A stretch of DNA of 64,000 bases, from the NCBI RefSeq assembly GCF_900168055.1, contig NZ_FUYS01000007.1, positions 124,001 to 188,000 on the forward strand, in the 5' to 3' direction. Positions 1-64,000 of the stretch are shown piece by piece (position 1 is the stretch's first letter; every line of letters starts with the position of its first letter). Position numbers and translations under genes: made by a program. Source of the stretch: Parapedobacter luteus (lineage in GTDB: Bacteria; Bacteroidota; Bacteroidia; Sphingobacteriales; Sphingobacteriaceae). The notes under the pieces were generated by a model, which ran no database searches, was not told where the DNA came from, and worked only from the letters and a program-made list of their open reading frames with translations.

Positions 1-2
1 TA

Positions 3-638
3 TATTATTTGCTGGAGAGGAAAGGTGAGAATCGGTATAAGACACTGCCGATTTATGGCGAAAAGGTGCTGACAGGTACGTTTAGCAACCGGATGGGAAA
101 GAAAGTCCCTGACACGCTATTTCACCATATTAAGCCGTTTTCGTTGGTGAACCAGCAGGGCGAACCTATTCACGTATTGGCCAACGATTCTACATTGGCA
201 GTCGTCAACTTTTTTTACAGCCGTTGTACGTCGTTTTGCGAACAGATGAACAACGAGATGAATCGGGTCGCCGAGCGGTTTATCAATAACGAGTTGATCA
301 ATTTCTATACCATCACCGTGGATACGCTGTACGACACACCCGAAGTGTTGCGGGAGTACGCAGCGGCATACCGACCGGAGACAAAGAAATGGCATTTCCT
401 TACATCCGGGGATGATAATGTCTTCGATATTGCACAACAGGGGTTTCTGGTGGATGCCGTGCAGGACACGACCAAGTCTGTCCATTTCATCCACAGTGCG
501 TCGTTGGTTCTGGTTGATTCCGAACGGCGTATTCGGGGCTACTATGATGCGACTCAGAAAAAGGAAGTGGATCGGTTGATAGACGAGATCAAACTGTTGC
601 TGGTAGAAGAGATTCGCGAAAAAAGTCCGTTTAAGTGA
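3..638 (+). CDS. SCO1/SenC-family copper chaperone, 5' end outside window
   Basis: Thioredoxin-fold SCO protein, a family that delivers copper to, or reduces, the CuA site of cytochrome c oxidase in the periplasm. The frame is open from base 3, so the N-terminus, normally a membrane anchor, lies outside the window. Counting from the TTG at base 9, the copper and redox motif CTSFC is at residues 73-77 and the conserved distal histidine is H162 (IHSAS). The C-terminal region LVLVDSERRIRGYYD is typical of the family. The DUF420 gene starts 37 bases downstream on the same strand, a pairing that fits respiratory oxidase assembly. Family assignment is firm; the true start cannot be seen. Confidence 0.9.
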   Translation, partial: YYLLERKGENRYKTLPIYGEKVLTGTFSNRMGKKVPDTLFHHIKPFSLVNQQGEPIHVLANDSTLAVVNFFYSRCTSFCEQMNNEMNRVAERFINNELINFYTITVDTLYDTPEVLREYAAAYRPETKKWHFLTSGDDNVFDIAQQGFLVDAVQDTTKSVHFIHSASLVLVDSERRIRGYYDATQKKEVDRLIDEIKLLLVEEIREKSPFK

Positions 639-675
639 TTTAGGTTTACGCTTTTAGATTTACGATTTTGTAGTT

Positions 676-1212
676 ATGGAACAGGCGCTTGAAAAAAGAT
701 ATAATAAATGGATAGTTGTTTTATCAGTGGCTATCCCGGTGGTTGTAGCCATCCTGTTTGGTGTCAATTTACGTGATTTGGGCTATGACGTAAAGCCGCT
801 CACATTCCTGCCGCCCATTTATGCGACAATTAATGGCGTGACAGCGGTATTGCTCGTGTGGGCCGTCGCTGCCATCCGCCGGGGCAACCGCAGATTGCAC
901 GAAACCTTGGTAAGAATTTGCATTGGATGCTCGGTGGCATTTTTGGTCATGTATGTGGCTTACCACATGACGGCTGAGTCTACGCCATATGGCGGGCAAG
1001 GCACTATTCGCTATGTGTATTTTTTTATCTTGATTACCCATATTTTATTATCCATCATTATCATTCCTTTTGTGCTGGTTACCTATGTCCGGGGCCTTTC
1101 CGGTAATTTTGCGAAGCACCGCAAATTGGCAAAGGTTACATTCCCCCTCTGGCTGTATGTAGCGGTGACCGGCGTGGTGGTCTACCTGATGATATCGCCC
1201 TATTACGGATGA
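676..1212 (+). CDS. DUF420 membrane protein, oxidase-associated
   Basis: Integral membrane protein of 178 residues with about five hydrophobic segments (near 13-30, 43-66, 83-97, 112-136 and 154-174). It fits the DUF420 (CtaM-like) family, found beside cytochrome oxidase genes and implicated in haem-copper oxidase maturation. Conserved histidines in RLHETLV, AYHMTAE and THILLS could bind metal or haem; that is inference from the family. The ATG at 676 is clear and follows the SCO gene closely, so the two are probably co-transcribed and serve respiratory-chain assembly. Exact biochemical role is unknown. Confidence 0.85.
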   Translation: MEQALEKRYNKWIVVLSVAIPVVVAILFGVNLRDLGYDVKPLTFLPPIYATINGVTAVLLVWAVAAIRRGNRRLHETLVRICIGCSVAFLVMYVAYHMTAESTPYGGQGTIRYVYFFILITHILLSIIIIPFVLVTYVRGLSGNFAKHRKLAKVTFPLWLYVAVTGVVVYLMISPYYG

Positions 1213-1348
1213 TTGAACGTCCGCGTTTCAGCAACAGGGCAAGTTTCCGATTGAAGACATCACGAAGGCTCAGATCTAACATTTGCCGGGCACCCGTCTC
1301 CATATACCTGCATAAAACCATAGCAATAATTCCGTATCTTTGCCAACA

Positions 1349-1804
1349 ATGGAACGTATTTGGATATATCAGGCCGATCGGCAAATATTGGAGCGCGAAA
1401 AAGCTTATATATTGGAGAAACTGGAGGCATTCACCTCACAATGGAAGGCCCACGGCAAAGCATTGGCCGCTCATGCCGAAATCCGGCATGATTGGTTTGT
1501 CATTATCATGGTTGATGACACGGTAGCGCCGCCAACCGGCTGTTCAATTGACAAATCCGTACACCTCCTTAAAGAAATCGAACAGGAAATCGGAATCAGC
1601 CTCTTTGATCGCATGCGGGTGGCATACCGTCACCCAGATGGTATCAAGGTAGTGCCGCGCGCCGAGTTTGAGCGTCTTATTGCCACCGGTGAGGTGACGG
1701 ATGATACGCCGGTATTCAATAATCTTGTGGCCTCCTATCCAGACTTAGCAGACAAATGGGAAGTTCCGTTGCGCGAAAGCTGGCATGCGAAGGTGTTTTT
1801 TTAG
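1349..1804 (+). CDS. Small conserved Bacteroidota protein of unknown function
   Basis: A soluble protein of 151 residues beginning MERIWIYQADR. I recognise it as a family often labelled ABC transporter ATPase in databases, but no Walker A, Walker B or signature motif is visible, so the label should not be used. Distinctive segments are the HGKALAAHAEI region, GCSIDKSVH and FNNLVASYPDL near the C-terminus. The ATG at 1349 is preferred over the in-frame ATG at 1340 because the family starts near MERIW. It follows the DUF420 gene by 136 bases and converges on mtgA. Function unknown. Confidence 0.75.
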   Translation: MERIWIYQADRQILEREKAYILEKLEAFTSQWKAHGKALAAHAEIRHDWFVIIMVDDTVAPPTGCSIDKSVHLLKEIEQEIGISLFDRMRVAYRHPDGIKVVPRAEFERLIATGEVTDDTPVFNNLVASYPDLADKWEVPLRESWHAKVFF

Positions 1805-1824
1805 TGACAGGTGGTTGATCGGTG

Positions 1825-2559
1825 TCAGGGTATCTGGCTGTAACTCATATAGCGGACGATGGCGTTCGCTTTTCTATTGATGTATGCGGTAGGCTTTGCG
1901 GGCGACCAGCGTCTTGGGTTAGGCAATACCGCTACCAGGAGTGCAGCCTGTCGTTTGGTCAGGCTATGGGCTGATTTGCCGTAATAATGTTGCGTAGCGG
2001 CTTCGGCGCCATACAGGCCGTCTCCCGTTTCAATGACATTGAGGTAGACTTCAAGGATGCGCTTTTTACTCCAAAACAACTCTATCAAAATTGTGAAATA
2101 CGTTTCGAATCCTTTACGTATCCAGGACCGTCTGGGCCAGAGGAACACATTCTTGGCCGTCTGTTGGCTGATGGTGCTCCCGCCGCGGAGTGTGCGACCG
2201 TCTTGATTGCGTCGATAAGCCTCGGCAATGGCTTTGCGGTCGAAACCCCAGTGTTCCATGAAGCGCGCATCTTCACCTGAAATCGTGGCTCGCTTTAAGT
2301 TGTCGGAGAGATCTTCATAGCGTACCCATTGCTTCGTGATTTTCCAGTCCTTGCCGTCACTTTTTCGTTCAAAGCCCCGCTGTACCATTAACCAGGTAAT
2401 GGGCGGGTTGATAAAGCGCAATAGCAGCACCCAACTGATGGTAATGGCAAAGAAGTAGACGATTACCCGCAATGTCCAACGGAGGTATACATTCCGGATA
2501 GCAGGTATGAGCCGGGTTTTCCTTTTCGTTTTTTTGCGGCGTTTTTGTTTGGCTGCCAT
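1825..2559 (-). CDS. mtgA: Monofunctional peptidoglycan glycosyltransferase (GT51)
   Basis: Polymerises lipid II into glycan strands at the outer face of the inner membrane without a transpeptidase domain. The 244-residue product from the ATG at 2559 has a very basic cytoplasmic start (MAAKQKRRKKTKRK), one membrane segment at about 28-49, then the GT51 domain. Family motifs are present: catalytic E96 in GEDARFMEHWGFD, RGGSTISQQ, KNVFLWP, and KKRILEVYLNVIETG. The in-frame ATG at 2628 would add a 23-residue extension that runs to 18 bases from the mutS start, so 2559 is preferred. Divergent from mutS. Length suits the family and all key motifs are intact. Confidence 0.93.
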   Translation of the reverse strand: MAAKQKRRKKTKRKTRLIPAIRNVYLRWTLRVIVYFFAITISWVLLLRFINPPITWLMVQRGFERKSDGKDWKITKQWVRYEDLSDNLKRATISGEDARFMEHWGFDRKAIAEAYRRNQDGRTLRGGSTISQQTAKNVFLWPRRSWIRKGFETYFTILIELFWSKKRILEVYLNVIETGDGLYGAEAATQHYYGKSAHSLTKRQAALLVAVLPNPRRWSPAKPTAYINRKANAIVRYMSYSQIP

Positions 2560-2590
2560 AGTTTCGTAACGCGAATATACAAATAGAAAC

Positions 2591-2621
2591 TTGTCAAATC
2601 CCTGCAATAATCCTATTTTTA
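2591..2621 (+). promoter_or_regulatory. Predicted mutS promoter
   Basis: TTG at 2591-2593, a 20-base spacer, then TATTTTTA at 2614-2621. This matches the Bacteroidota housekeeping form (TTTG, 19-21 bases, TAnnTTTG) with one mismatch in the -7 box. Transcription would start near 2628, about 18 bases before the mutS start codon. Prediction from sequence only. Confidence 0.5.
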
Positions 2622-2645
2622 CGCCCACGCAAAAAATAACCTACG

Positions 2646-5255
2646 TTGGCAAAAGCAGCAAAGAAAGAGACTCCACTGATGCAGCAATACAACAGCATCA
2701 AGGTGAAATATCCTGGCGCGTTATTGCTGTTTCGTGTGGGCGATTTTTATGAAACGTTCGGCGAAGATGCGGTCAAAGCTGCAGGCATCCTGGGTATTGT
2801 GCTGACCAAACGGGGCAATGGCAGTGAAGCGGAGACGGCCTTGGCGGGTTTCCCTCATCATTCGCTGGAAACATACCTGCCCAAGTTGGTCCGGGCCGGG
2901 CAACGGGTGGCCATATGCGATCAGTTGGAGGATCCCAAGACGACCAAGACCATCGTAAAACGGGGAGTGACCGAACTGGTGACGCCGGGTGTGTCGTACA
3001 ATGACAACATTCTTCAGCAAAAAGCAAACAACTACCTCGCCTCCGTTTTTTTTGATAAAAATGCAATAGGTATAGCTTTTCTCGATATTTCCACGGGCGA
3101 GTTTTTAGTGGCCCAAGGCAATGCTGCATATATCGATAAGTTGTTGCAAGGGTTTAAGCCAACAGAAGTCATTATGGGCAAGCGCCAATACAAAACATTT
3201 GTAGAGACGTTTGGAAGTAATTTTTATACCTATGCGCTTGATGAATGGCCGTACAGCGGCGATTATGCTCAGGAAACCTTGCTTAAACATTTTGAAGTAA
3301 AATCGCTAAAGGGCTTTGGCATTGATAGGCTGTCATCGGCTGTCATGGCGGCGGGCGTGGCGCTGCATTACCTCAATGAAACCGAGCATCGCAATCTCCA
3401 GCATATCTCCAACATTTCACGCATTGAGGAAGACCGTTACATGTGGCTCGACCGCTTTACCGTCCGGAATCTGGAATTGGTGGGATCGGCCAATGAGCAT
3501 GCCATAACACTTGTCGACGTGTTGGATCAAACTTCGTCACCGATGGGCGCGCGGTTGCTCAAGCGCTGGATGGTCATGCCACTAAAAGAGCGGGTGGCCA
3601 TTGTCGAACGGCTTGATGTCGTTGATTACTTATACCACCACCGGGAGCTTCGGGAAGAGTTGGTGCGCGAAATCAAGCAAATCGGTGATTTGGAGCGGCT
3701 GATTAGTAAAATCGGGCTTCAGAAAGCCAATCCACGTGAGGTTGTTCAGCTCAGACGGGCCTTGCAGGCAATCGAAAAGCTGCAAACATTGACAGGCAGC
3801 ACAGATGTGGAAGCACTGCGTATCATCGGTGAGCAGCTGGATCCGTGCATACCCATCAGTGAACGCATTGCCACACACCTCAATCCGGAGCCACCGGTGG
3901 CGGTAAACAAAGGTAATGTTATCGCAGCCGGTGTCGATGAAGAGCTGGACAAATTGCGTAAGGTGGCTTACGGTGGTAAGGATTATTTACTGGAGATTCA
4001 GAAGCGGGAGTCTGATGCGACGGGCATCCCGTCGTTGAAGATTGCTTTTAACAACGTGTTTGGGTACTATCTTGAAGTGACCAATGCACATAAAGATAAG
4101 GTTCCGAGCGAGTGGGTACGTAAGCAGACGTTGGTCAATGCCGAACGTTACATTACCGAGGAGCTCAAGGAATATGAAGAGCAGATACTGGGCGCTGAAG
4201 AAAAAATCCAAGCCTTGGAAACCCGGCTTTACGCCGAATTGGTCGCTGCCGTTGCCGGGTATATTAAGCCTATCCAGCACAACGCGCATTTGGTGGCGCA
4301 ACTGGATGTGCTGGTCAATTTTGCGGTGATTTCTGAAAAGAATCACTATGTGAAGCCCGAGGTGAATGATGGAACGGCCATTGACATCAAAGGCGGGCGC
4401 CACCCGGTTATTGAGCACAATTTACCGATAGGCGAAGATTACATCACCAATGATGTTTTTTTAGACACCGAAACCCAGCAAATCATCATTATTACCGGGC
4501 CGAATATGGCTGGTAAGTCCGCGTTGCTGCGTCAGACGGGCCTGATTGTGCTCATGGCCCAGATGGGCTGTTTCGTGCCGGCAACGGAAGCCCGCATCGG
4601 GCTGATCGATAAGATATTTACCCGTGTGGGTGCATCAGACAACCTCTCGTCCGGTGAATCGACGTTTATGGTGGAAATGAACGAGACCGCCAGCATCATG
4701 AACAATCTTTCCGAGCGAAGCCTCATCCTCCTCGATGAAATTGGGCGCGGCACCAGTACCTATGACGGGATATCCATCGCCTGGGCAATCGCGGAGTTTC
4801 TGCATAATCATCCTACCACGAGGGCAAAAACGTTGTTTGCAACCCATTATCATGAATTAAACGAGCTGGCAGCTTCCTTCCCCCGGATTAAGAACTATAA
4901 TGTTTCCGTAAAGGAAGTGAACAATAAGGTTATTTTCTTGCGCAAATTGGTGCCTGGAGGAAGCGAGCATAGCTTTGGCCTGCATGTTGCCAAACTGGCC
5001 GGGATGCCACCCAAGTTGCTGCAACGGGCCAACGAGATCCTCAAACGGTTGGAACAAGAGCGCACAGGAGGAGAGCGTATTAAGGACAGCATCAAAAAAA
5101 TCCAAAAGCAGGCGTACCAATTGCAAATGTTTTCTATCGATGATCCCATCCTGGTAAAAATCCGCGATATGCTCAATAATCTAGATGTCAATACCCTCAC
5201 GCCCGTCGAGGCGCTGATGAAACTGGATGAGATTCAGCGATTGTTGAAGAATTGA
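2646..5255 (+). CDS. mutS: DNA mismatch repair ATPase MutS
   Basis: Recognises mismatches and small loops in DNA and recruits MutL. The product has 869 residues, normal for MutS1. The mismatch-binding domain carries the Phe-x-Glu wedge in [11 protein letters not shown] (residues 31-41). The connector, core and clamp domains follow. The ATPase has Walker A GPNMAGKS at 618-625, Walker B and signature [16 protein letters not shown] near 692-707, and the [10 protein letters not shown] switch. The start is a TTG giving [15 protein letters not shown]; no in-frame ATG precedes the conserved LMQQY block, so TTG is likely real. Transcribed alone, divergent from mtgA. A weak AT-rich hairpin (5268-5283) follows the stop. 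Confidence 0.98.
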
Positions 5256-5390
5256 GGTTTTATTTGTGATATTTGTTAATATCTTGCTGCTTTTTTTGAA
5301 AAAAGTAAAAAAAAACGACGTTTTTTGAAAAAATGCAGTAATTTAGCGGCGAACAGACACACTTTAAACACCTGATCTTGATTTTTCATT

Positions 5391-5996
5391 ATGTATTCAG
5401 ATTCGGTTTCCTATTCAGATGAAGCACTATTTGAGCTTATCCAACATCGGGATGACCAAAATGCCTTCGCGGAGCTCTACAACCGGTATTGGGAATGCCT
5501 GTTGGATAGTGCCTTCCAACGTTTAAAATCTGTAGAAGCCGCCGAAGAGGTGGTACAAGAAGTTTTTGTTAATCTTTATATCCGGCGAAAAACGATTCGT
5601 TTGGAATCTTCTTTAGCGGCCTATTTGAAAACAGCGTTGAAATATAAAGTATTTAATTTATATCGTGCTGAACAGATTCATCATAAATATATGTCATCGG
5701 TGGTAAGTCAGGTAGTTACTGATTATCAAAGTCCGTATGAAAACCTTCAGAACAAGGAATTGAGTGAGCGAATTGAAACAGCCACAATGCTAATGCCTGA
5801 TAAGTGTAGGGAAGTATTTTACCTAAGTCGATACGAATACCTTACACAACAGGATATTGCCTCCCGTTTAGGTATCACGTTAAGCACCGTAAAGAAGCAT
5901 CTCACTAAGGCGCTTCGCATCCTACGGTCTGAATTATACAGCTACCGGCATGACGTATTCTTCGCTATGCTGTTTATCCAGTTCTGTAACCTATAA
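5391..5996 (+). CDS. ECF sigma factor (sigma-70 family, Bacteroidetes SusCD type)
   Basis: An RNA polymerase sigma factor of 201 residues made of region 2 (FAELYNRYWECLLDSAFQRL and VVQEVFVNLY, roughly 20-70) and region 4 (LTQQDIASRLGITLSTVKKHL, roughly 155-175). There is no extracytoplasmic domain, as expected for the group that pairs with FecR-type anti-sigma factors and SusC receptors. The FecR gene follows after 168 bases and the SusCD pair after that. By analogy with Fec-type trans-envelope signalling, ligand-loaded SusC should release this factor to transcribe the susCD genes; that wiring is inference from gene order. Confidence 0.9.
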   Translation: MYSDSVSYSDEALFELIQHRDDQNAFAELYNRYWECLLDSAFQRLKSVEAAEEVVQEVFVNLYIRRKTIRLESSLAAYLKTALKYKVFNLYRAEQIHHKYMSSVVSQVVTDYQSPYENLQNKELSERIETATMLMPDKCREVFYLSRYEYLTQQDIASRLGITLSTVKKHLTKALRILRSELYSYRHDVFFAMLFIQFCNL

Positions 5997-6030
5997 CCCA
6001 ATCAGTTTTGCAAGAATATTGATCTTCAGT

Positions 6031-6054
6031 GATTAAGCAGGCATCTGCTTGATC
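6031..6054 (+). other. Hairpin between sigma factor and fecR
   Basis: GATTAAGCAG, loop GCAT, CTGCTTGATC: a ten-pair stem with one T-G wobble, 35 bases after the sigma-factor stop. No U-run follows, so it is not a standard intrinsic terminator. It could attenuate or stabilise the transcript between the sigma and anti-sigma genes. Function not shown. Confidence 0.35.
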
Positions 6055-6164
6055 ATTGCAGACCTTTTGAGCGGCAGTCCATCATGGCAGGTTAAATTTC
6101 TTTTAACACGAGTAGCACCTTTGCTTCGCTAATGTGACTATAAGATTAACGATGTATGTAGACA

Positions 6165-7403
6165 ATGAAAGAACGTCAGGAGCGTATCGTAGAGCTTATT
6201 ACGAAATTCAGGAACGGAACAGCCTTACCCGAGGAAATTGACGAGTTGGAAGCTTGGTATGCATCTTTTGATAGTGCAGATACATACAGTGCCGGATTGG
6301 GTGAAGCAGAGCGGAAGAAATTGAAAGATAAGAGTTTTCATAGGACATTAGCACGGATAAATCGTGAGCTTGGTCACCAAACCGGGGCATCGCATGACCG
6401 GAAAATTAGTTTGAAAACAGTAATCATTGTCGTGTTACTGCTGATAACGGTCGCTGGCGGCTATCATACCTGGCAAACGTTCACCCCAGTAGGCGATGAT
6501 AAGCAGGTAGTCGTTGACGCAATGCCAGGGGGAAATAAAGCTACACTAATGCTTAGCGATGGTACCGAGATTTACTTGGATAGCGTAAGCAGTGGTTACT
6601 TGGCAGTCGAAAATGGTATGCGGATTACAAAATCAGAAGACGGACAGATTTTGTATGAATTTCAGGAGTCGCATGAGGCGAGGCATGCCGAGCAACCTGT
6701 CGTCCAAAAGGTGGTTTACAATACCATTACTACTCCGCCGGGAGGGCAGTATACCATCGTATTGCCGGATGGGACGAGAGTTTGGATGAATGCCTCCTCC
6801 ACGCTCCGGTACCCCACTCGTTTTTCTGGTGGTGTCAGGGAAGTGGAACTTGATGGAGAAGCCTACTTCTCGGTAACTAGTAAACATACGAAATCCTCCC
6901 AAAAGATACCTTTTGTTGTAATAACGCCCGATTATAATGTGGAAGTTACAGGAACGGAATTTAACGTCAATGCGTATCCGGATGAAGCCTCCGTAAGCAC
7001 CACCCTGGTCTCTGGCAGTGTAGACATCGTGGTCAAGCAAGGGAGCGAATCGTTCGCCGCAGAGCGGACAACATTGGAGCCGCATCAACAGGCGACCCTT
7101 CGAGGTAGCCGTGTAAATATCGAGCAGGTGGATGTAATGACCGCCACGGGCTGGAAAGACGGTTTTTTCTACTTTGATAATACCGATTTATACACGTTAG
7201 TCCGGCAGCTTTCCCGTTGGTACAATGTAGAAGTAAAGTATGCGCGGGGAATAAAAAATGATGTGTTTTTCGGGAAAATTCCGCGTAAATACACACTTGC
7301 CGAGGCGTTGAAAGTACTTGAATTGGGGGATGTACGCTTCAGGATTGTGGAATACCCCGTGCCATCAACGGACGAGCGAAAGCTATTGATTTTGGAGCCA
7401 TAA
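6165..7403 (+). CDS. FecR-family anti-sigma factor
   Basis: Single-pass inner-membrane regulator of 412 residues. The first 80 residues are cytoplasmic and should bind the upstream ECF sigma factor; a membrane segment follows at about 84-100. The periplasmic part has the FecR domain, roughly 180-290, with YNTITTPPGGQYTIVLPDG, VWMNASSTLRYP and TGTEFNVNAYPDE, then a C-terminal DUF4974 domain (FYFDNTDLYTLVRQLSRWYNVEV, about 330-400) that contacts the signalling domain of the receptor. Its place between the sigma factor and SusC fits a three-part surface-signalling switch. Intact, with no unusual features. Confidence 0.93.
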   Translation: MKERQERIVELITKFRNGTALPEEIDELEAWYASFDSADTYSAGLGEAERKKLKDKSFHRTLARINRELGHQTGASHDRKISLKTVIIVVLLLITVAGGYHTWQTFTPVGDDKQVVVDAMPGGNKATLMLSDGTEIYLDSVSSGYLAVENGMRITKSEDGQILYEFQESHEARHAEQPVVQKVVYNTITTPPGGQYTIVLPDGTRVWMNASSTLRYPTRFSGGVREVELDGEAYFSVTSKHTKSSQKIPFVVITPDYNVEVTGTEFNVNAYPDEASVSTTLVSGSVDIVVKQGSESFAAERTTLEPHQQATLRGSRVNIEQVDVMTATGWKDGFFYFDNTDLYTLVRQLSRWYNVEVKYARGIKNDVFFGKIPRKYTLAEALKVLELGDVRFRIVEYPVPSTDERKLLILEP

Positions 7404-7613
7404 CACGCAGTAATTAGTAAAATAATCAATTAAAAATACAACGTATGAAAAAAGGTATACCCTAAAAAGCACGGAATAGGTAAAGACAAAACGCCGGGGA
7501 TTGGTTCCAAGCGCTCCCCGGCAAAATGTCTGGGGCCTTGTCGTATCCCGATCAGATCGGGATAAGAGAGATTACAAACAACTACTAATCGTTTACCCAA
7601 ACTTTACAAAAGT
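7404..7613 (+). promoter_or_regulatory. Structured leader upstream of susC
   Basis: This 210-base gap holds two inverted repeats. GCCGGGGA (7493-7500) pairs with TCCCCGGC (7515-7522) across a 14-base loop. TCCCGATCAGATCGGGA (7546-7562) is a perfect 8-bp palindrome about one central base. A seven-codon open frame (7445-7465, MKKGIP) precedes them. The first hairpin could be an attenuator or processing site between fecR and susC. The palindrome looks like a protein-binding operator or a second short hairpin. No function is established. Confidence 0.45.
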
Positions 7614-10600
7614 ATGAAAATTACTCCATGTGTTAATGCCGGGTCATATTCTTGGCATGCAGCACTAAAATTATTCTTGGTTGTGAAACTTATCTTGTTG
7701 TTGGTGGTGGTGAGTTTACAAGTTTCTGCCAACGCATTCGCGCAAACTGTTACATTGTCTGTTTCCAATGTCCCGCTTTCCGATGTTTTCACGGCTATCG
7801 AGAAGCAAACCGGTTATCACTTCTTTTGGCGTGGTGCTGAAGTAACGGAGGCGAAAGTCACCGTTGATTTAAAAAACACACCACTGGAAGAAGCGGTTAC
7901 GAAAATATTGGGTAACCTACCCTATTCGTATTCCATTACGAAGGAGTCCATCGTCATACGCCGGAAGCAACCGTTAACGGGCCGTAAATCTGAGAATAGC
8001 GTGAGGGTGTCCTCTCGACAGCAGACCGCCTCTGGCCGGGTGGTCGATCAGGACGGCAATCCAATTGCAGGGGTATCCGTTAAAGTTAAAGGAGGCCAAT
8101 TGGCAACCATTACCAATGAAGACGGAATGTTCAGCTTATCAAATGTGCCAAATGGTGCCACGTTGGAAATCAGTTCGATAGGGTACACACGTGTTGAAGT
8201 AGCCGCTGGGGCAGGCCTTACTATCGAGTTGTCTGATCAAGTTAGTATCCTTGAAGAGGTAGTGGTCATCCCTTATGGTACGGCCACAAGAGCTACATAT
8301 ACGGGTTCTGTTGCGCAGATTGGAAGTGAAGCCATCGAGAAAAGACCGATTACGAACGTTACAAATGCACTGGTTGGGGCTGCCCCTGGCGTGCAGACCA
8401 GTATTGCAGGAGGCTCCCCTGGATCCGAACCCACGGTACGGATTAGAGGTTTCGGATCCATCTCAGCTTCTAATAACCCGCTGTACGTGGTCGATGGCGT
8501 TCCTTATGATGGAACGACAACCAGTCTCAATCCAGATGACATCGAGTCGGTATCCGTGTTAAAAGATGCAGCCACAACGGCGTTATATGGCTCACGGGGA
8601 GCAAACGGCGTCATTATGATTACGACCAAAAAAGGTAAGGCAGGAAGGAATTCGTTATCTTTTAAAGCTACAGCAGGCGTCGTAGAACGTGGTTTGCCAG
8701 AATATGATCGCGTGGATGCGTTTCAATACTATCCAATGATGTGGGAAGTCCAACGAAACACGTTACATTATGGCTCGGGAATTCCATTGGATGTGGCCAA
8801 TAGCATCGCTTCTGGATTGACAACTGAGTATAACGGCAACAATTACTCTGGCGTTCATAGCTTGTTGGGCTATAATCCGTTTAATGTTGCATCAGACGCT
8901 GTTGTGGACCTTAATGGCAATCTAAACCCTAATGCACGGCTGCTGTATGCAGACGACCTTAATTGGTCTGAGCAAGCTGCAACCGGAGGAAAAAGTAGGC
9001 AAAACTACATGTTATCGTATGATGGTGGTAATGAAAAGAGTAACTTCTTTGGTTCATTGGCTTACACCAATGAACAAGGCTATTTGATTAAATCGAAGCT
9101 AGAACGGTTCAATGGTCGCTTAAATGTCGCTACTCAGCCGGTTTCTTGGTTTAATACAGGGTTGAACCTGAGCGGGACATATACGATGACTAAACCGGAA
9201 AACTCTGGAGGAAGTTCATTTATTAATCCTTTTTACATTTCCCGGTTTATCGCGCCGATCTATCCTGTTCATTTGCATGATCCAGTAACAGGAGAATACC
9301 TATTGGATGAAAATGGCAATCGGCAATACGACTTCGGTGACGGGCGTCCATTCAGCAGCGGCAGACATACGATCTTCGAAAACTTAAATGATGATCAATT
9401 GGAGATTCTTGGCGCACTTAATGCGCGTGCCTTTGCGGAGGTATTATTTCACCCGACGTTGAAATTTCGTTCAAACATTGCTTTTGATTTGGACGACCGG
9501 CATCGTCGTACGTATGATAATCCAATATTGGGCGATGGTGCACCATCGGCACGCTCGTATCACAATTTTTATAGAAGGACAAGTTACACGTTCAATAATG
9601 GGTTGGAATACGACAAGCGATTTGGTGACCACCATTTAACCGCACTCGCGCTGCATGAGGTCTACGCTTATAAATATAACACGTTGGCTGGCAGCCGTTC
9701 GGGTATTATTGTCGACGGGATTACCGAACTTCCTAATTTTGCAAACGTATTGGGTGTATCTTCGGTTGAGGACCGCGCCACCATCGAAAGTTTCTTGGGT
9801 AGGGTTGCCTATGATTTTGACCAAAAATATGTGTTGAGTGCAAGTTTGCGGAGAGACGGAAATTCCAGGTTCCACCCTGATTTTCGCTGGGAGACATTCT
9901 GGTCTGTTGGTGGAGCATGGAACATTGAAAAGGAAAGTTTTTTTCAGGTAAGCTGGGTTGATTACTTAAAGCTGCGTGCTTCCTATGGTACGGTGGGCAA
10001 TGATGCAGGTCTGGGCTATTACCCTTATCAGGCGTTGTATACCCTCGGAAGGAATAACGCCGGGGAGCCGGGTTTCGTGCAAGCATCCCTGCCGAATGAC
10101 AGCCTAACGTGGGAGACGGCAAAGAATTTTGATTTAGGGTTGGAGTTCAGCGTGCTAAAAGGACGCTTGAACGGTGCCGTTGAATTCTTCAACAAGGTGA
10201 CCGATGGGTTGATTTTTCCGGTACCGCAGCAGTTGGCCAACGGAGGAACTACAGGCGGTAGTCACAACTTTGAAATCGACATGAATATTGGAAGCTTGTA
10301 CAATCGGGGCGTTGAAGTTCAATTGAATGGTCATATCGTCAAGACCGATAATTTCAATTATACGGCAGCGCTCAATTGGACGTCGTTCAAAAACCAAATT
10401 ACAAAAATGCCCAGTAATCAACCGTTGTTAATATCATCCGGTACCGGCAATACTAATAAAGGGTACAGCGAGGGCCATTCGATCTATGATTTTTACATGC
10501 GTGAGTTCTATGGTGTGGATCCGGAAACGGGAGACGCGCTTTATAAAACAAATATCACAAGCGACAATACGCAAATCATCGGGCAAGACACCGTCACCAA

Positions 10601-11129
10601 TCAATACAGTGAGGCTAATCTCCGCTATACTGGAACTTCGTCGATCCCCGATTTCTACGGGTCAATGACCCATACATTTGCATACAAAAACTTCTCACTC
10701 GGTATCCAATTCACTTATCAGGTAGGCGGCGAGGTTTATGACTTTGCATATGCTTCTTTGATGCACGGAGGAACCTATGGCACCGCGCTGCATACGGATA
10801 TCATCAACAGGTGGCGGCAACCTGGAGACATTGCCGATGTGCCCCGATTGGACAACGGCAATATTACTAACCAAACAGGAGCAAGTACACGTTTCTTAAC
10901 AAGTGCGTCCTATTTACAGCTGAATTCCGTGATCCTTTCTTATAACGTACCAAGCCGCTGGCTCGATCGTATCCATGCGCAACGTGCAAGTGTGTTTTTA
11001 AGTGGAGAAAATCTGGCCTTACTTTCAGCAAGGAAAGGAATGGATGTATCTGGTAGTTTTAATGGCTCAGTAGGCAATGATTATACGTTTAGCCGCATTT
11101 TTTCGGCTGGTATCAACTTGAATTTCTAG
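7614..11129 (+). CDS. TonB-dependent outer-membrane receptor, SusC/RagA family with signalling domain
   Basis: Outer-membrane beta-barrel of 1171 residues that imports an oligosaccharide or similar ligand using TonB energy, with SusD as lid. After a long signal peptide ending near SANAFAQ come an STN signalling domain (about 45-115, LSDVFTAIEKQTGYHFFW), a carboxypeptidase-regulatory-like domain (about 138-215), a plug domain with the SusC signature ending YGSRGANGVIMITTKKG (about 323-340), and a barrel ending in the aromatic-terminated SAGINLNF. The STN domain marks it as the type that signals to FecR. Substrate cannot be told, because no glycosidase or sulfatase gene is adjacent; an insertion sequence lies right after SusD. 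Confidence 0.95.
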   Translation: MKITPCVNAGSYSWHAALKLFLVVKLILLLVVVSLQVSANAFAQTVTLSVSNVPLSDVFTAIEKQTGYHFFWRGAEVTEAKVTVDLKNTPLEEAVTKILGNLPYSYSITKESIVIRRKQPLTGRKSENSVRVSSRQQTASGRVVDQDGNPIAGVSVKVKGGQLATITNEDGMFSLSNVPNGATLEISSIGYTRVEVAAGAGLTIELSDQVSILEEVVVIPYGTATRATYTGSVAQIGSEAIEKRPITNVTNALVGAAPGVQTSIAGGSPGSEPTVRIRGFGSISASNNPLYVVDGVPYDGTTTSLNPDDIESVSVLKDAATTALYGSRGANGVIMITTKKGKAGRNSLSFKATAGVVERGLPEYDRVDAFQYYPMMWEVQRNTLHYGSGIPLDVANSIASGLTTEYNGNNYSGVHSLLGYNPFNVASDAVVDLNGNLNPNARLLYADDLNWSEQAATGGKSRQNYMLSYDGGNEKSNFFGSLAYTNEQGYLIKSKLERFNGRLNVATQPVSWFNTGLNLSGTYTMTKPENSGGSSFINPFYISRFIAPIYPVHLHDPVTGEYLLDENGNRQYDFGDGRPFSSGRHTIFENLNDDQLEILGALNARAFAEVLFHPTLKFRSNIAFDLDDRHRRTYDNPILGDGAPSARSYHNFYRRTSYTFNNGLEYDKRFGDHHLTALALHEVYAYKYNTLAGSRSGIIVDGITELPNFANVLGVSSVEDRATIESFLGRVAYDFDQKYVLSASLRRDGNSRFHPDFRWETFWSVGGAWNIEKESFFQVSWVDYLKLRASYGTVGNDAGLGYYPYQALYTLGRNNAGEPGFVQASLPNDSLTWETAKNFDLGLEFSVLKGRLNGAVEFFNKVTDGLIFPVPQQLANGGTTGGSHNFEIDMNIGSLYNRGVEVQLNGHIVKTDNFNYTAALNWTSFKNQITKMPSNQPLLISSGTGNTNKGYSEGHSIYDFYMREFYGVDPETGDALYKTNITSDNTQIIGQDTVTNQYSEANLRYTGTSSIPDFYGSMTHTFAYKNFSLGIQFTYQVGGEVYDFAYASLMHGGTYGTALHTDIINRWRQPGDIADVPRLDNGNITNQTGASTRFLTSASYLQLNSVILSYNVPSRWLDRIHAQRASVFLSGENLALLSARKGMDVSGSFNGSVGNDYTFSRIFSAGINLNF

Positions 11130-11157
11130 TTTGTTTAGGGTTTAAAATTGAAAAACA

Positions 11158-12645
11158 ATGATGAAGATAATTAGATATGGATTTATTGCCACGCTGGTAC
11201 TGGGTTCCTTGAGCGCTTGCGATAAGGAGTTCTTGGAAACTGCTCCTACCGATCAAGTGGCAACGGGCGACGCCTTTAGTACAACAAATAACGCGTGGGC
11301 GGCTTTGAATGGAGTCCACCGTATTTTATATTCACAGATATTCGGGCGCCAAGCGCAAGGCGGTCAAAGTGGTAACATGATGTATATGGACGTATTGGGA
11401 GAGGACGTCGTGTTTTCTAGCAGTGCCAACTCTTGGTTTCGAGACGACTACCGGTGGATCGCGCATCGGCTTTCTACTAGCGATATTACTAAGTACAATT
11501 ATTTATTTTATTATGTAGTAATTGGCAATGTGAATATGATTTTGGCCAATATCGATGGCGCCGAAGGGCCAGAGGCTGATAAAGCGGCCATTAAAGGGCA
11601 ATCGTTGGTCTACCGGGCATGGAGTTATTTCCAGTTGGTACAATTGTACGGAAAACGCTATGTCGCCGGTGGGGATAACAGTGGTCTGGGCGTACCCTTG
11701 GTGCTTGAGCCAACTACAGCAATAACGCCACGAGCAACAGTAGAAGCGGTGTATGCACAGATTAATACAGATCTCGATGAAGCGATGGGATTATTGCAAG
11801 GATATTCGAGGGCAAATAAATCACATTTTGACCTAAATGTGGCGAAGGGTATCAAGGCCCGTGTTGCTTTGGCACAGCAAAATTGGCCAATAGCAGCACA
11901 GATGGCTCGTGAAGCTCGTGAGGGATATCCACTGATGAGCCACACCGATTACCTAAGTGGTTTTAACAATTATAGCAACCAGGAATGGATGTGGGCGTCG
12001 CATATTCAATCGGATCAGACAAACTATTTCTATTCATTTTTTGCGTATATGTCTAATAACTATAATTCTACTGCTATACGTACGAATCCAAGGCTTATTT
12101 TTTCGGTATTATATGATCAAATTGCGGACACCGACATTCGTAAACAGCTTTGGGATCCGACGGGTGAAAATGTAGAAGAGTTTCCTACCCCCCCCAATGG
12201 CTCACGTTATCCGTATTACAGCCGTAAATTCAGCGTAGCTGATCCTGGGATGAGCATCGGCGATGTGCCATATATGCGTGGTGCCGAAATGATCTTGGTG
12301 GAGGCCGAGGCATTGGCCAGGAACGGGCAAGACGCAGATGCTGCTGAGGTCTTGTTTGAATTGGCTAGTAATAGAGATCCCGAATACACGCTTTCTACAA
12401 ATCGCGGTCAGGCGCTCGTCGACGAAATAATGTTTCAACGACGTGCGGAGCTTTGGGGTGAAGGTTTTCGTTTCTATGATCTTAAACGGACCAATAGCCC
12501 CTTGGATCGAAATGGTGGCAATCACAACGGCTCATATACCAACGGTGTATTTGATGTACCTGCTGGGGATATCCGGTGGGAGTTCCTCATTCCACAAGAC
12601 GAAATCAATAATACCAACGGTGTGGTCGTCCAAAATCCTCAATAA
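11158..12645 (+). CDS. SusD/RagB-family nutrient-binding lipoprotein
   Basis: Surface lipoprotein of 495 residues that caps the SusC channel and binds the ligand. The signal peptide ends in the lipobox LSAC with the acylated cysteine at about residue 21, followed by DKEFLETAPTDQV, the usual SusD start. TPR-like helices and the C-terminal family features YMRGAEMILVEAEALARNG and FQRRAELWGEGFRFYDLKR are clear. ATG at 11158 and ATG at 11161 are both usable. It begins 28 bases after SusC and must be co-transcribed with it. Intact. Confidence 0.95.
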   Translation: MMKIIRYGFIATLVLGSLSACDKEFLETAPTDQVATGDAFSTTNNAWAALNGVHRILYSQIFGRQAQGGQSGNMMYMDVLGEDVVFSSSANSWFRDDYRWIAHRLSTSDITKYNYLFYYVVIGNVNMILANIDGAEGPEADKAAIKGQSLVYRAWSYFQLVQLYGKRYVAGGDNSGLGVPLVLEPTTAITPRATVEAVYAQINTDLDEAMGLLQGYSRANKSHFDLNVAKGIKARVALAQQNWPIAAQMAREAREGYPLMSHTDYLSGFNNYSNQEWMWASHIQSDQTNYFYSFFAYMSNNYNSTAIRTNPRLIFSVLYDQIADTDIRKQLWDPTGENVEEFPTPPNGSRYPYYSRKFSVADPGMSIGDVPYMRGAEMILVEAEALARNGQDADAAEVLFELASNRDPEYTLSTNRGQALVDEIMFQRRAELWGEGFRFYDLKRTNSPLDRNGGNHNGSYTNGVFDVPAGDIRWEFLIPQDEINNTNGVVVQNPQ

Positions 12646-12663
12646 AACGTCACCAACTTAATA

Positions 12664-12681
12664 GAGGCCGTCTCAAAAGTA
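12664..12681 (+). repeat. Left terminal inverted repeat of the IS
   Basis: GAGGCCGTCTCAAAAGTA, matching the complement of the right end at 17 of 18 positions. Its inner part also forms the left arm of the terminator at 12667-12697. Confidence 0.88.
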
Positions 12682-12697
12682 CCGAGACGGCTTTTTT
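12667..12697 (+). terminator. Rho-independent terminator built into the IS left end
   Basis: GCCGTCTC (12667-12674) pairs with GAGACGGC (12684-12691) around AAAAGTACC and is followed by six Ts. It reads on the plus strand, so it ends susCD transcription 22 bases after the susD stop. It also shields the element from read-through. Confidence 0.8.
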
Positions 12698-12842
12698 CGT
12701 TTTTTATATTTATCGGGTCCGTTTACCGGGGATATTCTTATTCCCGTTTTTTTGGTTGATTATAGGCTTAATGCAATTTTGTTGAGGGGATAGCGGGTTC
12801 GGGAAAGGCCCTTTGTATGCATTTTTGGGGGGAGGACAGGGC

Positions 12843-14390
12843 TTAGGATGCCCTTTTTCTAAGGTTGTGTGCCAATGCCAGCAACCCTATTTCCAGATTG
12901 ACCTTATCCAGTCCACGGAGCATGAACCGCTTGAAACCGTGGTTGTGTTTGATGTTCCCGAATACCGGCTCCACGTCATGGCAGCGCTGCTTACGCTTTT
13001 TTATTCCCCGCTTGCTTTTCAGTCTTTTCTCGGCCTGCCTTTTCAGTCGGTTCAGGTTGTGGTTCACCTGTATGATACGATTTCCCTGCTGCTGGTGGCA
13101 CTGTGGCCGTAAAGGGCATCCTTCGCAGCTGCGGGCCCGGTATAGGGTGATGGTCTGGCCGAACCCCGTGCCGGTTCGAGGGTTCCGGGTTCCGATGCTG
13201 TCCATCGGTTCCCCGCTGGGGCAGTAATACAGGTCCCTGTCCGGGTCATATGCCAGCTTATCCACGGTATAGGGCTTTTTGCTCCGGATGTTCCCGTTTT
13301 GGTCACGGTCGAAGTAATTGTGCTTGACGTATGCGCCGATCGGCTTCTTTTCCAACCAGCGGTAGTTCTCCTCACTGCCGTATCCCGCATCGGCGGTGAC
13401 ATTGGCCGGCTTGCCGTAATCGCTGATATGCTGCTCCAGGTGGGGGATGAGCGTGGTGGTGTCAGTTGTGCGCTGATGGATGCTGTAGGAAGCGATATAT
13501 TGGTTATTGGTGCTGATCTACACATTGTAGGCCGGTTTGAGCTGGCCGTTTTTCATGTGGTCTTCCTTCATCCGCATGAAGGAGGCATCCGTATCGGTCT
13601 TGCTGTAGCTGCTGCGGCCTTCCCCAAGGACCCCTTCCTGCCGGGCATAGCGTTCAAGGGCGTCGGGCCACCGGTTTTTCGCATAATTCAGCTTCTGCTT
13701 CACTTTCTTGTCAACTTTGGCCCCGCTGGCTTTCAACGCATCGTTGATTTTCGCTATGGTATCCTTTACCTTTTCGCTGTCGATGGGACCGTTGCCCGGT
13801 GGTTCGGGGTCATCGAGCTCCGAGGCGGCGACGCCTTTGGCATATTCCCAGAGTTCATTCAACTGCTTTTTGATCCGCTCCTTACTATGCTTGATGGCAT
13901 TGCCCCACACAAAGGTGTACCGGCCCGCATTGGCCTCGATCTTGGTGCCGTCGGTGTAGAGCTCCTTTATGCTCAACAGCCCTTCTTCGCATAACAACAG
14001 CACGACCTGCGTGAAAATGGGCCTGAGGCAGCCCTGAAGGCGCTTCCCCCGGAAACGGTTGATCGTATTGTGGTCCGGTCGGCTCATACCGGAAAGCCAC
14101 ATGTAATGGATGTTCTGGCTGACCGTTTCTTCGATCCTGCGGCTGCTGTAAAGGTTGTTGATGTAGGAATACACCAACACTTTCAATAGCATCCGTGGAT
14201 GGTAGCTCGATGTACCGCCGGGCCGGTACTGCCGCAATAGTTCAGTGATGTCGATCCGCTCAAGGATGTCGTTAACCACACGGACGGGATGGTCCGATGG
14301 AATAAGTTCCCCCAGATCCGGTGGCAGTAACATCGTCTGCCCCTGCAGGTTCCGCTTGAATACCACCGTGCTTGTCTTGCCTCTTGCCAT
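12843..14390 (-). pseudogene. IS1182-family transposase with one in-frame amber stop
   Basis: DDE transposase of the IS1182 type. The frame runs from ATG 14390 to the stop at 12843, 515 codons plus stop, and would be full length except for a TAG at 13518-13520. Translation before the stop reads QLKPAYNV and after it ISTNNQYIASYSIHQR, in the same frame. Relatives have glutamine there as I recall, so a single CAG to TAG change is the simplest explanation. The N-terminal half holds the DUF772 helix-turn-helix-like domain ([30 protein letters not shown]). The C-terminal half ends with FGNIKHNHGFKRFMLRGL, typical of DDE_Tnp_1. Without suppression the product stops at 290 residues and should be inactive. 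Confidence 0.88.
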
Positions 14391-14523
14391 ACCCGAAAGA
14401 TATGGATCAATACATTGATATACAATAAAATAAGAACAAAAAACTTCTAACAGGATATAAGCGATATTGTGGAAAACGCCGGAATAACCAAACTTGCAGA
14501 AGCAAAAGGCTGCCTCAAGAAAT

Positions 14524-14541
14524 TACTTTTGAGACAGCCTC
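14524..14541 (-). repeat. Right terminal inverted repeat of the IS
   Basis: TACTTTTGAGACAGCCTC on the plus strand; its complement matches the left end except for one base (T for C at position 6). Confidence 0.88.
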
Positions 14542-14646
14542 TTTTCTATGCCGATGACCGTGTCTCGTTAAACCTTGGCACAATTGCTGCAGTCAAACTT
14601 GTACCAAAGCAAACTGGTATATTGTTTAACATAAAACGAAAAAGCC

Positions 14647-15105
14647 ATGAAACAGCTGATGATTTACGTTGCCGCGATAGTGTTCAGTGTTGTGTCCGTT
14701 TCTGAAGCAACTGCCCAAGGCAGAGGAAAGGCGCATGAAAAGGCAAGGAAGGAGCACGCGAAGTACCATGAAAAACGGCAGAAAGCCGCCTACAAACGCG
14801 ATAAAGAAATCGCCAAGTCGTACCGCGAATACTATAAAGAGCGTGATAAAGCATATCGCGCATACGTAAAACGGGAAAATAAACGCTACCGTGACCACGA
14901 TCGCTGGTATTACGACCGGCGTTTTCACCGGCGGTCCGATTACGTCTACTTCCCAGCCTACCGTACGTATTATGACCCATACCGTAGGGGGTATGTCTAC
15001 TGGCGAAACAGCGGATGGGTATTTGCTCAGACTATGCCTTCGTTTATGGTTGGAATAAACCTCGGTGCTGCAAATGTGCAGTTCATGGCTAATTTGCCCA
15101 TCTAA
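14647..15105 (+). CDS. Small secreted, basic, tyrosine-rich protein of unknown function
   Basis: A 152-residue product with a clear signal peptide (MKQLMIYVAAIVFSVVSVSEATAQ, cleavage after about 24). A highly charged stretch dominated by Lys, Arg, Glu, His and Tyr follows (about 25-100), probably a long helix. The C-terminal part, about 100-152, is rich in Tyr, Pro and Trp (FPAYRTYYDPYRRGYVYW) and ends in a hydrophobic tail. It is periplasmic or cell-surface. I do not recognise a named domain. It starts about 105 bases after the IS and is closed by a strong terminator, so it is a single-gene unit. Confidence 0.7.
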   Translation: MKQLMIYVAAIVFSVVSVSEATAQGRGKAHEKARKEHAKYHEKRQKAAYKRDKEIAKSYREYYKERDKAYRAYVKRENKRYRDHDRWYYDRRFHRRSDYVYFPAYRTYYDPYRRGYVYWRNSGWVFAQTMPSFMVGINLGAANVQFMANLPI

Positions 15106-15126
15106 TCCGGTAGGTCGTACTGAACA

Positions 15127-15160
15127 AAAGGCTACCGCGAACACGTTGCGGTAGCCTTTT
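15127..15160 (+). terminator. Strong bidirectional intrinsic terminator
   Basis: AAAAGGCTACCGC (15127-15139) and GCGGTAGCCTTTT (15148-15160) form a 13-pair stem with an 8-base loop. It lies 21 bases after the secreted-protein stop, with a U-run on both strands. Confidence 0.88.
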
Positions 15161-15188
15161 GTTTATTTCACTTTTTTACGTTCATTTG
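15158..15188 (+). promoter_or_regulatory. Predicted promoter of the dihydroorotase gene
   Basis: TTTG at 15158-15161, overlapping the terminator T-run, then 19 bases, then TTCATTTG at 15181-15188, which differs from TAnnTTTG at one position. The start codon is at 15237. Confidence 0.4.
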
Positions 15189-15236
15189 TATGGGCAAGGC
15201 TTTGCGCATGGGCAAAGGCACCGAATCAGCGATTAC

Positions 15237-16583
15237 ATGACAAAACAGACATCACCGATACTCATCAAAGCACCGACAATCGTCAATGAAGGGCGGGTCT
15301 ACATTTCAGACGTATTAATTGTTAACGGCGTAATTGAACGGATTGCGCCCGGAATCGCACACCCTACGGCTATTGAAATCAATGCCGAAGGCTTGCACCT
15401 ACTGCCCGGTCTGATAGATGACCAAGTCCATTTCCGGGAGCCGGGCCTTACCCATAAGGCTGATATCTGGCATGAGAGCCGCGCAGCGGTGGCAGGCGGC
15501 ACGACATCCTTCATGGAAATGCCCAATACCGTACCCAACACGCTTACCCAGCAGTTGCTGCAGGACAAATACGATATGGCGGCCCGGCAATCCCTCGCCA
15601 ATTATTCGTTTTACATGGGGGCGGCGAATGACAATCTTGATGAGGTGCTGCGTACCGACCCCCGGAAGGTCTGTGGCATCAAGGTCTTTATGGGCTCGTC
15701 CACCGGCAATATGCTGGTGGATGACGAACATACCCTCGAAGGCTTATTTGCCAATTCGCCGATGCTTATTGCTACGCATTGCGAAGATGAGGCCACCATC
15801 AGGCAAAACCTGGCCCGATATAAGGCGTTGCACGGCGACGACTTGACCATTGATATGCATCCGCTTATCCGCTCGGCAGAGGCTTGTTATATATCTTCAT
15901 CCCGGGCTGTGACCCTTGCCAGGAAACACGGCACGCGCTTGCATGTCTTGCACATTTCTACGGCACAAGAGACCGATTTATTCGATAAGGACATACCGCT
16001 GCCGGCCAAGCGGATTACCGCAGAGGCATGTGTACATCACCTTTGGTTCAGTGATGCGGACTACGCGGAGAAAGGTAACTTCATTAAGTGGAATCCTGCA
16101 GTGAAAACGGCCCAAGACCGTGCCGGCATCCTTCAGGCTGTGCTGGATGGCCGGATAGATGTGATTGCTACTGACCATGCTCCCCATACGCTGGCCGAAA
16201 AATCCCAACCATATTCCCAGGCTCCATCTGGAGGCCCGCTCGTCCAGTATGCTTTGCAGGCACTGTTGGACATGTATCATGCAGGCAAGCTGACGTTGGA
16301 ACAACTTGTGCAAAAAACGGCTCACAATACGGCGACTTGCTTCCGGATTGATAGACGTGGTTTCATCCGTGAAGGTTACTGGGCAGATCTGGTCTTGGTG
16401 AATTTGCATGAGCCACATACCGTCAACAAGGAAAACATCTTATCGAAATGTGGTTGGTCGCCTTTTGAGGGGCATACTTTCCAGTCGACTATCACGCATA
16501 CGCTTGTATCAGGCAACTTGGTGTACGATCGAGGTGCCTTGCAGGAAAATAGCAACGGACAACGTTTGCTGTTCAACCGATAA
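15237..16583 (+). CDS. pyrC: Dihydroorotase, class I amidohydrolase
   Basis: Cyclises carbamoyl-aspartate to dihydroorotate in pyrimidine synthesis (cytosolic). The ATG at 15237 gives 448 residues beginning MTKQTSPILIKAPTIVNEG. Family motifs: DDQVHFREPG (61-70), probable carbamylated Lys149 in GIKVFMGSSTGNM, THCED, LHISTA and ATDHAPHT (about 312-319). The first metal histidine of the usual HxH pair is glutamine (Q63); I recall the same DDQVHFREPG form in other Bacteroidota dihydroorotases, so it need not mean loss of activity. It is followed after 18 bases by an LD-carboxypeptidase gene and probably shares its transcript. Confidence 0.88.
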   Translation: MTKQTSPILIKAPTIVNEGRVYISDVLIVNGVIERIAPGIAHPTAIEINAEGLHLLPGLIDDQVHFREPGLTHKADIWHESRAAVAGGTTSFMEMPNTVPNTLTQQLLQDKYDMAARQSLANYSFYMGAANDNLDEVLRTDPRKVCGIKVFMGSSTGNMLVDDEHTLEGLFANSPMLIATHCEDEATIRQNLARYKALHGDDLTIDMHPLIRSAEACYISSSRAVTLARKHGTRLHVLHISTAQETDLFDKDIPLPAKRITAEACVHHLWFSDADYAEKGNFIKWNPAVKTAQDRAGILQAVLDGRIDVIATDHAPHTLAEKSQPYSQAPSGGPLVQYALQALLDMYHAGKLTLEQLVQKTAHNTATCFRIDRRGFIREGYWADLVLVNLHEPHTVNKENILSKCGWSPFEGHTFQSTITHTLVSGNLVYDRGALQENSNGQRLLFNR

Positions 16584-16601
16584 TATGTCCCTAACGGTGC
16601 T

Positions 16602-17642
16602 ATGAATAAACGAACATTCATCAAAACATTGGGTATGGGCATCGCCGCCCTGTCCGGATCAAACCTGTACTTAAGTGCTGCGCCAGCCCGTGTCTCATCT
16701 ATTTACCCACCCCGCATCCGTAAGGGCGATACCGTTGGTATCATTACCCCCTCATCACCGCTGTTAAGTGACGAAGGGTATGCCATCGCTGATAAGAACA
16801 TCAGTAAACTTGGACTTCGCATCAAATGGGGACAGCACGTAGGGCAAAAATATGGGCATCTTGCCGGCAAAGATGAGGACCGGATTGCCGATATACACCG
16901 GATGTTCGCCGATCCCGACGTGAAGGCCATTGTGTGTCTACGGGGTGGTTCGGGCTCGACAAGATTGCTCGACAAATTGGACTATGGGTTGATTGCCCGT
17001 AATCCCAAAATATTTTTGGGTTATAGCGATATTACGGCGTTCCACCAGGCCATTCACACGCAGACCGGATTGGTTACCTTCCACGGTGCCGTAGCCAATA
17101 GTGTATGGACGCCGATGGTTATTGAGCAATTCGAACAGCTCTTTTTTTACGGTAAAGTACCGGACTATGCCCGGCTGGAAATGCAGGTGCATGCAAAAGG
17201 GCGTCTTCAGCGTGCCATCCAGACCATTACGCCCGGAATAGCAGAAGGCAAGCTGCTGGGAGGAAACCTCACCGTGCTGACGACACTCGCTGGCTCAACG
17301 TATTTTCCGGACTTTGAAGACAGCATCCTGTTTTTGGAAGATGTCGGCGAAGAACCATATCGTATTGACCGTATGCTGAGTCAGTTGGCGCTGTCGGGAG
17401 CGCTGGGCAAGATCAAAGGGTTCATCTTTGGCAAATGCACGGATTGTGAGGCAAGATATCCCAGCAAATCGCTGACTTTAGAACAAATATTGAACGATTA
17501 CGTTTTAGCATTGGGGATACCAGCCTACCAGGGGGCACTTATCGGGCATATCGATGAGCAACTTATCCTGCCGGTTGGTGCACGGGTGCGTATAGATGCT
17601 GCCAAAGGAAGCATTACCGTATTGGACAATATATTTCGATAG
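16602..17642 (+). CDS. LD-carboxypeptidase, peptidase family S66
   Basis: Serine peptidase that removes the terminal D-residue from murein tetrapeptides (LdcA/YkfA type), used in cell-wall recycling. The 346-residue product starts with a Tat-like or Sec signal (MNKRTFIKTLGMGIAALSGS), so export is likely, unlike cytosolic LdcA. The catalytic triad is visible: Ser142 in GYSDIT, Glu246 in FLEDVGEEPYRID and His315 in ALIGHIDEQ. Opening block GDTVGIITPSSP is typical. The M14 carboxypeptidase begins one base after its stop. The epimerase and NlpC/P60 pair at 21.8-24.1 kb would complete a murein-peptide breakdown route. Confidence 0.92.
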   Translation: MNKRTFIKTLGMGIAALSGSNLYLSAAPARVSSIYPPRIRKGDTVGIITPSSPLLSDEGYAIADKNISKLGLRIKWGQHVGQKYGHLAGKDEDRIADIHRMFADPDVKAIVCLRGGSGSTRLLDKLDYGLIARNPKIFLGYSDITAFHQAIHTQTGLVTFHGAVANSVWTPMVIEQFEQLFFYGKVPDYARLEMQVHAKGRLQRAIQTITPGIAEGKLLGGNLTVLTTLAGSTYFPDFEDSILFLEDVGEEPYRIDRMLSQLALSGALGKIKGFIFGKCTDCEARYPSKSLTLEQILNDYVLALGIPAYQGALIGHIDEQLILPVGARVRIDAAKGSITVLDNIFR

Positions 17643-17643
17643 T

Positions 17644-19119
17644 ATGAAGCATTTCGCTTATCTGATTACCTTCATATTGATATCCGCGGCCTGCCAAGGC
17701 GTTGGGCAACGTCAGCTTATGTACACGCCCGACACGGCAAAGCTGGCCAAGGCCTTCGAAACTTATCGAGAGCCAACGATTACGCATCGTCGTTTCAAAC
17801 ATGCAGACATCGAGCCGCTTATCCTTAAGCGTAAGGGAGGACAGGTCTTTGAAGTGACCCAATTGGGTGTTTCGGTGCTTAAAAAACCCATTTATCAATT
17901 GAAATACGGCGCAGGTCCAAAGAAGGTGATGCTTTGGTCGCAGATGCATGGCAATGAACCTACCGCTACCATGGCGTTGATGGATTTGTTCAACTTTTTG
18001 GAGGCGGAAGGGGACGGCATGGACAGTATCCGCAGCCTGCTGAAAACAGCGACAAGTCTCTATTTTATCCCTATGCTTAACCCCGACGGTGCCGATGTAT
18101 TTACTCGTCGCAACGCCATGGATGTCGATTTGAACCGCGATGCGCGGGCCGGCGCCACGGTGGAAGGGCGGATACTGATTAATGCAGCCAAGGCCGTGCA
18201 GCCTCGCTATGGTTTCAACCTGCACGATATGAATATATATTACAATGTGCCTGGTACACCCACTCCAGTGACCATCGCCCTATTGGCTCCCGCCTATAAT
18301 GCCGAACGGGATATTAATCAGGTGCGGGGCGATGCCATGAAGATTGCTGCAGGAATAAACCGTGTTTTGCAGGACTTTGTGCCGGGCGGTGTGGCCAAGT
18401 ACGATGATACCTATACACCCAGGGGCTTCGGCGACAATTTCCAAAGTTGGGGAGCGAGCACCGTATTGATTGAGTCGGGTGGGTACAAGGGCGATCCGGA
18501 AAAGCAGTTTATTCGCAAGCTCAATTTCATCATTATCTTAAATGCGTTAATCGAAATCGCGCAGGAAAGCTACCATCAATATGATATTGACGAATATGAA
18601 GCCATCCCGTTTAGCGATTCGAAGCTTTCCGACGTCCTTTTGCGCAACGTGGGTGCGTCGCGCGATTCAATTTCCTACAAAGTAGACCTGTCGATCAACC
18701 GGGACGAACAAACGGAAGGAAGCGACTACTACGTGCAGTCGCGGATTACCGATGTGGGCGACTTAAGAGAAAGTTACGGATATGCTGAATTGGATGCAGA
18801 TGGGTATTATTTTATGGCCGGCAAAATCCATCCGAACGTATTCGGCAGCATAGAAGAGGTATCGTTGGAGCAGGCAATGGGTTATTTGCGCCAAGGTTAT
18901 TATGCGGTTCAAGTAGCGCGGTTGCCCGAACAGCGTTTGCACGGCTTGCCTTTGGTTGTTTTCCATCAGCGCAGCCCCGTTCCTGCCAGCCCCAATCTGG
19001 GCAGGGAAGCTAATTTCTTCCTTGCGCGTGACGGTGTGCCTGCTTATGCAATTATCAATGGGTATCTGATCGATCTCTCGGTTACACCTCAGGTGGAGTT
19101 TAAGAATTATATACGGTGA
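17644..19119 (+). CDS. M14-family zinc carboxypeptidase, exported
   Basis: Zinc metallocarboxypeptidase of 491 residues from ATG 17644. The signal region MKHFAYLITFILISAACQG may be a lipoprotein signal (SAAC), though the box is imperfect. Zinc ligands H102 and E105 (MHGNEPT) and H194 (FNLHDMN), substrate-binding N164-R165 (DLNRDAR) and catalytic E277 (TVLIESGG) are all present. An extra C-terminal part of about 180 residues after the catalytic domain has no clear assignment. It lies one base behind the S66 gene, so co-translation is likely and peptide trimming in the periplasm is the natural role. Precise substrate unknown. Confidence 0.9.
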   Translation: MKHFAYLITFILISAACQGVGQRQLMYTPDTAKLAKAFETYREPTITHRRFKHADIEPLILKRKGGQVFEVTQLGVSVLKKPIYQLKYGAGPKKVMLWSQMHGNEPTATMALMDLFNFLEAEGDGMDSIRSLLKTATSLYFIPMLNPDGADVFTRRNAMDVDLNRDARAGATVEGRILINAAKAVQPRYGFNLHDMNIYYNVPGTPTPVTIALLAPAYNAERDINQVRGDAMKIAAGINRVLQDFVPGGVAKYDDTYTPRGFGDNFQSWGASTVLIESGGYKGDPEKQFIRKLNFIIILNALIEIAQESYHQYDIDEYEAIPFSDSKLSDVLLRNVGASRDSISYKVDLSINRDEQTEGSDYYVQSRITDVGDLRESYGYAELDADGYYFMAGKIHPNVFGSIEEVSLEQAMGYLRQGYYAVQVARLPEQRLHGLPLVVFHQRSPVPASPNLGREANFFLARDGVPAYAIINGYLIDLSVTPQVEFKNYIR

Positions 19120-19288
19120 CCGGCTATCTCTTAAATTTAGTATAACGGTTGACTGATGCCTAAATCGCCGAAAGCCCGCTGATTTTGCAGGTAAATGGTG
19201 ATTGGTTCTTCGCTTTGCTATTGGATTTTGATAACTTTATTGCAAAGATGCGTGCCATTCCGGTGTTGGTTGTTATTATGAATCTATT

Positions 19289-20296
19289 TTGCCCGTGTTG
19301 AAGACATTTCGAACGACGTTCTTGCTGTGCATCGGTGCATTGTCCGGCGCTTCTGGACAAGTATCGCTAAAGGAGCCGGCCTACGCTGCCGATAAGGGAG
19401 CGGATGAACTGGTATTGAAAAATCCGGCAGGCGACACGTTGCTTGCTTACCGGTACACCGTAAAACCGCCCCCGCCAGGTGTCGACGGGGTTTATGGCCG
19501 ATCAGGCTATATTCATCCCTTAAAGACTCTTTCGGGCCATGTGCTTACTTGTATACAGCCGGCTGATCACTATCACCATTACGGTATTTGGAACCCCTGG
19601 ACGCGTGTAGCGTATAAGGGTAAGGTGTACGACCTCTGGAACATTGGCGACAAACAGGGAACTGTACGGTTCGTAAAATTTGCAGATATCTTTCAAAATG
19701 AGCACGGAGCAGGCTTTGAAGCCGTACACGACCATGTTGTCTTCGAGGATGGCCGCGAAATTCCCATTATCAGGGAACACTGGCGCATCGCGATATCCCA
19801 ATTGGATGCAAACCGGTATCAATGTGATATCCGTTCCACGTTTGCGCCTGTCGGAGCCGCAGACGTGACGCTGCAAACGTACCGGTATGGTGGGTTGGTA
19901 TTCAGGGCCACGGAAGCGTGGACCAATGCCAACAGTGACGTACTGACGTCCAGCGGGAAAAACCGCGATGACGCAGACGGATCGTCGGAACGCTGGGCAA
20001 TAGTGTCGGGTAATCTCGGAGAAGAACAGGGCGGAATTTTATTTTTATCCTATCCCGAAAATTACAATTTCCCTGAGCCTGTACGGGTGTGGCCGGCCGA
20101 TGCCAATGATGGCCGGGGCGATCAATTTTTTAATTTCTCACCGACCAAAAATAAGGATTGGGTGTTGCACAACGGAAAAACCTATACGTTACGATATCGG
20201 CTTGTCGTTTTTGACGGTGTATTATCACGGGAAGAGGCTGAGCAGTTGTGGGAAACGTTCGCTGCGGCTAACCAGGATGATGCTGCTAATTATTAA
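19289..20296 (+). CDS. DUF6807 (PmoA-like) secreted protein
   Basis: Predicted exported protein of about 335 residues with signal peptide LKTFRTTFLLCIGALSGASG. Recognisable family blocks: GRSGYIHPLKTLSGHVLT, DHYHHYGIWNPW and REHWRI. The family is named after a methane-oxygenase-like annotation but its function is not established; members co-occur with Gfo/Idh/MocA oxidoreductases in sugar-catabolic loci, and the next gene here is exactly that, 14 bases on. There is no good ATG: TTG 19289 or TTG 19298 (giving MKTFRTTF) are the likely starts, since the ATG at 19278 is out of frame and closes quickly. Confidence 0.75.
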   Translation: MPVLKTFRTTFLLCIGALSGASGQVSLKEPAYAADKGADELVLKNPAGDTLLAYRYTVKPPPPGVDGVYGRSGYIHPLKTLSGHVLTCIQPADHYHHYGIWNPWTRVAYKGKVYDLWNIGDKQGTVRFVKFADIFQNEHGAGFEAVHDHVVFEDGREIPIIREHWRIAISQLDANRYQCDIRSTFAPVGAADVTLQTYRYGGLVFRATEAWTNANSDVLTSSGKNRDDADGSSERWAIVSGNLGEEQGGILFLSYPENYNFPEPVRVWPADANDGRGDQFFNFSPTKNKDWVLHNGKTYTLRYRLVVFDGVLSREEAEQLWETFAAANQDDAANY

Positions 20297-20310
20297 ATAT
20301 TATAAGTTAA

Positions 20311-21699
20311 ATGAATAAACCACAAAAATTAATTAGTTTCCTTGCTGTCGGCTGCCTGGTTGCATGCCACACGGGTCAAGACAACATGCAACAGAAAGAT
20401 ATCCGTTTGATCACATTGGCGCCTGGTCATTTCCACGCGGCGCTGGTACAGAAATCCATGTACCCACAGGTCGATAGCCTTGTGCACGTCTACGCGCCGG
20501 AAGGACCGGAATTGGATGCCCACCTGGCGTTGGTAAACCAATACAATACCCGCACCGATAATCCAACATATTGGCAGGAAGAAGCTTATCAGGGAGATGA
20601 TTTCCTTGAGAAAATGTTGGCAGAACGAAAAGGCAATGTGGTTGTCCTGGCCGGGAACAACCAGTATAAAATCGACTATATCAGCCAGTCTGTCGACGCC
20701 GGGCTGAACGTATTGGCCGATAAACCCATGGTTATCAATCAAGCTGGCTTTTCTAAGTTGGAGGCCGCATTTGACAACGCATCGAAAAAGGGTGTCTTGC
20801 TCTACGATATCATGACCGAACGGTATGAGATTAACACCATGCTGCAAAAAGCACTATCGCAGCTGCCGGAATTTTTTGGTGGGTTGGTACCGGGTAGTGC
20901 CGACAATCCGGCTATTACCAAGGAAAGCGTACACCATTTTTTTAAGGAAGTCTCCGGCAATCCGCTCATCCGGCCAGCATGGTTTTATGATACCAAGCAG
21001 CAGGGGGAAGGTTTGGTCGATGTGACCACACATTTAGTGGATCTGGTGCAGTGGGAGAGCTTTCCTGACCAAGTCATCGACTACCGAAAGGATATCCAGC
21101 TTGTCGGAGCTCGGCGATGGCCAACGCGCGTCACTCCCGAACAATTCTCCCGTTCGACGGGGCTGGATGTGGTACCGGAGTTCCTATCCGAAACCGTGGA
21201 CGATAACGGCAACTTAGCCATCTTCGCCAATGGCGAGATTGATTACATCCTGAAAGGTGTACATGCGAAGGTATCGGTCATCTGGAACTTTGAAGCGCCT
21301 CAGGGTACGGGCGATACACACTATTCCATCATGCGGGGAGCGTATGCCAATCTGGTGATTCGGCAGGGCGAAGAAGAGCAATATAAGCCTGTGCTGTATG
21401 TGGAGTCAACAGGTAAGCGGGATGCGAAGTCATTTGAGGCCGCATTGGCCAAAGCGATTGGGCAGCTGGCTGAAACTTATGACGGTATAGCGTTTGAGCC
21501 ACAGAGCGAAGGGCGTTACCGGATTGTTGTGCCTCCATCCTTAGTGACCACACATGAAGAGCATTTTGCTCAAGTAACCGAAAAATACCTTTCGTTCTTA
21601 CAGTCCGGAGCCATGCCCGATTGGGAAGTACCCAATATGATTGCAAAATACTACTTAACGACCAAAGCCTTGGCAGAAGCCCAGACGGTGACGCCTTAA
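20311..21699 (+). CDS. Gfo/Idh/MocA-family oxidoreductase, lipoprotein-type signal
   Basis: NAD(P)-dependent dehydrogenase-like protein of 462 residues. The N-terminus is a lipoprotein signal with lipobox LVAC (Cys at about 19), so the enzyme is probably anchored outside the cytoplasm, unusual for an NAD enzyme but common for Bacteroidota members. The nucleotide-binding half runs about 30-160 and includes the EKP-like ADKPM motif. The C-terminal half matches the putative oxidoreductase C-terminal domain (EGLVDVTTHLVDLVQWESFP). Probably acts on a sugar or sugar derivative together with the DUF6807 protein; substrate not inferable. Confidence 0.85.
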   Translation: MNKPQKLISFLAVGCLVACHTGQDNMQQKDIRLITLAPGHFHAALVQKSMYPQVDSLVHVYAPEGPELDAHLALVNQYNTRTDNPTYWQEEAYQGDDFLEKMLAERKGNVVVLAGNNQYKIDYISQSVDAGLNVLADKPMVINQAGFSKLEAAFDNASKKGVLLYDIMTERYEINTMLQKALSQLPEFFGGLVPGSADNPAITKESVHHFFKEVSGNPLIRPAWFYDTKQQGEGLVDVTTHLVDLVQWESFPDQVIDYRKDIQLVGARRWPTRVTPEQFSRSTGLDVVPEFLSETVDDNGNLAIFANGEIDYILKGVHAKVSVIWNFEAPQGTGDTHYSIMRGAYANLVIRQGEEEQYKPVLYVESTGKRDAKSFEAALAKAIGQLAETYDGIAFEPQSEGRYRIVVPPSLVTTHEEHFAQVTEKYLSFLQSGAMPDWEVPNMIAKYYLTTKALAEAQTVTP

Positions 21700-21772
21700 G
21701 TGTAGGGGCTGTCCAAAAAAAGGCGGCCCCACTCTATTTCGATGGCCGGACGCCTGTCTTGCCCGTCGTCGT

Positions 21773-22840
21773 TCACTCGTCTGCCACACCGGTATGGGGA
21801 GAAATTCCAATGCCGGGGCCAGCAGGTAACACTACTTTACCATCCATCACTTCCATGCCGCGATATACATCGTTGCTAATCAGCAAGGCGCCGTCAAGAT
21901 CCGCCCAATCGACGATAGGCGATAACTGTGCCGCCGCCGAAATGGCACACGATGTTTCCGTCATGCAGCCCAGCATCACTTTCATGCGCAGTGCCCGTGC
22001 AAGCTCGGCCATTTGGTGCGCTTCGCGCATGCCCGTACATTTCATAAGCTTGATGTTGATGCCGGTATATACGCCAAACGCGCTGCGGACATCTTCCAAT
22101 CGCTGGACAGCCTCATCACCTATTGTAGGAATGGGGCTGTTTTCCGTAAGCCAGGCATTGTCATCGATTTGTTCCTTGGGCATGGGCTGCTCAAGAAAAA
22201 CGACACCCCGTTCGGCAAGCCAGTGTGCCATTTCAAGAGCTTGGTTGCGGTTTTTCCATCCTTGATTTACATCCACACAAAGCGGCTTATTTGTCACTTC
22301 GCGGATGGTAGCTATCATCATCTTGTCGGTATCCAGCCCAAGCTTGACTTTGAGCAGCTTATAAGGGGCGGCCTCCCGTACCTTTTGCCGTACTACTTCA
22401 GGGGCGTCCATGCCGATGGTAAAGGATGTATTTGGTGTTTTGGTTGCTGAGTAGCCCCATATCCGGTGCCAGGGCTGGTTCATCAGTTTGCCAAGCAAAT
22501 CGTGCAGGGCGATATCCACGGCTGCCTTGGCGGCGGTGTTTTTCGGCGCGATGCCGTCTACGTATGCCAGGATGTCGGCAGTGAGAAATGGATCGCTGAA
22601 ACCGGAAAGGTCCACCTGATCCAGAAAAGCCAACACGCTCGCCTGTGATTCGCCCAAATAAGGTGGCATGGAGGCTTCGCCGTACCCTACGACACCGTCA
22701 TATTCCAGCTCGGTCAGTACGATTGGCGTGGTGCTACGTGAGCCGGAAGCAATCGTAAACACATGCTTAAGCGCTAACGTATAGGGGCGGTAGCGTAGCG
22801 TAAATTTTCCGGATTTTCGGATCGTCGTTGGCGTTGTCAT
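21773..22840 (-). CDS. Dipeptide epimerase, enolase superfamily (L-Ala-D/L-Glu type)
   Basis: Epimerises the D-glutamate of L-Ala-D-Glu from murein peptides so that it can be broken down. The 355-residue product has the muconate-cycloisomerase/YcjG motif set: catalytic lysines in LLKVKLG, metal ligands in VDVNQGW, LEQPM and GDEAV, the second lysine in NIKLMKCTG, and LDGALL near the end. Its start overlaps the NlpC/P60 stop by four bases (ATGA), so the two enzymes are coupled; in Bacillus the ykfB-ykfC pair has the same two activities. Dipeptide specificity beyond the family is inference. Confidence 0.9.
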   Translation of the reverse strand: MTTPTTIRKSGKFTLRYRPYTLALKHVFTIASGSRSTTPIVLTELEYDGVVGYGEASMPPYLGESQASVLAFLDQVDLSGFSDPFLTADILAYVDGIAPKNTAAKAAVDIALHDLLGKLMNQPWHRIWGYSATKTPNTSFTIGMDAPEVVRQKVREAAPYKLLKVKLGLDTDKMMIATIREVTNKPLCVDVNQGWKNRNQALEMAHWLAERGVVFLEQPMPKEQIDDNAWLTENSPIPTIGDEAVQRLEDVRSAFGVYTGINIKLMKCTGMREAHQMAELARALRMKVMLGCMTETSCAISAAAQLSPIVDWADLDGALLISNDVYRGMEVMDGKVVLPAGPGIGISPHTGVADE

Positions 22841-24087
22841 TCCGTTGATTTATCAGTGGGCAGGGTATATGCGCGGTGTCTTGCGATGGGTTGGAGCGCA
22901 TAGTCCGGTTGCCCGATATAGCGGCGCGCTGCGATGAGCGTACGTGTTTGAAAGTCGTCGTAGTTGACGGCATCCGGCAGCATGCTGTTGATGCGGACCG
23001 TCCCCGCCGAGTGGATGAACTCCCCATTGCCAAGGTAAAGCGCTACATGCGTAACGCGTGCATCCGGGCCCCGGCCCTTGCCCGACGCAAAAAACAGCAA
23101 GTCGGCAGGCCGAAGATTTTGAAGTGCTTTTTCGATAGCCAATGTGTCTGCCGATAAGATGTCCACGACGTGTCCGGCAAGCACTTGCTGTGAAGCATCC
23201 CGGGGAATGATGATTCCATTCATGAAATAGGCCATTTTGGTGAAACCGCTGCAATCAACCCCCTTTACCGAGGTGCCGCCCCAAAGATAGGGCAGTCCCA
23301 TCATCGTTTTTGCCGTTTTCAATATGTTTTCTGCCGTTGGGTTTACCGCGCCAAGCCATTCGTCGAAAGGCCGAACCAATTCCTCCTTGATGTATGCATT
23401 TCGTCTATCCGGATACTGAACATGCACAAAACCGTCGGCTTGCGTGCCCGAAATGAGGATATTGCCCATGACCAGATCCGATACGCGCAAGGATTGCTCG
23501 TCCGGCATCGTATAGGCATGTCCGAAATCGCCGGTGACTATCACTTTTTTTGCCGAGAGCCATCGGGTTAGCTCCGGTTCAGACCGGGGCGAGACCGAAG
23601 AAGTACTTAACCATGCGATGTACCCCTCGGGTGTGCGCACGCGATAGTAGCCGTCTTGTTCTTGGAGCAAGTCCACCGGAGTGCCCAGTAGCACCTGTGA
23701 TGCGAGCTCGGCCTGGTTGCTGGGCTCAACACGAAGATTGGCTACCGAAAGGTTCACGATGCCTGCAATATTCCCTGCCACACTGCTATCCGGCAATAGA
23801 TTTATCGTTACCTTTGCGTCGGGAATACGGTTTTTAACCAGTAATTGATTGAAATATTCACCAGCTTTCGGTTCCGTCGTCACTATCCGGTAACGGTGGG
23901 AGATGGTGTCGGTGTAGTGCAGTTCAAAAATTGCTGTCCGTTTGTCCGGCGCATAACGCTGTGCGGTCTGCCGGGTTAGCTCCAGGATTTTTTGGTAAGC
24001 CGTGTCGGCCGATAGCGCCTGTGCGGCACTGTCTAAGCCTGCAACGCAGCAACATAATGTTAATATGATATTTTTGAAGGCTTTCAT
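22837..24087 (-). CDS. NlpC/P60 murein-peptide endopeptidase with SH3 domains
   Basis: Exported cysteine peptidase of 416 residues, YkfC-like, expected to cut gamma-D-Glu-diamino-acid bonds in free murein peptides. It has a signal peptide (about 1-22), an N-terminal region and two bacterial SH3-type domains (about 105-240, NLRVEPSNQAE and RRNAYIKEEL), and the catalytic domain about 255-400. Catalytic C279 (GVDCSGFT), H347 (VTHVALYLG) and a third polar residue H359 (FIHSAG) are present. It is the first gene of a two-gene unit with the epimerase and diverges from glycosylasparaginase. Confidence 0.92.
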   Translation of the reverse strand: MKAFKNIILTLCCCVAGLDSAAQALSADTAYQKILELTRQTAQRYAPDKRTAIFELHYTDTISHRYRIVTTEPKAGEYFNQLLVKNRIPDAKVTINLLPDSSVAGNIAGIVNLSVANLRVEPSNQAELASQVLLGTPVDLLQEQDGYYRVRTPEGYIAWLSTSSVSPRSEPELTRWLSAKKVIVTGDFGHAYTMPDEQSLRVSDLVMGNILISGTQADGFVHVQYPDRRNAYIKEELVRPFDEWLGAVNPTAENILKTAKTMMGLPYLWGGTSVKGVDCSGFTKMAYFMNGIIIPRDASQQVLAGHVVDILSADTLAIEKALQNLRPADLLFFASGKGRGPDARVTHVALYLGNGEFIHSAGTVRINSMLPDAVNYDDFQTRTLIAARRYIGQPDYALQPIARHRAYTLPTDKSTE

Positions 24088-24104
24088 TGTGCAAACTTTC
24101 TGCC

Positions 24105-24135
24105 TAAGGTACGCGATAATTCACTGCTGCGCAAT
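24105..24135 (-). promoter_or_regulatory. Predicted promoter of the NlpC/P60-epimerase unit
   Basis: On the minus strand ATTG (24135-24132), 19 bases, then TACCTTAG (24112-24105), one mismatch from TAnnTTTG. The start codon is 17 bases on, giving a very short leader. Confidence 0.45.
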
Positions 24136-24235
24136 TTTAAAGAGCCACTTATCCGTTGTTTATGACAACTTTTTTGTGATAATTCGTATAATCGCGTTTT
24201 GAATGCGCATTTTGATATCAGACAATTAACGCTTA

Positions 24236-25261
24236 ATGATTAATAGAAGAAAATTTATTAAGACAGGAGCCATGGGGGCTTCCCTTATCTCGTCGGCCAA
24301 TATATTGGCGGCCTGTACCCCGCAAGCAGCGGCAAACAAGGGTGTAACCAAACCCATCGTTGTCTCCACATGGGATTTCGGCGTTGCCGCCAACAAAGCA
24401 GCATGGGACATCTTGAAAGCGGGTGGCAGCGCTTTAGATGCTGTAGAAGCAGGTGCGCGGGTACCTGAGGCCGATTTGGCAAACATGACGGTAGGCAAGG
24501 GCGGGTATCCCGACCGAGACGGGCACGTCACGTTGGATGCGTGCATAATGGACGACAAAGGCAACTGCGGCTCCGTTGCCGCGCTCGAAAACATTGCACA
24601 TCCCATCTCGGTAGCCCGCATGGTCATGGAGAAAACACCCCATGTGATGCTGGTGGGTGAAGGCGCATTGCAATTTGCTATCGAAAACGGATTTAAACAG
24701 GAAACGCTGCTCACCCCCGAAGGGGAAAAAGCATGGAAAGACTGGCTCAAAGAAAAGAAATATGAGCCCGTAATCAATATAGAAAACAAGTCGTTTACCG
24801 CAGAAAAATTGCCGGGCAATCAATATAACCATGACACCATCGGCATATTAGCGCTGGACATAGCGGGCAACCTTTCAGGCGCCTGTACGACCAGCGGTAT
24901 GGCGTTTAAGATGCGCGGGAGGGTAGGGGATAGCCCTATCATCGGGGCTGGGCTGTATGTCGATAACGAGGTTGGAGGGGCCACAGCCACCGGTGTAGGC
25001 GAGGAAGTGATACGCACGGTGGGTAGTTTCCTCGTGGTCGAATTAATGCGGCAGGGCCGCTCGCCACAGGAAGCCTGCCGCGAAGCGGTAGAACGTCTTA
25101 TTAAAAAGAAACCTGATACTGCCAAGAACATACAAGTCGGCTTCCTCGCGCTGAACAAAAATGGCGAATACGGGGCCTTTTCATTGCAAAAAGGGTTTTC
25201 TTATGCGGTATGTGATGAGCAAAAGCAAGACCTGCTATTACCGGGAGCGAGTGTGTATTGA
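24236..25261 (+). CDS. Glycosylasparaginase, N4-(beta-N-acetylglucosaminyl)-L-asparaginase
   Basis: N-terminal nucleophile hydrolase that cleaves the GlcNAc-Asn bond of glycoasparagine after self-processing. The 341-residue precursor starts with a twin-arginine-like signal (MINRRKFIKTGAMG), also with a lipobox-like LAAC near residue 27, so it is exported. The autocleavage site is HDTIG with nucleophile Thr201; substrate residues RVGDSPIIGAGLYVDNEVGGA follow the family. Length equals the Flavobacterium enzyme class. Single gene, divergent from the NlpC/P60 unit. Acts on protein-derived glycans or glycopeptides. Confidence 0.93.
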   Translation: MINRRKFIKTGAMGASLISSANILAACTPQAAANKGVTKPIVVSTWDFGVAANKAAWDILKAGGSALDAVEAGARVPEADLANMTVGKGGYPDRDGHVTLDACIMDDKGNCGSVAALENIAHPISVARMVMEKTPHVMLVGEGALQFAIENGFKQETLLTPEGEKAWKDWLKEKKYEPVINIENKSFTAEKLPGNQYNHDTIGILALDIAGNLSGACTTSGMAFKMRGRVGDSPIIGAGLYVDNEVGGATATGVGEEVIRTVGSFLVVELMRQGRSPQEACREAVERLIKKKPDTAKNIQVGFLALNKNGEYGAFSLQKGFSYAVCDEQKQDLLLPGASVY

Positions 25262-25362
25262 TTTTTGGATATAAATACTTATCTTTAAAGTTTGAATAGG
25301 CAGGAGGCGACAAGCATAAGCTTTTGGCTGAATGCCTACGGCTTACCGCAAAAAACAAAAGA

Positions 25363-25875
25363 ATGATAGCGACATTTGGAGGCGGGTGCTTTTGGTGCAC
25401 CGAGGTCATATTTAAACAACTGCAAGGGGTGAAGAGTGTGCTGCCAGGATATATGGGCGGCCAACGCGAAAATCCGACCTATGAGCAAGTCTGCACGGGA
25501 GCTACGGGGCATGCAGAAGTTGTGCAAATCGATTATGATGAAACCGTGTTGCCGTATAGGAAGTTGCTGGAAGTGTTTTTCAAAACGCATGATCCAACAA
25601 CATTAAACAGGCAGGGCAATGATGTAGGGACCCAGTACCGGTCGGTTATTTTTTATCACGATGAGCAGCAGCGCATCGAGGCCGAAGAATTTATCAGGCA
25701 GCTGACCACCCACGAGGTGTACGACGATCCCATTGTGACGGCGATAGCGCCGGCACAGCCCTTTTATGTTGCTGAGAACTATCACCACGATTATTTCAAC
25801 AACAACCCGCAAAATCCTTATTGTGCGGCAGTCATTGCCCCCAAATTACAGAAGTTTTTGAAGGGCCTGCAATAG
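25363..25875 (+). CDS. msrA: Peptide methionine (S)-S-oxide reductase
   Basis: Repairs oxidised methionine. From the ATG at 25363 the product has 170 residues beginning MIATFGGGCFWCTE. C9 of GCFWC is the catalytic cysteine, and the family blocks GYMGG, YEQVCTGATGHAEVV, FFKTHDPTTLNRQGNDVGTQYRS and NYHHDYF are intact. The frame extends upstream to 25324 without family homology, so the ATG is chosen. No signal peptide: cytosolic. Confidence 0.95.
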   Translation: MIATFGGGCFWCTEVIFKQLQGVKSVLPGYMGGQRENPTYEQVCTGATGHAEVVQIDYDETVLPYRKLLEVFFKTHDPTTLNRQGNDVGTQYRSVIFYHDEQQRIEAEEFIRQLTTHEVYDDPIVTAIAPAQPFYVAENYHHDYFNNNPQNPYCAAVIAPKLQKFLKGLQ

Positions 25876-26233
25876 CCTGCACCGGCGCAATGCCAGTGGC
25901 CACAAGCGTCGGCCGTTTATCGACCCGACGGCGCTTTGGCTCCTATGCCCAGCCGCTTCGGAAGACCGACAGCGACCGGCATCTTGTTGGTAGTGATTGA
26001 AGCAAGTGTACCACATAAGCCGTATTTTTCTTAAATTTGTTTTCGAATTATCTACTCATTGCGGCATTTCAAGTCAAGGGTGCGTAATATCCTGTTCAAC
26101 AGACTGAAGATTTAGCTATTTTTCGAAAACTACCCCAAAAGGGTGGGCCAACCGTAAATAAAATAGGCTACCTTTACACCCAATCTTTGAAAAACAGCTA
26201 TTCCTACGCGGTGGGGTTATTTTTTCACTACCT
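25876..26233. other. 358-base gap without a gene
   Basis: No frame here looks coding and no tRNA-like fold or strong terminator is evident. The sequence TAAATTTG, a match to the -7 consensus, occurs near 26033-26040, and a weaker TACCTTTA near 26169-26176 lies closer to the response-regulator start. Neither has a convincing TTTG at the right spacing. Confidence 0.4.
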
Positions 26234-26866
26234 ATGAAAAATGATATGTTTAAATTGGTTATCATTGAAGATAACCTAGTTATACAAAAAGCATTGGAGG
26301 GGTATTTCGAGGCTTCTTCCCAATTTGAGCTTTTGTTCTGTGCCACTTCAGCCGAGGAGTTTATGAGCGTTTGGAAAGAACAGCGGATAGACGTATTGCT
26401 TTGCGATATCGGCCTTCCTGGTAAATCAGGAATAGAAACGACGTGGTATGTGAAGCGTAAGTCTTCTTCCACGCAGGTGGTCATGTTTACGGTATTTGAA
26501 GACAAAGATACGATCTTTCAGGCGTTGTGCGTCGGCGCTTCGGGTTATTTGCTCAAAGACACGCCCTTAAGGAAGATCGAAGAACAGCTGCTGGAAGTGA
26601 TGGATGGCGGGTCGGTCATGAGTCCGCAGGTGGCACGCATGGTGATAGGCTTTTTCCATCCCTTGTTGGATAAGAAGGGGGCGAAGGAAGCCGATCGGCT
26701 TACCCAACGGGAGATTGAGATTGTCTCCATGCTGCAGCACGGAGCATCGTATAAGACAGTAGCTAAGAAGTTGTTTATCAGTGTTGATACGGTAAAATTT
26801 CATATCCGGAATATTTATAGTAAGCTGCAAATCAATTCGCGTTCTGAACTGATTAATAAGTATTGA
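26234..26866 (+). CDS. NarL/LuxR-type response regulator, orphan
   Basis: Two-domain DNA-binding regulator of 210 residues. The receiver domain (about 6-125) has the acidic pair E12-D13, phosphorylation site D58 in CDIGLPGKSG, and the conserved Thr and Lys (FTVFED, LLKDTP). The LuxR helix-turn-helix (about 145-205) has LTQREIEIVSMLQHGASYKTVAKKLFISVDTVKFH. No histidine kinase gene is within the window, so its partner is elsewhere. It lies 177 bases beyond the last gene of the pigment cluster on the opposite strand; a regulatory link to the pigment genes is possible but nothing in the sequence shows it. Confidence 0.9.
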   Translation: MKNDMFKLVIIEDNLVIQKALEGYFEASSQFELLFCATSAEEFMSVWKEQRIDVLLCDIGLPGKSGIETTWYVKRKSSSTQVVMFTVFEDKDTIFQALCVGASGYLLKDTPLRKIEEQLLEVMDGGSVMSPQVARMVIGFFHPLLDKKGAKEADRLTQREIEIVSMLQHGASYKTVAKKLFISVDTVKFHIRNIYSKLQINSRSELINKY

Positions 26867-27042
26867 GGAAAAAGTACACCATACGACCTGAACCTATATC
26901 CATGCATGTCGGCAGATTCAGTCCTTTTTCTTTAAACGACGGTAAAACACAATTGCTGAATAGCTGTTCGAATGCATGCGGCAGCGGCTCGCGGATTCCC
27001 TGTTTTGGGGAATGAGCAGGTCGCTGCCTTTTTTAAGGCTAT

Positions 27043-27915
27043 TCAGCTGCCGATCCTGGCAAGCCGGCGCTGTGTTCGCCGGTATGCCCACCGTTCCTTA
27101 AAGTCCAGCCACTTCTGGCCATTTATTTTCCGCATCGTATTATCGACCAACCGCATGATAAAGACGTTGTACAACATGCTTGCTAAGCGCGTAGGTGTGC
27201 GCGGCAGGGCCCGCAGGGTCATGGAGAATCCGCCATCCAGGTAGGTGATGTAATGCCACCAACCGCTCGGCATATAAAGTGCGTCCCCATGTTTCATGTA
27301 AACCTCGAACCCACGCACATGCTTTAATGCCGGATAGCGTTCAAAGTCGGGGTTGTCCATATCGATTTTATCAATATTGTGTATTGAAAACGGCACCTTA
27401 TACAGGTACTTGCTTTGGTCCGGGCCAAAGAGCATTACCCGCTTATTGCCTGCAAAGTGAATGTGCAGGTTATCGGGCAGATCGATGTCGTAATGGGCGA
27501 AAACTTTGGATTGGCCACCTCCGAAGAACAACGCCGGCAACCGTTTGAAAAACTTCAGGCCAATCGCTGGATAGTCGAAGTCTTCCAGCAGTTTCGGGCA
27601 GTGGTCTTTCAGCGTATAGAAAAAAATGCGCAGATCAGTGGGGGTTGTCTGCAGCAAATCAATATAGTCGCCAAACCGCATTTGCGTCACCGGCTCATAT
27701 ACGCTTTGTTTCCCTTTCGCTGGTTTATTGTCATACAATGGCACGGTTTGGTCGCCAGCCAACGATTTTATATGCTCAAATGTCCACTTGCTGTTCCATG
27801 CGTCGGTAAGGTTTTCAATGAGCACAGGCCGCTGGGGGCGGTAGTAGCGGCTGATAAAGGTTTCCTTGTCGATGGCGGATATGCGTTCGAGCGGTTGTAA
27901 GTTAAGCGTTGCCAT
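27043..27915 (-). CDS. Cupin-like (JmjC-type) oxygenase, end of pigment cluster
   Basis: Fe(II)/2-oxoglutarate-type cupin protein of 290 residues. The iron-binding triad is visible as H141-x-D143 in FAHYDIDLPDN and H221 in MPSGWWHYI. Opening blocks RPVLIENLTDAW and LKFFKRLPALFFGG are typical of cupin-like domain proteins of Bacteroidota. Its start overlaps the FAD-oxidoreductase stop by 14 bases, so it is the last gene of that transcript. Such proteins accompany flexirubin clusters; hydroxylation of the pigment or of a protein is possible, not shown. A C-terminal basic tail follows. Confidence 0.85.
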   Translation of the reverse strand: MATLNLQPLERISAIDKETFISRYYRPQRPVLIENLTDAWNSKWTFEHIKSLAGDQTVPLYDNKPAKGKQSVYEPVTQMRFGDYIDLLQTTPTDLRIFFYTLKDHCPKLLEDFDYPAIGLKFFKRLPALFFGGGQSKVFAHYDIDLPDNLHIHFAGNKRVMLFGPDQSKYLYKVPFSIHNIDKIDMDNPDFERYPALKHVRGFEVYMKHGDALYMPSGWWHYITYLDGGFSMTLRALPRTPTRLASMLYNVFIMRLVDNTMRKINGQKWLDFKERWAYRRTQRRLARIGS

Positions 27916-29461
27916 AAGAATCTTCGATTAGGGGTTGTGTTTGATTCGCAGCGGTAATCTTTTCAAGAAGATATTCCTTACCCAACAGTTCCGTACAGGT
28001 GAGTATGGCGTTGATGGTTACGCCCAAGATGCCGTGCATGCTGACGCCCTGCCCTGTAAGCAGCAAATTCTTGATTTTGGTGCGGGGGGGCAGCGAATTA
28101 TTCAAGGGTTGATTGGCATCCTTCACAAACCCATACATGCCCCCCGTTTCATTGCCAATATAGTCACGGTAGGTCAATGGCGTGGACACATAGATAGCAT
28201 CTATATACCTGCGGAGGTCAGGAAACTTCTTTTCCAGTTCGTCGAGCATGATTTCGGTTTTCAAGCGTTTAAATTGCTCATAGCCGTCACCGCGATGGCC
28301 GGTCTGTGCGACGGTATTGTATGTGTTTGCCCATTCGTTTACCTCGTCGAAGCGCATGTAGGTAAATACGGTCATCGTGTCGGCCCAGCTGTCGTTGTCA
28401 TGCTTCGCGTTCATCGATACCATGTAGCCGTTTGGCCAGTCGGCTGTCCGGTAGTGGGCATTGCTCCACACACTCGCTTCGTCTTTGAAGTGATAATAGT
28501 TCCGGTTAAGGTAAGGCAAGCTTCGTGGTTTCAGTACAAGGTATAGGCTAAATGATGAAATCGTGTTTTCGGCCCGGCGTATGCGGCTGGCGTAGGATTT
28601 GCGTATCGGATAGTCGCCGATTAGCTGGAGGGTCTTTTTAGGGTCCATATTGGAGATGAAGGTTTCCGCCCGGTAGTTGTTGCCAGCTGCCGTGGTTACT
28701 GACTGCAATAAACCGTTTTCAATATGAAACTGTGTCACTTCCTGGTGTTTGAGCGCTTTCCCACCATGCTGATGGAGCTCCCTGATGAGCAATTTAGCTA
28801 TCTGGCCGCCGCCATTGATACATCGCCAAGCACTCTCGATGTAGGAGTTGATGGATAGGGCATGCACGTAAAACGGTGTTTTATCTTTTATCCCGGCGTA
28901 AAGCAGGTTTGTGCCTGCGAGTACGGCCCGCAGTTTGGGATTCGCCGTGCAACTGTCGATGACATCGCTTACTTTAAGGCCGAGCGTCTCCGCATTCCAT
29001 TGGTACTGTTCGTCCATATCAAGACGATAGAGTGGAAAACGCTGGCAGATGGCTTTCATTTGCATGTAAAATCGTTCAATGCCAGCACGTTCTTCCGGGA
29101 AATGACGGCTAAGCTGTTCTACGAAGTTGGCCCCGCCTTGGGCGTAGGGGTACTCGTTGGGATCATTATCAAAGGTCACCACATCAAAGGCATCCTGATC
29201 CATGCGCTTCAGCCGAAGTTTGTCCGCAATGCCCAGGTATTGGAAGTATTGGTAAAGATTTTGTCCCCGATCCAGCCCGCCGATATAGTGCACGCCGGTA
29301 TCAAAAATACACCGGTTGCGCACAAATGTCTGCAAATTGCCGCCGTACTGTTTGTTTTTCTCCAGCACCAGCACCTTAAGGCCTTCTTTGGCCAGGGTAG
29401 TGGCACACACCAGCCCGCCCAAGCCACTACCAATGACAATGACATCATATGATCCGTGCAT
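27902..29461 (-). CDS. FAD-dependent oxidoreductase, phytoene desaturase/retinol saturase type
   Basis: Flavoprotein of 519 residues with an N-terminal Rossmann dinucleotide-binding motif (VIVIGSGLGGLVCA, about 8-21), LVLEKNKQYGGNLQTF and the C-terminal FAD block LLLTGQGVSMHGILGVTINAILTC, as in CrtI and all-trans-retinol saturases. Such enzymes add or remove double bonds in conjugated chains, which fits a polyene pigment cluster. The start overlaps the MMPL fusion stop by 17 bases and its end overlaps the cupin gene. Substrate is inferred only from context. Confidence 0.88.
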   Translation of the reverse strand: MHGSYDVIVIGSGLGGLVCATTLAKEGLKVLVLEKNKQYGGNLQTFVRNRCIFDTGVHYIGGLDRGQNLYQYFQYLGIADKLRLKRMDQDAFDVVTFDNDPNEYPYAQGGANFVEQLSRHFPEERAGIERFYMQMKAICQRFPLYRLDMDEQYQWNAETLGLKVSDVIDSCTANPKLRAVLAGTNLLYAGIKDKTPFYVHALSINSYIESAWRCINGGGQIAKLLIRELHQHGGKALKHQEVTQFHIENGLLQSVTTAAGNNYRAETFISNMDPKKTLQLIGDYPIRKSYASRIRRAENTISSFSLYLVLKPRSLPYLNRNYYHFKDEASVWSNAHYRTADWPNGYMVSMNAKHDNDSWADTMTVFTYMRFDEVNEWANTYNTVAQTGHRGDGYEQFKRLKTEIMLDELEKKFPDLRRYIDAIYVSTPLTYRDYIGNETGGMYGFVKDANQPLNNSLPPRTKIKNLLLTGQGVSMHGILGVTINAILTCTELLGKEYLLEKITAANQTQPLIEDSYGNA

Positions 29462-32400
29462 GCTTCCGTAAAATCGTTATTCCTTCATGGTCAAAAATCG
29501 ATTCAAACCCCAGCTCGGCTAAGATACTCATTTCTCCTGTTTCTACGTTTTCCAATACCAACCATTCCGCCGTTTGTACATACGGCATCCAATCCAGTGC
29601 CATCCTGCCGGATACAATCAGCACTTGGAAGTCGTTTGCAGGCTGTGGTTCCGCCAAGAACCGGAGCGGATACCGGTTCACGGTAAAAGTATGTTGTGCG
29701 GCGAGGACTTTTTCAGGGTTTGGATCCCATGCGGTTACTTGCCGTGTTGCACTGTCATACACCAGCAGAAAGTCCAGTACACCATAGCCGCACCCCAGAT
29801 GGAAAAAACGGCCATCTGGCGGAAGTATCCGTAGAATCCGGTGATAATTGGCCCGTTGAGCGTTGAAGACGGCCTTCACTTCGCGTTGGATGGCCTTAGG
29901 TTTATAGTAGTAGTTGAAGTAGAGCTTGGACCGGAAGTAGTCCGCACCTTCCCGCTCGTTGCGCAACGTCCTGAACTCCTGTTTGAAATACGCAGCTATC
30001 CGCCTCGTGCGCTCACGATAGGTCGTGCCGAATGCCGGATCGTCATGTCTGATTCGGGGAAGTAGCTTCATGGTAATAGGCCCGGTCTTAAGCATGTTGT
30101 CGTTTTTCGGCAAGGCATGGGCATTACCATGAATCAGTACGGGCAGTATATCAACCTTTAATTGGGCGGCGAGGAAAAAGGCACCTTTGTGGAAGCGTTG
30201 TATCGCGGTCGTCATCGAACGGGTGCCTTCCGGAAATACGATGATGGAATAGCCCTGCTCTACTTTTTTCCGTAGTTTTTCCAGGCTTTCCTGGTTATTT
30301 TCTGATGCCGGATGAGCACCGACCATACGCATCAGCCGCCCGAAAAACGGCGAGCGGAGCTGCCTGTCATTCATCATAAAAATCTGCAGCGGGTGTAAGA
30401 GGCCCATCGTCGGGGTGTCCAGGATGGAAGTATGGTTGGCAATCACGATGGCTGGTCGTTCGTAAGCTGCCTGCCTATCGCCGAGGATGGTCATCCGTAC
30501 GCCCGGCGTGCGAAACATCAGGTTATGAAAAAACAGTTGCATGGCGCGATGGAGCAGCCAGAACTTTTTCTGCTTCGCAAGGGGGAGGAAAGGAATCAAT
30601 ACCTGCGCCAATAGGCTTACCAACAGGCCGCCCAGAAAGAAATAGCCGAACGTGAAGCCGGTGAGTATAAAATTGCCAATACGCCACGGCGTATTGCCTC
30701 GTTGCTGGGGGGCGCTGATAAAGGTGCGGAATAGCCAAGGCTGTATGGAAAACGACATCAGGACTACCACCAACAGCCCGATAAGTGGGATGATGGAAAT
30801 GTACCGTATGGCCGGATGTTTGGCAAACACCAGGATGCCGAAGCAGCCGATGGTCGCCAAAGCAGACATAACAACCCCCGACTTGTATGCCGGCATATCT
30901 TGGCGGCCGTAGGTGTAGTGTTCCAGCAATCCCTTCGTCACAAAGATGGAATAATCCACTCCTAATCCGAAGATCAGTGTGGTAATGATGATATTGAAAG
31001 CATTAAAATGGATGTCAAGCGCACCCATCAGGCCCAGTGTCACCAGCCAACCCAGGAAGATAGGGATGTTGGTTACCAACGTAAGCTCCAGACTGCCGAA
31101 AAATAAGAAAATGACGACAAATACCGCTATGGACGCAATGAAAAACAGGTTGTTGAAATCGGTTTCTAAATTGTTCAATAGCGTTTCCTGCAAATGTTTC
31201 CGGTCAATGGCCAGTACCCCCGCATCATGGTCTGTCAATGACTGGATAAGTTGGGCAGCGCGTTCATCATCGAGTTTCACCGGGGTGGTGATGGTGGTCA
31301 GGCGTTCGCGCGATGCAACAAATTCATCCAGGAAAAGACTGTTCAGCAAGGCTAGGTCATCGTTGTCCAGCAACACGTAGTCCCGTGATAGCATCTCGAA
31401 GAAAGGCTCGAATGCGTTTTCCCTGAAGCCGACGTTCCGGCCATCGGCAATAAGCTGCCGCATCAGCCGCTCCTTTTTGCCGCCCGACCAAAAGTGGCGC
31501 CATCGATCGATCTTTTCCTGCTGCTGCGCTTTTGAAAACACGATGTTTCCCACCGACTGGAAACTGTGGATGACACCTTGGGCTTCATACTGTTCCAGTT
31601 GGCGGTGCAGAACGCCGTTCTTATCCAGGGCTTCGTCATAGGTATCGCCATATGCAACGAGGTAAATGGATTTCGCAGCATAATCGTTGAGTGAGTCCAA
31701 CGCTTCTTCGGCCTGTTTTAAGTGAGGAGGTTGGTAGTTCAACGCCGCTAAATCGTCATTAAAGCCAACTCGCTGGAAGGTGAACAGGCTCACGGTGACC
31801 AGGACGACGCCTACCCCCAGTACCCATTTATTACGGCTGAAGTCATAACGCGCGATCGCATCGATAAAGGTGTTTTGCCGTGCCCGGATAGCACGGTGCG
31901 GTGCGTATACCTGCGGAATGAAAATTAAGGAGAATAACGCGGCGCTCAATACGCTGACAGCCGCGAAAATCCCCAGGTCTTTCAGTACATCGGAGCGTAA
32001 GAACAATAAGCAAAGGAAATCTACCGCTGTGAATATGGCACACATTAGTAACGGCTTTGTCGTGCTGTCGAACAACTTTTTTATGTCGCCGGTACCACGG
32101 TAATGGCTTAGAATGTGCAGCGAGTAATCCAGCGTGAGGCCCAGCAACACCGAACCGATGCCGATGGATATGGCAGATATCGTGCCTTTGAGCCAATAAA
32201 GCACCGCCATGCCCATCAGGCTTCCAAACGCAGCAGGGACAATAATAATCAAGGGAATGTACGCCCGCCGGTAAAAATAAATAAAGAGCGCGACCAAGGC
32301 TATCAGCGCTATGGATAATGTCACTTGAATATCCCGCTTGATCTGCTGGGCATTGGCTACAGCCATGGCTGCCGCACCGAAATACGATGCGGTCGCCCGC

Positions 32401-33134
32401 CCTTCGAACTGCGCGTTTAAATCCCTGATGGTGCCGTCAAGGATTTTAATAAATTGGGTGTTTTGGGCGGTCTCACTGCTGCTCATGGCTGTCGTGATGA
32501 ACGCCAGCAGGTTTTTTCGGCTGCGGGCTATCAGATAGCCGTCTTCCAAAGTAAACTGTCCACCGGATTGCAGGTGCTGAAATTTACGCAACCCCATGTA
32601 GGTCATTCCCAGGGGATCCTGCCTTGCCAGCGATGCCGTGATCAGGCCCTGGGGAGCAGCTATCGTCTGATAGGCCTCCTGTATCTTTGCTGCAACGGAG
32701 TCAGGTGCCAGCAGCGAGTCGATACGCCGGTAGTCATCTGCCGTGAGAAAGAGCGGCAGGTTGTGCCTGACCACCTCCATCAGCTCCAGGAGCTGGTCGT
32801 CTGCCAATTGTACCTGCAGGCGCTGGATATAAGGCGCCGCATCCCGTTCGATAGCCTCGGCAAAAGCGTCGGCATATTCCTGCAACGCGGCAATGTTATC
32901 CGCCTCCGGCGTAGCCACGTTGATGACAATTTTATCCGCAAACTTAACGGATTGCATGACATTGGCCACCCGTTCAGCATCCTCACCCGCGGGGATGAGC
33001 TTCATGATATCCTCTTCAAAGCGGATTCGGCTGCTCCAATAGCCTATCAGCGCGAAGCCCAATATGACAGCGAGGAAGAAAGCGGTTCTGTGCTTCTGAA
33101 AGTAGCGGAATATGGTATAAAAAACGGAGGCCAA
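29445..33134 (-). CDS. Three-part fusion: MMPL/RND exporter, PlsC-type acyltransferase, methyltransferase-like domain
   Basis: Giant inner-membrane protein of 1229 residues. The exporter part (about 1-850) has the two-fold MMPL layout: one membrane segment, a large periplasmic loop, a membrane bundle (about 270-430), a second loop and a second bundle (about 665-850). A PlsC-like acyltransferase follows, with H901 and D906 in NHTSILD and the FPEGTRS block near 967-973. The last 140 residues resemble an S-adenosylmethionine methyltransferase, with FHLGCGYG near 1111-1118 and TAWDPNPEK after it. Probably moves lipid-linked aryl polyene and esterifies it; aryl-polyene loci usually have an MMPL exporter and acyltransferases. 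Coupled to the FAD oxidoreductase downstream. Confidence 0.9.
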   Translation of the reverse strand: MASVFYTIFRYFQKHRTAFFLAVILGFALIGYWSSRIRFEEDIMKLIPAGEDAERVANVMQSVKFADKIVINVATPEADNIAALQEYADAFAEAIERDAAPYIQRLQVQLADDQLLELMEVVRHNLPLFLTADDYRRIDSLLAPDSVAAKIQEAYQTIAAPQGLITASLARQDPLGMTYMGLRKFQHLQSGGQFTLEDGYLIARSRKNLLAFITTAMSSSETAQNTQFIKILDGTIRDLNAQFEGRATASYFGAAAMAVANAQQIKRDIQVTLSIALIALVALFIYFYRRAYIPLIIIVPAAFGSLMGMAVLYWLKGTISAISIGIGSVLLGLTLDYSLHILSHYRGTGDIKKLFDSTTKPLLMCAIFTAVDFLCLLFLRSDVLKDLGIFAAVSVLSAALFSLIFIPQVYAPHRAIRARQNTFIDAIARYDFSRNKWVLGVGVVLVTVSLFTFQRVGFNDDLAALNYQPPHLKQAEEALDSLNDYAAKSIYLVAYGDTYDEALDKNGVLHRQLEQYEAQGVIHSFQSVGNIVFSKAQQQEKIDRWRHFWSGGKKERLMRQLIADGRNVGFRENAFEPFFEMLSRDYVLLDNDDLALLNSLFLDEFVASRERLTTITTPVKLDDERAAQLIQSLTDHDAGVLAIDRKHLQETLLNNLETDFNNLFFIASIAVFVVIFLFFGSLELTLVTNIPIFLGWLVTLGLMGALDIHFNAFNIIITTLIFGLGVDYSIFVTKGLLEHYTYGRQDMPAYKSGVVMSALATIGCFGILVFAKHPAIRYISIIPLIGLLVVVLMSFSIQPWLFRTFISAPQQRGNTPWRIGNFILTGFTFGYFFLGGLLVSLLAQVLIPFLPLAKQKKFWLLHRAMQLFFHNLMFRTPGVRMTILGDRQAAYERPAIVIANHTSILDTPTMGLLHPLQIFMMNDRQLRSPFFGRLMRMVGAHPASENNQESLEKLRKKVEQGYSIIVFPEGTRSMTTAIQRFHKGAFFLAAQLKVDILPVLIHGNAHALPKNDNMLKTGPITMKLLPRIRHDDPAFGTTYRERTRRIAAYFKQEFRTLRNEREGADYFRSKLYFNYYYKPKAIQREVKAVFNAQRANYHRILRILPPDGRFFHLGCGYGVLDFLLVYDSATRQVTAWDPNPEKVLAAQHTFTVNRYPLRFLAEPQPANDFQVLIVSGRMALDWMPYVQTAEWLVLENVETGEMSILAELGFESIFDHEGITILRKHARII

Positions 33135-33182
33135 TTCACCAAGCTGTTAGGTAGGCAAAGTTAATAGAATTATAAATTGCTC

Positions 33183-34358
33183 CTATACCTTTCGTCTTTC
33201 CTTTATATTCAACAGTAAATAAGTGCCAACCCCAAATACCGCAGCCGTGACGATGGACAGCACCAGGCTGCCTATGATGTATTCCGTTAAGTGCTGTTGG
33301 ATAAAAGCCCGGTATGTCCCGATATTGGTCCATTGGAACGACGTTCCCGTGGGCTCCCCCAAGACGAAGGCGCCAACTTGTAATCCCGCGTAAATGATTA
33401 ACGGTATAAGTGGCGGAAGGCTGATATTCGAAAAAGCAAAAGCAATGAGCTTGTTGAGCCGGAGTACAAACGCCAGAAAAAAAACCGTAATCGTCTGGAA
33501 TCCCCAAAGCGGGGAAAGTCCCACGAGTACGCCGAGAGCCACGGATGAAGCTTTTTTTGACGTCGAATCGTCGCTGTGCAGTAAATCTTCAAGGAAAAAC
33601 CGTTTGAACCCTTTTTCCCTGAATGTACGGAGATACGCTCTGGGGCGGATATAAAGTAAAGTGACCACAACAAGCCAGGTATTGAGGATGCTGATGCGCG
33701 TAAAATCGCGAAACGGCCGGAAATGAGACACGCGTTCCGCAGGATTATACAACACCTTGACCGGGATATTGCGAACGGGAATACCGCGCCAGGCTGCTTT
33801 GACGATTACTTCCACCTCGAATTCGAATTTGGTGGTATAAAAGCGGATATTCCGGATTTGTTTAAGGGGATAAAGCCGAAAACCGGATTGCGTATCGGCA
33901 AGCGTGATGCCCGTTTCAAACCGAAACCAAAAGTTTGAAAACCGGTTGCCGAAACTACTCTTGCCGGGAATGCCTGCTTGGTTCATGTTGCGATCCCCGA
34001 TGAGCAATGCCGGCCCGTTGCGCTGGATTTCGTCTGCAAATTTCGGAATGTCATCAGGAAAATGCTGACCATCCGAATCAATGGAGATGGCGTAGTCAAA
34101 TCCCCTGGCGTCGGCCTCGAGGAAACCTGTGCGAAGGGCAAAGCCCTTTCCGCTGTTTCGAGGCAGGTGGATAATCGTCAAATCTGTATATGGGGCCAAT
34201 AGGCGCGCGGTCTCATCGGTTGAGCCGTCGTTTACAACGATGATATCGGACGTATACCGGCGCACTCCATCCAGCACTTGCTTAAGTGTTTTGCCATTAT
34301 TATAGGTGGGGATGATGACGCAAGCGTTGATAGCGGCTAATACCTCGTTGGAAGTCAT
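33183..34358 (-). CDS. Family 2 glycosyltransferase fused to DUF2062
   Basis: The N-terminal two thirds is a GT-A glycosyltransferase, polyprenyl-phosphate mannose synthase-like: CVIIPTYNNGKTL (12-24), VVNDGSTDET, ISIDSDGQHFPDDI with the metal-binding Asp pair. A C-terminal membrane part of about 130 residues is DUF2062 (SVALGVLVGLSPLWGFQTITV). This arrangement is characteristic of flexirubin and aryl-polyene clusters, where it may glycosylate the pigment or its lipid carrier. It lies 13 bases after the 155-residue periplasmic protein gene and 48 before the MMPL fusion. 391 residues, intact. Confidence 0.9.
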   Translation of the reverse strand: MTSNEVLAAINACVIIPTYNNGKTLKQVLDGVRRYTSDIIVVNDGSTDETARLLAPYTDLTIIHLPRNSGKGFALRTGFLEADARGFDYAISIDSDGQHFPDDIPKFADEIQRNGPALLIGDRNMNQAGIPGKSSFGNRFSNFWFRFETGITLADTQSGFRLYPLKQIRNIRFYTTKFEFEVEVIVKAAWRGIPVRNIPVKVLYNPAERVSHFRPFRDFTRISILNTWLVVVTLLYIRPRAYLRTFREKGFKRFFLEDLLHSDDSTSKKASSVALGVLVGLSPLWGFQTITVFFLAFVLRLNKLIAFAFSNISLPPLIPLIIYAGLQVGAFVLGEPTGTSFQWTNIGTYRAFIQQHLTEYIIGSLVLSIVTAAVFGVGTYLLLNIKERRKV

Positions 34359-34371
34359 TTAGGTTGGTGGC

Positions 34372-34839
34372 TCATTCTTTTGAAAATTCATCAAAGTAGC
34401 CATTAATCATGGCCTTTAATCCCTCATCTTTCAGCGAGGGGAGTGCTTGTTGTACAAATTCACGGTCATCCTCAATATCCTGATTGTACCGGAGAAATTT
34501 GGGGAGATGTTCCTGCACACTGAGGCGGATCAGCCTGATTTCAGCATTGTCAGGGTCCTTTGCCACCGCCTGTTCAATCCATTCCGCCGCTTCCTTGACT
34601 TTGGCTTTTCGTTCCGATAACTTTTCATACCGGGCGAGTAGCATCATCCCTGAGCCCTTGTAGGCCACAAAAACCGGCTTATCTGACATTGAGACGTTCT
34701 TCAGCGGTTCAAAAAATGCACGTGCCTGTTCTTCAGATTTGGTCGCATCTTTGTACAATAGCCGGAGGTTATTGAGTTCCTGCGCTTGTGCCAGCACCGT
34801 CCACGATACTATAGCAAAGAGAAAAATCACCTTCTTCAT
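34372..34839 (-). CDS. Periplasmic protein of unknown function in pigment cluster
   Basis: A 155-residue product with a signal peptide (MKKVIFLFAIVSWTVLAQAQ, cleavage after about 20). The mature part is helical and charged, with a TPR-like stretch around 75-110 (KEAAEWIEQAVAKDPDNAE). No catalytic motif is visible. It lies three bases after the dehydratase stop and 13 before the glycosyltransferase, so it belongs to the operon. Probably helps export or assembly in the periplasm; I know no defined function. Confidence 0.75.
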   Translation of the reverse strand: MKKVIFLFAIVSWTVLAQAQELNNLRLLYKDATKSEEQARAFFEPLKNVSMSDKPVFVAYKGSGMMLLARYEKLSERKAKVKEAAEWIEQAVAKDPDNAEIRLIRLSVQEHLPKFLRYNQDIEDDREFVQQALPSLKDEGLKAMINGYFDEFSKE

Positions 34840-34842
34840 GAC

Positions 34843-35211
34843 CTAAATTTTTTGAAAGACGCCACTAAACTTGAGCGCTACCGTATTTTCAAATGAGGTA
34901 GTGCTTTTGATGGCAAGCAGCCCATCTTCTTCTTCAACATCCAGTTCTACATGAATGTTTGGATGGTTTTCGGGATTGATGATGGCCATGAATTTTACAT
35001 TCCTTGCAGTTCGCAGCACAAGCGAGCAGTCGGCCCATTTTTCAGCCAGTTCTTTGATGATTTGCATCATGCATACGCCCGGCGTCACAGGGTGGTTGGG
35101 GAAATGGCCCTGAAATACCGGATGTGCCTTGTTTATGGCAATGGAGGCCGACACCTTTTGGCCATGCGTCGTAAACGCTGTCAATGAATAAAAGTTGGGT
35201 AAAAGCGACAT
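34843..35211 (-). CDS. Hotdog-fold 3-hydroxyacyl-ACP dehydratase-like protein
   Basis: FabZ-like protein of 122 residues from ATG 35211 (MSLLPNFYSL); an ATG three codons earlier at 35220 is also possible. The motif GHFPNHPVTPGVCMMQ carries the catalytic-histidine region of FabZ (HFPxxPVxPG). FabZ enzymes remove water from 3-hydroxyacyl-ACP to make the trans double bonds of a polyene chain. It is short and lacks the usual acidic second active-site residue in an obvious place, so an accessory or non-catalytic role is possible. In the operon between the LolA-like and 155-residue genes. Confidence 0.82.
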   Translation of the reverse strand: MSLLPNFYSLTAFTTHGQKVSASIAINKAHPVFQGHFPNHPVTPGVCMMQIIKELAEKWADCSLVLRTARNVKFMAIINPENHPNIHVELDVEEEDGLLAIKSTTSFENTVALKFSGVFQKI

Positions 35212-35258
35212 AGCAGGCAAAAGTAAAAAATCCGCCGCATATAGGCTACGAAACCAGG

Positions 35259-35906
35259 CTATTTGATGGTAAATAGCTCTTCAGGCATCGCCACATTTTT
35301 GCGTTGGTTTTCGAAGTCAATCAACGTGAAATCTTGCGTTGGGTCAATGATCTTAATCCGGTTTATCAAAAACGTGCTGCCATCGAATGTCAGTTCCACC
35401 TCTTTGATGTACCGTTGCAGCGCTTTGTCCTTCGGCCTCAGGATAGCAGCATATCCCGAGCCTGCCCGATAATAATCGACGACAAAACGGCTTTCGTCTA
35501 CGACGTTTCCACCCTGCACGGTGCCTACCAAAAGGCCGCTCAGCCCTTTCAGTCGCCTATTGGCAGCCAAATCGATTTGCTTCGGTTTGCTGCCGCCTTC
35601 ATCGATAAACATGGTTTGGTGGTCAAAGACAATTACATAGCTCGTTGGTTGGCGATATTCCCACCGGATGTCCTGCGGAGCCCTGAAATAGAGCTTGCCG
35701 GAGGCTTTGACGGCATGCTCCATGTAGCTCAGTTGCTTGGACTGTGTGAAGTTGCTTTCTAACGATTTCAGGTTCCGGGTATTGGCGATTACCTTTTCCT
35801 TGAATGCAGCCGCCTCCGCAGGGGTCAGTGCTTTCCGCTGGGCAAATCCTGCCGTGCACGCAGCCAGCAGCACAATTATCAATAACCGATATTTACGCAT
35901 ACGCAT
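35259..35906 (-). CDS. LolA-like outer-membrane lipoprotein carrier protein
   Basis: Periplasmic carrier of 215 residues with signal peptide (about 1-22, ending AGFAQ). The LolA fold signature is clear: SLESNFTQSKQLSYMEHAVKASGKLYFRAPQDIRWEY. LolA relatives in aryl-polyene clusters are thought to ferry the lipidic pigment, not lipoproteins, from the inner to the outer membrane. The start overlaps the deacetylase stop by 14 bases, so the two are translationally coupled. Confidence 0.87.
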   Translation of the reverse strand: MRMRKYRLLIIVLLAACTAGFAQRKALTPAEAAAFKEKVIANTRNLKSLESNFTQSKQLSYMEHAVKASGKLYFRAPQDIRWEYRQPTSYVIVFDHQTMFIDEGGSKPKQIDLAANRRLKGLSGLLVGTVQGGNVVDESRFVVDYYRAGSGYAAILRPKDKALQRYIKEVELTFDGSTFLINRIKIIDPTQDFTLIDFENQRKNVAMPEELFTIK

Positions 35907-36624
35907 GTCGTTGGGTTAATGTCTCCACGGTGACCATGGTGAAATTCCGTCTTTTAAGTGCTGGCAACAACTGTTCCAAAACCGGTACGATGCGGTCATG
36001 GGTGTCGTGGAGCAAGATAATATCACCTGGTTTGGTCTTGTTCAGAATAGTACGCACGATACGGTCGGGGGTGCGTCTTGCGGTATCATAAGGGCGTACA
36101 CGCCAGCCGATTACGGAGTGGCCGCTCACGCGGATGGCTCCTGCCAGGTGCGGCGTGGTTACCCCGTAAGGGGGGCGGAAAAAGCATGGTTTGCGGCCGA
36201 TACAAGCCGCAATGGCAGCATCCGTCCGATGGATTTCCCCCAGCCATTTTACCTTTGTGTGGAAATCGATGGTAGGGGCGTGGGTATAGGAATGGTTGCC
36301 GATAAGATGTCCCCGTTTATGGAGTTCCAAGGCCACTTCCGGGTGCTGTGTCACTTGCCTGCCGATGCAGAAAAAGGTAGCTTTGACAGCGTATTTATCC
36401 AACAGGTCGAGCACCCGTGGTGTGTAAACGGGATGCGGGCCATCGTCGAACGTGAGGGCGATTTGCCGTGAATGGGTCTGGCCGTTATGTATCGCCTTGA
36501 CGAAGAAATTCCATTGGATGTTGAACGCACCGAGGGCGATACCGATTAAGCCAATCGCCATGATAAGCAGCGCGGCTACCCAAAAAACGTTTAAGAATAA
36601 GCTTAATAAGATGATGACCAGCAA
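35893..36624 (-). CDS. Polysaccharide deacetylase (NodB domain), membrane-anchored
   Basis: Carbohydrate esterase family 4 type protein of 243 residues with one or two N-terminal membrane segments (about 1-33), then the NodB domain: metal-binding D60-D61 in LTFDDGPHP, HSYTH (about 110-114), RPPYG and the LLHD block. It is the first gene of the left block of the pigment cluster and follows a consensus promoter. Role in pigment synthesis is unproven; it may remove an acetyl or related group from a glycosylated intermediate. Intact. Confidence 0.88.
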   Translation of the reverse strand: MLVIILLSLFLNVFWVAALLIMAIGLIGIALGAFNIQWNFFVKAIHNGQTHSRQIALTFDDGPHPVYTPRVLDLLDKYAVKATFFCIGRQVTQHPEVALELHKRGHLIGNHSYTHAPTIDFHTKVKWLGEIHRTDAAIAACIGRKPCFFRPPYGVTTPHLAGAIRVSGHSVIGWRVRPYDTARRTPDRIVRTILNKTKPGDIILLHDTHDRIVPVLEQLLPALKRRNFTMVTVETLTQRHAYA

Positions 36625-36646
36625 GAGCAGAAGTACATATAAAACG

Positions 36647-36678
36647 CAAACTTAGCTAAAGTCAAAACAAATAGCAAA
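36647..36678 (-). promoter_or_regulatory. Consensus promoter of the left pigment-gene block
   Basis: On the minus strand TTTG (36678-36675), exactly 20 bases, then TAAGTTTG (36654-36647), a full match to the Bacteroidota TTTG-(19 to 21)-TAnnTTTG form. Transcription would begin near 36640, about 16 bases before the deacetylase ATG. Confidence 0.65.
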
Positions 36679-36820
36679 CATGCTGCTTTCACAACGGGAT
36701 AGCCGGTGGCAAGAAGGGCAGTCGCAAAGAGATTATATGCTGACAGATAACGGCTGATCGTGCTGTTCCGAATTCCTCATCATCGGCATGTGATAATGCG
36801 GACAGATAAAGATTTTTCTC

Positions 36821-37426
36821 CTATTCGTCCATTTTACCATGATTTTTCGATAAACGCATCTTAATATATGCATTACCCAGTGGCGAAAGCTCGTAACCTA
36901 CAGGGTGGCTGATGGTGAGGCCCAGATTTTTCAGTTTCCGGATATTCAATTTTAGCCACTCTTTTTCAAAGCCTGTCAGTTTTGCCAGACCAATGGCATG
37001 CAAGTTGGGATTATCTTTTATCGTCAACAAGGTTTTTGTTGTCCAATGCCCTTGCCTGCTACGATTGTCCAACCGTTCCAATTTGTGCTTTAAATCGCTG
37101 AATTGCTGTTCTGACAGATCTGTTTGCTCCCGTAGTTTTATCCTTGGATCTGCGGAATGATAGCCGACAGATATCTTGAAAATCGTTCCAGTGCCGCTGC
37201 GGGTAAGGGATTTCATTAATTGCTCTTTGCTTGCGAAACCTGCATTCCGCGCATCTTTGTCGGTTATATTGTTTTCGCTTACGGCTCCAATTTTACGGAT
37301 TTCAACCAAGCCGATGGAAGTGTGCAAAAGACTTCCGCTTTTTACCGAAGCCATTTGCCACCTGCGGAAAGCGAGGGTTATTCTGCCCGATTTTATTCCG
37401 CTTAAATGGATCTCTTTGAACAGCAT
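36821..37426 (-). CDS. ASCH/PUA-like domain protein with C-terminal helix-turn-helix-like part
   Basis: 201 residues. The first 110 resemble the ASCH (PUA-superfamily, RNA-binding) proteins that begin LFKEIHLSGIKSGRITLAFRRW; residues around 75-110 continue the barrel. The last 80 residues (WTTKTLLTIKDNPNLHAIGLAKLTG and LKLNIRKLKNLGLTIS) look like a winged helix. It is the leftmost gene of the accessory island, on the same strand as the pigment genes but separated from the deacetylase by 196 bases. Function unknown; ASCH proteins are linked to RNA or nucleotide processing. Confidence 0.6.
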   Translation of the reverse strand: MLFKEIHLSGIKSGRITLAFRRWQMASVKSGSLLHTSIGLVEIRKIGAVSENNITDKDARNAGFASKEQLMKSLTRSGTGTIFKISVGYHSADPRIKLREQTDLSEQQFSDLKHKLERLDNRSRQGHWTTKTLLTIKDNPNLHAIGLAKLTGFEKEWLKLNIRKLKNLGLTISHPVGYELSPLGNAYIKMRLSKNHGKMDE

Positions 37427-37457
37427 AATTATAAGCTCTTTACGTACTCATTCAAAG

Positions 37458-37676
37458 TTAACGGTTTTCTGCCGACAATTTTTCAAGCGTATTATCGATA
37501 TAGGAAAATTCACCCGACTTGATTCCTTTTGCCATACTGACCAATAAATCCACTATTTCCATGGGCATTTGATAACTGATCAGCTCTTCCCTGAAAGTGG
37601 TGTCCTCCATACTAATGTGCTTCGCTCTGCCCACCGGGGTACATGCAGCAAGCGCCGTAAGCCAAATCAGGTACAT
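37458..37676 (-). pseudogene. C-terminal fragment of an NmrA/azoreductase-type NAD(P)-binding protein
   Basis: Only the tail of a short-chain dehydrogenase-like quinone or azo reductase remains: from about base 37630 the translation AKHISMEDTTFREELISYQM followed by EIVDLLVSMAKGIKSGEFSYIDN matches the end of that family in my memory. The nucleotide-binding two thirds are missing. The first 17 residues belong to unrelated DNA that also encodes the end of the neighbouring secreted protein in another frame, so a deletion or rearrangement joined the two here. No function expected. Confidence 0.55.
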
Positions 37677-38493
37677 CCGGAATTTGCGTCCATTTTTTCC
37701 GACCGAAATCGTATTGGTAAAACCGTATCAAGCCCGGAAAAACGACGGCAACCATCCGCCGGTCGTAAACAAAAGCTGTGATGGCTCCGTCTTGCAGTAC
37801 AAATTCCATTTCTTTTGAAGAAGGGAGCGAATGACCATATTTTTCCTCAAAGTCAATGTTGCGTGCTTCCCTATACACCGCAGGCAATTCGTAACGGTAG
37901 AATATCATTTTATCATCATGGACGGCAACGGTATACTCGCCGGCTTCATTTTCAAAGGAATACAGTTTTTTAAAAGGTCTTGTAACGTCTTCTTTTATTA
38001 AAGGTTTCACACCTTCATTGTTCAGCATACGTGAAAGATGTTCATGCATGTCGATTTTCAGCCATTTTTCCCCGTCTTTGACATAGGCAGCTATCCTTTC
38101 ATTTTCATATATCCAGATGTCCTTTTCCGTAGAATGGGGTGTCCTTATCCAATGCGTTATTTCATTCATCTTTATGCTATCGCTGAAAAGGAGGGTATCC
38201 TTAGGCTCGCCATAAAAGCCATGGAACACCATCTGGTTTTCCATCAAGATGTAGACTCTTCTGATATTGCCGTCCAATGCCTTGTAATCTTTCGGAAGGG
38301 GGATGCTGTCCATGAGCTGCCAATTCCGTTTTTTAAGGGCATAGATACGAAGTTTATCGTCTTCTGGTATTCCTACACACGTATGCCGAAGGGAGAAAAT
38401 ATTTTCATGATTGATCGTTGTTTGTGCGATCGCAAGAGAAAAATTTAACAGCATACCCCCCAATAACAGCAGGTATGCATTAATTTCTCTCAT
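37612..38493 (-). CDS. Secreted protein of unknown function
   Basis: About 293 residues from ATG 38493 with a signal peptide (MREINAYLLLLGGMLLNFSLAIAQ). An in-frame start eight codons earlier is also possible. The mature protein has repeating beta-type segments (WQLMDSIPLPKDYKALDG, ERIAAYVKDGEKWLKIDM) but no domain I recognise. Its 3' end overlaps the dehydrogenase fragment in a different frame and ends in YGACCMYPGGQSEAH, so the natural C-terminus may have been replaced at the junction. In the accessory island. Confidence 0.55.
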   Translation of the reverse strand: MREINAYLLLLGGMLLNFSLAIAQTTINHENIFSLRHTCVGIPEDDKLRIYALKKRNWQLMDSIPLPKDYKALDGNIRRVYILMENQMVFHGFYGEPKDTLLFSDSIKMNEITHWIRTPHSTEKDIWIYENERIAAYVKDGEKWLKIDMHEHLSRMLNNEGVKPLIKEDVTRPFKKLYSFENEAGEYTVAVHDDKMIFYRYELPAVYREARNIDFEEKYGHSLPSSKEMEFVLQDGAITAFVYDRRMVAVVFPGLIRFYQYDFGRKKWTQIPDVPDLAYGACCMYPGGQSEAH

Positions 38494-38656
38494 TCCTTGT
38501 TTAAATTTAAATGTCATTTTACAAAACTAAGGTTGCATACGATGTAAAAAAATCCCTGATTTTCGGGATTCATGTAAATGGACCGGCTTGCTATTTTTGA
38601 ATCGTAAAGTTTGGCATATGGTATCCCGGAGCATTATGTTTGGTAGGTTTAGCCGT

Positions 38657-38899
38657 TTAATTAGATGATAAGATGATAGAAGCTGATTTGATCTCTTTTT
38701 TCTCGGTATTTTGTCTAATGATTCCCGGTATGGAAAATGAGATTTTGCGGGTTTCGGCTATGGCCTTTTTCATTTCATCCGCTTCACGCTTAGAGAGGAT
38801 GCCCACGAAGTCGTTTATGCTCAACTTCCCTTTGGTCGGTTTTTTTAGTGTTTGGTCGATGAAATCCTCGATAGCAGCCAGCTTCGACTCGCTCTCCAT
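38657..38899 (-). CDS. Small antitoxin-like protein, no toxin partner
   Basis: An 80-residue charged protein (MESESKLAAIEDFIDQTLKK). The middle KLSINDFVGILSKREADEMKKAI resembles the C-terminal toxin-binding helix of VapB/Phd-style antitoxins from Bacteroidota, but similarity is weak and judged by eye. The 140 bases downstream contain no toxin frame, so if it is an antitoxin it is an orphan. Base composition is AT-rich as in the rest of the island. Confidence 0.4.
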   Translation of the reverse strand: MESESKLAAIEDFIDQTLKKPTKGKLSINDFVGILSKREADEMKKAIAETRKISFSIPGIIRQNTEKKEIKSASIILSSN

Positions 38900-39203
38900 G
38901 AAACAACGAGGCCACCGATTAGATGCTGTTTTCAGGATTTACTTAACGTATCCCCGTGTCTCTTCATAAATTCGCTGTTTAATCAGTTTAAACTTGAGTA
39001 GCTGACTGCACATTGATGCAAATTATTGACGCCGATGCTACCCCGACATCGGATACCCAAAGAATTAGGAATGTTATAGAAACCCTCCGGAAGAAAACGT
39101 GAAACAGGCTTGGATTTCAGGAAATGGAAGGCTTACTATTCTATTTTTTTTTTATTTTGCTTTTTATAACAAATCCTTTTTATTACAATTAGTATTGCTG
39201 CCT
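38900..39203. other. 304-base gap with hairpin and a possible gene remnant
   Basis: Contains CCGATG (39033-39038) and CATCGG (39048-39053), a six-pair hairpin without a U-run. A short open frame 39016-39102 (MQIIDADATPTSDTQRI, then RNVIETLRKKT) looks protein-like but stands alone, so it may be the tail of a lost gene. The region near 39139-39200 is very T-rich and could hold the promoter of the esterase gene. Confidence 0.35.
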
Positions 39204-40460
39204 ATGTTTAAGCCCTTATCTACATACATCTGTTTACCTGTTTTTTTTCTTGCCATGTTAAGTCTGGAATGTGTCTCCCAAAATGCCACGGAACAACTTG
39301 CGGACCGCTTAAATACTCACGTCATCCCCATAATGTTCGGCGGGGATAGATTCGATCATACCAAAATTTCGGACAAGTTGGAGAATTACAGTATAATCGG
39401 TCTGGGGGAAGCAACTCACGGCACCAAGGAGTTTTTTGAAGGCAAGGCGGATATTATACTTACCCTGATAAAAAAAGGCATCGTTAAGACAGTTTATTTT
39501 GAAAGTGATTACGTAGGTCTTACCGCGCTCAATGACTTTTTACGCGACCCGAACCGAAACGATCTGAAAGAGGCCGTCAGGCAATCCGGACTTTTCGGCA
39601 TCTATAAAACAAAGGAAGTTTATAACATGCTGGAAGGCATTAAAGCTTACAACATGGGCTGTAAAGAAGTAAACAGGGTTTCTGTCTATGGAATAGACAT
39701 GTATGTGCCCCATATTTCCCGCGGAATACGGAACATACTGACGTCCTATTCCGTGGATATTGAAACAAAGCAACAATTAAAATTGCTCGATTCCCTTTTT
39801 AAAGAACATTCATATGAGTATACTGTTCCGGTATCAAAAACTGTAGAAGCCGCCAACGAAAGGCTTTTTAAAACACTGGATTCAATATCCGAAAACCATA
39901 AAGACAAGGAATTAACTTTGTACACGATACTACTCAAGCGCGGCATTCAAATTAGGGCCGTGAAGAATGCGAAGCAGGTAAGGGATATAAGAGACCAGTT
40001 GATGGCCAGCAATATTATATGGATACACGAAAATATCGCTCCGGAAGGTAACGGGGTGGTATGGGCGCACAACGGCCATATCGCAAACACAAAACTGAGT
40101 GCATCCTACCGAATGGGATACTACCTGAAACAGCATTTTAATGACCGATATTATGCGTTGGCATTTACGTTTAACGAAGGCAGTGTGCGTTTTTTCGGAA
40201 AGTCGGTGCATTACCCGGCCACTTCAAAGAAAAATGCAATAGAGTATGTTTTCGCCAGATGCAAGCCAAAAAATTTTTTCTTGGATCTCAACGAAATTCG
40301 ACATGACAGGAATCTCGCTAAGCAGCTGTCTAGATTTCCCTACATGAGATCAATCGGTGCCACGGAACTAAAACAGTCGTTCTTTTATATACCATTGCTT
40401 AAGGCATTTGACGGAGTAGTATTTTATAACAGTACCAATATGACAAAAGGCTTAAACTAG
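39204..40460 (+). CDS. Erythromycin esterase-family hydrolase, exported
   Basis: 418 residues from ATG 39204 (MFKPLSTYICLPVFFLAMLS, signal peptide ending near ECVSQ). Family motifs: IIGLGEATHGTKEFFEGK, the ESDY block, YGIDMYVPH, and WAHNGHIANTKLS with the conserved histidines. EreA-type members hydrolyse macrolide lactones, but most family members in Bacteroidota have unknown substrates, so resistance should not be assumed. The frame extends upstream to a GTG at 39099 without similarity. It is the only large plus-strand gene in the left half of the island. Confidence 0.82.
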   Translation: MFKPLSTYICLPVFFLAMLSLECVSQNATEQLADRLNTHVIPIMFGGDRFDHTKISDKLENYSIIGLGEATHGTKEFFEGKADIILTLIKKGIVKTVYFESDYVGLTALNDFLRDPNRNDLKEAVRQSGLFGIYKTKEVYNMLEGIKAYNMGCKEVNRVSVYGIDMYVPHISRGIRNILTSYSVDIETKQQLKLLDSLFKEHSYEYTVPVSKTVEAANERLFKTLDSISENHKDKELTLYTILLKRGIQIRAVKNAKQVRDIRDQLMASNIIWIHENIAPEGNGVVWAHNGHIANTKLSASYRMGYYLKQHFNDRYYALAFTFNEGSVRFFGKSVHYPATSKKNAIEYVFARCKPKNFFLDLNEIRHDRNLAKQLSRFPYMRSIGATELKQSFFYIPLLKAFDGVVFYNSTNMTKGLN

Positions 40461-40666
40461 ATAGCATTTTTGAAGTTTGACGTTAACACGTAGGCGTTCA
40501 GATAAGAGTTCCGTAGGTCGCTATCTATGTACATTCCCATTTCTTTTATCAGGAAGTCACCTAAATCGTTCACGTCACAAAATTCAGACATAAAGCTGTC
40601 TATTCCTTCTTTTTGGCTGGGGGAAACCCCATAATAGGAAAAGCTTGCTATTAAATAAGAATTCAA
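40457..40666 (-). CDS. Possible small protein, TTG start
   Basis: 69 residues (MNSYLIASFSYYGVSPSQKE at the start), soluble, acidic and without low complexity. It starts 17 bases after the alpha/beta-hydrolase stop on the same strand and overlaps the end of the convergent esterase gene by four bases. No ATG is available and the open frame extends back a few codons, so it may be a remnant. No recognisable domain. Confidence 0.35.
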   Translation of the reverse strand: MNSYLIASFSYYGVSPSQKEGIDSFMSEFCDVNDLGDFLIKEMGMYIDSDLRNSYLNAYVLTSNFKNAI

Positions 40667-40682
40667 TTTAAAGCCATGGCGC

Positions 40683-41630
40683 TTAATTTGATTTTATCCA
40701 CTTGTCAACATCGGCAATGACTTCTTTCCAATTAGACTGGTTGTTTTCGTTAAAGAAGTTGTGATTCAGTCCATTGTATTTTTTTATTGTTATATTTTTA
40801 TTTTTCCATTTCAGGGTATGGAACATATCACATTGCACACAAGACTTATCCTTATCCCCATAGACAATCAACAATGGCTTTCGCGTGCTTGCTATTGAAA
40901 TCATAGGCGAATAGGAATAGGACTTCCAGGTTTTATAAGAATCCCCCATTTCAAACTCAACCTCCAGTCTATCCGGACTATCGTTACGGTACAAAATATT
41001 ATTATACGCCGCGGAATCTATACCCGCATAAAACATTCTACCTAATGGGGAGGCCGACATATAAACAAATTTGTCTATTACAGGGGTTTGAACCATTTCT
41101 GCAACTATTCTGGCTCCCTGCGAGTGACCCATCAGGATGATCTCCGACGGCTTAAGTTGTTTTTTTGCTTGCTTGATCAGCTTGGGCAAATTATCAACAA
41201 AATATTCAATAGTATTCTTTTTTGAAAACTTCGCAAACAACTCATTGCTGCCGCTAAAATTAAAATATCTGGTCTCCGGATCTAGGTCATTCTGCTCAAC
41301 GACCGCAGGGATATGGGGTTTTGAGACAAATAGATAATTGTAGCTAACGCTATCTGAAACAATATCATGATGGAACAAAAAATAATAATTGGAGTCCGCA
41401 GCTGCACGGACCGCTAATGGGTAGCTTCCAGACCCCGTCAAAAAAATTATCAGAGGCTTTCCTTTTTCACTGCCAACAAGCAAACTTTCCAACGCCAACT
41501 CATCAGTGTTATCTCGTTCTGCGGGAACCACGTACAAATTGTCTTTAATAGCGGTATATTTATGGTTGCTGACACATGCGTTCGAGAGCATTAGAATTAT
41601 ACAAAGCAATCGGTTGTTGGTTTTACTCAT
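40683..41630 (-). CDS. Alpha/beta-hydrolase lipoprotein
   Basis: 315 residues with a lipoprotein signal (LMLSNAC, Cys at about 19). Nucleophile elbow GHSQG (near 168-172), acid residue in IVYGDKDKS and histidine in GLNHNFF form a plausible triad. Similar folds act as dienelactone-hydrolase or peptidase-like esterases. In the unmutated reading of the DUF6624 fragment upstream, that stop would overlap this ATG as ATGA, so the two were once coupled. Substrate unknown. AT-rich compared with the pigment genes. Confidence 0.75.
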   Translation of the reverse strand: MSKTNNRLLCIILMLSNACVSNHKYTAIKDNLYVVPAERDNTDELALESLLVGSEKGKPLIIFLTGSGSYPLAVRAAADSNYYFLFHHDIVSDSVSYNYLFVSKPHIPAVVEQNDLDPETRYFNFSGSNELFAKFSKKNTIEYFVDNLPKLIKQAKKQLKPSEIILMGHSQGARIVAEMVQTPVIDKFVYMSASPLGRMFYAGIDSAAYNNILYRNDSPDRLEVEFEMGDSYKTWKSYSYSPMISIASTRKPLLIVYGDKDKSCVQCDMFHTLKWKNKNITIKKYNGLNHNFFNENNQSNWKEVIADVDKWIKSN

Positions 41631-41829
41631 CTTAATCTAATATGAAACTCCAAATTCTCTTTCTCGGGATCCTCAAGCGGCAGTACGTAGTACTCCCCGT
41701 TTCGGGGTCGCGTCCCATATGACTGCCATAGATTTGCTTTTTTCCCTGCCGTAGCGCCACCCTGTCTTCCAGCAATGCGAGGTCAAGCTCATTGGCATTT
41801 CCTTTCACGGCCTCGCGCTTCATCGGCAC
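41627..41829 (-). pseudogene. DUF6624 C-terminal fragment with a one-base frameshift
   Basis: The frame reads ELDLALLEDRVALRQGKKQI, then YGSHMGRDPETG, the C-terminal hallmark of DUF6624 proteins, then goes off as STTYCRLRIPR. Adding one G in the GGGG run near 41697-41700 restores EYYVLPLEDPEKENLEFH, the expected family ending, and a TGA at 41629-41627 that overlaps the hydrolase ATG as ATGA. The N-terminal two thirds of the family are absent. Thus it is both truncated and frameshifted. Confidence 0.6.
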
Positions 41830-41960
41830 GCTTCAATTCTTCGGAATTGCGCCCCTATTTCTTTAGAAGTTAGTGGTTTTATAAGCATGCCATCCTTGTT
41901 ACCAAAAGTACAAAAAACGTTTTCAGGCACCACTCCGCGATTGTACCGGCATTGAGCCAT
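41820..41960 (-). CDS. Short open frame of 46 residues, possible remnant
   Basis: Starts at an ATG seven bases after the TlpA-like stop and reads MAQCRYNRGVVPENVFCTFG followed by NKDGMLIKPLTSKEIGAQF, ending RRIEACR. It overlaps the 5' end of the DUF6624 fragment in another frame. Composition looks protein-like and the position suggests translation after the TlpA gene, but there is no family match I know. It could be a small protein or the tail of a deleted gene. Confidence 0.3.
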   Translation of the reverse strand: MAQCRYNRGVVPENVFCTFGNKDGMLIKPLTSKEIGAQFRRIEACR

Positions 41961-41967
41961 ATCCCCT

Positions 41968-43452
41968 TCACCCGACAAGCCAGATCATCAGCTCCAGAAG
42001 GCCCCGGTTCTTGTCGTTGATAAGGAAGTCTCTGAACACGATCCGCCCATCTTTATCAATAAGGTAATTCGTGGGCGCCGCTTCAGCGATCAAATTCCCA
42101 CGTTCATCTGGGGAATCTTTCATCGGAATGAAAGAGGTACTCCCTTTTTTGATGAATGGCATGACATAGTCATCTTGGTCATGTACGATATTCACACCGA
42201 TATATGCGATTTCATGCTGCCCCTTCATTTTTTGCAAAACAGCTTCAAAGTGGGGGAACTCGGCATGGCAAGGCCCGCAGGTGGGAAACCAGAATGTCAG
42301 CAGTATAGTCTTGCCACGGAAATCGCTTAGTTTAATTGGTTGATGGTCGATATAACTGGTGCCGCGTAAATCGGTAGCTGCAGGAGCCTCTTTCAATAAG
42401 GCAGACTTTATGAAATCCTTGACTTGCTGTCTATCCATGCCGACAGACACCCCCAAAGATTCCGTCTTTTCGTAAACGACGATGTCGGGATTGGCTAGAA
42501 AGAACATTTTGAGCACGTCCATGGAACGGCGTTGTTCGCCTTGTGATGCGAAGGCATCGGCTTTTAGCAAGACCGCCCTGCGCGAAATCGCGGAAATGCT
42601 GGATGCTACCGCAACGCTGAGGGAATCTATTGCTTCATCAGTTCTTCCTGACTTCAATAGCCCTTCCGACCGTAGTAACTTTTGAGCACCACGCAGACGG
42701 GGTAGCCAGGCGCTATCGGCATGTTGCTCCCAGATTCTTTTGGCCAGAGCTTCGGCAGCCTCCAGGTCACTGTCGACCAGCACATCAAAATAATCGGACA
42801 TTCCCGAACGGGCAAAGCTGAATTCCCCAATCGGATAGCGTTCCGAAAGCTCCCGGTAATAGGCGATTTTCTTAAGCGTGTCGGTTTCTTTGTCCGCAAG
42901 CCAATAAAGTGCCTTAGCAGCCGTTCCATCGCCTGCGAAATCCCTTGTTACCGCGTTCATTTTTTCCGTGTAGGTCGCCTGATCATACATTCCATAGCTG
43001 TTGGCCTCGTAAAATGCATAATCCGGATTCTCCGGCTCCATTTCGCTCGCTTTGGCTAAATAGACCGTGCCAAGTTGATAGTCCCCCCAGCGCCCCGCGT
43101 CTATGCCGTACAGCATATAGACTTCAGCTTGGTTGGAATCAGCCTCCAACGCGTATTCGAGCCATCGCCTTGCTTCGGGATGGCTACGATAAAATAAAGC
43201 CTTTCCCAGCGTGTATGGAATTGTGGGGGATGCCGGAAATTTCTCCCGCAGTTTTTCGTACTGCGAAATCAGCGTATCCATGTTGCTTTTAGCCTGTTCG
43301 ATGAATTCTTGATGTAGTTCCAGGCTATCCGGATATTGCTCAAGTTTTTTAAGCAATTCGGGGTCCTGGGCAAAAAGAAGTCCGGATTTAAAAATTAGCT
43401 GGGCCAACAATGCAAAACCGACCGATATTTTAATTGTGATACGCATTATCAT
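41968..43452 (-). CDS. TlpA/ResA-type thiol-disulfide protein with N-terminal TPR-like region
   Basis: 494 residues: signal peptide (about 1-28, ending LLFAQ), a helical repeat region of TPR-like units (about 35-330, for example YTLGKALFYRSHPEARRWL and YLAKASEMEPENPDYAFY), then a thioredoxin-like domain from about 355 with LTFWFPTCGPCHAEFPHF, the redox CGPC pair, and APTNYLIDKDGRIVFRD. Periplasmic. Such fusions are common in Bacteroidota and often adjoin SusCD or peptidase genes; here the neighbours are unrelated. Redox role likely, partner unknown. Confidence 0.87.
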   Translation of the reverse strand: MIMRITIKISVGFALLAQLIFKSGLLFAQDPELLKKLEQYPDSLELHQEFIEQAKSNMDTLISQYEKLREKFPASPTIPYTLGKALFYRSHPEARRWLEYALEADSNQAEVYMLYGIDAGRWGDYQLGTVYLAKASEMEPENPDYAFYEANSYGMYDQATYTEKMNAVTRDFAGDGTAAKALYWLADKETDTLKKIAYYRELSERYPIGEFSFARSGMSDYFDVLVDSDLEAAEALAKRIWEQHADSAWLPRLRGAQKLLRSEGLLKSGRTDEAIDSLSVAVASSISAISRRAVLLKADAFASQGEQRRSMDVLKMFFLANPDIVVYEKTESLGVSVGMDRQQVKDFIKSALLKEAPAATDLRGTSYIDHQPIKLSDFRGKTILLTFWFPTCGPCHAEFPHFEAVLQKMKGQHEIAYIGVNIVHDQDDYVMPFIKKGSTSFIPMKDSPDERGNLIAEAAPTNYLIDKDGRIVFRDFLINDKNRGLLELMIWLVG

Positions 43453-43496
43453 CTGTTTATGGCAAATTTATTAATAATATTGTCAATCATTGTCGC

Positions 43497-43802
43497 CTAC
43501 CACTCAATGATATTGTCGTCCGATAAAAGCAAATCCTTTGCCGAGGTCGAGCAAGAATTTTCTTGTCGATAGCGGAAGAGCCAAATGAACACGCCTGAAA
43601 ATGCGGGCGCTACCTCGGGCAAGGTGACGCCATTGGCATTTACATCGGTCATAAGTTCGTTGAGCTCCCGGAAACCGTTGCCGTTCCTGGCTATGCCGAT
43701 ATACAGCAAACGGTCGCCATTCCGGTATTCCATGCCCGGCAGGATGTGCAAGATGACACACGGTTCCACCATTCCCGCAGACCCTCCCATTGTATGCGGC
43801 AC
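43497..43802 (-). CDS. Protein of unknown function, 101 residues
   Basis: Begins with a GTG at 43802 or an ATG at 43790, lacks a signal peptide, and reads like the inside of a larger protein (MEYRNGDRLLYIGIARNGNG). It starts six bases after the lipoprotein gene stop and is followed after 44 bases by the TlpA-like gene, so all three could be one unit. It may be a fragment or a separate small protein; I cannot tell. Confidence 0.4.
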   Translation of the reverse strand: MPHTMGGSAGMVEPCVILHILPGMEYRNGDRLLYIGIARNGNGFRELNELMTDVNANGVTLPEVAPAFSGVFIWLFRYRQENSCSTSAKDLLLSDDNIIEW

Positions 43803-43808
43803 ATTTCG

Positions 43809-44300
43809 TTATTCCTTTCTGTAAAGGGGCACAATTCTTCCATGCGCTTCCGTTTGGGGCGCTTCGCTATTGAATGTCACCTCAACTAAAAGGGACTGTG
43901 GGCACGGTCTGTAAACGACTTCCCCCGTAAAAGCGATAGTGTCAAGTGGTTGGTCAGCTATCTGCATGAAAAGGGTGTCGGCAGGATAGACGTAACTGAA
44001 AAAATGGATGTCCCCCCGGTTTTCCGCTATGCCCTGATGGGCTGGTTCAAGTGCGCTGCCCGCCCCTTTCCTGAACAATTTGAGTTCGGTGGTATCATAG
44101 ACCGGGCTATCGGAGAAAAATAGGTCTGCCCCCGATTCCTTACCAAGCACGACAAACCGCAGGGTATCGGGATTGAGATGCGCTAAACAGGCAACATCGG
44201 CCACATCGGAATCGTTTTTGGAACAGGAAGCCATTAGCATGCCGATAGCGGCGATTGAGCAAAATGCCTTGAATAACGTTTTTGTTTTGAAACTATTCAT
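43809..44300 (-). CDS. Lipoprotein of unknown function
   Basis: 163 residues with a clear lipoprotein signal (MNSFKTKTLFKAFCSIAAIG, then MLMASC; Cys at about 26). The mature part is beta-rich (LRFVVLGKESGADLFFSDSP) with no domain I recognise. First gene of a minus-strand set with the 101-residue protein and the TlpA-like protein. Diverges from the next small lipoprotein gene. Confidence 0.65.
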   Translation of the reverse strand: MNSFKTKTLFKAFCSIAAIGMLMASCSKNDSDVADVACLAHLNPDTLRFVVLGKESGADLFFSDSPVYDTTELKLFRKGAGSALEPAHQGIAENRGDIHFFSYVYPADTLFMQIADQPLDTIAFTGEVVYRPCPQSLLVEVTFNSEAPQTEAHGRIVPLYRKE

Positions 44301-44454
44301 GATGCAGGCAATTTTTATTATGAGCGTTTGACTAATCGGTGTTAATCGGTGTGGGTGTGTATTCTAAACGTATGAATGGCGGAAATCGCTACACCGCTAC
44401 TCGTTGCATCGGAGTCTGGTGCCTTGCCGAAAATTACAGGGAGTAATTCGCGTC

Positions 44455-44778
44455 ATGAAAACTATATTTCGCCTTTTCTTTTTATCGGTCGTATTGTACG
44501 GTTGTCAGCCAACGGGAAATGCATCGGCACTCCAAAGCAGGGATTCCACCGCTACGAACCCCCCTATGGATTCCGTTCTGATGGCACTTTCAAGTACGCC
44601 AGATAGTTTAAGGACACCCGAAAAAAAGGAAACGATAAGGAAGATTCAATTGATGGTTGCTAAGTACGTGGAACTCAAAGACGGCATGTTTTCCTTTACT
44701 TTACCGAAAGAGGAATTTGTGGAAAAAACCGGCCTTGGTATCGAATATTATGATGTCATAACATTGCTGTCCACTTAA
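44455..44778 (+). CDS. Small lipoprotein of unknown function
   Basis: 107 residues from ATG 44455 with lipobox VLYGC (Cys at 17 of MKTIFRLFFLSVVLYGCQP). The mature part is helical and polar, with TPEKKETIRKIQLMVAKYVE and EEFVEKTGLGIEYYDVITLL. A start 51 bases upstream would spoil the signal peptide, so 44455 is chosen. It lies 84 bases before the Rpn gene on the same strand. No known function. Confidence 0.6.
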   Translation: MKTIFRLFFLSVVLYGCQPTGNASALQSRDSTATNPPMDSVLMALSSTPDSLRTPEKKETIRKIQLMVAKYVELKDGMFSFTLPKEEFVEKTGLGIEYYDVITLLST

Positions 44779-44862
44779 AAGATATTGAGGAACAGCAATG
44801 ATTGATTTTAATAGACTTGATCGTTTCACGCAAATATAAGTTGGAAATCTTAAATTTGTCCT

Positions 44863-45768
44863 ATGACCAATCCACAACAACCGAAAGTGGGCTTGTACAT
44901 TGACCCTCTTACAGATTTTGGTTTCAAAAAGCTCTTCGGAACCGAACCCAACAAGGACTTGCTCATTGCCTTGCTCAATAGCATTTTCCGCGGGCGCAAG
45001 AACATCGTTGATTTGACGTACAACAAAAACGAGCATCACGGCGAAACTAAGGACGAGGGGGCGGCCATCTTCGACCTCACCTGTACCGGGGATGATGGCG
45101 AGCGCTTCATTATAGAGGTGCAACGCGGCAAGCAGGGCAATTTCAAGCAGCGCGCCGTATTCTACACCAGTCGTCTTATCACCGAACAGGCACCCAAGGG
45201 CCGCCGCTCCGAGTGGGCCTATGACGTAAAAGAGGTATACCTCATAGCCTTGTTGGAAGACTTCACGCTGGACGCTATGGGTGACGGCCGCTATTTGCAC
45301 GATATTTGTTTGAGCGAGAGGGAGACAGGAAAAGTTTTCTACGATGGATTGGGGTATATATTCATCGAATTGGTTAATTTTGTAAAAACGGAGGATGAAG
45401 CCGAGACAGACCTTGAAAGGTGGCTCTATGTATTGAAAAACATGAGCAGCATGGATAAGGTGTCGATCTACACCCGCAAGCCGATTTTCGAGAAACTGTT
45501 TAACGTGGCGGAGTACGCCAATTTAACAAAGGAGGAAAAGGCCATGTATGATGCAAGTCTGAAACGCAAATGGGATAACAAAGCCGTGTTGGATTACGCG
45601 GTCAGCGAAGCCGTAAAGGAGGCTACTACTAAAACCCGCGAAGAAGAACGCGCTAAGGCAGAGGCAGAGAAACTGAAATCAGCCTTAAAGATGAAACAAA
45701 GTGGTTTTGATGTCTACATGATTGCAGACATACTTGAGTTGCCCGTGGAGAAAGTGGAAAAACTTTAG
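44863..45768 (+). CDS. Rpn-family nuclease (PD-(D/E)XK, recombination-promoting, transposase-like)
   Basis: 301 residues. The N-terminal 200 form a PD-(D/E)XK nuclease: LTDFGFKKLFGTEPNKDLLI, active-site D71 in AIFDLTCTG, and E85-V-Q87 in FIIEVQRGK. Such proteins are annotated Rpn or PD-(D/E)XK nuclease family transposase. The last 75 residues are a charged helical linker (EATTKTREEERAKAEAEKLK) and a small helix-turn-helix-like end (FDVYMIADILELPVEKVEKL). An internal in-frame ATG at 45544 is preceded by AAAGGAGG eight bases upstream and would give this tail alone (74 residues). A second copy of the tail follows at 45791. Rpn proteins act as toxic nucleases, and in E. coli the tail made from an internal start is reported to inhibit the long form. 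Confidence 0.87.
   Translation: MTNPQQPKVGLYIDPLTDFGFKKLFGTEPNKDLLIALLNSIFRGRKNIVDLTYNKNEHHGETKDEGAAIFDLTCTGDDGERFIIEVQRGKQGNFKQRAVFYTSRLITEQAPKGRRSEWAYDVKEVYLIALLEDFTLDAMGDGRYLHDICLSERETGKVFYDGLGYIFIELVNFVKTEDEAETDLERWLYVLKNMSSMDKVSIYTRKPIFEKLFNVAEYANLTKEEKAMYDASLKRKWDNKAVLDYAVSEAVKEATTKTREEERAKAEAEKLKSALKMKQSGFDVYMIADILELPVEKVEKL
45544..45768 (+). other. Possible internal gene for the Rpn C-terminal tail
   Basis: In-frame ATG at 45544 (Rpn residue 228) with AAAGGAGG at 45528-45535, eight bases before it. The 74-residue product MYDASLKRKWDNKAVLDYAV and onward is the same segment that is duplicated downstream. Bacteroidota rarely use Shine-Dalgarno sites, and the codons (LTKEEKAM) are conserved protein sequence, so the site could be chance. 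Confidence 0.4.
45589..45644 (+). repeat. 56-base direct repeat, copy 1
   Basis: Identical to 45836-45891 over 56 bases, starting TTGGATTACGCGGTCAGCGA, with near-identity continuing some 20 bases beyond. Offset 247 bp. It lies within the Rpn tail. Confidence 0.9.
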
Positions 45769-45790
45769 CGTCGCTTAATATGCCAGCCTT

Positions 45791-46027
45791 ATGATTGATA
45801 CCAGTCTAAAACAAAAGTGGGACAAAAAGGCTATCTTGGATTACGCGGTCAGCGAAGCCGTAAAGGAGGCTACTACTAAAACCCGCGAAGAGGAACGCGC
45901 TAAAGCCGAGAAAGAAAAGCTTGAAGAAAAACTGCGTTCTGCTGCCGAGTTCAAAAAAATGGGGTTGCCGGTTGCAGACATCGCCAGGGGCTTGGGACTT
46001 TCCATCGAGGAAGTGGAAAAACTTTAA
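45791..46027 (+). CDS. Free-standing second copy of the Rpn C-terminal tail
   Basis: 78 residues (MIDTSLKQKWDKKAILDYAV) that align with Rpn residues 228-301: the same SLKxKWDxKAxLDYAVSEAV block and coiled-coil linker, then a diverged end (EFKKMGLPVADIARGLGLSI). The nuclease domain is absent. It begins at an ATG equivalent to the internal ATG of the full gene, 22 bases after the Rpn stop, and is followed by a terminator. Either it is a remnant of a second rpn gene, or it makes a tail-only protein that could bind the nuclease. Which one is true is not decided by sequence. Confidence 0.6.
   Translation: MIDTSLKQKWDKKAILDYAVSEAVKEATTKTREEERAKAEKEKLEEKLRSAAEFKKMGLPVADIARGLGLSIEEVEKL
45836..45891 (+). 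repeat. 56-base direct repeat, copy 2
   Basis: Perfect copy of 45589-45644 within the second tail frame. Recombination between the two would fuse the nuclease to the other tail end and delete 247 bp, keeping the reading frame shift small enough to test. Confidence 0.9.
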
Positions 46028-46055
46028 TTTTCTGATTTAACATAAAGCATCAAAG

Positions 46056-46082
46056 CCATTCGCTATCAGCGGATGGTTTTTT
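46056..46082 (+). terminator. Intrinsic terminator after the Rpn unit
   Basis: CCATTCGC (46056-46063), loop TATCA, GCGGATGG (46069-46076), then TTTTTT. One T-G wobble in the stem. It ends plus-strand transcription 29 bases after the second tail. Confidence 0.7.
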
Positions 46083-46188
46083 GTCAAATAGAAAAGTCGT
46101 ACTGCAATATCTGTCAGGTGTTAGGTTTTTCGTGGATGCTCACAATGTTTCGCTAATGACGCCGGCGCAGGGATACGGGAGGGTTTTT

Positions 46189-46224
46189 AAAGGGGCTTTG
46201 GATGAAGGTTCAAAGCCCCTTTTT
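46189..46224 (+). terminator. Second intrinsic terminator, bidirectional
   Basis: AAAGGGGCTTTG (46189-46200) and CAAAGCCCCTTT (46211-46222) form a 12-pair stem with a 10-base loop and a T-run. The 106 bases between this and the first terminator hold no recognisable gene. It may mark the end of a lost gene, or stop minus-strand transcripts from the toxin region. Confidence 0.75.
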
Positions 46225-46291
46225 ATAATCCCATAATCAGTCAAATGCGTTTAATAGCTTATAAATCAATATTATATCGATTCTTTTTAAG

Positions 46292-46570
46292 CTAACTAAC
46301 CCATCCAGCTAAAACATCCAATTCGGTGCCACCCATATATTTCAAATCCCTAAATAAGCGTTTAAATCGTTGGTCATCTTTGCTATTCGTTGATTTGGAA
46401 ACTTTCTTGAAATCCTCAAATGAAGATGGGAGGCCGTAGTTTGTCAGGTCAATTTTTTGGATTTGTACAGCTTCCAAAATGAAGCGTTCAATGGCCGGAC
46501 TGATTTGGATGATATAGTGGGGACGGTTGTTATGCTTATGCAAAAAAAGTTTCCCCTTTGACCAGACCAC
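46292..46570 (-). CDS. Protein of unknown function, possibly frameshifted
   Basis: 92 residues (MVWSKGKLFLHKHNNRPHYI) with no known domain. The preceding 120 bases carry another protein-like stretch in a neighbouring frame (EGLSPLIWNTAKALEVERL, to about 46680), which meets this frame at GGTCAAAGGGG. One indel there would give a longer protein starting right after the zeta-type gene. So this may be the 3' part of a broken gene in the same transcript as the kinase. Confidence 0.4.
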   Translation of the reverse strand: MVWSKGKLFLHKHNNRPHYIIQISPAIERFILEAVQIQKIDLTNYGLPSSFEDFKKVSKSTNSKDDQRFKRLFRDLKYMGGTELDVLAGWVS

Positions 46571-46697
46571 ATGGGAGTGTAAAATCCGGGTCGCTTGTTA
46601 GCCGGGTAAGAATTTTTCTCAATCTCTCAACCTCCAATGCCTTTGCGGTATTCCAAATTAATGGAGATAGTCCTTCTCAACTCGGAAATTCTCTTTT

Positions 46698-47323
46698 CTA
46701 TTCCTTTCTTATTTTCGCTGCTATCGTTGGCATATGTACCAGTAACCAATCCGGTTGCTCATGAATGGGTAAAGCATCAATTATGTGCCCATTTTCTATC
46801 GCAACCAAGTCTTTATGGTCCGTTTCAGACGTGTCGACTACTTTTAGTGAATCAAATAAAGTAAAGCGGTCGTTTACCTGCCTTAAATTGCCGTAGAAAT
46901 TCTCTCTAAGGGTCAATGAATCCACGGAATGGCCTCCCTCGTTGGCACGGATAAGTACTCGATTTGCAGAAAGCGAAGGGTTATCCAAGCCGAAGAATAT
47001 CAAAGTACAAGATACCCCTGTTGTTTGAATCGCTCAATAACATGCCAGCTTTCATCCCGGGAAAAATGACCTTCATATGCAAAATCAGCACCTGTATCCA
47101 AAGCTTTTTCAACCAATGCCGAAAAATATTGTTCTACAAATTCAGATGCTTGCAATGTTAACTCCTTCTGGACGCGGAGACCCGATTTCCAAAGTTCGGT
47201 GCGCTTCTGCAGATATAATTTATCCCCGTCAAAAATATCGTTGATATGATCTGGAAAATATGGCAAACCGACCGTGGATTTTCCCGCGCCGTTAGAGCCT
47301 GTGATGACAAATAGGTTAGGCAT
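46698..47323 (-). pseudogene. Zeta-toxin-like kinase (AAA/P-loop, COG4185 type), frameshifted
   Basis: Two abutting frames make one protein of about 208 residues. The 5' part (47323-47000) has the P-loop ITGSNGAGKST and SRDESWHVIERFKQQGYLVL; the 3' part (47003-46698) goes on with IFFGLDNPSLSANRVLIRAN, which is the usual continuation after GYLV. The frames overlap at TTGA (47003-47000), and adding one base near 47002 would join them. Zeta-type kinases phosphorylate UDP-N-acetylglucosamine or related targets and are toxic; close relatives have unproven substrates. A small gene upstream overlaps its start. Probably inactive unless ribosomes shift frame here. Confidence 0.65.
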
Positions 47324-47576
47324 CCACCAATTTCAGCTTTTCTTTAAGTTTTTTCGATTCAGCTACCGAAAGCACATAAATCGTTTCGAAATCGGTGCCA
47401 TTCGGTGCTTGCCGCACCAAGTGGATACTGCCATCGGGATATTCAAGATAACAGGTCGCATTGTCCATCCCCTTTACATTAATCATGAAGGGCAAACCTT
47501 GGTTAAGCCGTTTGGTCCGTAATGCCCGCACAGCGTCCGAACCTTTTTGAACCTGTTCTTTCAATGAGGATGTCAT
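47316..47576 (-). CDS. Small protein, putative antitoxin of the zeta-type kinase
   Basis: 86 residues (MTSSLKEQVQKGSDAVRALR). The middle reads MINVKGMDNATCYLEYPDGS and the end is a charged helix (SVAESKKLKEKLKLVD). Its stop overlaps the kinase start by eight bases, as in a toxin-antitoxin pair where the antitoxin comes first. No DNA-binding domain; the XRE-like protein upstream could supply that. Assignment rests on position, size and coupling. Confidence 0.5.
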   Translation of the reverse strand: MTSSLKEQVQKGSDAVRALRTKRLNQGLPFMINVKGMDNATCYLEYPDGSIHLVRQAPNGTDFETIYVLSVAESKKLKEKLKLVDA

Positions 47577-47602
47577 AGGAATCTTTTTTATAAACCGTCT
47601 TT

Positions 47603-48010
47603 TTATTTCTTTTCCAGCAACTCCATCACGCGGCTGTTTATTTCCGTCACATTTTCAATCAGTTTCAGGATAGCGTCGTTTTGCTTTTCGTTCACTCCCT
47701 GAAATGTATGAAAGTTTGATGCATTTAATATCGTGGCGTTCTCAATTTCCTTAAATACGGCACCAGGAACCGACGAAATAAGTCTCAAAGGGTCAGTTTT
47801 ATATATTTTGGCAGCTTTTTGTATTAACTCGGTAGTGACTTTCCCCTTACCATTTTCAAGTTCAAGATATTCAGTTTCTTCCATGCCAAATTCTTGCGCA
47901 ATTTCTAGAGAATCCTTTCCAGCAATTTCTCTTCGTACAAAAAGCTCTTGTCCAAATTTTTCGTTATCCACGAAAAGATACTCTTCGCTTTTATCGGTTA
48001 TTCTGTCCAT
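47603..48010 (-). CDS. XRE-like helix-turn-helix regulator
   Basis: 135 residues. A helix-turn-helix of the Cro/XRE type lies at about 28-85 (ELFVRREIAGKDSLEIAQEF, LELENGKGKVTTELIQKAAKIYK). A C-terminal part of about 50 residues follows with the block FHTFxGxNEKQNDAILKLIENV and a coiled end. It is upstream of the small protein and kinase, 26 bases away on the same strand, and probably represses the set. A truncated paralogue of its C-terminal half lies just upstream. Confidence 0.75.
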   Translation of the reverse strand: MDRITDKSEEYLFVDNEKFGQELFVRREIAGKDSLEIAQEFGMEETEYLELENGKGKVTTELIQKAAKIYKTDPLRLISSVPGAVFKEIENATILNASNFHTFQGVNEKQNDAILKLIENVTEINSRVMELLEKK

Positions 48011-48033
48011 GTTTCAAATTTAATGTATTTTCG

Positions 48034-48264
48034 TCAAATATCTCTCTCCCTGTTAATTCGTTCCAGTAAATCCATAATTCGTTTATTCATCTCCACAACG
48101 CTATTTATAAGTAATAATACTGCGTCATTTTGCTTTTCGTTAATGCCATGAAAAGTATGGAACGTTGAAGTATTCAAAATCGTTGAGTTAGAAATATTAT
48201 CAAAAAACGTACGAGGTGTTGAGGAAAGTAGTTGTAGAGGGTCTATTCCAACTTCATGGAACAA
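48034..48264 (-). pseudogene. Truncated paralogue of the XRE-like regulator
   Basis: 76 residues (MFHEVGIDPLQLLSSTPRTF) that match the last 75 of the neighbouring regulator: IDPLxLLSS, NxTILNxSxFHTFxGxNEKQ and the NxRxMxLLE end. The helix-turn-helix half is missing, and the frame closes at a TGA five codons upstream, next to a run of eight Ts on the coding strand. It is therefore the tail of a duplicated gene, although a tail-only protein cannot be excluded. Confidence 0.6.
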
Positions 48265-48390
48265 CTCGAAAAAAAATCATTTATGCAAAAAACAAAAATT
48301 GTCTATGTTGTTTTCATGAGTTTTCTGGAGTGGGTGGCCCATTAAATTGATTATCGCATTCCTTTCAGAAGTTACTTATCTTTGGCGGAT

Positions 48391-49054
48391 ATGATAATTG
48401 GCCTGCCGCTATATGTGTCATTGGTTTTCGGACTTACAACAGCAGCGACACTGTTTCTTTTTTACCGGGGACTGCGCATGTCTAACGCCGCAACAACACG
48501 TAAACAGTCAATACACGTGTTGCGTTTTCTGATAAGCTGGCTTGTTATTCAGGGCTTTTTGACCCAATATGTTTATAGCACCGATACGGATTCCGTGCCG
48601 CCAAAGATAGTTTTATTTGGTATTTTGCCCATGATTTTGGGGACTGCTGTGCTATTTTTAACAAGAAAAGGCAAGGGGTTTGTCGACAGTCTGCCACTTG
48701 CCGGACTAACGATGATAAACGTGGTAAGGATTCCGGTGGAAGTCGTCTTATGCTGGCTTTTCATCAACGGATCCGTCCCCGAAATGATGACTTTCGAGGG
48801 CAGGAATTTTGATATCATAGCAGGAATTACCGCGCCGCTTATCGCCTATTTTGGGGTGGTCAAGAAAAAGTGAGCAGGAACTTTCTGCACCCTCTCCCTT
48901 GCAGCGGTTTGCTTTTGAACAGCCCAATATCGCCATACTGAACGTTCCCTTTAGCTGGCTTCCGACGTTTATTGTGCCTGTTGTCCTATTTAGTCATTTG
49001 GTATCCATAAGGCGACTGATGAAGGGGGGACACGTCGCCGCTTCATCCAATTAG
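48391..49054 (+). pseudogene. Multi-pass membrane protein gene with an internal deletion
   Basis: The first 160 residues (from ATG 48391) hold about four membrane segments (LPLYVSLVFGLTTAATLFLF; IVLFGILPMILGTAVLFL) and end IAYFGVVKKK at 48873. A second frame, about 48880-49054, continues with LQRFAFEQPNIAILNVPFSW and IVPVVLFSHLVSIRRLM, the C-terminal signature I know from intact Bacteroidota proteins of about 230-250 residues. The roughly 25-residue membrane segment that should lie between is gone and the frame is shifted, so a deletion near 48873 broke the gene. Its end lies two bases from the pigment ketosynthase-like stop. Confidence 0.65.
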
Positions 49055-49055
49055 G

Positions 49056-50123
49056 TTAACCTTCTTTCTCCACCAAAATCAATCCGTGGTTTGTCCCGCG
49101 CCGTTGGGTGTAAATCAGGATGCGCCTCAGGGAGCGAGGTCGGATGCCATTAAGCAAAAGCTGTTGGGGAATATCCTGCTGGCCCAGTAGGCGCAGTGCC
49201 AGGTGAAGTGCTGCACCCGCCACCGTGTCGTACTCTCCAAAGATGTGTTTGAATCCGATGTGGGGCAGTGCGGCAAACAGCGTGCTGCCTACCGTGCTGT
49301 AGACGGCGTCGTAACGGATGTCGCCGTTGTAACCCAGCACTACAGCATCGATGTCACCCGCGGCCAATCCGTATCGTCGCAGGAAGCGGTTGACGAAAGC
49401 TACTGCATCGGCTGTTTCATAGCACGTATCCCCAGCAATCACTTTTCCCAGGGTTTGGCTGGTCGGTTGTTGAGAGGCGACAAAAAAAGAAGCGCCTTCG
49501 GCAGCGATTTCTCCTGGAGACGAAGATGCGGCCAGTGGCGTCGGAATGACCGGGTTATCGTGTTTCAGGTATCCGGCCAGCTCCCAGAAGCGTGGGGTCC
49601 GCGCGCCGAGTTCGTCTACGCCTCCTAACAGGACCGTATGGTCGGGGTGTTCGGCTAAATAAATGCCGGCGTCCAGCAAAGCAGATGCAAACGCGCTTGC
49701 ATTATTGACATACGTCATGTTATAGCCCTTGCATCCAAGCGACAAGGCGATCGCCGCGGCGGCCATGTTGTGCGTCGACTGGATAAACGGTGTCGGATTG
49801 AGCAGTTCGTGCTCATTAGCCAACACCGTTTCCACGAACCGCTCGGAGTCCGATAAGCAGCCCAATCCTGTACCGGTAATGACCGCATCTACGGTTTCTT
49901 TCCCCGCTTCCTGCAAGGCCAAGCGGGAGGCAAAAATCGCCATCCGCATACTTTTATTCATACGCCGCAGCTGTAATGCCGGGATGAGCGATTTATAGTC
50001 GGGATCACAGGCCGGTACAGGATTTTGCGCATAGGCTTTTACCGCCTCAAAGCGGTATCCGGGCTCGTGCGTCGGCTGGATGGATATGCTTCCGCTACCA
50101 TGGATATATATCGGCTTAGTCAT
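49056..50123 (-). CDS. Degenerate ketosynthase, chain-length-factor-like partner
   Basis: Thiolase-fold protein of 355 residues from ATG 50123 (MTKPIYIHGSGSISIQ). Its fold follows beta-ketoacyl-ACP synthases, but the catalytic cysteine is absent (YVNNASAFASALLDAG in place of TACSSA) and so are the HGT and GHT histidines (GYNGDIRYD and EYDTVAGAALH). Such non-catalytic partners set chain length in type II polyketide and aryl-polyene synthases. Its start overlaps the intact ketosynthase stop by eight bases. Last gene of the right block, directly before the island. Confidence 0.82.
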   Translation of the reverse strand: MTKPIYIHGSGSISIQPTHEPGYRFEAVKAYAQNPVPACDPDYKSLIPALQLRRMNKSMRMAIFASRLALQEAGKETVDAVITGTGLGCLSDSERFVETVLANEHELLNPTPFIQSTHNMAAAAIALSLGCKGYNMTYVNNASAFASALLDAGIYLAEHPDHTVLLGGVDELGARTPRFWELAGYLKHDNPVIPTPLAASSSPGEIAAEGASFFVASQQPTSQTLGKVIAGDTCYETADAVAFVNRFLRRYGLAAGDIDAVVLGYNGDIRYDAVYSTVGSTLFAALPHIGFKHIFGEYDTVAGAALHLALRLLGQQDIPQQLLLNGIRPRSLRRILIYTQRRGTNHGLILVEKEG

Positions 50124-51330
50124 GTGCTTTCGAAAATAATAAGGCGGTGCAGTTGCCGCCAAAACCGAAGGAGTTTGACAGCACATGGTCAATCTGCTGA
50201 TGTTTCAGCTGCGTTTGTGGCAGGATGTCCAGTGAGGCAATGGGCTGCGAAAAGTTCAGGTTGGGGAATACCACTTGGTGTTGCAGTGCCAAGATGGAAA
50301 AGACAGCCTCGATGGCGCCGGCCGCTGCCAATGTGTGTCCCGTAAAGGCTTTCGTCGAGCTGAAGGCGGGTAGGGCATCCTTCGAGCCGTAGATGCGGAG
50401 CAGCGCATGGCCTTCCGTCAAATCGTTGTTGGGCGTGGCGGTGCCATGGGCATTGATGTAATCGATGTCTGCAGGGTGCAATGCCGCTACTTGAAGGGCC
50501 GATTTCATGGCCAGGTAGGCTCCTTCGCCGTTGTCCGAAGAGGCGGTCTGGTGGAATGCATCGTTGGCATTGCCGTAGCCGCTGAGGTAAGCCAGCGGCT
50601 TTTGGGGTCGCCGGGCGGCCAAACCGGCCGTTTCCAGGACCAGGTAGGCAGCCGCCTCGCCGAGGTTCAGCCCGTCGCGGCTGCCGTCAAACGGCCTGCA
50701 ATGCGTGGCAGAATAGATCATCAGCGAATTGAAGCCGTTAATGGTAAATTTAGACAAGCAATCCGCGCCACCCACGATAGCACGGTCGAGCAGTCCGGCC
50801 CTGATCATTCTTCCTCCCAGCATGATGGCATTTGCCGCCGATGAGCATGCCGTGCTGATGGTCGTGACAAAATCATTCACCCCAAAGTATCGGGCCATTT
50901 GTTCGGCACCGTATCCGCAGGGATGCGTAGGGATAAAATGCCGGTGTTCGGCAGAAGACAGGTAATCGTCATAGTATCGCTCCGTCGCGTCCATGCCACC
51001 CACCGTGGTGGCTGAGATGAGCCCTGTCCGATAACCATCATGGCGATCAAAACCAGCCATATCCAGCGCTTCTTTTGCTGCTACCAGGGCCAACAATGTG
51101 CTGCGGGTGTACGCTTCGTGATCAGCGATGGCTAAGCGCTCATACAGCGCCTTGTCGCTCAAGCCAATTTCACCAGCCATTAATCGATCGTGATGAAAGG
51201 TGTCCAGTCGGGTGATGCGGCCGATGCCATGGCGCGATTGCTCAAGCGAACGGAAATTGGATACCACATCTTCGCCGATGGCAGAGATGGCACCCATTCC
51301 GGTAATGGCTATCGGTTCGGGTGGGGTCAT
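50116..51330 (-). CDS. Beta-ketoacyl-ACP synthase II-type enzyme, catalytic
   Basis: FabF-like condensing enzyme of 404 residues with a full active site: C162 in STACSSAAN, H295 in NAHGTATPNND and H332 in FTGHTLAAAGA. It elongates the polyene chain on the ACP encoded just upstream. The start overlaps the ACP stop by four bases (ATGA) and its end overlaps the degenerate partner, so the two ketosynthases are made together, as expected for a KS-CLF heterodimer. Confidence 0.92.
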   Translation of the reverse strand: MTPPEPIAITGMGAISAIGEDVVSNFRSLEQSRHGIGRITRLDTFHHDRLMAGEIGLSDKALYERLAIADHEAYTRSTLLALVAAKEALDMAGFDRHDGYRTGLISATTVGGMDATERYYDDYLSSAEHRHFIPTHPCGYGAEQMARYFGVNDFVTTISTACSSAANAIMLGGRMIRAGLLDRAIVGGADCLSKFTINGFNSLMIYSATHCRPFDGSRDGLNLGEAAAYLVLETAGLAARRPQKPLAYLSGYGNANDAFHQTASSDNGEGAYLAMKSALQVAALHPADIDYINAHGTATPNNDLTEGHALLRIYGSKDALPAFSSTKAFTGHTLAAAGAIEAVFSILALQHQVVFPNLNFSQPIASLDILPQTQLKHQQIDHVLSNSFGFGGNCTALLFSKAHD

Positions 51331-51581
51331 TTGCGGTTTGCCTCAATGAAGTCCGCCATGGTCTGGATGGTTTCGAATACCTTCCGGCCCTCCTTAGGGT
51401 CGGCCAGTTTAATGCCGTAGCCCTTGTCAAGCATGACGATGAGCTCCAGCGCATCGATGGAGTCCAACCCCAGCCCATCCCCAAACAACGGCGTGTTGTC
51501 GTCCAGGTCATCCACAGTGAGGTCTTCCAAATTTAGTTGGGTAATGATCTTTGCTTTCAGCTCTTGTGTCAATTCACTCAT
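51327..51581 (-). CDS. Acyl carrier protein
   Basis: 84-residue carrier with the phosphopantetheine site S41 in GLDSIDALEL and the usual four-helix pattern. Its stop overlaps the ketosynthase start and its start overlaps the ketosynthase-like stop, both as ATGA. It should carry the growing aryl-polyene chain. A second carrier probably lies at the right edge. Confidence 0.93.
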   Translation of the reverse strand: MSELTQELKAKIITQLNLEDLTVDDLDDNTPLFGDGLGLDSIDALELIVMLDKGYGIKLADPKEGRKVFETIQTMADFIEANRK

Positions 51582-52204
51582 TTTCTTTCTTGTCCTTGAT
51601 ATAATCGTTTCATGTGCTCAACGGTACACGGTATATGGCCTGCCTGGCCAACATGGTATAAAAATACGTCACATCGTTTAGCCGTTACCTCTGTCCAGCC
51701 ACTGATGATGCTGCTGGCTTTTCCGTCATCCAGCATAGCGTGGCTATAGGGCACGAGGAATTCGGGCAAATAGCTGTCAAAAATAAAGAAAACATTTTCG
51801 CTATGCAATTGATGGCGGATACTGATTTCGCCCATTGCGATATTGGGCAACGTATAGACAAAAGTGGCGGGGCTTGCTACGGGATTGGCTTCATCGGAGA
51901 TATCCTGGGCATGCTTGCTGTCGGATAGGTGGCTCGACGAGTAGTTGGAAAAAACAAGGGCAGTGTCGTTTTCGAACGGGCCGGACGCCCGCGCCATCAG
52001 TTCCACGGCGATGAATATGGCTTTGCAGAGGCCATCCATTTTGTAAAACTTCGGGTAGTCAATGCCCAGCTGGCGGTAGGCCGCCCGGAGAAAGTCATGG
52101 AGGGGAGCAGTGTGCTCCACGGCCAGATAGGGGTGCCCGTTTATTGCGATGGTATGATTGCGGATGATGCAATAAGACTGGATAAAATAAGGATGTCTGT
52201 CCAT
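51578..52204 (-). CDS. Short ketosynthase-like protein (chain-length-factor type)
   Basis: 208 residues (MDRHPYFIQSYCIIRNHTIA). The part VFSNYSSSHLSDSKHAQDIS, SPATFVYTLPNIAMGEISIR resembles the N-terminal half of a thiolase-fold ketosynthase with no catalytic cysteine, as in the beta-ketoacyl synthase chain length factor family (PF13723). It sits two bases from the second ketosynthase and overlaps the ACP gene by four. Role as a structural partner is inferred. Confidence 0.75.
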   Translation of the reverse strand: MDRHPYFIQSYCIIRNHTIAINGHPYLAVEHTAPLHDFLRAAYRQLGIDYPKFYKMDGLCKAIFIAVELMARASGPFENDTALVFSNYSSSHLSDSKHAQDISDEANPVASPATFVYTLPNIAMGEISIRHQLHSENVFFIFDSYLPEFLVPYSHAMLDDGKASSIISGWTEVTAKRCDVFLYHVGQAGHIPCTVEHMKRLYQGQERK

Positions 52205-52206
52205 GG

Positions 52207-53373
52207 CTATGCTTTTTGGAATACCGTAGCAATATTGCAGCCCCCGAATCCAGACGCTGTTTTCAAAAAGGTCCGCAAAGGCTGTGCGGGTGCATCAGGC
52301 TGTTTACCGGTCTTTACCGTATCGCCGTGGTCGGCTGTAATGATATTCAGCGCTTGGCTGGTCCCCTGATGCATGAAGCCTTTAGAGGGGATTAAGCGAT
52401 TGTTTTTGAGCGAATGGATGCCCAGCACCGTTTCCAGCAGCCCGCTCGCTCCCAAGGTATGGCCGTAATAGCCTTTCAGGCTGTGTACAGGGACGGCCGA
52501 TAGGCCGCACCGCTGCAAAGCAATGGATTCCATCTCGTCGTTATAGCGTGTCGCCGTGCCGTGCGCCGAAATAAAATCCAGCGGGGGAGCGCCCGCTTCA
52601 CGCATGGCTTCGGCGATACTGCGGTATAGCCCTTCGCCTGTGCGGGATGGGCCCGAAATATGGTTGGCATCGTTGTATGAGCCTACGCCCATGATGCGGA
52701 CCGCATCGCGCGCCGGGGTTTTCGATAGGTAAACCCCCGCAATCGCTTCACCCAGGTTTAGGCCTTTCCGGTCGCGGTCAAACGGCCGGCAGGGTTCATC
52801 AGCCAACGCTTGGAACGCGTCAAAACCCGAGACAATAAACCGGGAGATTTCATCGCCGCCGATGACAACAGCTTGCTGGTAGCCGTCGTGGTGCCGCAGC
52901 AACTGCCGTGCTACGGAAATGGCTAACGCACCTGATATACAGGCGTTGGAAATGGTGACGAACCGGTTTTCAAATCCGAAATAACCTTGCAGTTCATCCG
53001 CCATTACCGGGAGATGTACCCGCGCCGGCGGGAAAGCAGTGGAGGCACGGTGCAGCAGCGCAACATTGCCCTTCGTCGTTGATAGCAAAACCAGTGTGCT
53101 CCTGTCCAACGGAATCCGGTATTCGTCAATCATGGCTTGCAACGAAAGGATAAAAAGCTGTTCCAAACGTGTGAAGCGTTGCGGGCGGCTGATTTTATTA
53201 AGCCAGGCCTGTTCGTCAATCCGCGCGGCATGGATGCGATGGCCCGATAGCTGCGTGTCCGCAACCGGCTTGATGGCTGTACGTCCATCCAGCAGCTGCA
53301 CGAAATTCGTGGCGCTCCCGATGCCGAGCGGCGTAACCAGCTGGTCGCCGACAACAAATACATCCGCTTTCAT
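52207..53373 (-). CDS. Second catalytic beta-ketoacyl-ACP synthase
   Basis: 388 residues from ATG 53373 (MKADVFVVGDQLVTPLGIGS). Active site C145 in ISNACISGAL, H271 in SAHGTATRYND and H305 in GYYGHTLGAS. Less like FabF than its neighbour; aryl-polyene clusters hold several ketosynthases of this kind, one for starter-unit elongation. The thioesterase stop and this ATG share one base (TGATG). Confidence 0.9.
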   Translation of the reverse strand: MKADVFVVGDQLVTPLGIGSATNFVQLLDGRTAIKPVADTQLSGHRIHAARIDEQAWLNKISRPQRFTRLEQLFILSLQAMIDEYRIPLDRSTLVLLSTTKGNVALLHRASTAFPPARVHLPVMADELQGYFGFENRFVTISNACISGALAISVARQLLRHHDGYQQAVVIGGDEISRFIVSGFDAFQALADEPCRPFDRDRKGLNLGEAIAGVYLSKTPARDAVRIMGVGSYNDANHISGPSRTGEGLYRSIAEAMREAGAPPLDFISAHGTATRYNDEMESIALQRCGLSAVPVHSLKGYYGHTLGASGLLETVLGIHSLKNNRLIPSKGFMHQGTSQALNIITADHGDTVKTGKQPDAPAQPLRTFLKTASGFGGCNIATVFQKA

Positions 53374-53789
53374 CACAATCCGTGTTTTGCTTTCCAATCC
53401 GCAAAAAACGGCGGGTTGGTCAGTATCAGCTCGCCGTCCATGTCGGTAAATACTTGAATCGTTTCCCCGGTGGCCACTACCTGCCGCGCAGCATTGAAAA
53501 TGGTATAACGGAAGGTCATCTTCGCCGCCGGGCTGGCGACAAATACGGTTTCCACGTCGGCCCAGTCGCCGTGGCGCAAAGGCGACTTATACTCACAGAC
53601 GCACTTGACCACGGGAGCGAGAAAGCCTTCATCCCGGATGTAGCGATAGGAAATGCCGAATGCTTCCCCGAAGGCCTCCCTTCCATCTTCAAAGTACGTC
53701 ACGTAGTGACCGTGCCATACGATGCCCAGCGGGTCGGTTTCATTGAAGCGTACGCGAAAACGAGTCGTATGTTGGAGTTGTTGAGTCAT
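53373..53789 (-). CDS. Acyl-CoA/ACP thioesterase, 4HBT hotdog family
   Basis: 138 residues from ATG 53789 (MTQQLQHTTRFRVRFNETDP). The block RFNETDPLGIVWHGHYVTYFEDGRE is the YbgC/FadM-type active site, with the Asp of TDP and the WHGHY turn. It should release or transfer the completed acyl chain, or proofread blocked ACPs. Coupled on both sides by one-base overlaps. An upstream extension of the frame to 53996 lies inside the ABC permease gene and is not coding. Confidence 0.9.
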   Translation of the reverse strand: MTQQLQHTTRFRVRFNETDPLGIVWHGHYVTYFEDGREAFGEAFGISYRYIRDEGFLAPVVKCVCEYKSPLRHGDWADVETVFVASPAAKMTFRYTIFNAARQVVATGETIQVFTDMDGELILTNPPFFADWKAKHGL

Positions 53790-55078
53790 TAATTCGCTTG
53801 GTGTCTTTTGTGATAGAGAATGGCAGCCAGCAGCGTGGCCGCGAAAAACAGCAGCAGGAACAACAGCGGCCATGCAATGTCGGCAGCCGTACCATTGCGC
53901 AGAATGACGTCGTAGAATGCCGATATGCCCCAGTTCATGGGGGAAAACGCAGATACCTTTTGCATGACTTCCGGCATGATGAACGTCGGCACCCATACGC
54001 CGCCGAGTGCTGCCAGGATGATGACAAAGATGGCTCCGAAGGGAGCCGATTGTTCTTGCGTTTCGGCCACGGTACCAATGAGGATGCCCAACCCGATGGC
54101 CGCCAGGCCCGCTACAAAGGCTATCAATATCATCAGGGGAAGTTGATCGCCCGGTTCAAACGCAATCAGCCCGATAAGCGGGAATACATATTTCGCAATC
54201 AGCAACATCAGCGCAAACTGAATAAAGCAGATAACGGTGTAGGTGACGATCTTGCCACCCAGCACAACCGAGTACGAAACCGGACTGGTTTGCAGGCGGA
54301 TGTATGTTCCCAGGTTTTTTTCCTTGACGAGGTTGATGCCCAACGGAACGACGATGAAGAAGATGCCGAATAAGATCCAAGCCGGTACATTATGCTGCAC
54401 AGCGTTAGGGATGATGCCGTCGCCCCCCTTTTGGGCAATGGTTTCCTTAAATGTGATGATTTCTCCATCCAGCAGCCCCGGGTCATTTTCCAGTTCCATC
54501 TGATCGATGAATACGTGATATATTTTTTCCACTTCGACTTTGGAAAGCATCTTCTCAATGTTGTTTTTCGTTGCGTTGCGGAACGCTTGACCCGCGGCCG
54601 GGTCGAAATAAATGATGATCTCCTTCGCTTCCCATTGCTCACTGCGTTGCCTTTGCGCAGCGCTATCAGGCGCTGTTAGCTCAAATTCACCCAAGATGCG
54701 CTCTACATTGTGCGCTACCTTTCCGTTCAATTCTTCGCTGATCCCTTCGGGAATCACGATGGCTATTTGGTATTTGCCATCGCTCACCAATTTGCTGGCA
54801 TCCGCTTGTGAAAGCCGTTGCCCGTTCGCTTCGGTGATTAGTTGCACGTTGGGGGCTTCGGCCAGGTTGTCGGCTACTAACCGGCCGATTTCACCCTGGT
54901 CTTCATCCACCAGGAGGATGGGTAGGGTCGATTCACCTACCGCCTTGAATGTGCTTTCCTGGATGAGCGTAATGGTGATGATCAGTACAGACGGCATGAA
55001 AAACAGGATGGCAAGCCCACCCCAATCCCGAAGTAGGAGCAGCACTTCCTTGTACGCCGATACGGATAGTTTACGCAT
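53789..55078 (-). CDS. ABC-2-type transporter permease
   Basis: About 429 residues from ATG 55078 (MRKLSVSAYKEVLLLLRDWG). One N-terminal membrane segment, a long extracytoplasmic region (about 55-210), and five C-terminal segments with PFGAIFVIILAALGGVWVPTFIMPEVM and LSPMNWG-like PMNWGISAFYDVILRNG, typical of YhgE/DrrB-style exporters. It overlaps the ATPase stop by eight bases. Probably exports the pigment or its resorcinol part. Confidence 0.88.
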   Translation of the reverse strand: MRKLSVSAYKEVLLLLRDWGGLAILFFMPSVLIITITLIQESTFKAVGESTLPILLVDEDQGEIGRLVADNLAEAPNVQLITEANGQRLSQADASKLVSDGKYQIAIVIPEGISEELNGKVAHNVERILGEFELTAPDSAAQRQRSEQWEAKEIIIYFDPAAGQAFRNATKNNIEKMLSKVEVEKIYHVFIDQMELENDPGLLDGEIITFKETIAQKGGDGIIPNAVQHNVPAWILFGIFFIVVPLGINLVKEKNLGTYIRLQTSPVSYSVVLGGKIVTYTVICFIQFALMLLIAKYVFPLIGLIAFEPGDQLPLMILIAFVAGLAAIGLGILIGTVAETQEQSAPFGAIFVIILAALGGVWVPTFIMPEVMQKVSAFSPMNWGISAFYDVILRNGTAADIAWPLLFLLLFFAATLLAAILYHKRHQAN

Positions 55079-55823
55079 AATCCCTGAGTTGGCTTCCCGT
55101 GAGGTGGATGAATACATTTTCTAATGAGGTAGCGCCGGCCACAGAGGCAATGAGCTGCTGCGGCTTACCTTCTACCACGATGCGCCCATCGTCAATGATG
55201 GCAATCCTGGTGCAGAAGTGTTGGGCTTCATTCAAGTGGTGCGAGCTGTAGATGATGGTCGTGCCCTGCGCATTAAGTTCGTGCAGTAAGGCCATGATAA
55301 CCTCCTTTGATTGGACGTCCACGCCGACGGTGGGCTCGTCCAGAAACAATACGTTGGGCCGGTGCAGGATGCCAGCCAATAGGTTGACCCTCCGTTGCAT
55401 ACCGCCGGAAAACGTTTTTATCGGTTTATGAGCAAAGTCCGCCAGGCCAACACGATGCAGTCCTTCCCTGATACGCTGCCGCAGATCGAGGGAAGACAGC
55501 CCATATAGGCTCCCGAAATAATAGAGGTTTTCCTCGGCACTCAAGGTGGGGTAGAGCGCGTATTCCTGCGGTACAATCCCTATCTGTTGTTGGATTTTCC
55601 TGCGGTTTTTCCGGTGGCTGAGGCCATTGAGCCACCATTCTCCCGATGTCGGTGCAATCATCCCGCATAGGATGGAAATTAGGGTGGTTTTCCCGGCACC
55701 GTTGGGGCCAAGCAAACCGAAAACTTCGTTGCGATTGATTGAAAGCGATAAGTCTTTCAATGCATACCGATCGCTACCCCGATAATGTTTGGATAGTTGA
55801 TGTATGCGGATGGTTTCCTCCAT
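55071..55823 (-). CDS. ABC transporter ATP-binding subunit
   Basis: 250 residues from ATG 55823 (MEETIRIHQLSKHYRG). Walker A GPNGAGKTT (39-47), signature FSGGMQRRV, Walker B VLFLDEPTVGVD and the switch histidine in YSSHHLNEA. DrrA-type exporter ATPase. It is now the first gene after the GH20 insertion, so it needs its own promoter; a TACTTTTG box lies 25 bases upstream. Confidence 0.93.
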   Translation of the reverse strand: MEETIRIHQLSKHYRGSDRYALKDLSLSINRNEVFGLLGPNGAGKTTLISILCGMIAPTSGEWWLNGLSHRKNRRKIQQQIGIVPQEYALYPTLSAEENLYYFGSLYGLSSLDLRQRIREGLHRVGLADFAHKPIKTFSGGMQRRVNLLAGILHRPNVLFLDEPTVGVDVQSKEVIMALLHELNAQGTTIIYSSHHLNEAQHFCTRIAIIDDGRIVVEGKPQQLIASVAGATSLENVFIHLTGSQLRDYA

Positions 55824-55847
55824 GGGACGAAAATAAGGTAAAAAATC

Positions 55848-55855
55848 CAAAAGTA
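55848..55855 (-). promoter_or_regulatory. Possible -7 box of the ABC-to-ketosynthase block
   Basis: TACTTTTG on the minus strand (55855-55848), a full match to TAnnTTTG, 25 bases upstream of the ATPase ATG. No TTTG is at the right distance, so support is partial. Confidence 0.4.
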
Positions 55856-55907
55856 ACAGGCCTCTTTGCACCGTGTCGGCCGCGGCAAATTTTCGTTTGT
55901 TTCCTGC

Positions 55908-56040
55908 TGTTGCCTTTTTGGCCTAGGAGCGTGAACGGAGTGAGCGTTCCAGCCAAAAAGGCAACAGCTGGAAACATCGTGATAGGCCTAGGATCGTGAA
56001 CGGAGTGAGCGTTCCAGCCAAAAAGGCAACAGCTGGAAAC
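55908..56040. repeat. 65-bp tandem repeat with long inverted arms
   Basis: Two direct copies start at 55921 and 55986 (GCCTAGGAGCGTGAACGGAG and GCCTAGGATCGTGAACGGAG) and stay nearly identical for about 55 bases. GCCAAAAAGGCAACA inside each copy (55952-55966 and 56017-56031) is the exact complement of TGTTGCCTTTTTGGC at 55908-55922, so either copy can pair with that arm in a 15-bp stem. The element fills the gap between the ABC ATPase and the divergent GH20 gene. No frame. It may be a REP/MITE-like repeat. Confidence 0.85.
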
Positions 56041-56108
56041 ACTTGATGTAGGTCGTCAGAAATTGCGAAATGTTGTATATTGCGAAAAAAATGGCTTAAG
56101 TAACGGAT

Positions 56109-58622
56109 ATGAAATTTTTCATCGTACATTGTAATCGCTTTTTTCAATTGCTGAGCTTGGCCTGCATGGCCGCTTGTGCTTCATCGCCGGCGGTAGTTGC
56201 CGACAAGGCCCCGCTGTCACTCCAATGGGAAATCGTGGCTTCACCTCATTCAGGTACCAATCAGACGCTCTCGACGCTGACGATCACCAACCATACTGCC
56301 GATACGCTGCCCGCTACGGGCTGGACCATTTATTTCAACAACATCGGTGCCGCGGAGATTGCTGGAGCAGATACCGCCGTGGCGGGCATCAACTTCATCA
56401 ATGGCGATTTTTTCTCGCTGTCTCCACAGCAGGGATGGCAACCACTCGCGCCCGGCACCACCGTACAGCTTGGTGTACTGACACGCCGGCTTAAAAACAT
56501 CACGGATTTGCCCAAAGGATTTTACCTTGTGGATGGCCGCTATCCGGAGGGTGTCGCACTGCCGGTGGACGTGAAACCATTTGAGCAGGCCGACAGCCTC
56601 GAAATTGAACTTGCAGCGCATATATTTGCCCAAAACGAATCCATCAAAGACTTGCCGCTGGTGCAACTGCCGCCCGTAATACCGACACCCGTTGCCGCTA
56701 CCCTTACCACGGGTTCCTTCGCATTGGGCGCGGCTACGCCGATCGTTGCCGATCCGGCGTTCGAGCAGGAAGCCACGTACTTGCGGGATGAGCTGGGCCA
56801 GGTACTTGATCGTTTGCCCGAGCTGGCCAATGAAGGAGCGGGGGACCATGCCTTGGTACTCCGGCAGCGGGAGGGTATGCCCGCGGAGGGATATGCACTC
56901 ACTGTAGATACCCGTGGCATATTGATCGAAGCGACCACGCGTGCAGGGGTTTTTTATGGTATTCAAACGCTGAAAAATCTTTTGCCGCCCACCGCATGGG
57001 GCGATAAGCAGTCAATCATCGAGATCCCCGGTGTTTCCATAACGGATGCGCCGCGATTCGCTCACCGCGCGGTGATGTTAGACGTCGCCCGTAACTTTCA
57101 GACCAAAGAACAGGTGATGAAGATTTTGGATTTGCTGGCGTTGTATAAAGTCAATGTCTTGCATTTTCACCTCAACGAAGATGAAGCGTGGCGCTTGGAG
57201 ATACCCGGATTGCCCGAGCTGACCGAGGTTGGCGCAAGGCGCGGCCATACGCTTGACGATGCGCAACACCTCATGCCGTCGTACGGGTCGGGCCCCCAGG
57301 TAGACAACGCTACCGGCAGTGGTTTTTATAGCAGGGCAGATTACATCGAATTACTGCAATATGCCACGGCACGGCATATCCGCGTCATTCCCGAGATCGA
57401 AACGCCGGGCCATGCACGTGCCGCCATCAAATCCATGGACGCCCGCTATGCGCGCTACCTCGCACAAGGGGACAGTGCTGCGGCACGGCAGTACTTGCTG
57501 CGCGATTTGGATGATCAATCCGAATACCGCTCGGTGCAAGACTGGAACGATAATGTTATCAACGTCGCATTACCGTCTACCTATGCGTTTTTGGAAAAAG
57601 TAGTCGATGAAGTCATTGCCATGTATCAGGAAGCCGGAGCGCCGTTGGAGACCATCCATTTCGGGGGCGACGAGGTGCCCAACGGTGTGTGGGAGCGATC
57701 ACCCGCGGCGCGGCGCTTATTGGCGTCCGAGACCAGCATTCCGCACATAAACGACCTGTGGTATTATTTTTTCAACCGCGTCAATAAGCTGGTCAAAGCG
57801 CGCGGGCTGTACCTCTCGGGCTGGGAGGAAATCGGCATGAAGAAGGCCATGGTCAACGGCCGCAGCCAAATGGTCGTCGAACCGCGGTTTGCCAATGAAA
57901 ATTTCCACACCGACGTATGGGCTAATCAGGGAATAAACGTCGATTTGGCCTACCGGCTCGCCAATGCGGGTTATAAGGTGGTGCTCACCAACGTGACGAA
58001 TTTTTATTTCGACTTAGCCTATAATGAAAGCTTTTACGAGCCAGGGCAATACTGGGGCGGCTATGTGGGTGTCGAGAAGCCATTCCGTTTCGTGCCATAC
58101 GACTATTATCGCAGCCTGGAGGAAGATGCACGTGGTGAACAGCTGACAGCTGCCGGCAGGGCTAATATCGTCGGGTTGCAGGCCCCATTGTGGAGCGAAA
58201 TCATCACATCGCCCGAACGGATGGAATACCTGTTGCTGCCCAAACTGTTTGGCCTTGCCGAGCGGGCATGGGCGGCCGATCCGTCGTGGGCCGCTGAACC
58301 TGACGGAGATAAAGCCAAGGCGCAGTATACCGCCGATTGGTCGGTATTTTTAAATGTTTTGGGCAAGCGCGAGTTACCCCGCCTGGATCACTACGGCGGC
58401 GGCTTTCAATACCGCATCCCCACAGCAGGTGTAACCCGGCGGGATGGTAAGTTGGCCGCCAATGTCCAGTTTCCGGGGTTCACTATTCGCTACACGACCG
58501 ACGGTACGGAGCCCACGGCGCAGAGCCAGGTATATACTGAGCCCCTACCTGCGGCCGGAACCGTGGCGTTCCGCGTATTCAACGCAGCGGGAAGAGGCGG
58601 ACGTACGGTTTATTGGAAATAA
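56109..58622 (+). CDS. GH20 beta-N-acetylhexosaminidase, lipoprotein
   Basis: 837 residues with a lipoprotein signal (FFQLLSLACMAACASSPAV, Cys at about 20 or 24). Domains: an N-terminal carbohydrate-binding CHB_HEX-like part (about 34-170), the GH20b domain (about 185-310), the GH20 barrel (about 315-740) and a C-terminal chitobiase-type domain (FTIRYTTDGTEPTAQSQVY). The catalytic pair is D521-E522 in HFGGDEVPNG, and HFHLNEDEAWRLEI and IPEIETPGHARA follow the family. It removes terminal GlcNAc or GalNAc from chitin or glycans. It faces against the pigment genes and interrupts their operon. Confidence 0.95.
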   Translation: MKFFIVHCNRFFQLLSLACMAACASSPAVVADKAPLSLQWEIVASPHSGTNQTLSTLTITNHTADTLPATGWTIYFNNIGAAEIAGADTAVAGINFINGDFFSLSPQQGWQPLAPGTTVQLGVLTRRLKNITDLPKGFYLVDGRYPEGVALPVDVKPFEQADSLEIELAAHIFAQNESIKDLPLVQLPPVIPTPVAATLTTGSFALGAATPIVADPAFEQEATYLRDELGQVLDRLPELANEGAGDHALVLRQREGMPAEGYALTVDTRGILIEATTRAGVFYGIQTLKNLLPPTAWGDKQSIIEIPGVSITDAPRFAHRAVMLDVARNFQTKEQVMKILDLLALYKVNVLHFHLNEDEAWRLEIPGLPELTEVGARRGHTLDDAQHLMPSYGSGPQVDNATGSGFYSRADYIELLQYATARHIRVIPEIETPGHARAAIKSMDARYARYLAQGDSAAARQYLLRDLDDQSEYRSVQDWNDNVINVALPSTYAFLEKVVDEVIAMYQEAGAPLETIHFGGDEVPNGVWERSPAARRLLASETSIPHINDLWYYFFNRVNKLVKARGLYLSGWEEIGMKKAMVNGRSQMVVEPRFANENFHTDVWANQGINVDLAYRLANAGYKVVLTNVTNFYFDLAYNESFYEPGQYWGGYVGVEKPFRFVPYDYYRSLEEDARGEQLTAAGRANIVGLQAPLWSEIITSPERMEYLLLPKLFGLAERAWAADPSWAAEPDGDKAKAQYTADWSVFLNVLGKRELPRLDHYGGGFQYRIPTAGVTRRDGKLAANVQFPGFTIRYTTDGTEPTAQSQVYTEPLPAAGTVAFRVFNAAGRGGRTVYWK

Positions 58623-58634
58623 TCCAAGCAGGCG

Positions 58635-59630
58635 TTAAATATCCCGCCGGAGCTGCGTGAAAAACTGTTTTTCCCGTTCCGCGATAGTGGCCAGCTGTCC
58701 GGCAAGCTTGTCATACCGGTCCGCGTCGGGATTGCGGTTTTTATAAATGCGGGAGATGTCCAATGCAAAATCCCGCCAGGCGTCGCCAATGGCCGTCATT
58801 TCAGCCGATCGCTGCCGGAGTATGGGCATATCGAGCAACGTCGCGGCTTCCTGTAGGAAGGCGGCATAGATGAAGCGGAAGCCGCCGCCGCCGGTGCCGA
58901 TTTCTTCCTGCATGCGCACGAGCTGGCCCAGGTAATGGTTGGTTTTTTTGACGCCGATGGTCGTTGGCCATTTGCGGATATTGCGTGCCACCCATCGCAT
59001 GGCTCTTACGCCTACGATCGGCACGGGCGCAAGCATGTCGTTGCAGGTCTGCCGGATACCTTTTCTGATAGCGCGTTGGAGGTCGTAATGTTCGGGAAGC
59101 CGTTCCAGGTAATAGAGGTGTCCCTTTGGGGCTAACGCCCCCTTGGCAAAGCGAACCTGTTCGAGCTCCTGTTCGCTCAACCGCGTGGTATAGTCCATCA
59201 CCGGGTCGCTGATGAGGTAGTCGCCTGCTTCCTTTCCGTATACGACGAGATTATGGGCATTGAAGTGGAAGCGGTATTCATCGGGAAAGTAAGTGAGGTG
59301 GTATACACCTACCTGCAAGCCCACGGGAATGCCTTGGCTGAGCTTTTCTTCCAGCGCAGTCCTGGCTTTTTCCGGCGATGAAAACCGCTGGTGTTTTACC
59401 CGGATACCCAGCCGCTTGGCCAATTTCCTGAATATCTGGCCCGGCATGGGGCGATAGCTGAATCCCGGAGCAAAATTGACCTTAATAAACGGCAGGTAGG
59501 TAAAAAACAGACCGCTGCCGATGCCGAACGCCAACGGCTCGGAGATGCGGACGCCACGGTGGTTCAACAAGTTCGAAATCACCCCATTCTCGCAATGGGC
59601 AGACTGGCGGTGCTCAAAAGGTATATTCAT
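58635..59630 (-). CDS. BtrH-like (butirosin biosynthesis H) domain protein
   Basis: 331 residues beginning MNIPFEHRQSAHCENGVISNLLNH; the HCENGVISNLL block with its cysteine is the BtrH N-terminal (peptidase C39-like/acyltransferase) signature, and HFNAHNLVVYGKEAGDYLISDP is the expected second block. BtrH moves an acyl group from an ACP to an amine in butirosin synthesis, so it could join an acyl-ACP with another unit here, such as polyene and resorcinol; that is inference. It overlaps the 137-residue protein by four bases and ends 12 bases from the GH20 stop. Confidence 0.82.
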   Translation of the reverse strand: MNIPFEHRQSAHCENGVISNLLNHRGVRISEPLAFGIGSGLFFTYLPFIKVNFAPGFSYRPMPGQIFRKLAKRLGIRVKHQRFSSPEKARTALEEKLSQGIPVGLQVGVYHLTYFPDEYRFHFNAHNLVVYGKEAGDYLISDPVMDYTTRLSEQELEQVRFAKGALAPKGHLYYLERLPEHYDLQRAIRKGIRQTCNDMLAPVPIVGVRAMRWVARNIRKWPTTIGVKKTNHYLGQLVRMQEEIGTGGGGFRFIYAAFLQEAATLLDMPILRQRSAEMTAIGDAWRDFALDISRIYKNRNPDADRYDKLAGQLATIAEREKQFFTQLRRDI

Positions 59631-60040
59631 GTATCGGATTGGGGGAAGGGCGATTTCAGCTGTTCAACAGAGATGCCAAACACGCTGGCATATTTTCGGA
59701 GAATGTTTTCTTTTAGTTTCGCAAAACGTTTGGGGTGGAAATGCCGCTTGACAAGCCAGCGGTGCATGCCCACGTAGCTGGACAACAGCGACACATCCAT
59801 GCGGTGCAGCTCCATGTAATACGCGATGGGACTGACTGCTCCCGCTAAAACAGCTTGCTTGGTAGCGGCTATCCGTTCGTCGATGAGTTGGAGCGATTCG
59901 TTCAATGCCAGTGTCTTTGCTTCCCACCCGCTACTGCGTACGGTGGTATATTGGCCGTTTTCGTCCACCGCATAACAAAGTTCATGTACATTCTTTTTGG
60001 CTAGACTGCCGTTGTCCTGTGGTACTTCGTCCTTCTTCAT
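59627..60040 (-). CDS. Pigment-cluster protein of unknown function
   Basis: 137 residues, soluble and basic, no signal. The N-terminal half (VHELCYAVDENGQYTTVRSS) and the helical C-terminal half (KRHFHPKRFAKLKENILRKY and FGISVEQLKS) recall small proteins found next to BtrH-like genes in flexirubin clusters. It has helix-turn-helix-like spacing but no proven DNA binding. Coupled by a four-base overlap to BtrH. Confidence 0.7.
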   Translation of the reverse strand: MKKDEVPQDNGSLAKKNVHELCYAVDENGQYTTVRSSGWEAKTLALNESLQLIDERIAATKQAVLAGAVSPIAYYMELHRMDVSLLSSYVGMHRWLVKRHFHPKRFAKLKENILRKYASVFGISVEQLKSPFPQSDT

Positions 60041-60043
60041 ACG

Positions 60044-60508
60044 TCACTGTTCGTTGGTCTGCAGTAGCATTTTCATGGTTGCTGCAAGCGCTGTCACACC
60101 AGCTACAGTCACTTGACCCTGAATATTGCAAATTTTCAAAAAATCCGACGTAAAAACAAGCTCGGTGTGGGTATGGGTAGCCAACTGGTCACCCACTTTG
60201 GGCAGCATAGTTACCTGCAGGTCCAGGATAGTGCTGATCACGCCGAGGTTATCTTTATCCTTATCCCAAAGGACTTCATTAGGTTTGATGAAAAAATAGT
60301 TGAGGAAGATGAAGCTCGTCTGGGCAAGATTTTCCAGCATGCCCATCTCCGAAAGTATGCCTTGGTGCACAAATAGACATTCGGGCTTTACCAGAAAAGA
60401 TGTCTCCGTTTTGAGGCCATTCACCGCTACAACGCGGTCCACCATCACCATGGGGGGCCTGTGGGGAATGAGCTCTTCAATATCAGGAAACGGGGTACGG
60501 TTATTCAA
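60044..60508 (-). CDS. Hotdog dehydratase (FabA/FabZ type, ApeP-like)
   Basis: 154 residues with IEELIPHRPPMVMVDRVVAV and the EMGMLENLAQTSFIF helix, the FabZ/ApeP fold. The PHRPPM block is typical of aryl-polyene dehydratases. Start overlaps the next dehydratase by eight bases. The pair probably removes water from 3-hydroxy intermediates after each ketoreduction; no ketoreductase is in the window. Confidence 0.85.
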   Translation of the reverse strand: MNNRTPFPDIEELIPHRPPMVMVDRVVAVNGLKTETSFLVKPECLFVHQGILSEMGMLENLAQTSFIFLNYFFIKPNEVLWDKDKDNLGVISTILDLQVTMLPKVGDQLATHTHTELVFTSDFLKICNIQGQVTVAGVTALAATMKMLLQTNEQ

Positions 60509-60938
60509 GTTCTTTAGCTATGACAGTTCGCATTTCGCCGATGGCGATGATTTGTTCGCCGCATGTCACCTCGCCGCGCACCATGGTCACCCCAAACAGT
60601 TGCTGGAGAATGGTTATGCTGGTACGGAGTTCGGCCCCCGCTTGAGGCAAACGGTATATTTCAAAATTTTTGATGGACCCGATATAGCCCATCGGCGGGT
60701 CAAGGTCGCGCAGAAAGTAGTCGTAGCCCTGGTATAGGGCAATGGTCTGGGCGAAGTGTTCAATGACACCCGCTTCCGTGAGGTGGCCATGCCTATCGAC
60801 CAGCACGTGCTTCACAGGGATTTCAAAGCTGGCAACAATGCGGTCGGTTTCATGTTCAATGAGCTTATCAACCAACACGAAAGGCGGCTGCTGGGGAATG
60901 AGCTTCCCGATAGCTTCTTTTGATGAAACAAGGCTCAT
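60501..60938 (-). CDS. Second hotdog 3-hydroxyacyl-ACP dehydratase (ApeI/FabZ-like)
   Basis: 145 residues with IGKLIPQQPPFVLVDKLIEH and LTEAGVIEHFAQTIALYQGY, the FabZ-like pattern with the Glu of EAGVIEHFAQ. Different from its neighbour by sequence, so two non-identical subunits or two chain-length specificities are likely. Follows darB by four bases. Confidence 0.85.
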   Translation of the reverse strand: MSLVSSKEAIGKLIPQQPPFVLVDKLIEHETDRIVASFEIPVKHVLVDRHGHLTEAGVIEHFAQTIALYQGYDYFLRDLDPPMGYIGSIKNFEIYRLPQAGAELRTSITILQQLFGVTMVRGEVTCGEQIIAIGEMRTVIAKELE

Positions 60939-60942
60939 ATCA

Positions 60943-62079
60943 TCAGGTTACTTCCAACAGTGCGTAAACATAAGAAAATCTTCCGCTTTCGGGGACAGAA
61001 AGCAGAATTTTTTCACCCCGTTGGAGTTTCCCCGCGTTGAATAGTTCCTCCAGTTGGATATAGCTTGAGGCCGACCCCATGTTTCCGACCTTATCAAGGT
61101 TGATAAACCATTTTTCTTCGGGAATGTCAATGCCTGCGTTTTCAAATGCTTCAGCCAGTCGGTCCCGAAAAAAATAAGACGAAATGTGGGGAAGGAAGTG
61201 ATCGATGTCGGTTGCCTCCACCTGATGCCTGTGCAGCACCTCTTGGATGCTTTGCACCCCTTTGGGGATGATGTGAGCTTCCAACAGTTTGATATCCTGT
61301 TTGATAGCAAATATCGATTGGCCGAGCCAGGCTTCCGGTGGTGTGTCGCTCCAGGGAATCAATTGCCCGTCAGCTTTGATTGCTCCGGCATACATACAAG
61401 GTTCCACCTCATGGGCATATGAGATGCCGTCTACCCAATGGATGGCGAGTGAGGGCGCGCCATGGTTGGGCTGGGTGCTGAGCAGCATAGCTCCGGCACC
61501 GTCGGACAGCATCCAACGGAGGAAATCCTTTTCGAAAGCGATAAGGGGGTTCTGCTCAAGCGCGGCAAGCCGCTCCGATTCATTCGTGAATTTATCAGCC
61601 CGCAGCCAAGATGAGACCCGCTCCGATCCGGTACAGACGGCCTGCTTCGCATTTCCCGTGGCCACGGCCATATACGCATATTTCAGTGCGTTCATCCCTG
61701 ACGTGCAAATGCCCGAAGCGGAATTAATTTCCATGGGCCTGTTTTGCCATAGCCCATGTACCATGCTGGCATGAGAAGGCAGCAGTTGGTCAGGTGTAGA
61801 CGTGCCGCATGAGAGCACGTCAATCCGCTGCTTGTCTGCTCCGGATTGTGCGAGCAGCCTGTTGATGGCCTCGATGGTGAGCTCCGCATTGTTGTGCGTA
61901 GGCTGCCCATCGGCATCAATGGCATAATAGCGCGATGTAATCCGGTTATTGCGCAGCACGATGGAGCGTGCCCGGGAGGGCGTACCGTTGATGACGCCCA
62001 ATACCTGCTCCATGCGGTCGTTGAAAACCGGCTCATTTGGAAGGAACTTCGCGATTGAATTGATGTATACCGTTGGCAT
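60943..62079 (-). CDS. darB: DarB-type ketosynthase of dialkylresorcinol synthesis
   Basis: KAS III-like enzyme of 378 residues that joins two acyl units into a cyclohexanedione, the precursor of dialkylresorcinol. Active site C125 in NSASGICTSGMN, H298 in DHFLPHISS and N333 in KVGNMGSAS. The family opening (MPTVYINSIAKFLPNEP) is typical. The start shares one base with the darA stop, so the two are coupled, as in all known dar loci. Confidence 0.93.
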   Translation of the reverse strand: MPTVYINSIAKFLPNEPVFNDRMEQVLGVINGTPSRARSIVLRNNRITSRYYAIDADGQPTHNNAELTIEAINRLLAQSGADKQRIDVLSCGTSTPDQLLPSHASMVHGLWQNRPMEINSASGICTSGMNALKYAYMAVATGNAKQAVCTGSERVSSWLRADKFTNESERLAALEQNPLIAFEKDFLRWMLSDGAGAMLLSTQPNHGAPSLAIHWVDGISYAHEVEPCMYAGAIKADGQLIPWSDTPPEAWLGQSIFAIKQDIKLLEAHIIPKGVQSIQEVLHRHQVEATDIDHFLPHISSYFFRDRLAEAFENAGIDIPEEKWFINLDKVGNMGSASSYIQLEELFNAGKLQRGEKILLSVPESGRFSYVYALLEVT

Positions 62080-63014
62080 TACCGGGGTTCTTTGATATTA
62101 ACAGATTGAAAGTACCGTGCCTCCTTTTTGAGGATCGAACGGAAGGGCAAATGTAGTATTAAAAATAATAAACTCACGATAGGTGCTAGTACCCATATTG
62201 CAAAAATCAGGTAATAGTTGAAAGCCTTCAGCCAGGGCTTGCGGGCTGTCCGGCCCGGCAGCCCTTTGCTTCGAATAAGTTTTGCCCACTTGGCAAACAT
62301 CGAATTAGCCCTTTTATCGGTAAAAACAAGGATAGGCTTTACGCGCACCGCCCCGTTTTCAACCAATGTCTGTTGCAATGTTGTATAGGAATTGCTTTTC
62401 AGGTGCGCCAGTACCGGTTCGCCAAACCGGCGTGATGCTTTAATGTCCTGGTCTGATACGCCGGGTTTGGGGAACAGTCCCAAGTATGAGTCTTTCTTGC
62501 CTTTCATCATCCAATGGACGATGGTGATGACGCTGATGTGGTTGAGATGGCGGTCTACCAGCACGATGTTGCCCACGTGGTGGGCGCCGATGGCATGAAG
62601 TGCCTTCTTCACCTTTTCCTGAGCCATTACCCACATATTGCGGCAATTGATGACCGTTATCACGGGTCTGCCCCGCAGGAGCATCTTGGCTTCCTCACTT
62701 TTCAGAAATGAATTGAACGGTATCGACGGCGAGAGGTACCATACCTGGTAGCCAAGGATGACCAGATCGTAATCCTGCTCATGGATTTGCCTTCCAACGG
62801 GGTGCAATGCGCAGGGAATCTGTAGGAACGATTCGGGGAAGGCATCAAAGAAGCGGTGGCTATCCCAAGGGAAGGGATAGTCCTGTACGGGCTGTATCCG
62901 ATGGAAGGTGAGCGCTACATCGGTGTCAGCGGCCAACGGCTTAAGGATATTGTCCAGAATCTCCTTCTGCTGGCCCGTCTGCGTGTAATACACGACAAGA
63001 ACTTTTTTTTTCAT
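62079..63014 (-). CDS. darA: DarA, dialkylresorcinol-forming enzyme (aromatase)
   Basis: 311 residues. The flavodoxin-like N-terminus (KVLVVYYTQTGQQKEILDNI) and VILGYQVWYLSPSIPFNSFL fit the family annotated dialkylresorcinol condensing enzyme, which oxidises the DarB product to the aromatic ring. A hydrophobic stretch near 255-290 suggests membrane contact. 59 bases separate it from the LpxL-like gene upstream. Confidence 0.92.
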   Translation of the reverse strand: MKKKVLVVYYTQTGQQKEILDNILKPLAADTDVALTFHRIQPVQDYPFPWDSHRFFDAFPESFLQIPCALHPVGRQIHEQDYDLVILGYQVWYLSPSIPFNSFLKSEEAKMLLRGRPVITVINCRNMWVMAQEKVKKALHAIGAHHVGNIVLVDRHLNHISVITIVHWMMKGKKDSYLGLFPKPGVSDQDIKASRRFGEPVLAHLKSNSYTTLQQTLVENGAVRVKPILVFTDKRANSMFAKWAKLIRSKGLPGRTARKPWLKAFNYYLIFAIWVLAPIVSLLFLILHLPFRSILKKEARYFQSVNIKEPR

Positions 63015-63073
63015 ATCGTCATGCTTTTGACCGTTGTTTACAACCCTGTTACACTCCCGTCACTGATCACCTG

Positions 63074-63940
63074 CTAAGCTTTCCAAAAATCATAATAATT
63101 AAACCATTGCAACGGATATTTTGTCAAGATTTGTTCGATACTTTGCGTATAGGCTTGGAGTAACGATTTTGCATCGCGGTGGTCAAACACGGCTTTTCGC
63201 GCATAAAGGTGGTAATGCTTGCGACGTTCGCGCATCACATAAACGAAAAGCACCGGTGTGCTTAGCCGTGAGCTGATGAGAAAAGGACCTGCCGGAAAAC
63301 GGGCCGGCTGGCCGAGCAAGTCAGCCGTCAACGTCTTCGTGCCACCTACGAAGCGGTCGCCGGTGAAGCATATGATACCCTTCTCGCCGATGACCCGGTT
63401 GATTTCAAAGACGTGCGACAGATCGTCCTTGACCACGATAAATCCCGTTTTCGGTTTGGCCATGATGCTGGCGAGGTAAGATTTGATGGCCCGTTGTTCC
63501 TCATCGGTGGTGACCAGGTGTATTTGCTTGTCAAATTCGCCCATGAAATGCTGCGACACTTCAAAATTACCCACATGGGCGCTGATGAGTATACCAGCGC
63601 TGTTGTTTTTTGCCAACTGGCGGATGTGGTCAATTCCGTCAAACTCGTAGGTATATTTGTGGGCCAGACCGGCAGTGATGGCTACCTTGTCGATGATGGT
63701 TTGGCCGAAGACAAAATAATTGCGGTAGGTGTTGATGAGGCTTTGCAGCCGGCTTTGCTGGCGACGGGTGCGGAAGTAGCGGTAAATGGCGCTGGTCTGC
63801 TGACGGGAAAATAAGAAGTAATACAAGGAAACAAATACCAGCAGAAGATAGGCTACGTTTATCCCTGCATGGTTAATGAGGAAAATAAATACTTTGTATC
63901 CGGAAACCGTTCCCCTTGACTTTCCTTCCCATTCAGCCAT
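63074..63940 (-). CDS. LpxL/HtrB-like lipid acyltransferase
   Basis: 288 residues with one N-terminal membrane segment (about 18-45) and the acyltransferase block ISAHVGNFEVSQHF (H-x4-E pattern near 120-126), plus FTGDRFVGGTKTL and the FPAGPFLISSRLSTPV block of lipid-A acyltransferases. In flexirubin and aryl-polyene clusters such an enzyme attaches an acyl chain to the pigment or its lipid. It begins nine bases after the preceding gene. Confidence 0.9.
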   Translation of the reverse strand: MAEWEGKSRGTVSGYKVFIFLINHAGINVAYLLLVFVSLYYFLFSRQQTSAIYRYFRTRRQQSRLQSLINTYRNYFVFGQTIIDKVAITAGLAHKYTYEFDGIDHIRQLAKNNSAGILISAHVGNFEVSQHFMGEFDKQIHLVTTDEEQRAIKSYLASIMAKPKTGFIVVKDDLSHVFEINRVIGEKGIICFTGDRFVGGTKTLTADLLGQPARFPAGPFLISSRLSTPVLFVYVMRERRKHYHLYARKAVFDHRDAKSLLQAYTQSIEQILTKYPLQWFNYYDFWKA

Positions 63941-63949
63941 TGGATATGA

Positions 63950-64000
63950 TTAGGCGATGGCGTGCAGCTTACTGCCAATTAAATCATATAGGTCGTTAAA
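63950..64000 (-). CDS. C-terminal end of a probable acyl carrier protein, partial
   Basis: Only the last 16 residues are in the window (FNDLYDLIGSKLHAIA, stop at 63952-63950). The NDLYDLI pattern resembles helix IV of acyl carrier proteins (TVGDLxDLI), and pigment clusters of this type have an ACP at this place beside the LpxL-like gene. The frame stays open to the edge. ACP identity is inferred. Confidence 0.45.
   Translation of the reverse strand, partial: FNDLYDLIGSKLHAIA

Follow-up and report, generated by a model that had tools for sequence, protein, structure and literature searches.

The forward strand of a 64,000-nucleotide stretch of the Parapedobacter luteus genome (4.83 Mb; contig NZ_FUYS01000007.1, positions 124,001 to 188,000; hereafter the window) carries a gene for a predicted PD-(D/E)XK nuclease of the Rpn family, followed closely by a loose relative of its own C-terminal tail. 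The nuclease gene, rpnL (44863-45768, +), is an intact frame of 301 aa that matches PDDEXK_2 (PF12784; E 4.6e-77, 259 bits, cut-off 27.4) and TIGR01784 (E 5.7e-24, 85.4 bits, cut-off 52.1). Its residues D71, E85, and Q87 (E85-x-Q87), which we take to be the catalytic D...ExQ of an Rpn nuclease, are invariant in 13 aligned sequences, the window's included. Nested in rpnL is a frame of 74 aa (45544-45768, +), a predicted cognate antitoxin of the RpnS type given its arrangement, as in E. coli RpnS, and its conserved start; eight nucleotides 5′ of its ATG at 45544 lies an internal Shine–Dalgarno (SD) sequence, AAAGGAGG (45528-45535, +). A detached frame of 78 aa (45791-46027, +) begins 22 nt 3′ of the rpnL stop; it has no SD, exceeds the nested tail by one four-residue unit, and has another C-terminal end.

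A first-pass annotation of this DNA had placed both frames and the SD sequence at these positions, and its description of the two tails was borne out by alignment. The detached frame aligns with rpnL residues 228-301 (74 aa) with a single insertion of four residues, exactly one unit, and its ATG corresponds to the internal ATG of rpnL. As had been claimed, the copies share a perfect 56-base stretch (45589-45644 in rpnL and 45836-45891 in the detached frame, both +), which is their longest identical run and was not attained in any of 10,000 column shuffles of the alignment, and their ends have diverged, with 86.5% identity in the first half versus 56.8% in the second. The detached frame also matches the C-terminal part of TIGR01784 at 26.8 bits (E 4.2e-06), short of that model's cut-off of 52.1. 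The Pfam family to which separate RpnS genes have been assigned, DUF4351 (PF14261), did not match the detached frame at E up to 1 and was not among the 25 families listed, out of 26, for 24 tails. Judged by its homology, this frame is a paralogue of RpnS that stands apart from the long gene, a kind already known from E. coli rpnE-ypaA.

A structural model of the 78-aa protein, built from 24 tails, predicts a long helix (residues 4-56) and two short ones (61-68 and 72-77) at a mean pLDDT of 72.5. With this model as query, Foldseek placed RpnA-S (7th0) at rank 2 (TM 0.70 by its own length, E 0.57), and a tail profile search placed it at rank 9 of 17 (E 0.0011), where seven pentatricopeptide chains and a 'CAP REPEAT' chain (5.5e-15) scored better. 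Structural support for a modeled RpnS fold is weak, and what carries the putative assignment is the homology with the Rpn tail.

Immediately 5′ of the detached start, 45758-45790 (+) may be a remnant of coding sequence (KNFSVA*YASL versus KLFNVAEYANL in rpnL). The nucleotide alignment of this segment alone is not significant (23 of 300 shuffles were equally good), and tandem duplication as proven by the remnant was set aside as weak. Downstream, a 12-bp perfect hairpin followed by a T-run (46189-46222, +) forms a possible terminator shared by both genes; a terminator scan of 44600-46300 listed none, its loop limit being 8 and the loop of this inverted repeat 10. Elsewhere in the window, a zeta-toxin-like kinase gene (46698-47323, -) apparently falls into two overlapping frames, of which one, the first, matches Zeta_toxin (PF06414) at 22.6 bits (cut-off 22.3) and the other matches nothing, and an HTH-like protein (47603-48010, -) has a match below its Pfam cut-off.

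The SD-marked internal start

Relatives of rpnL were gathered by a contig scan that gave 193, of which the best 80 were kept; together with the window they form 81 loci biased to close relatives. SD pairing energies were computed with a generic anti-SD, the host's own 16S 3′ end having been looked for and not found, and amount to -11.8 kcal/mol at the internal start 45544 and +1.2 kcal/mol at the detached start 45791. The internal start proposed in the first-pass annotation is conserved: 73 of the 81 loci have an ATG there (position 228 or 227), and in 68 of these 73 the pairing reaches dG <= -7 kcal/mol, a strength seen at 3 of the 273 remaining in-frame ATGs in these rpn genes. The Lys-Glu-Glu 5′ of the internal ATG is encoded by AAG GAG GAA, and GGAGG occurs in 62 of the 72 loci with KEE versus 8.7 expected from the codon use of the same genes. 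Among 79 two-fold columns, compared across 79 of the 81 genes (L121 and L141 dropped), the strongest two outliers are E224 (GAG in 69 of 79, z 10.1) and K223 (AAG in 62 of 73, z 8.6), followed by a next z of 5.7 and a median of 1.4; all of these z values are inflated by relatedness, and the rank is the safer statement. The putative start at 45544 is thus marked by a strong SD that is conserved in relatives.

Ribosomes of Bacteroidia mostly ignore the SD, according to a report (PMC9976891) that singles out rpsU as the only F. johnsoniae gene whose SD is obvious and describes an extended SD as needed for stimulation by bS21-depleted ribosomes. In such a class, the SD-marked nested start is the more surprising result of this analysis. 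The rpsU start of the window's genome pairs at -13.3 versus -11.8 kcal/mol for the rpn internal start. Searched genome-wide in this one genome alone, the pattern AAGGAGGN{5,10}ATG occurs 68 times versus 58 for the reversed pattern, which is no enrichment. Whether genomes with a strong rpsU SD also tend to have the SD inside rpn was examined in 25 hand-picked pairs from 24 genomes, and no such link was supported (Spearman 0.26, P 0.21; Fisher P 0.54). One literature search, which required most of its terms together, turned up no publication that connects Rpn with the SD in Bacteroidetes.

A phylum-wide sample contained a strong PF12784 match in 14 of 148 genomes. Of the 29 loci looked at there, 25 were alignable; the internal ATG is missing from all of these except L210 and L219, which belong to the window's family and have the ATG with a purine-rich site. 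Because of this absence among the 25 aligned loci from distant members of the phylum, the rpn SD start is, on alignment evidence, clade-specific.

Recurrence and selection of detached tails

The first-pass annotation had proposed searching other Bacteroidota genomes for rpn genes followed by tail-only frames, and such frames recur. A same-strand tail match lies within 1,500 nt behind the gene in 15 of the 81 loci and an antisense match in none; the upstream control gave a match in 2 of 81 (L116 and L164), with the full 1,500 nt present in 80 downstream and 75 upstream regions. Dropping L121, whose match is the broken gene's own tail, leaves 14 of the 81 rpn loci, window included, with a detached tail, and since L103 holds two copies, these loci contain 15 copies. 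Within the genus, G001, G002, and G003, out of nine genomes, likewise have an rpn gene with a tail match shortly behind it. A single event underlies the copies of the window and of P. composti (L086), with 96.6% identity over 2,684 columns across rpn and the start of the detached copy; in P. composti, the homologous sequence ends within the detached tail (L086:3996-4104), just before a tRNA-Ala gene, and the long rpn gene is frameshifted. Chance similarity or an assembly artefact, for which nothing spoke, is refuted by this shared sequence and by the like arrangement in 13 of the 80 other loci, and we leave it a negligible probability.

Eight of the detached copies are intact (the window, L091, L100, L104, L109, L113, L141, and L145). 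Another five of the 15 are decayed by truncation or frameshift (L086, the two in L103, L118, and L143), the L162 copy has no ATG at the expected place, and the L165 copy is partly masked. In L091, L100, the first copy of L103, and L113, the detached ATG lies at the third to twentieth base behind the long gene's stop. Detached starts are without an SD (dG -2.9 or weaker) in the window, L086, L091, L100, L103 (both), L113, and L118, and some or all of the SD is present in L104, L109, L141, L143, and L145.

Further tail-bearing arrangements were noted along the way. On another contig of the same genome, L007:1819-2750, a 243-aa frame that resembles the L055 Rpn by eye, without a Pfam match, is directly followed by a 66-aa frame whose tail module is that of the window's detached copy. 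Some rpn genes of the genus (L057 and L053) are split at approximately residue 169 into N-terminal and C-terminal frames, and two further decayed tails lie behind the split gene of L057. One genome of the family, G013, has 17 tail matches clustered on few contigs, an apparent Rpn expansion. In P. defluvii, a YhgA-like Rpn (PF04754; L056:2526-3452, -) carries a C-terminal tail module of the PF12784-Rpn kind, and because of this combination Rpn tails seem, from sequence comparison, to be shared between nuclease families. Carriage of the detached tail by phages or plasmids was rejected, as no match was found in sets of viral contigs (viral_contigs), phages, or plasmids; PADLOC gave no match for either the rpnL protein or the detached protein.

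Purifying selection on the tail frame, a check likewise proposed in the first-pass annotation, was addressed by dN/dS and by simulation, and both point to fewer amino-acid changes than in a neutral copy. Between copy and own long tail, dN/dS is 0.30 in the window and 0.03-0.45 across all seven computable pairs (L100 being saturated), with a median of 0.14 in 126 long-long control pairs. Simulation of neutral copies was rejected in seven of seven intact copies, most weakly in L091 (P 0.0075); the window copy has 22 nonsynonymous codons versus 36.0 expected if neutral, a deficit met in 0 of 400 simulations, and 86% of its simulated neutral copies acquired a stop codon. From the first 25 codons alone, neutrality is rejected in the window (P 0.02), L109, L141, and L145 and is not rejected in L091, L104, and L113. 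Part of the low dN/dS signal could be older than the detachment, should the end have come from a fused tail that was functional.

These results weigh on the view that the detached frame is a neutral relic, a fossil of rpn tail duplication or displacement kept open only by its youth. The broken copies elsewhere speak for it, as do the missing SD of the window copy and the possible, stop-containing remnant before it, and with decay this common the window copy may be a relic that has yet to break; the deficit of nonsynonymous codons in all seven intact copies, together with a length gap of exactly one four-residue unit, argues against it, and we consider a relic possible, if somewhat unlikely.

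Helix register and sequence exchange

Helix length differs between the detached copy and its neighbor in all 14 readable same-type Bacteroidota pairs. The register difference is +4 in the window, L103 (two), L104, L113, L141, L143, L145, L081, and L162, -4 in L109, -8 in L072 and L078, and -6 within the helix in L050; caution applies to L141, whose long gene is frameshifted, and to L072, L078, and L081, whose upstream partners are frames of only 97, 237, and 240 codons, respectively. In L091, L100, and L118, copy and long gene have wholly different tail types. In E. coli, the rpnE and ypaA tails are unequal in 22 of the 22 strains read, which were hand-picked from two listings and several of which share a combination; L202 (1 versus 4 units) and L266 (5 versus 0 units) were read from the sequences, outside the scripted scoring.

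Equal length is uncommon among Rpn tails in general: close long-long pairs agree in 19 of 131 control cases, and when 10 E. coli combinations were paired at random, 30% of draws held no match (P 0.30). Selective avoidance of a matching register is unsupported by these controls; detached copies fail to keep the neighbor's register, and no claim is made that matching is avoided.

The mismatch bears on function through a published test, performed on RpnC only, in which one repeat added to either RpnCS or RpnCLS abolished inhibition, which returned once both carried the extra repeat (PMC10327210). Because a one-unit mismatch sufficed there and the tails here are mismatched, the suggestion of the first-pass annotation that a tail had become its own antitoxin gene is disfavored. 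With 78 versus 74 aa, the window tails differ in unit number, and if the RpnC rule holds here the window copy is probably no inhibitor of its neighbor RpnL. That the detached frame is nonetheless a working second antitoxin of this RpnL, an extra dose of RpnS free of the internal SD, draws on the fact that E. coli ypaA does yield its product, RpnES (PMC10327210), on the intact window frame with its non-neutral changes, and on P. composti, a single case in which long gene and detached copy are both damaged, as if L depended on S. Against this stand the helix mismatch in every readable same-type Bacteroidota pair and every E. coli strain read, the loss of RpnC inhibition upon one extra unit, and the loci with a wholly different tail type; we regard a second antitoxin as clearly unlikely.

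The reservoir for switching tails, the other suggestion of the first-pass annotation, gained support from the mosaic make-up of the tails, from conversion-like tracts, and from E. coli strain C. Over the front 60 nt, the own long gene is nearest to the detached copy in 9 of 13 cases and ranks 2-3 in the other four, window included, and over the last 34 aa it is nearest in 2 of 8. For the window copy, the own gene ranks second of 81 over the front half, behind the P. composti orthologue, and 37th over the end, to which P. koreensis L107 is nearest. Identical tracts exceed shuffles (P < 0.02) in five of the eight pairs tested (the window, L091, L113, L141, and L145) and do not in L100, L104, and L109. 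Flanked on both sides by divergence, the 56-nt run looks like the product of recent gene conversion rather than plain duplication.

Tails of one type also occur in both loose and fused positions. The long gene of P. defluvii (L091) has another tail type than the loose copy, whose type is still fused in the rpn genes of P. koreensis, P. composti, and P. soli behind the same upstream frame. In E. coli strain C, ypaA is missing and the single RpnE ends with a ypaA-type tail; 15 further rows of the 40 E. coli rows listed have a single rpnE feature. For E. coli, Zhong et al. (PMC10327210) already describe deletion and fusion as ways in which rpnS is lost. Within Parapedobacter, represented by one genome per species, no tail switch was observed.

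Known systems and a proposed mechanism

The closest parallels are E. coli rpnE-ypaA (rpnES) and rpnC-rpnCS, in which a tail-only gene lies directly behind rpn and starts at the homologue of the internal start; this gene is reported to have arisen from its own neighbor (Zhong et al. 2023, PMC10327210). As in the window pair, E. coli ypaA differs from the neighboring tail by four-residue units. Unlike ypaA, which keeps an SD, the window copy is without one and has an end closest to another species' tail, and unlike the E. coli nucleases, which belong to the YhgA-like family, the window nuclease belongs to PF12784 and to Bacteroidia. The window locus also resembles nested RpnL/RpnS genes in its internal ATG with a strong SD at the start of the tail and in its modeled long and two short helices, and differs from them in being a predicted pair from a class in which the SD is described as mostly unused (PMC9976891).

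A further analogy is offered by polymorphic toxins. Orphan CdiA-CT/CdiI modules and Rhs tips are polymorphic C-terminal modules, left over behind a full gene and sharing a constant front through which recombination can occur. Unlike them, the window locus is without a delivered toxin or a separate immunity gene, and its loose module is an inhibitor-like tail.

Of what the first-pass annotation had proposed, the Rpn tail family, the conserved start, the recurrence, and the selection are supported, and the tail as its own antitoxin is disfavored. We give roughly even chances to an Rpn toxin–antitoxin gene accompanied by a second, detached, out-of-register RpnS module that serves as an orthogonal dimerization protein and tail donor. 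The RpnL nuclease would be inhibited by its own C-terminal tail, separately translated from the SD-marked ATG at 45544, a translation suggested by the conservation of that start. The detached frame, homologous to the tail region, would have been duplicated or displaced behind the gene. Without an SD, with one helix unit extra and another C-terminal end, its product would, by the RpnC rule, not pair with the tail of the neighboring RpnL. Having fewer amino-acid changes than a neutral copy and an apparent conversion-like tract exchanged with the long gene, the frame most likely encodes an orthogonal RpnS-like dimerization protein. The detached copy may also donate alternative tails by recombination, the least certain step.

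A further proposal concerns how the nested antitoxin is supplied. Ribosomes of the class keep their anti-SD hidden behind bS21, and the nested Rpn antitoxin of Sphingobacteriales would be among the few proteins started from a strong SD, its supply dependent on bS21-less ribosomes; a higher bS21 occupancy would then cut off the RpnS supply and set RpnL free. Phage-encoded bS21 is an example of what would raise the occupancy, and myoviruses that encode it are thought to infect mainly Bacteroidia (PMC9976891). Detached copies without an SD would escape this gate yet, being out of register, would not silence the neighbor. The weaker site of rpn compared with that of rpsU counts against the proposal because an extended SD is needed. 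We regard it as a long shot, and the link of the nested SD start to bS21 and phages is offered as a hypothesis only.

The register mismatch provides a direct test of detached tails as antitoxins, tail donors, or leftovers. Release of RpnL activity has been called 'a key unresolved issue' (PMC10327210), and if the nested Rpn antitoxins of Bacteroidia are indeed read from a strong SD, the bS21 state of the ribosome would become a candidate trigger of an anti-phage nuclease.
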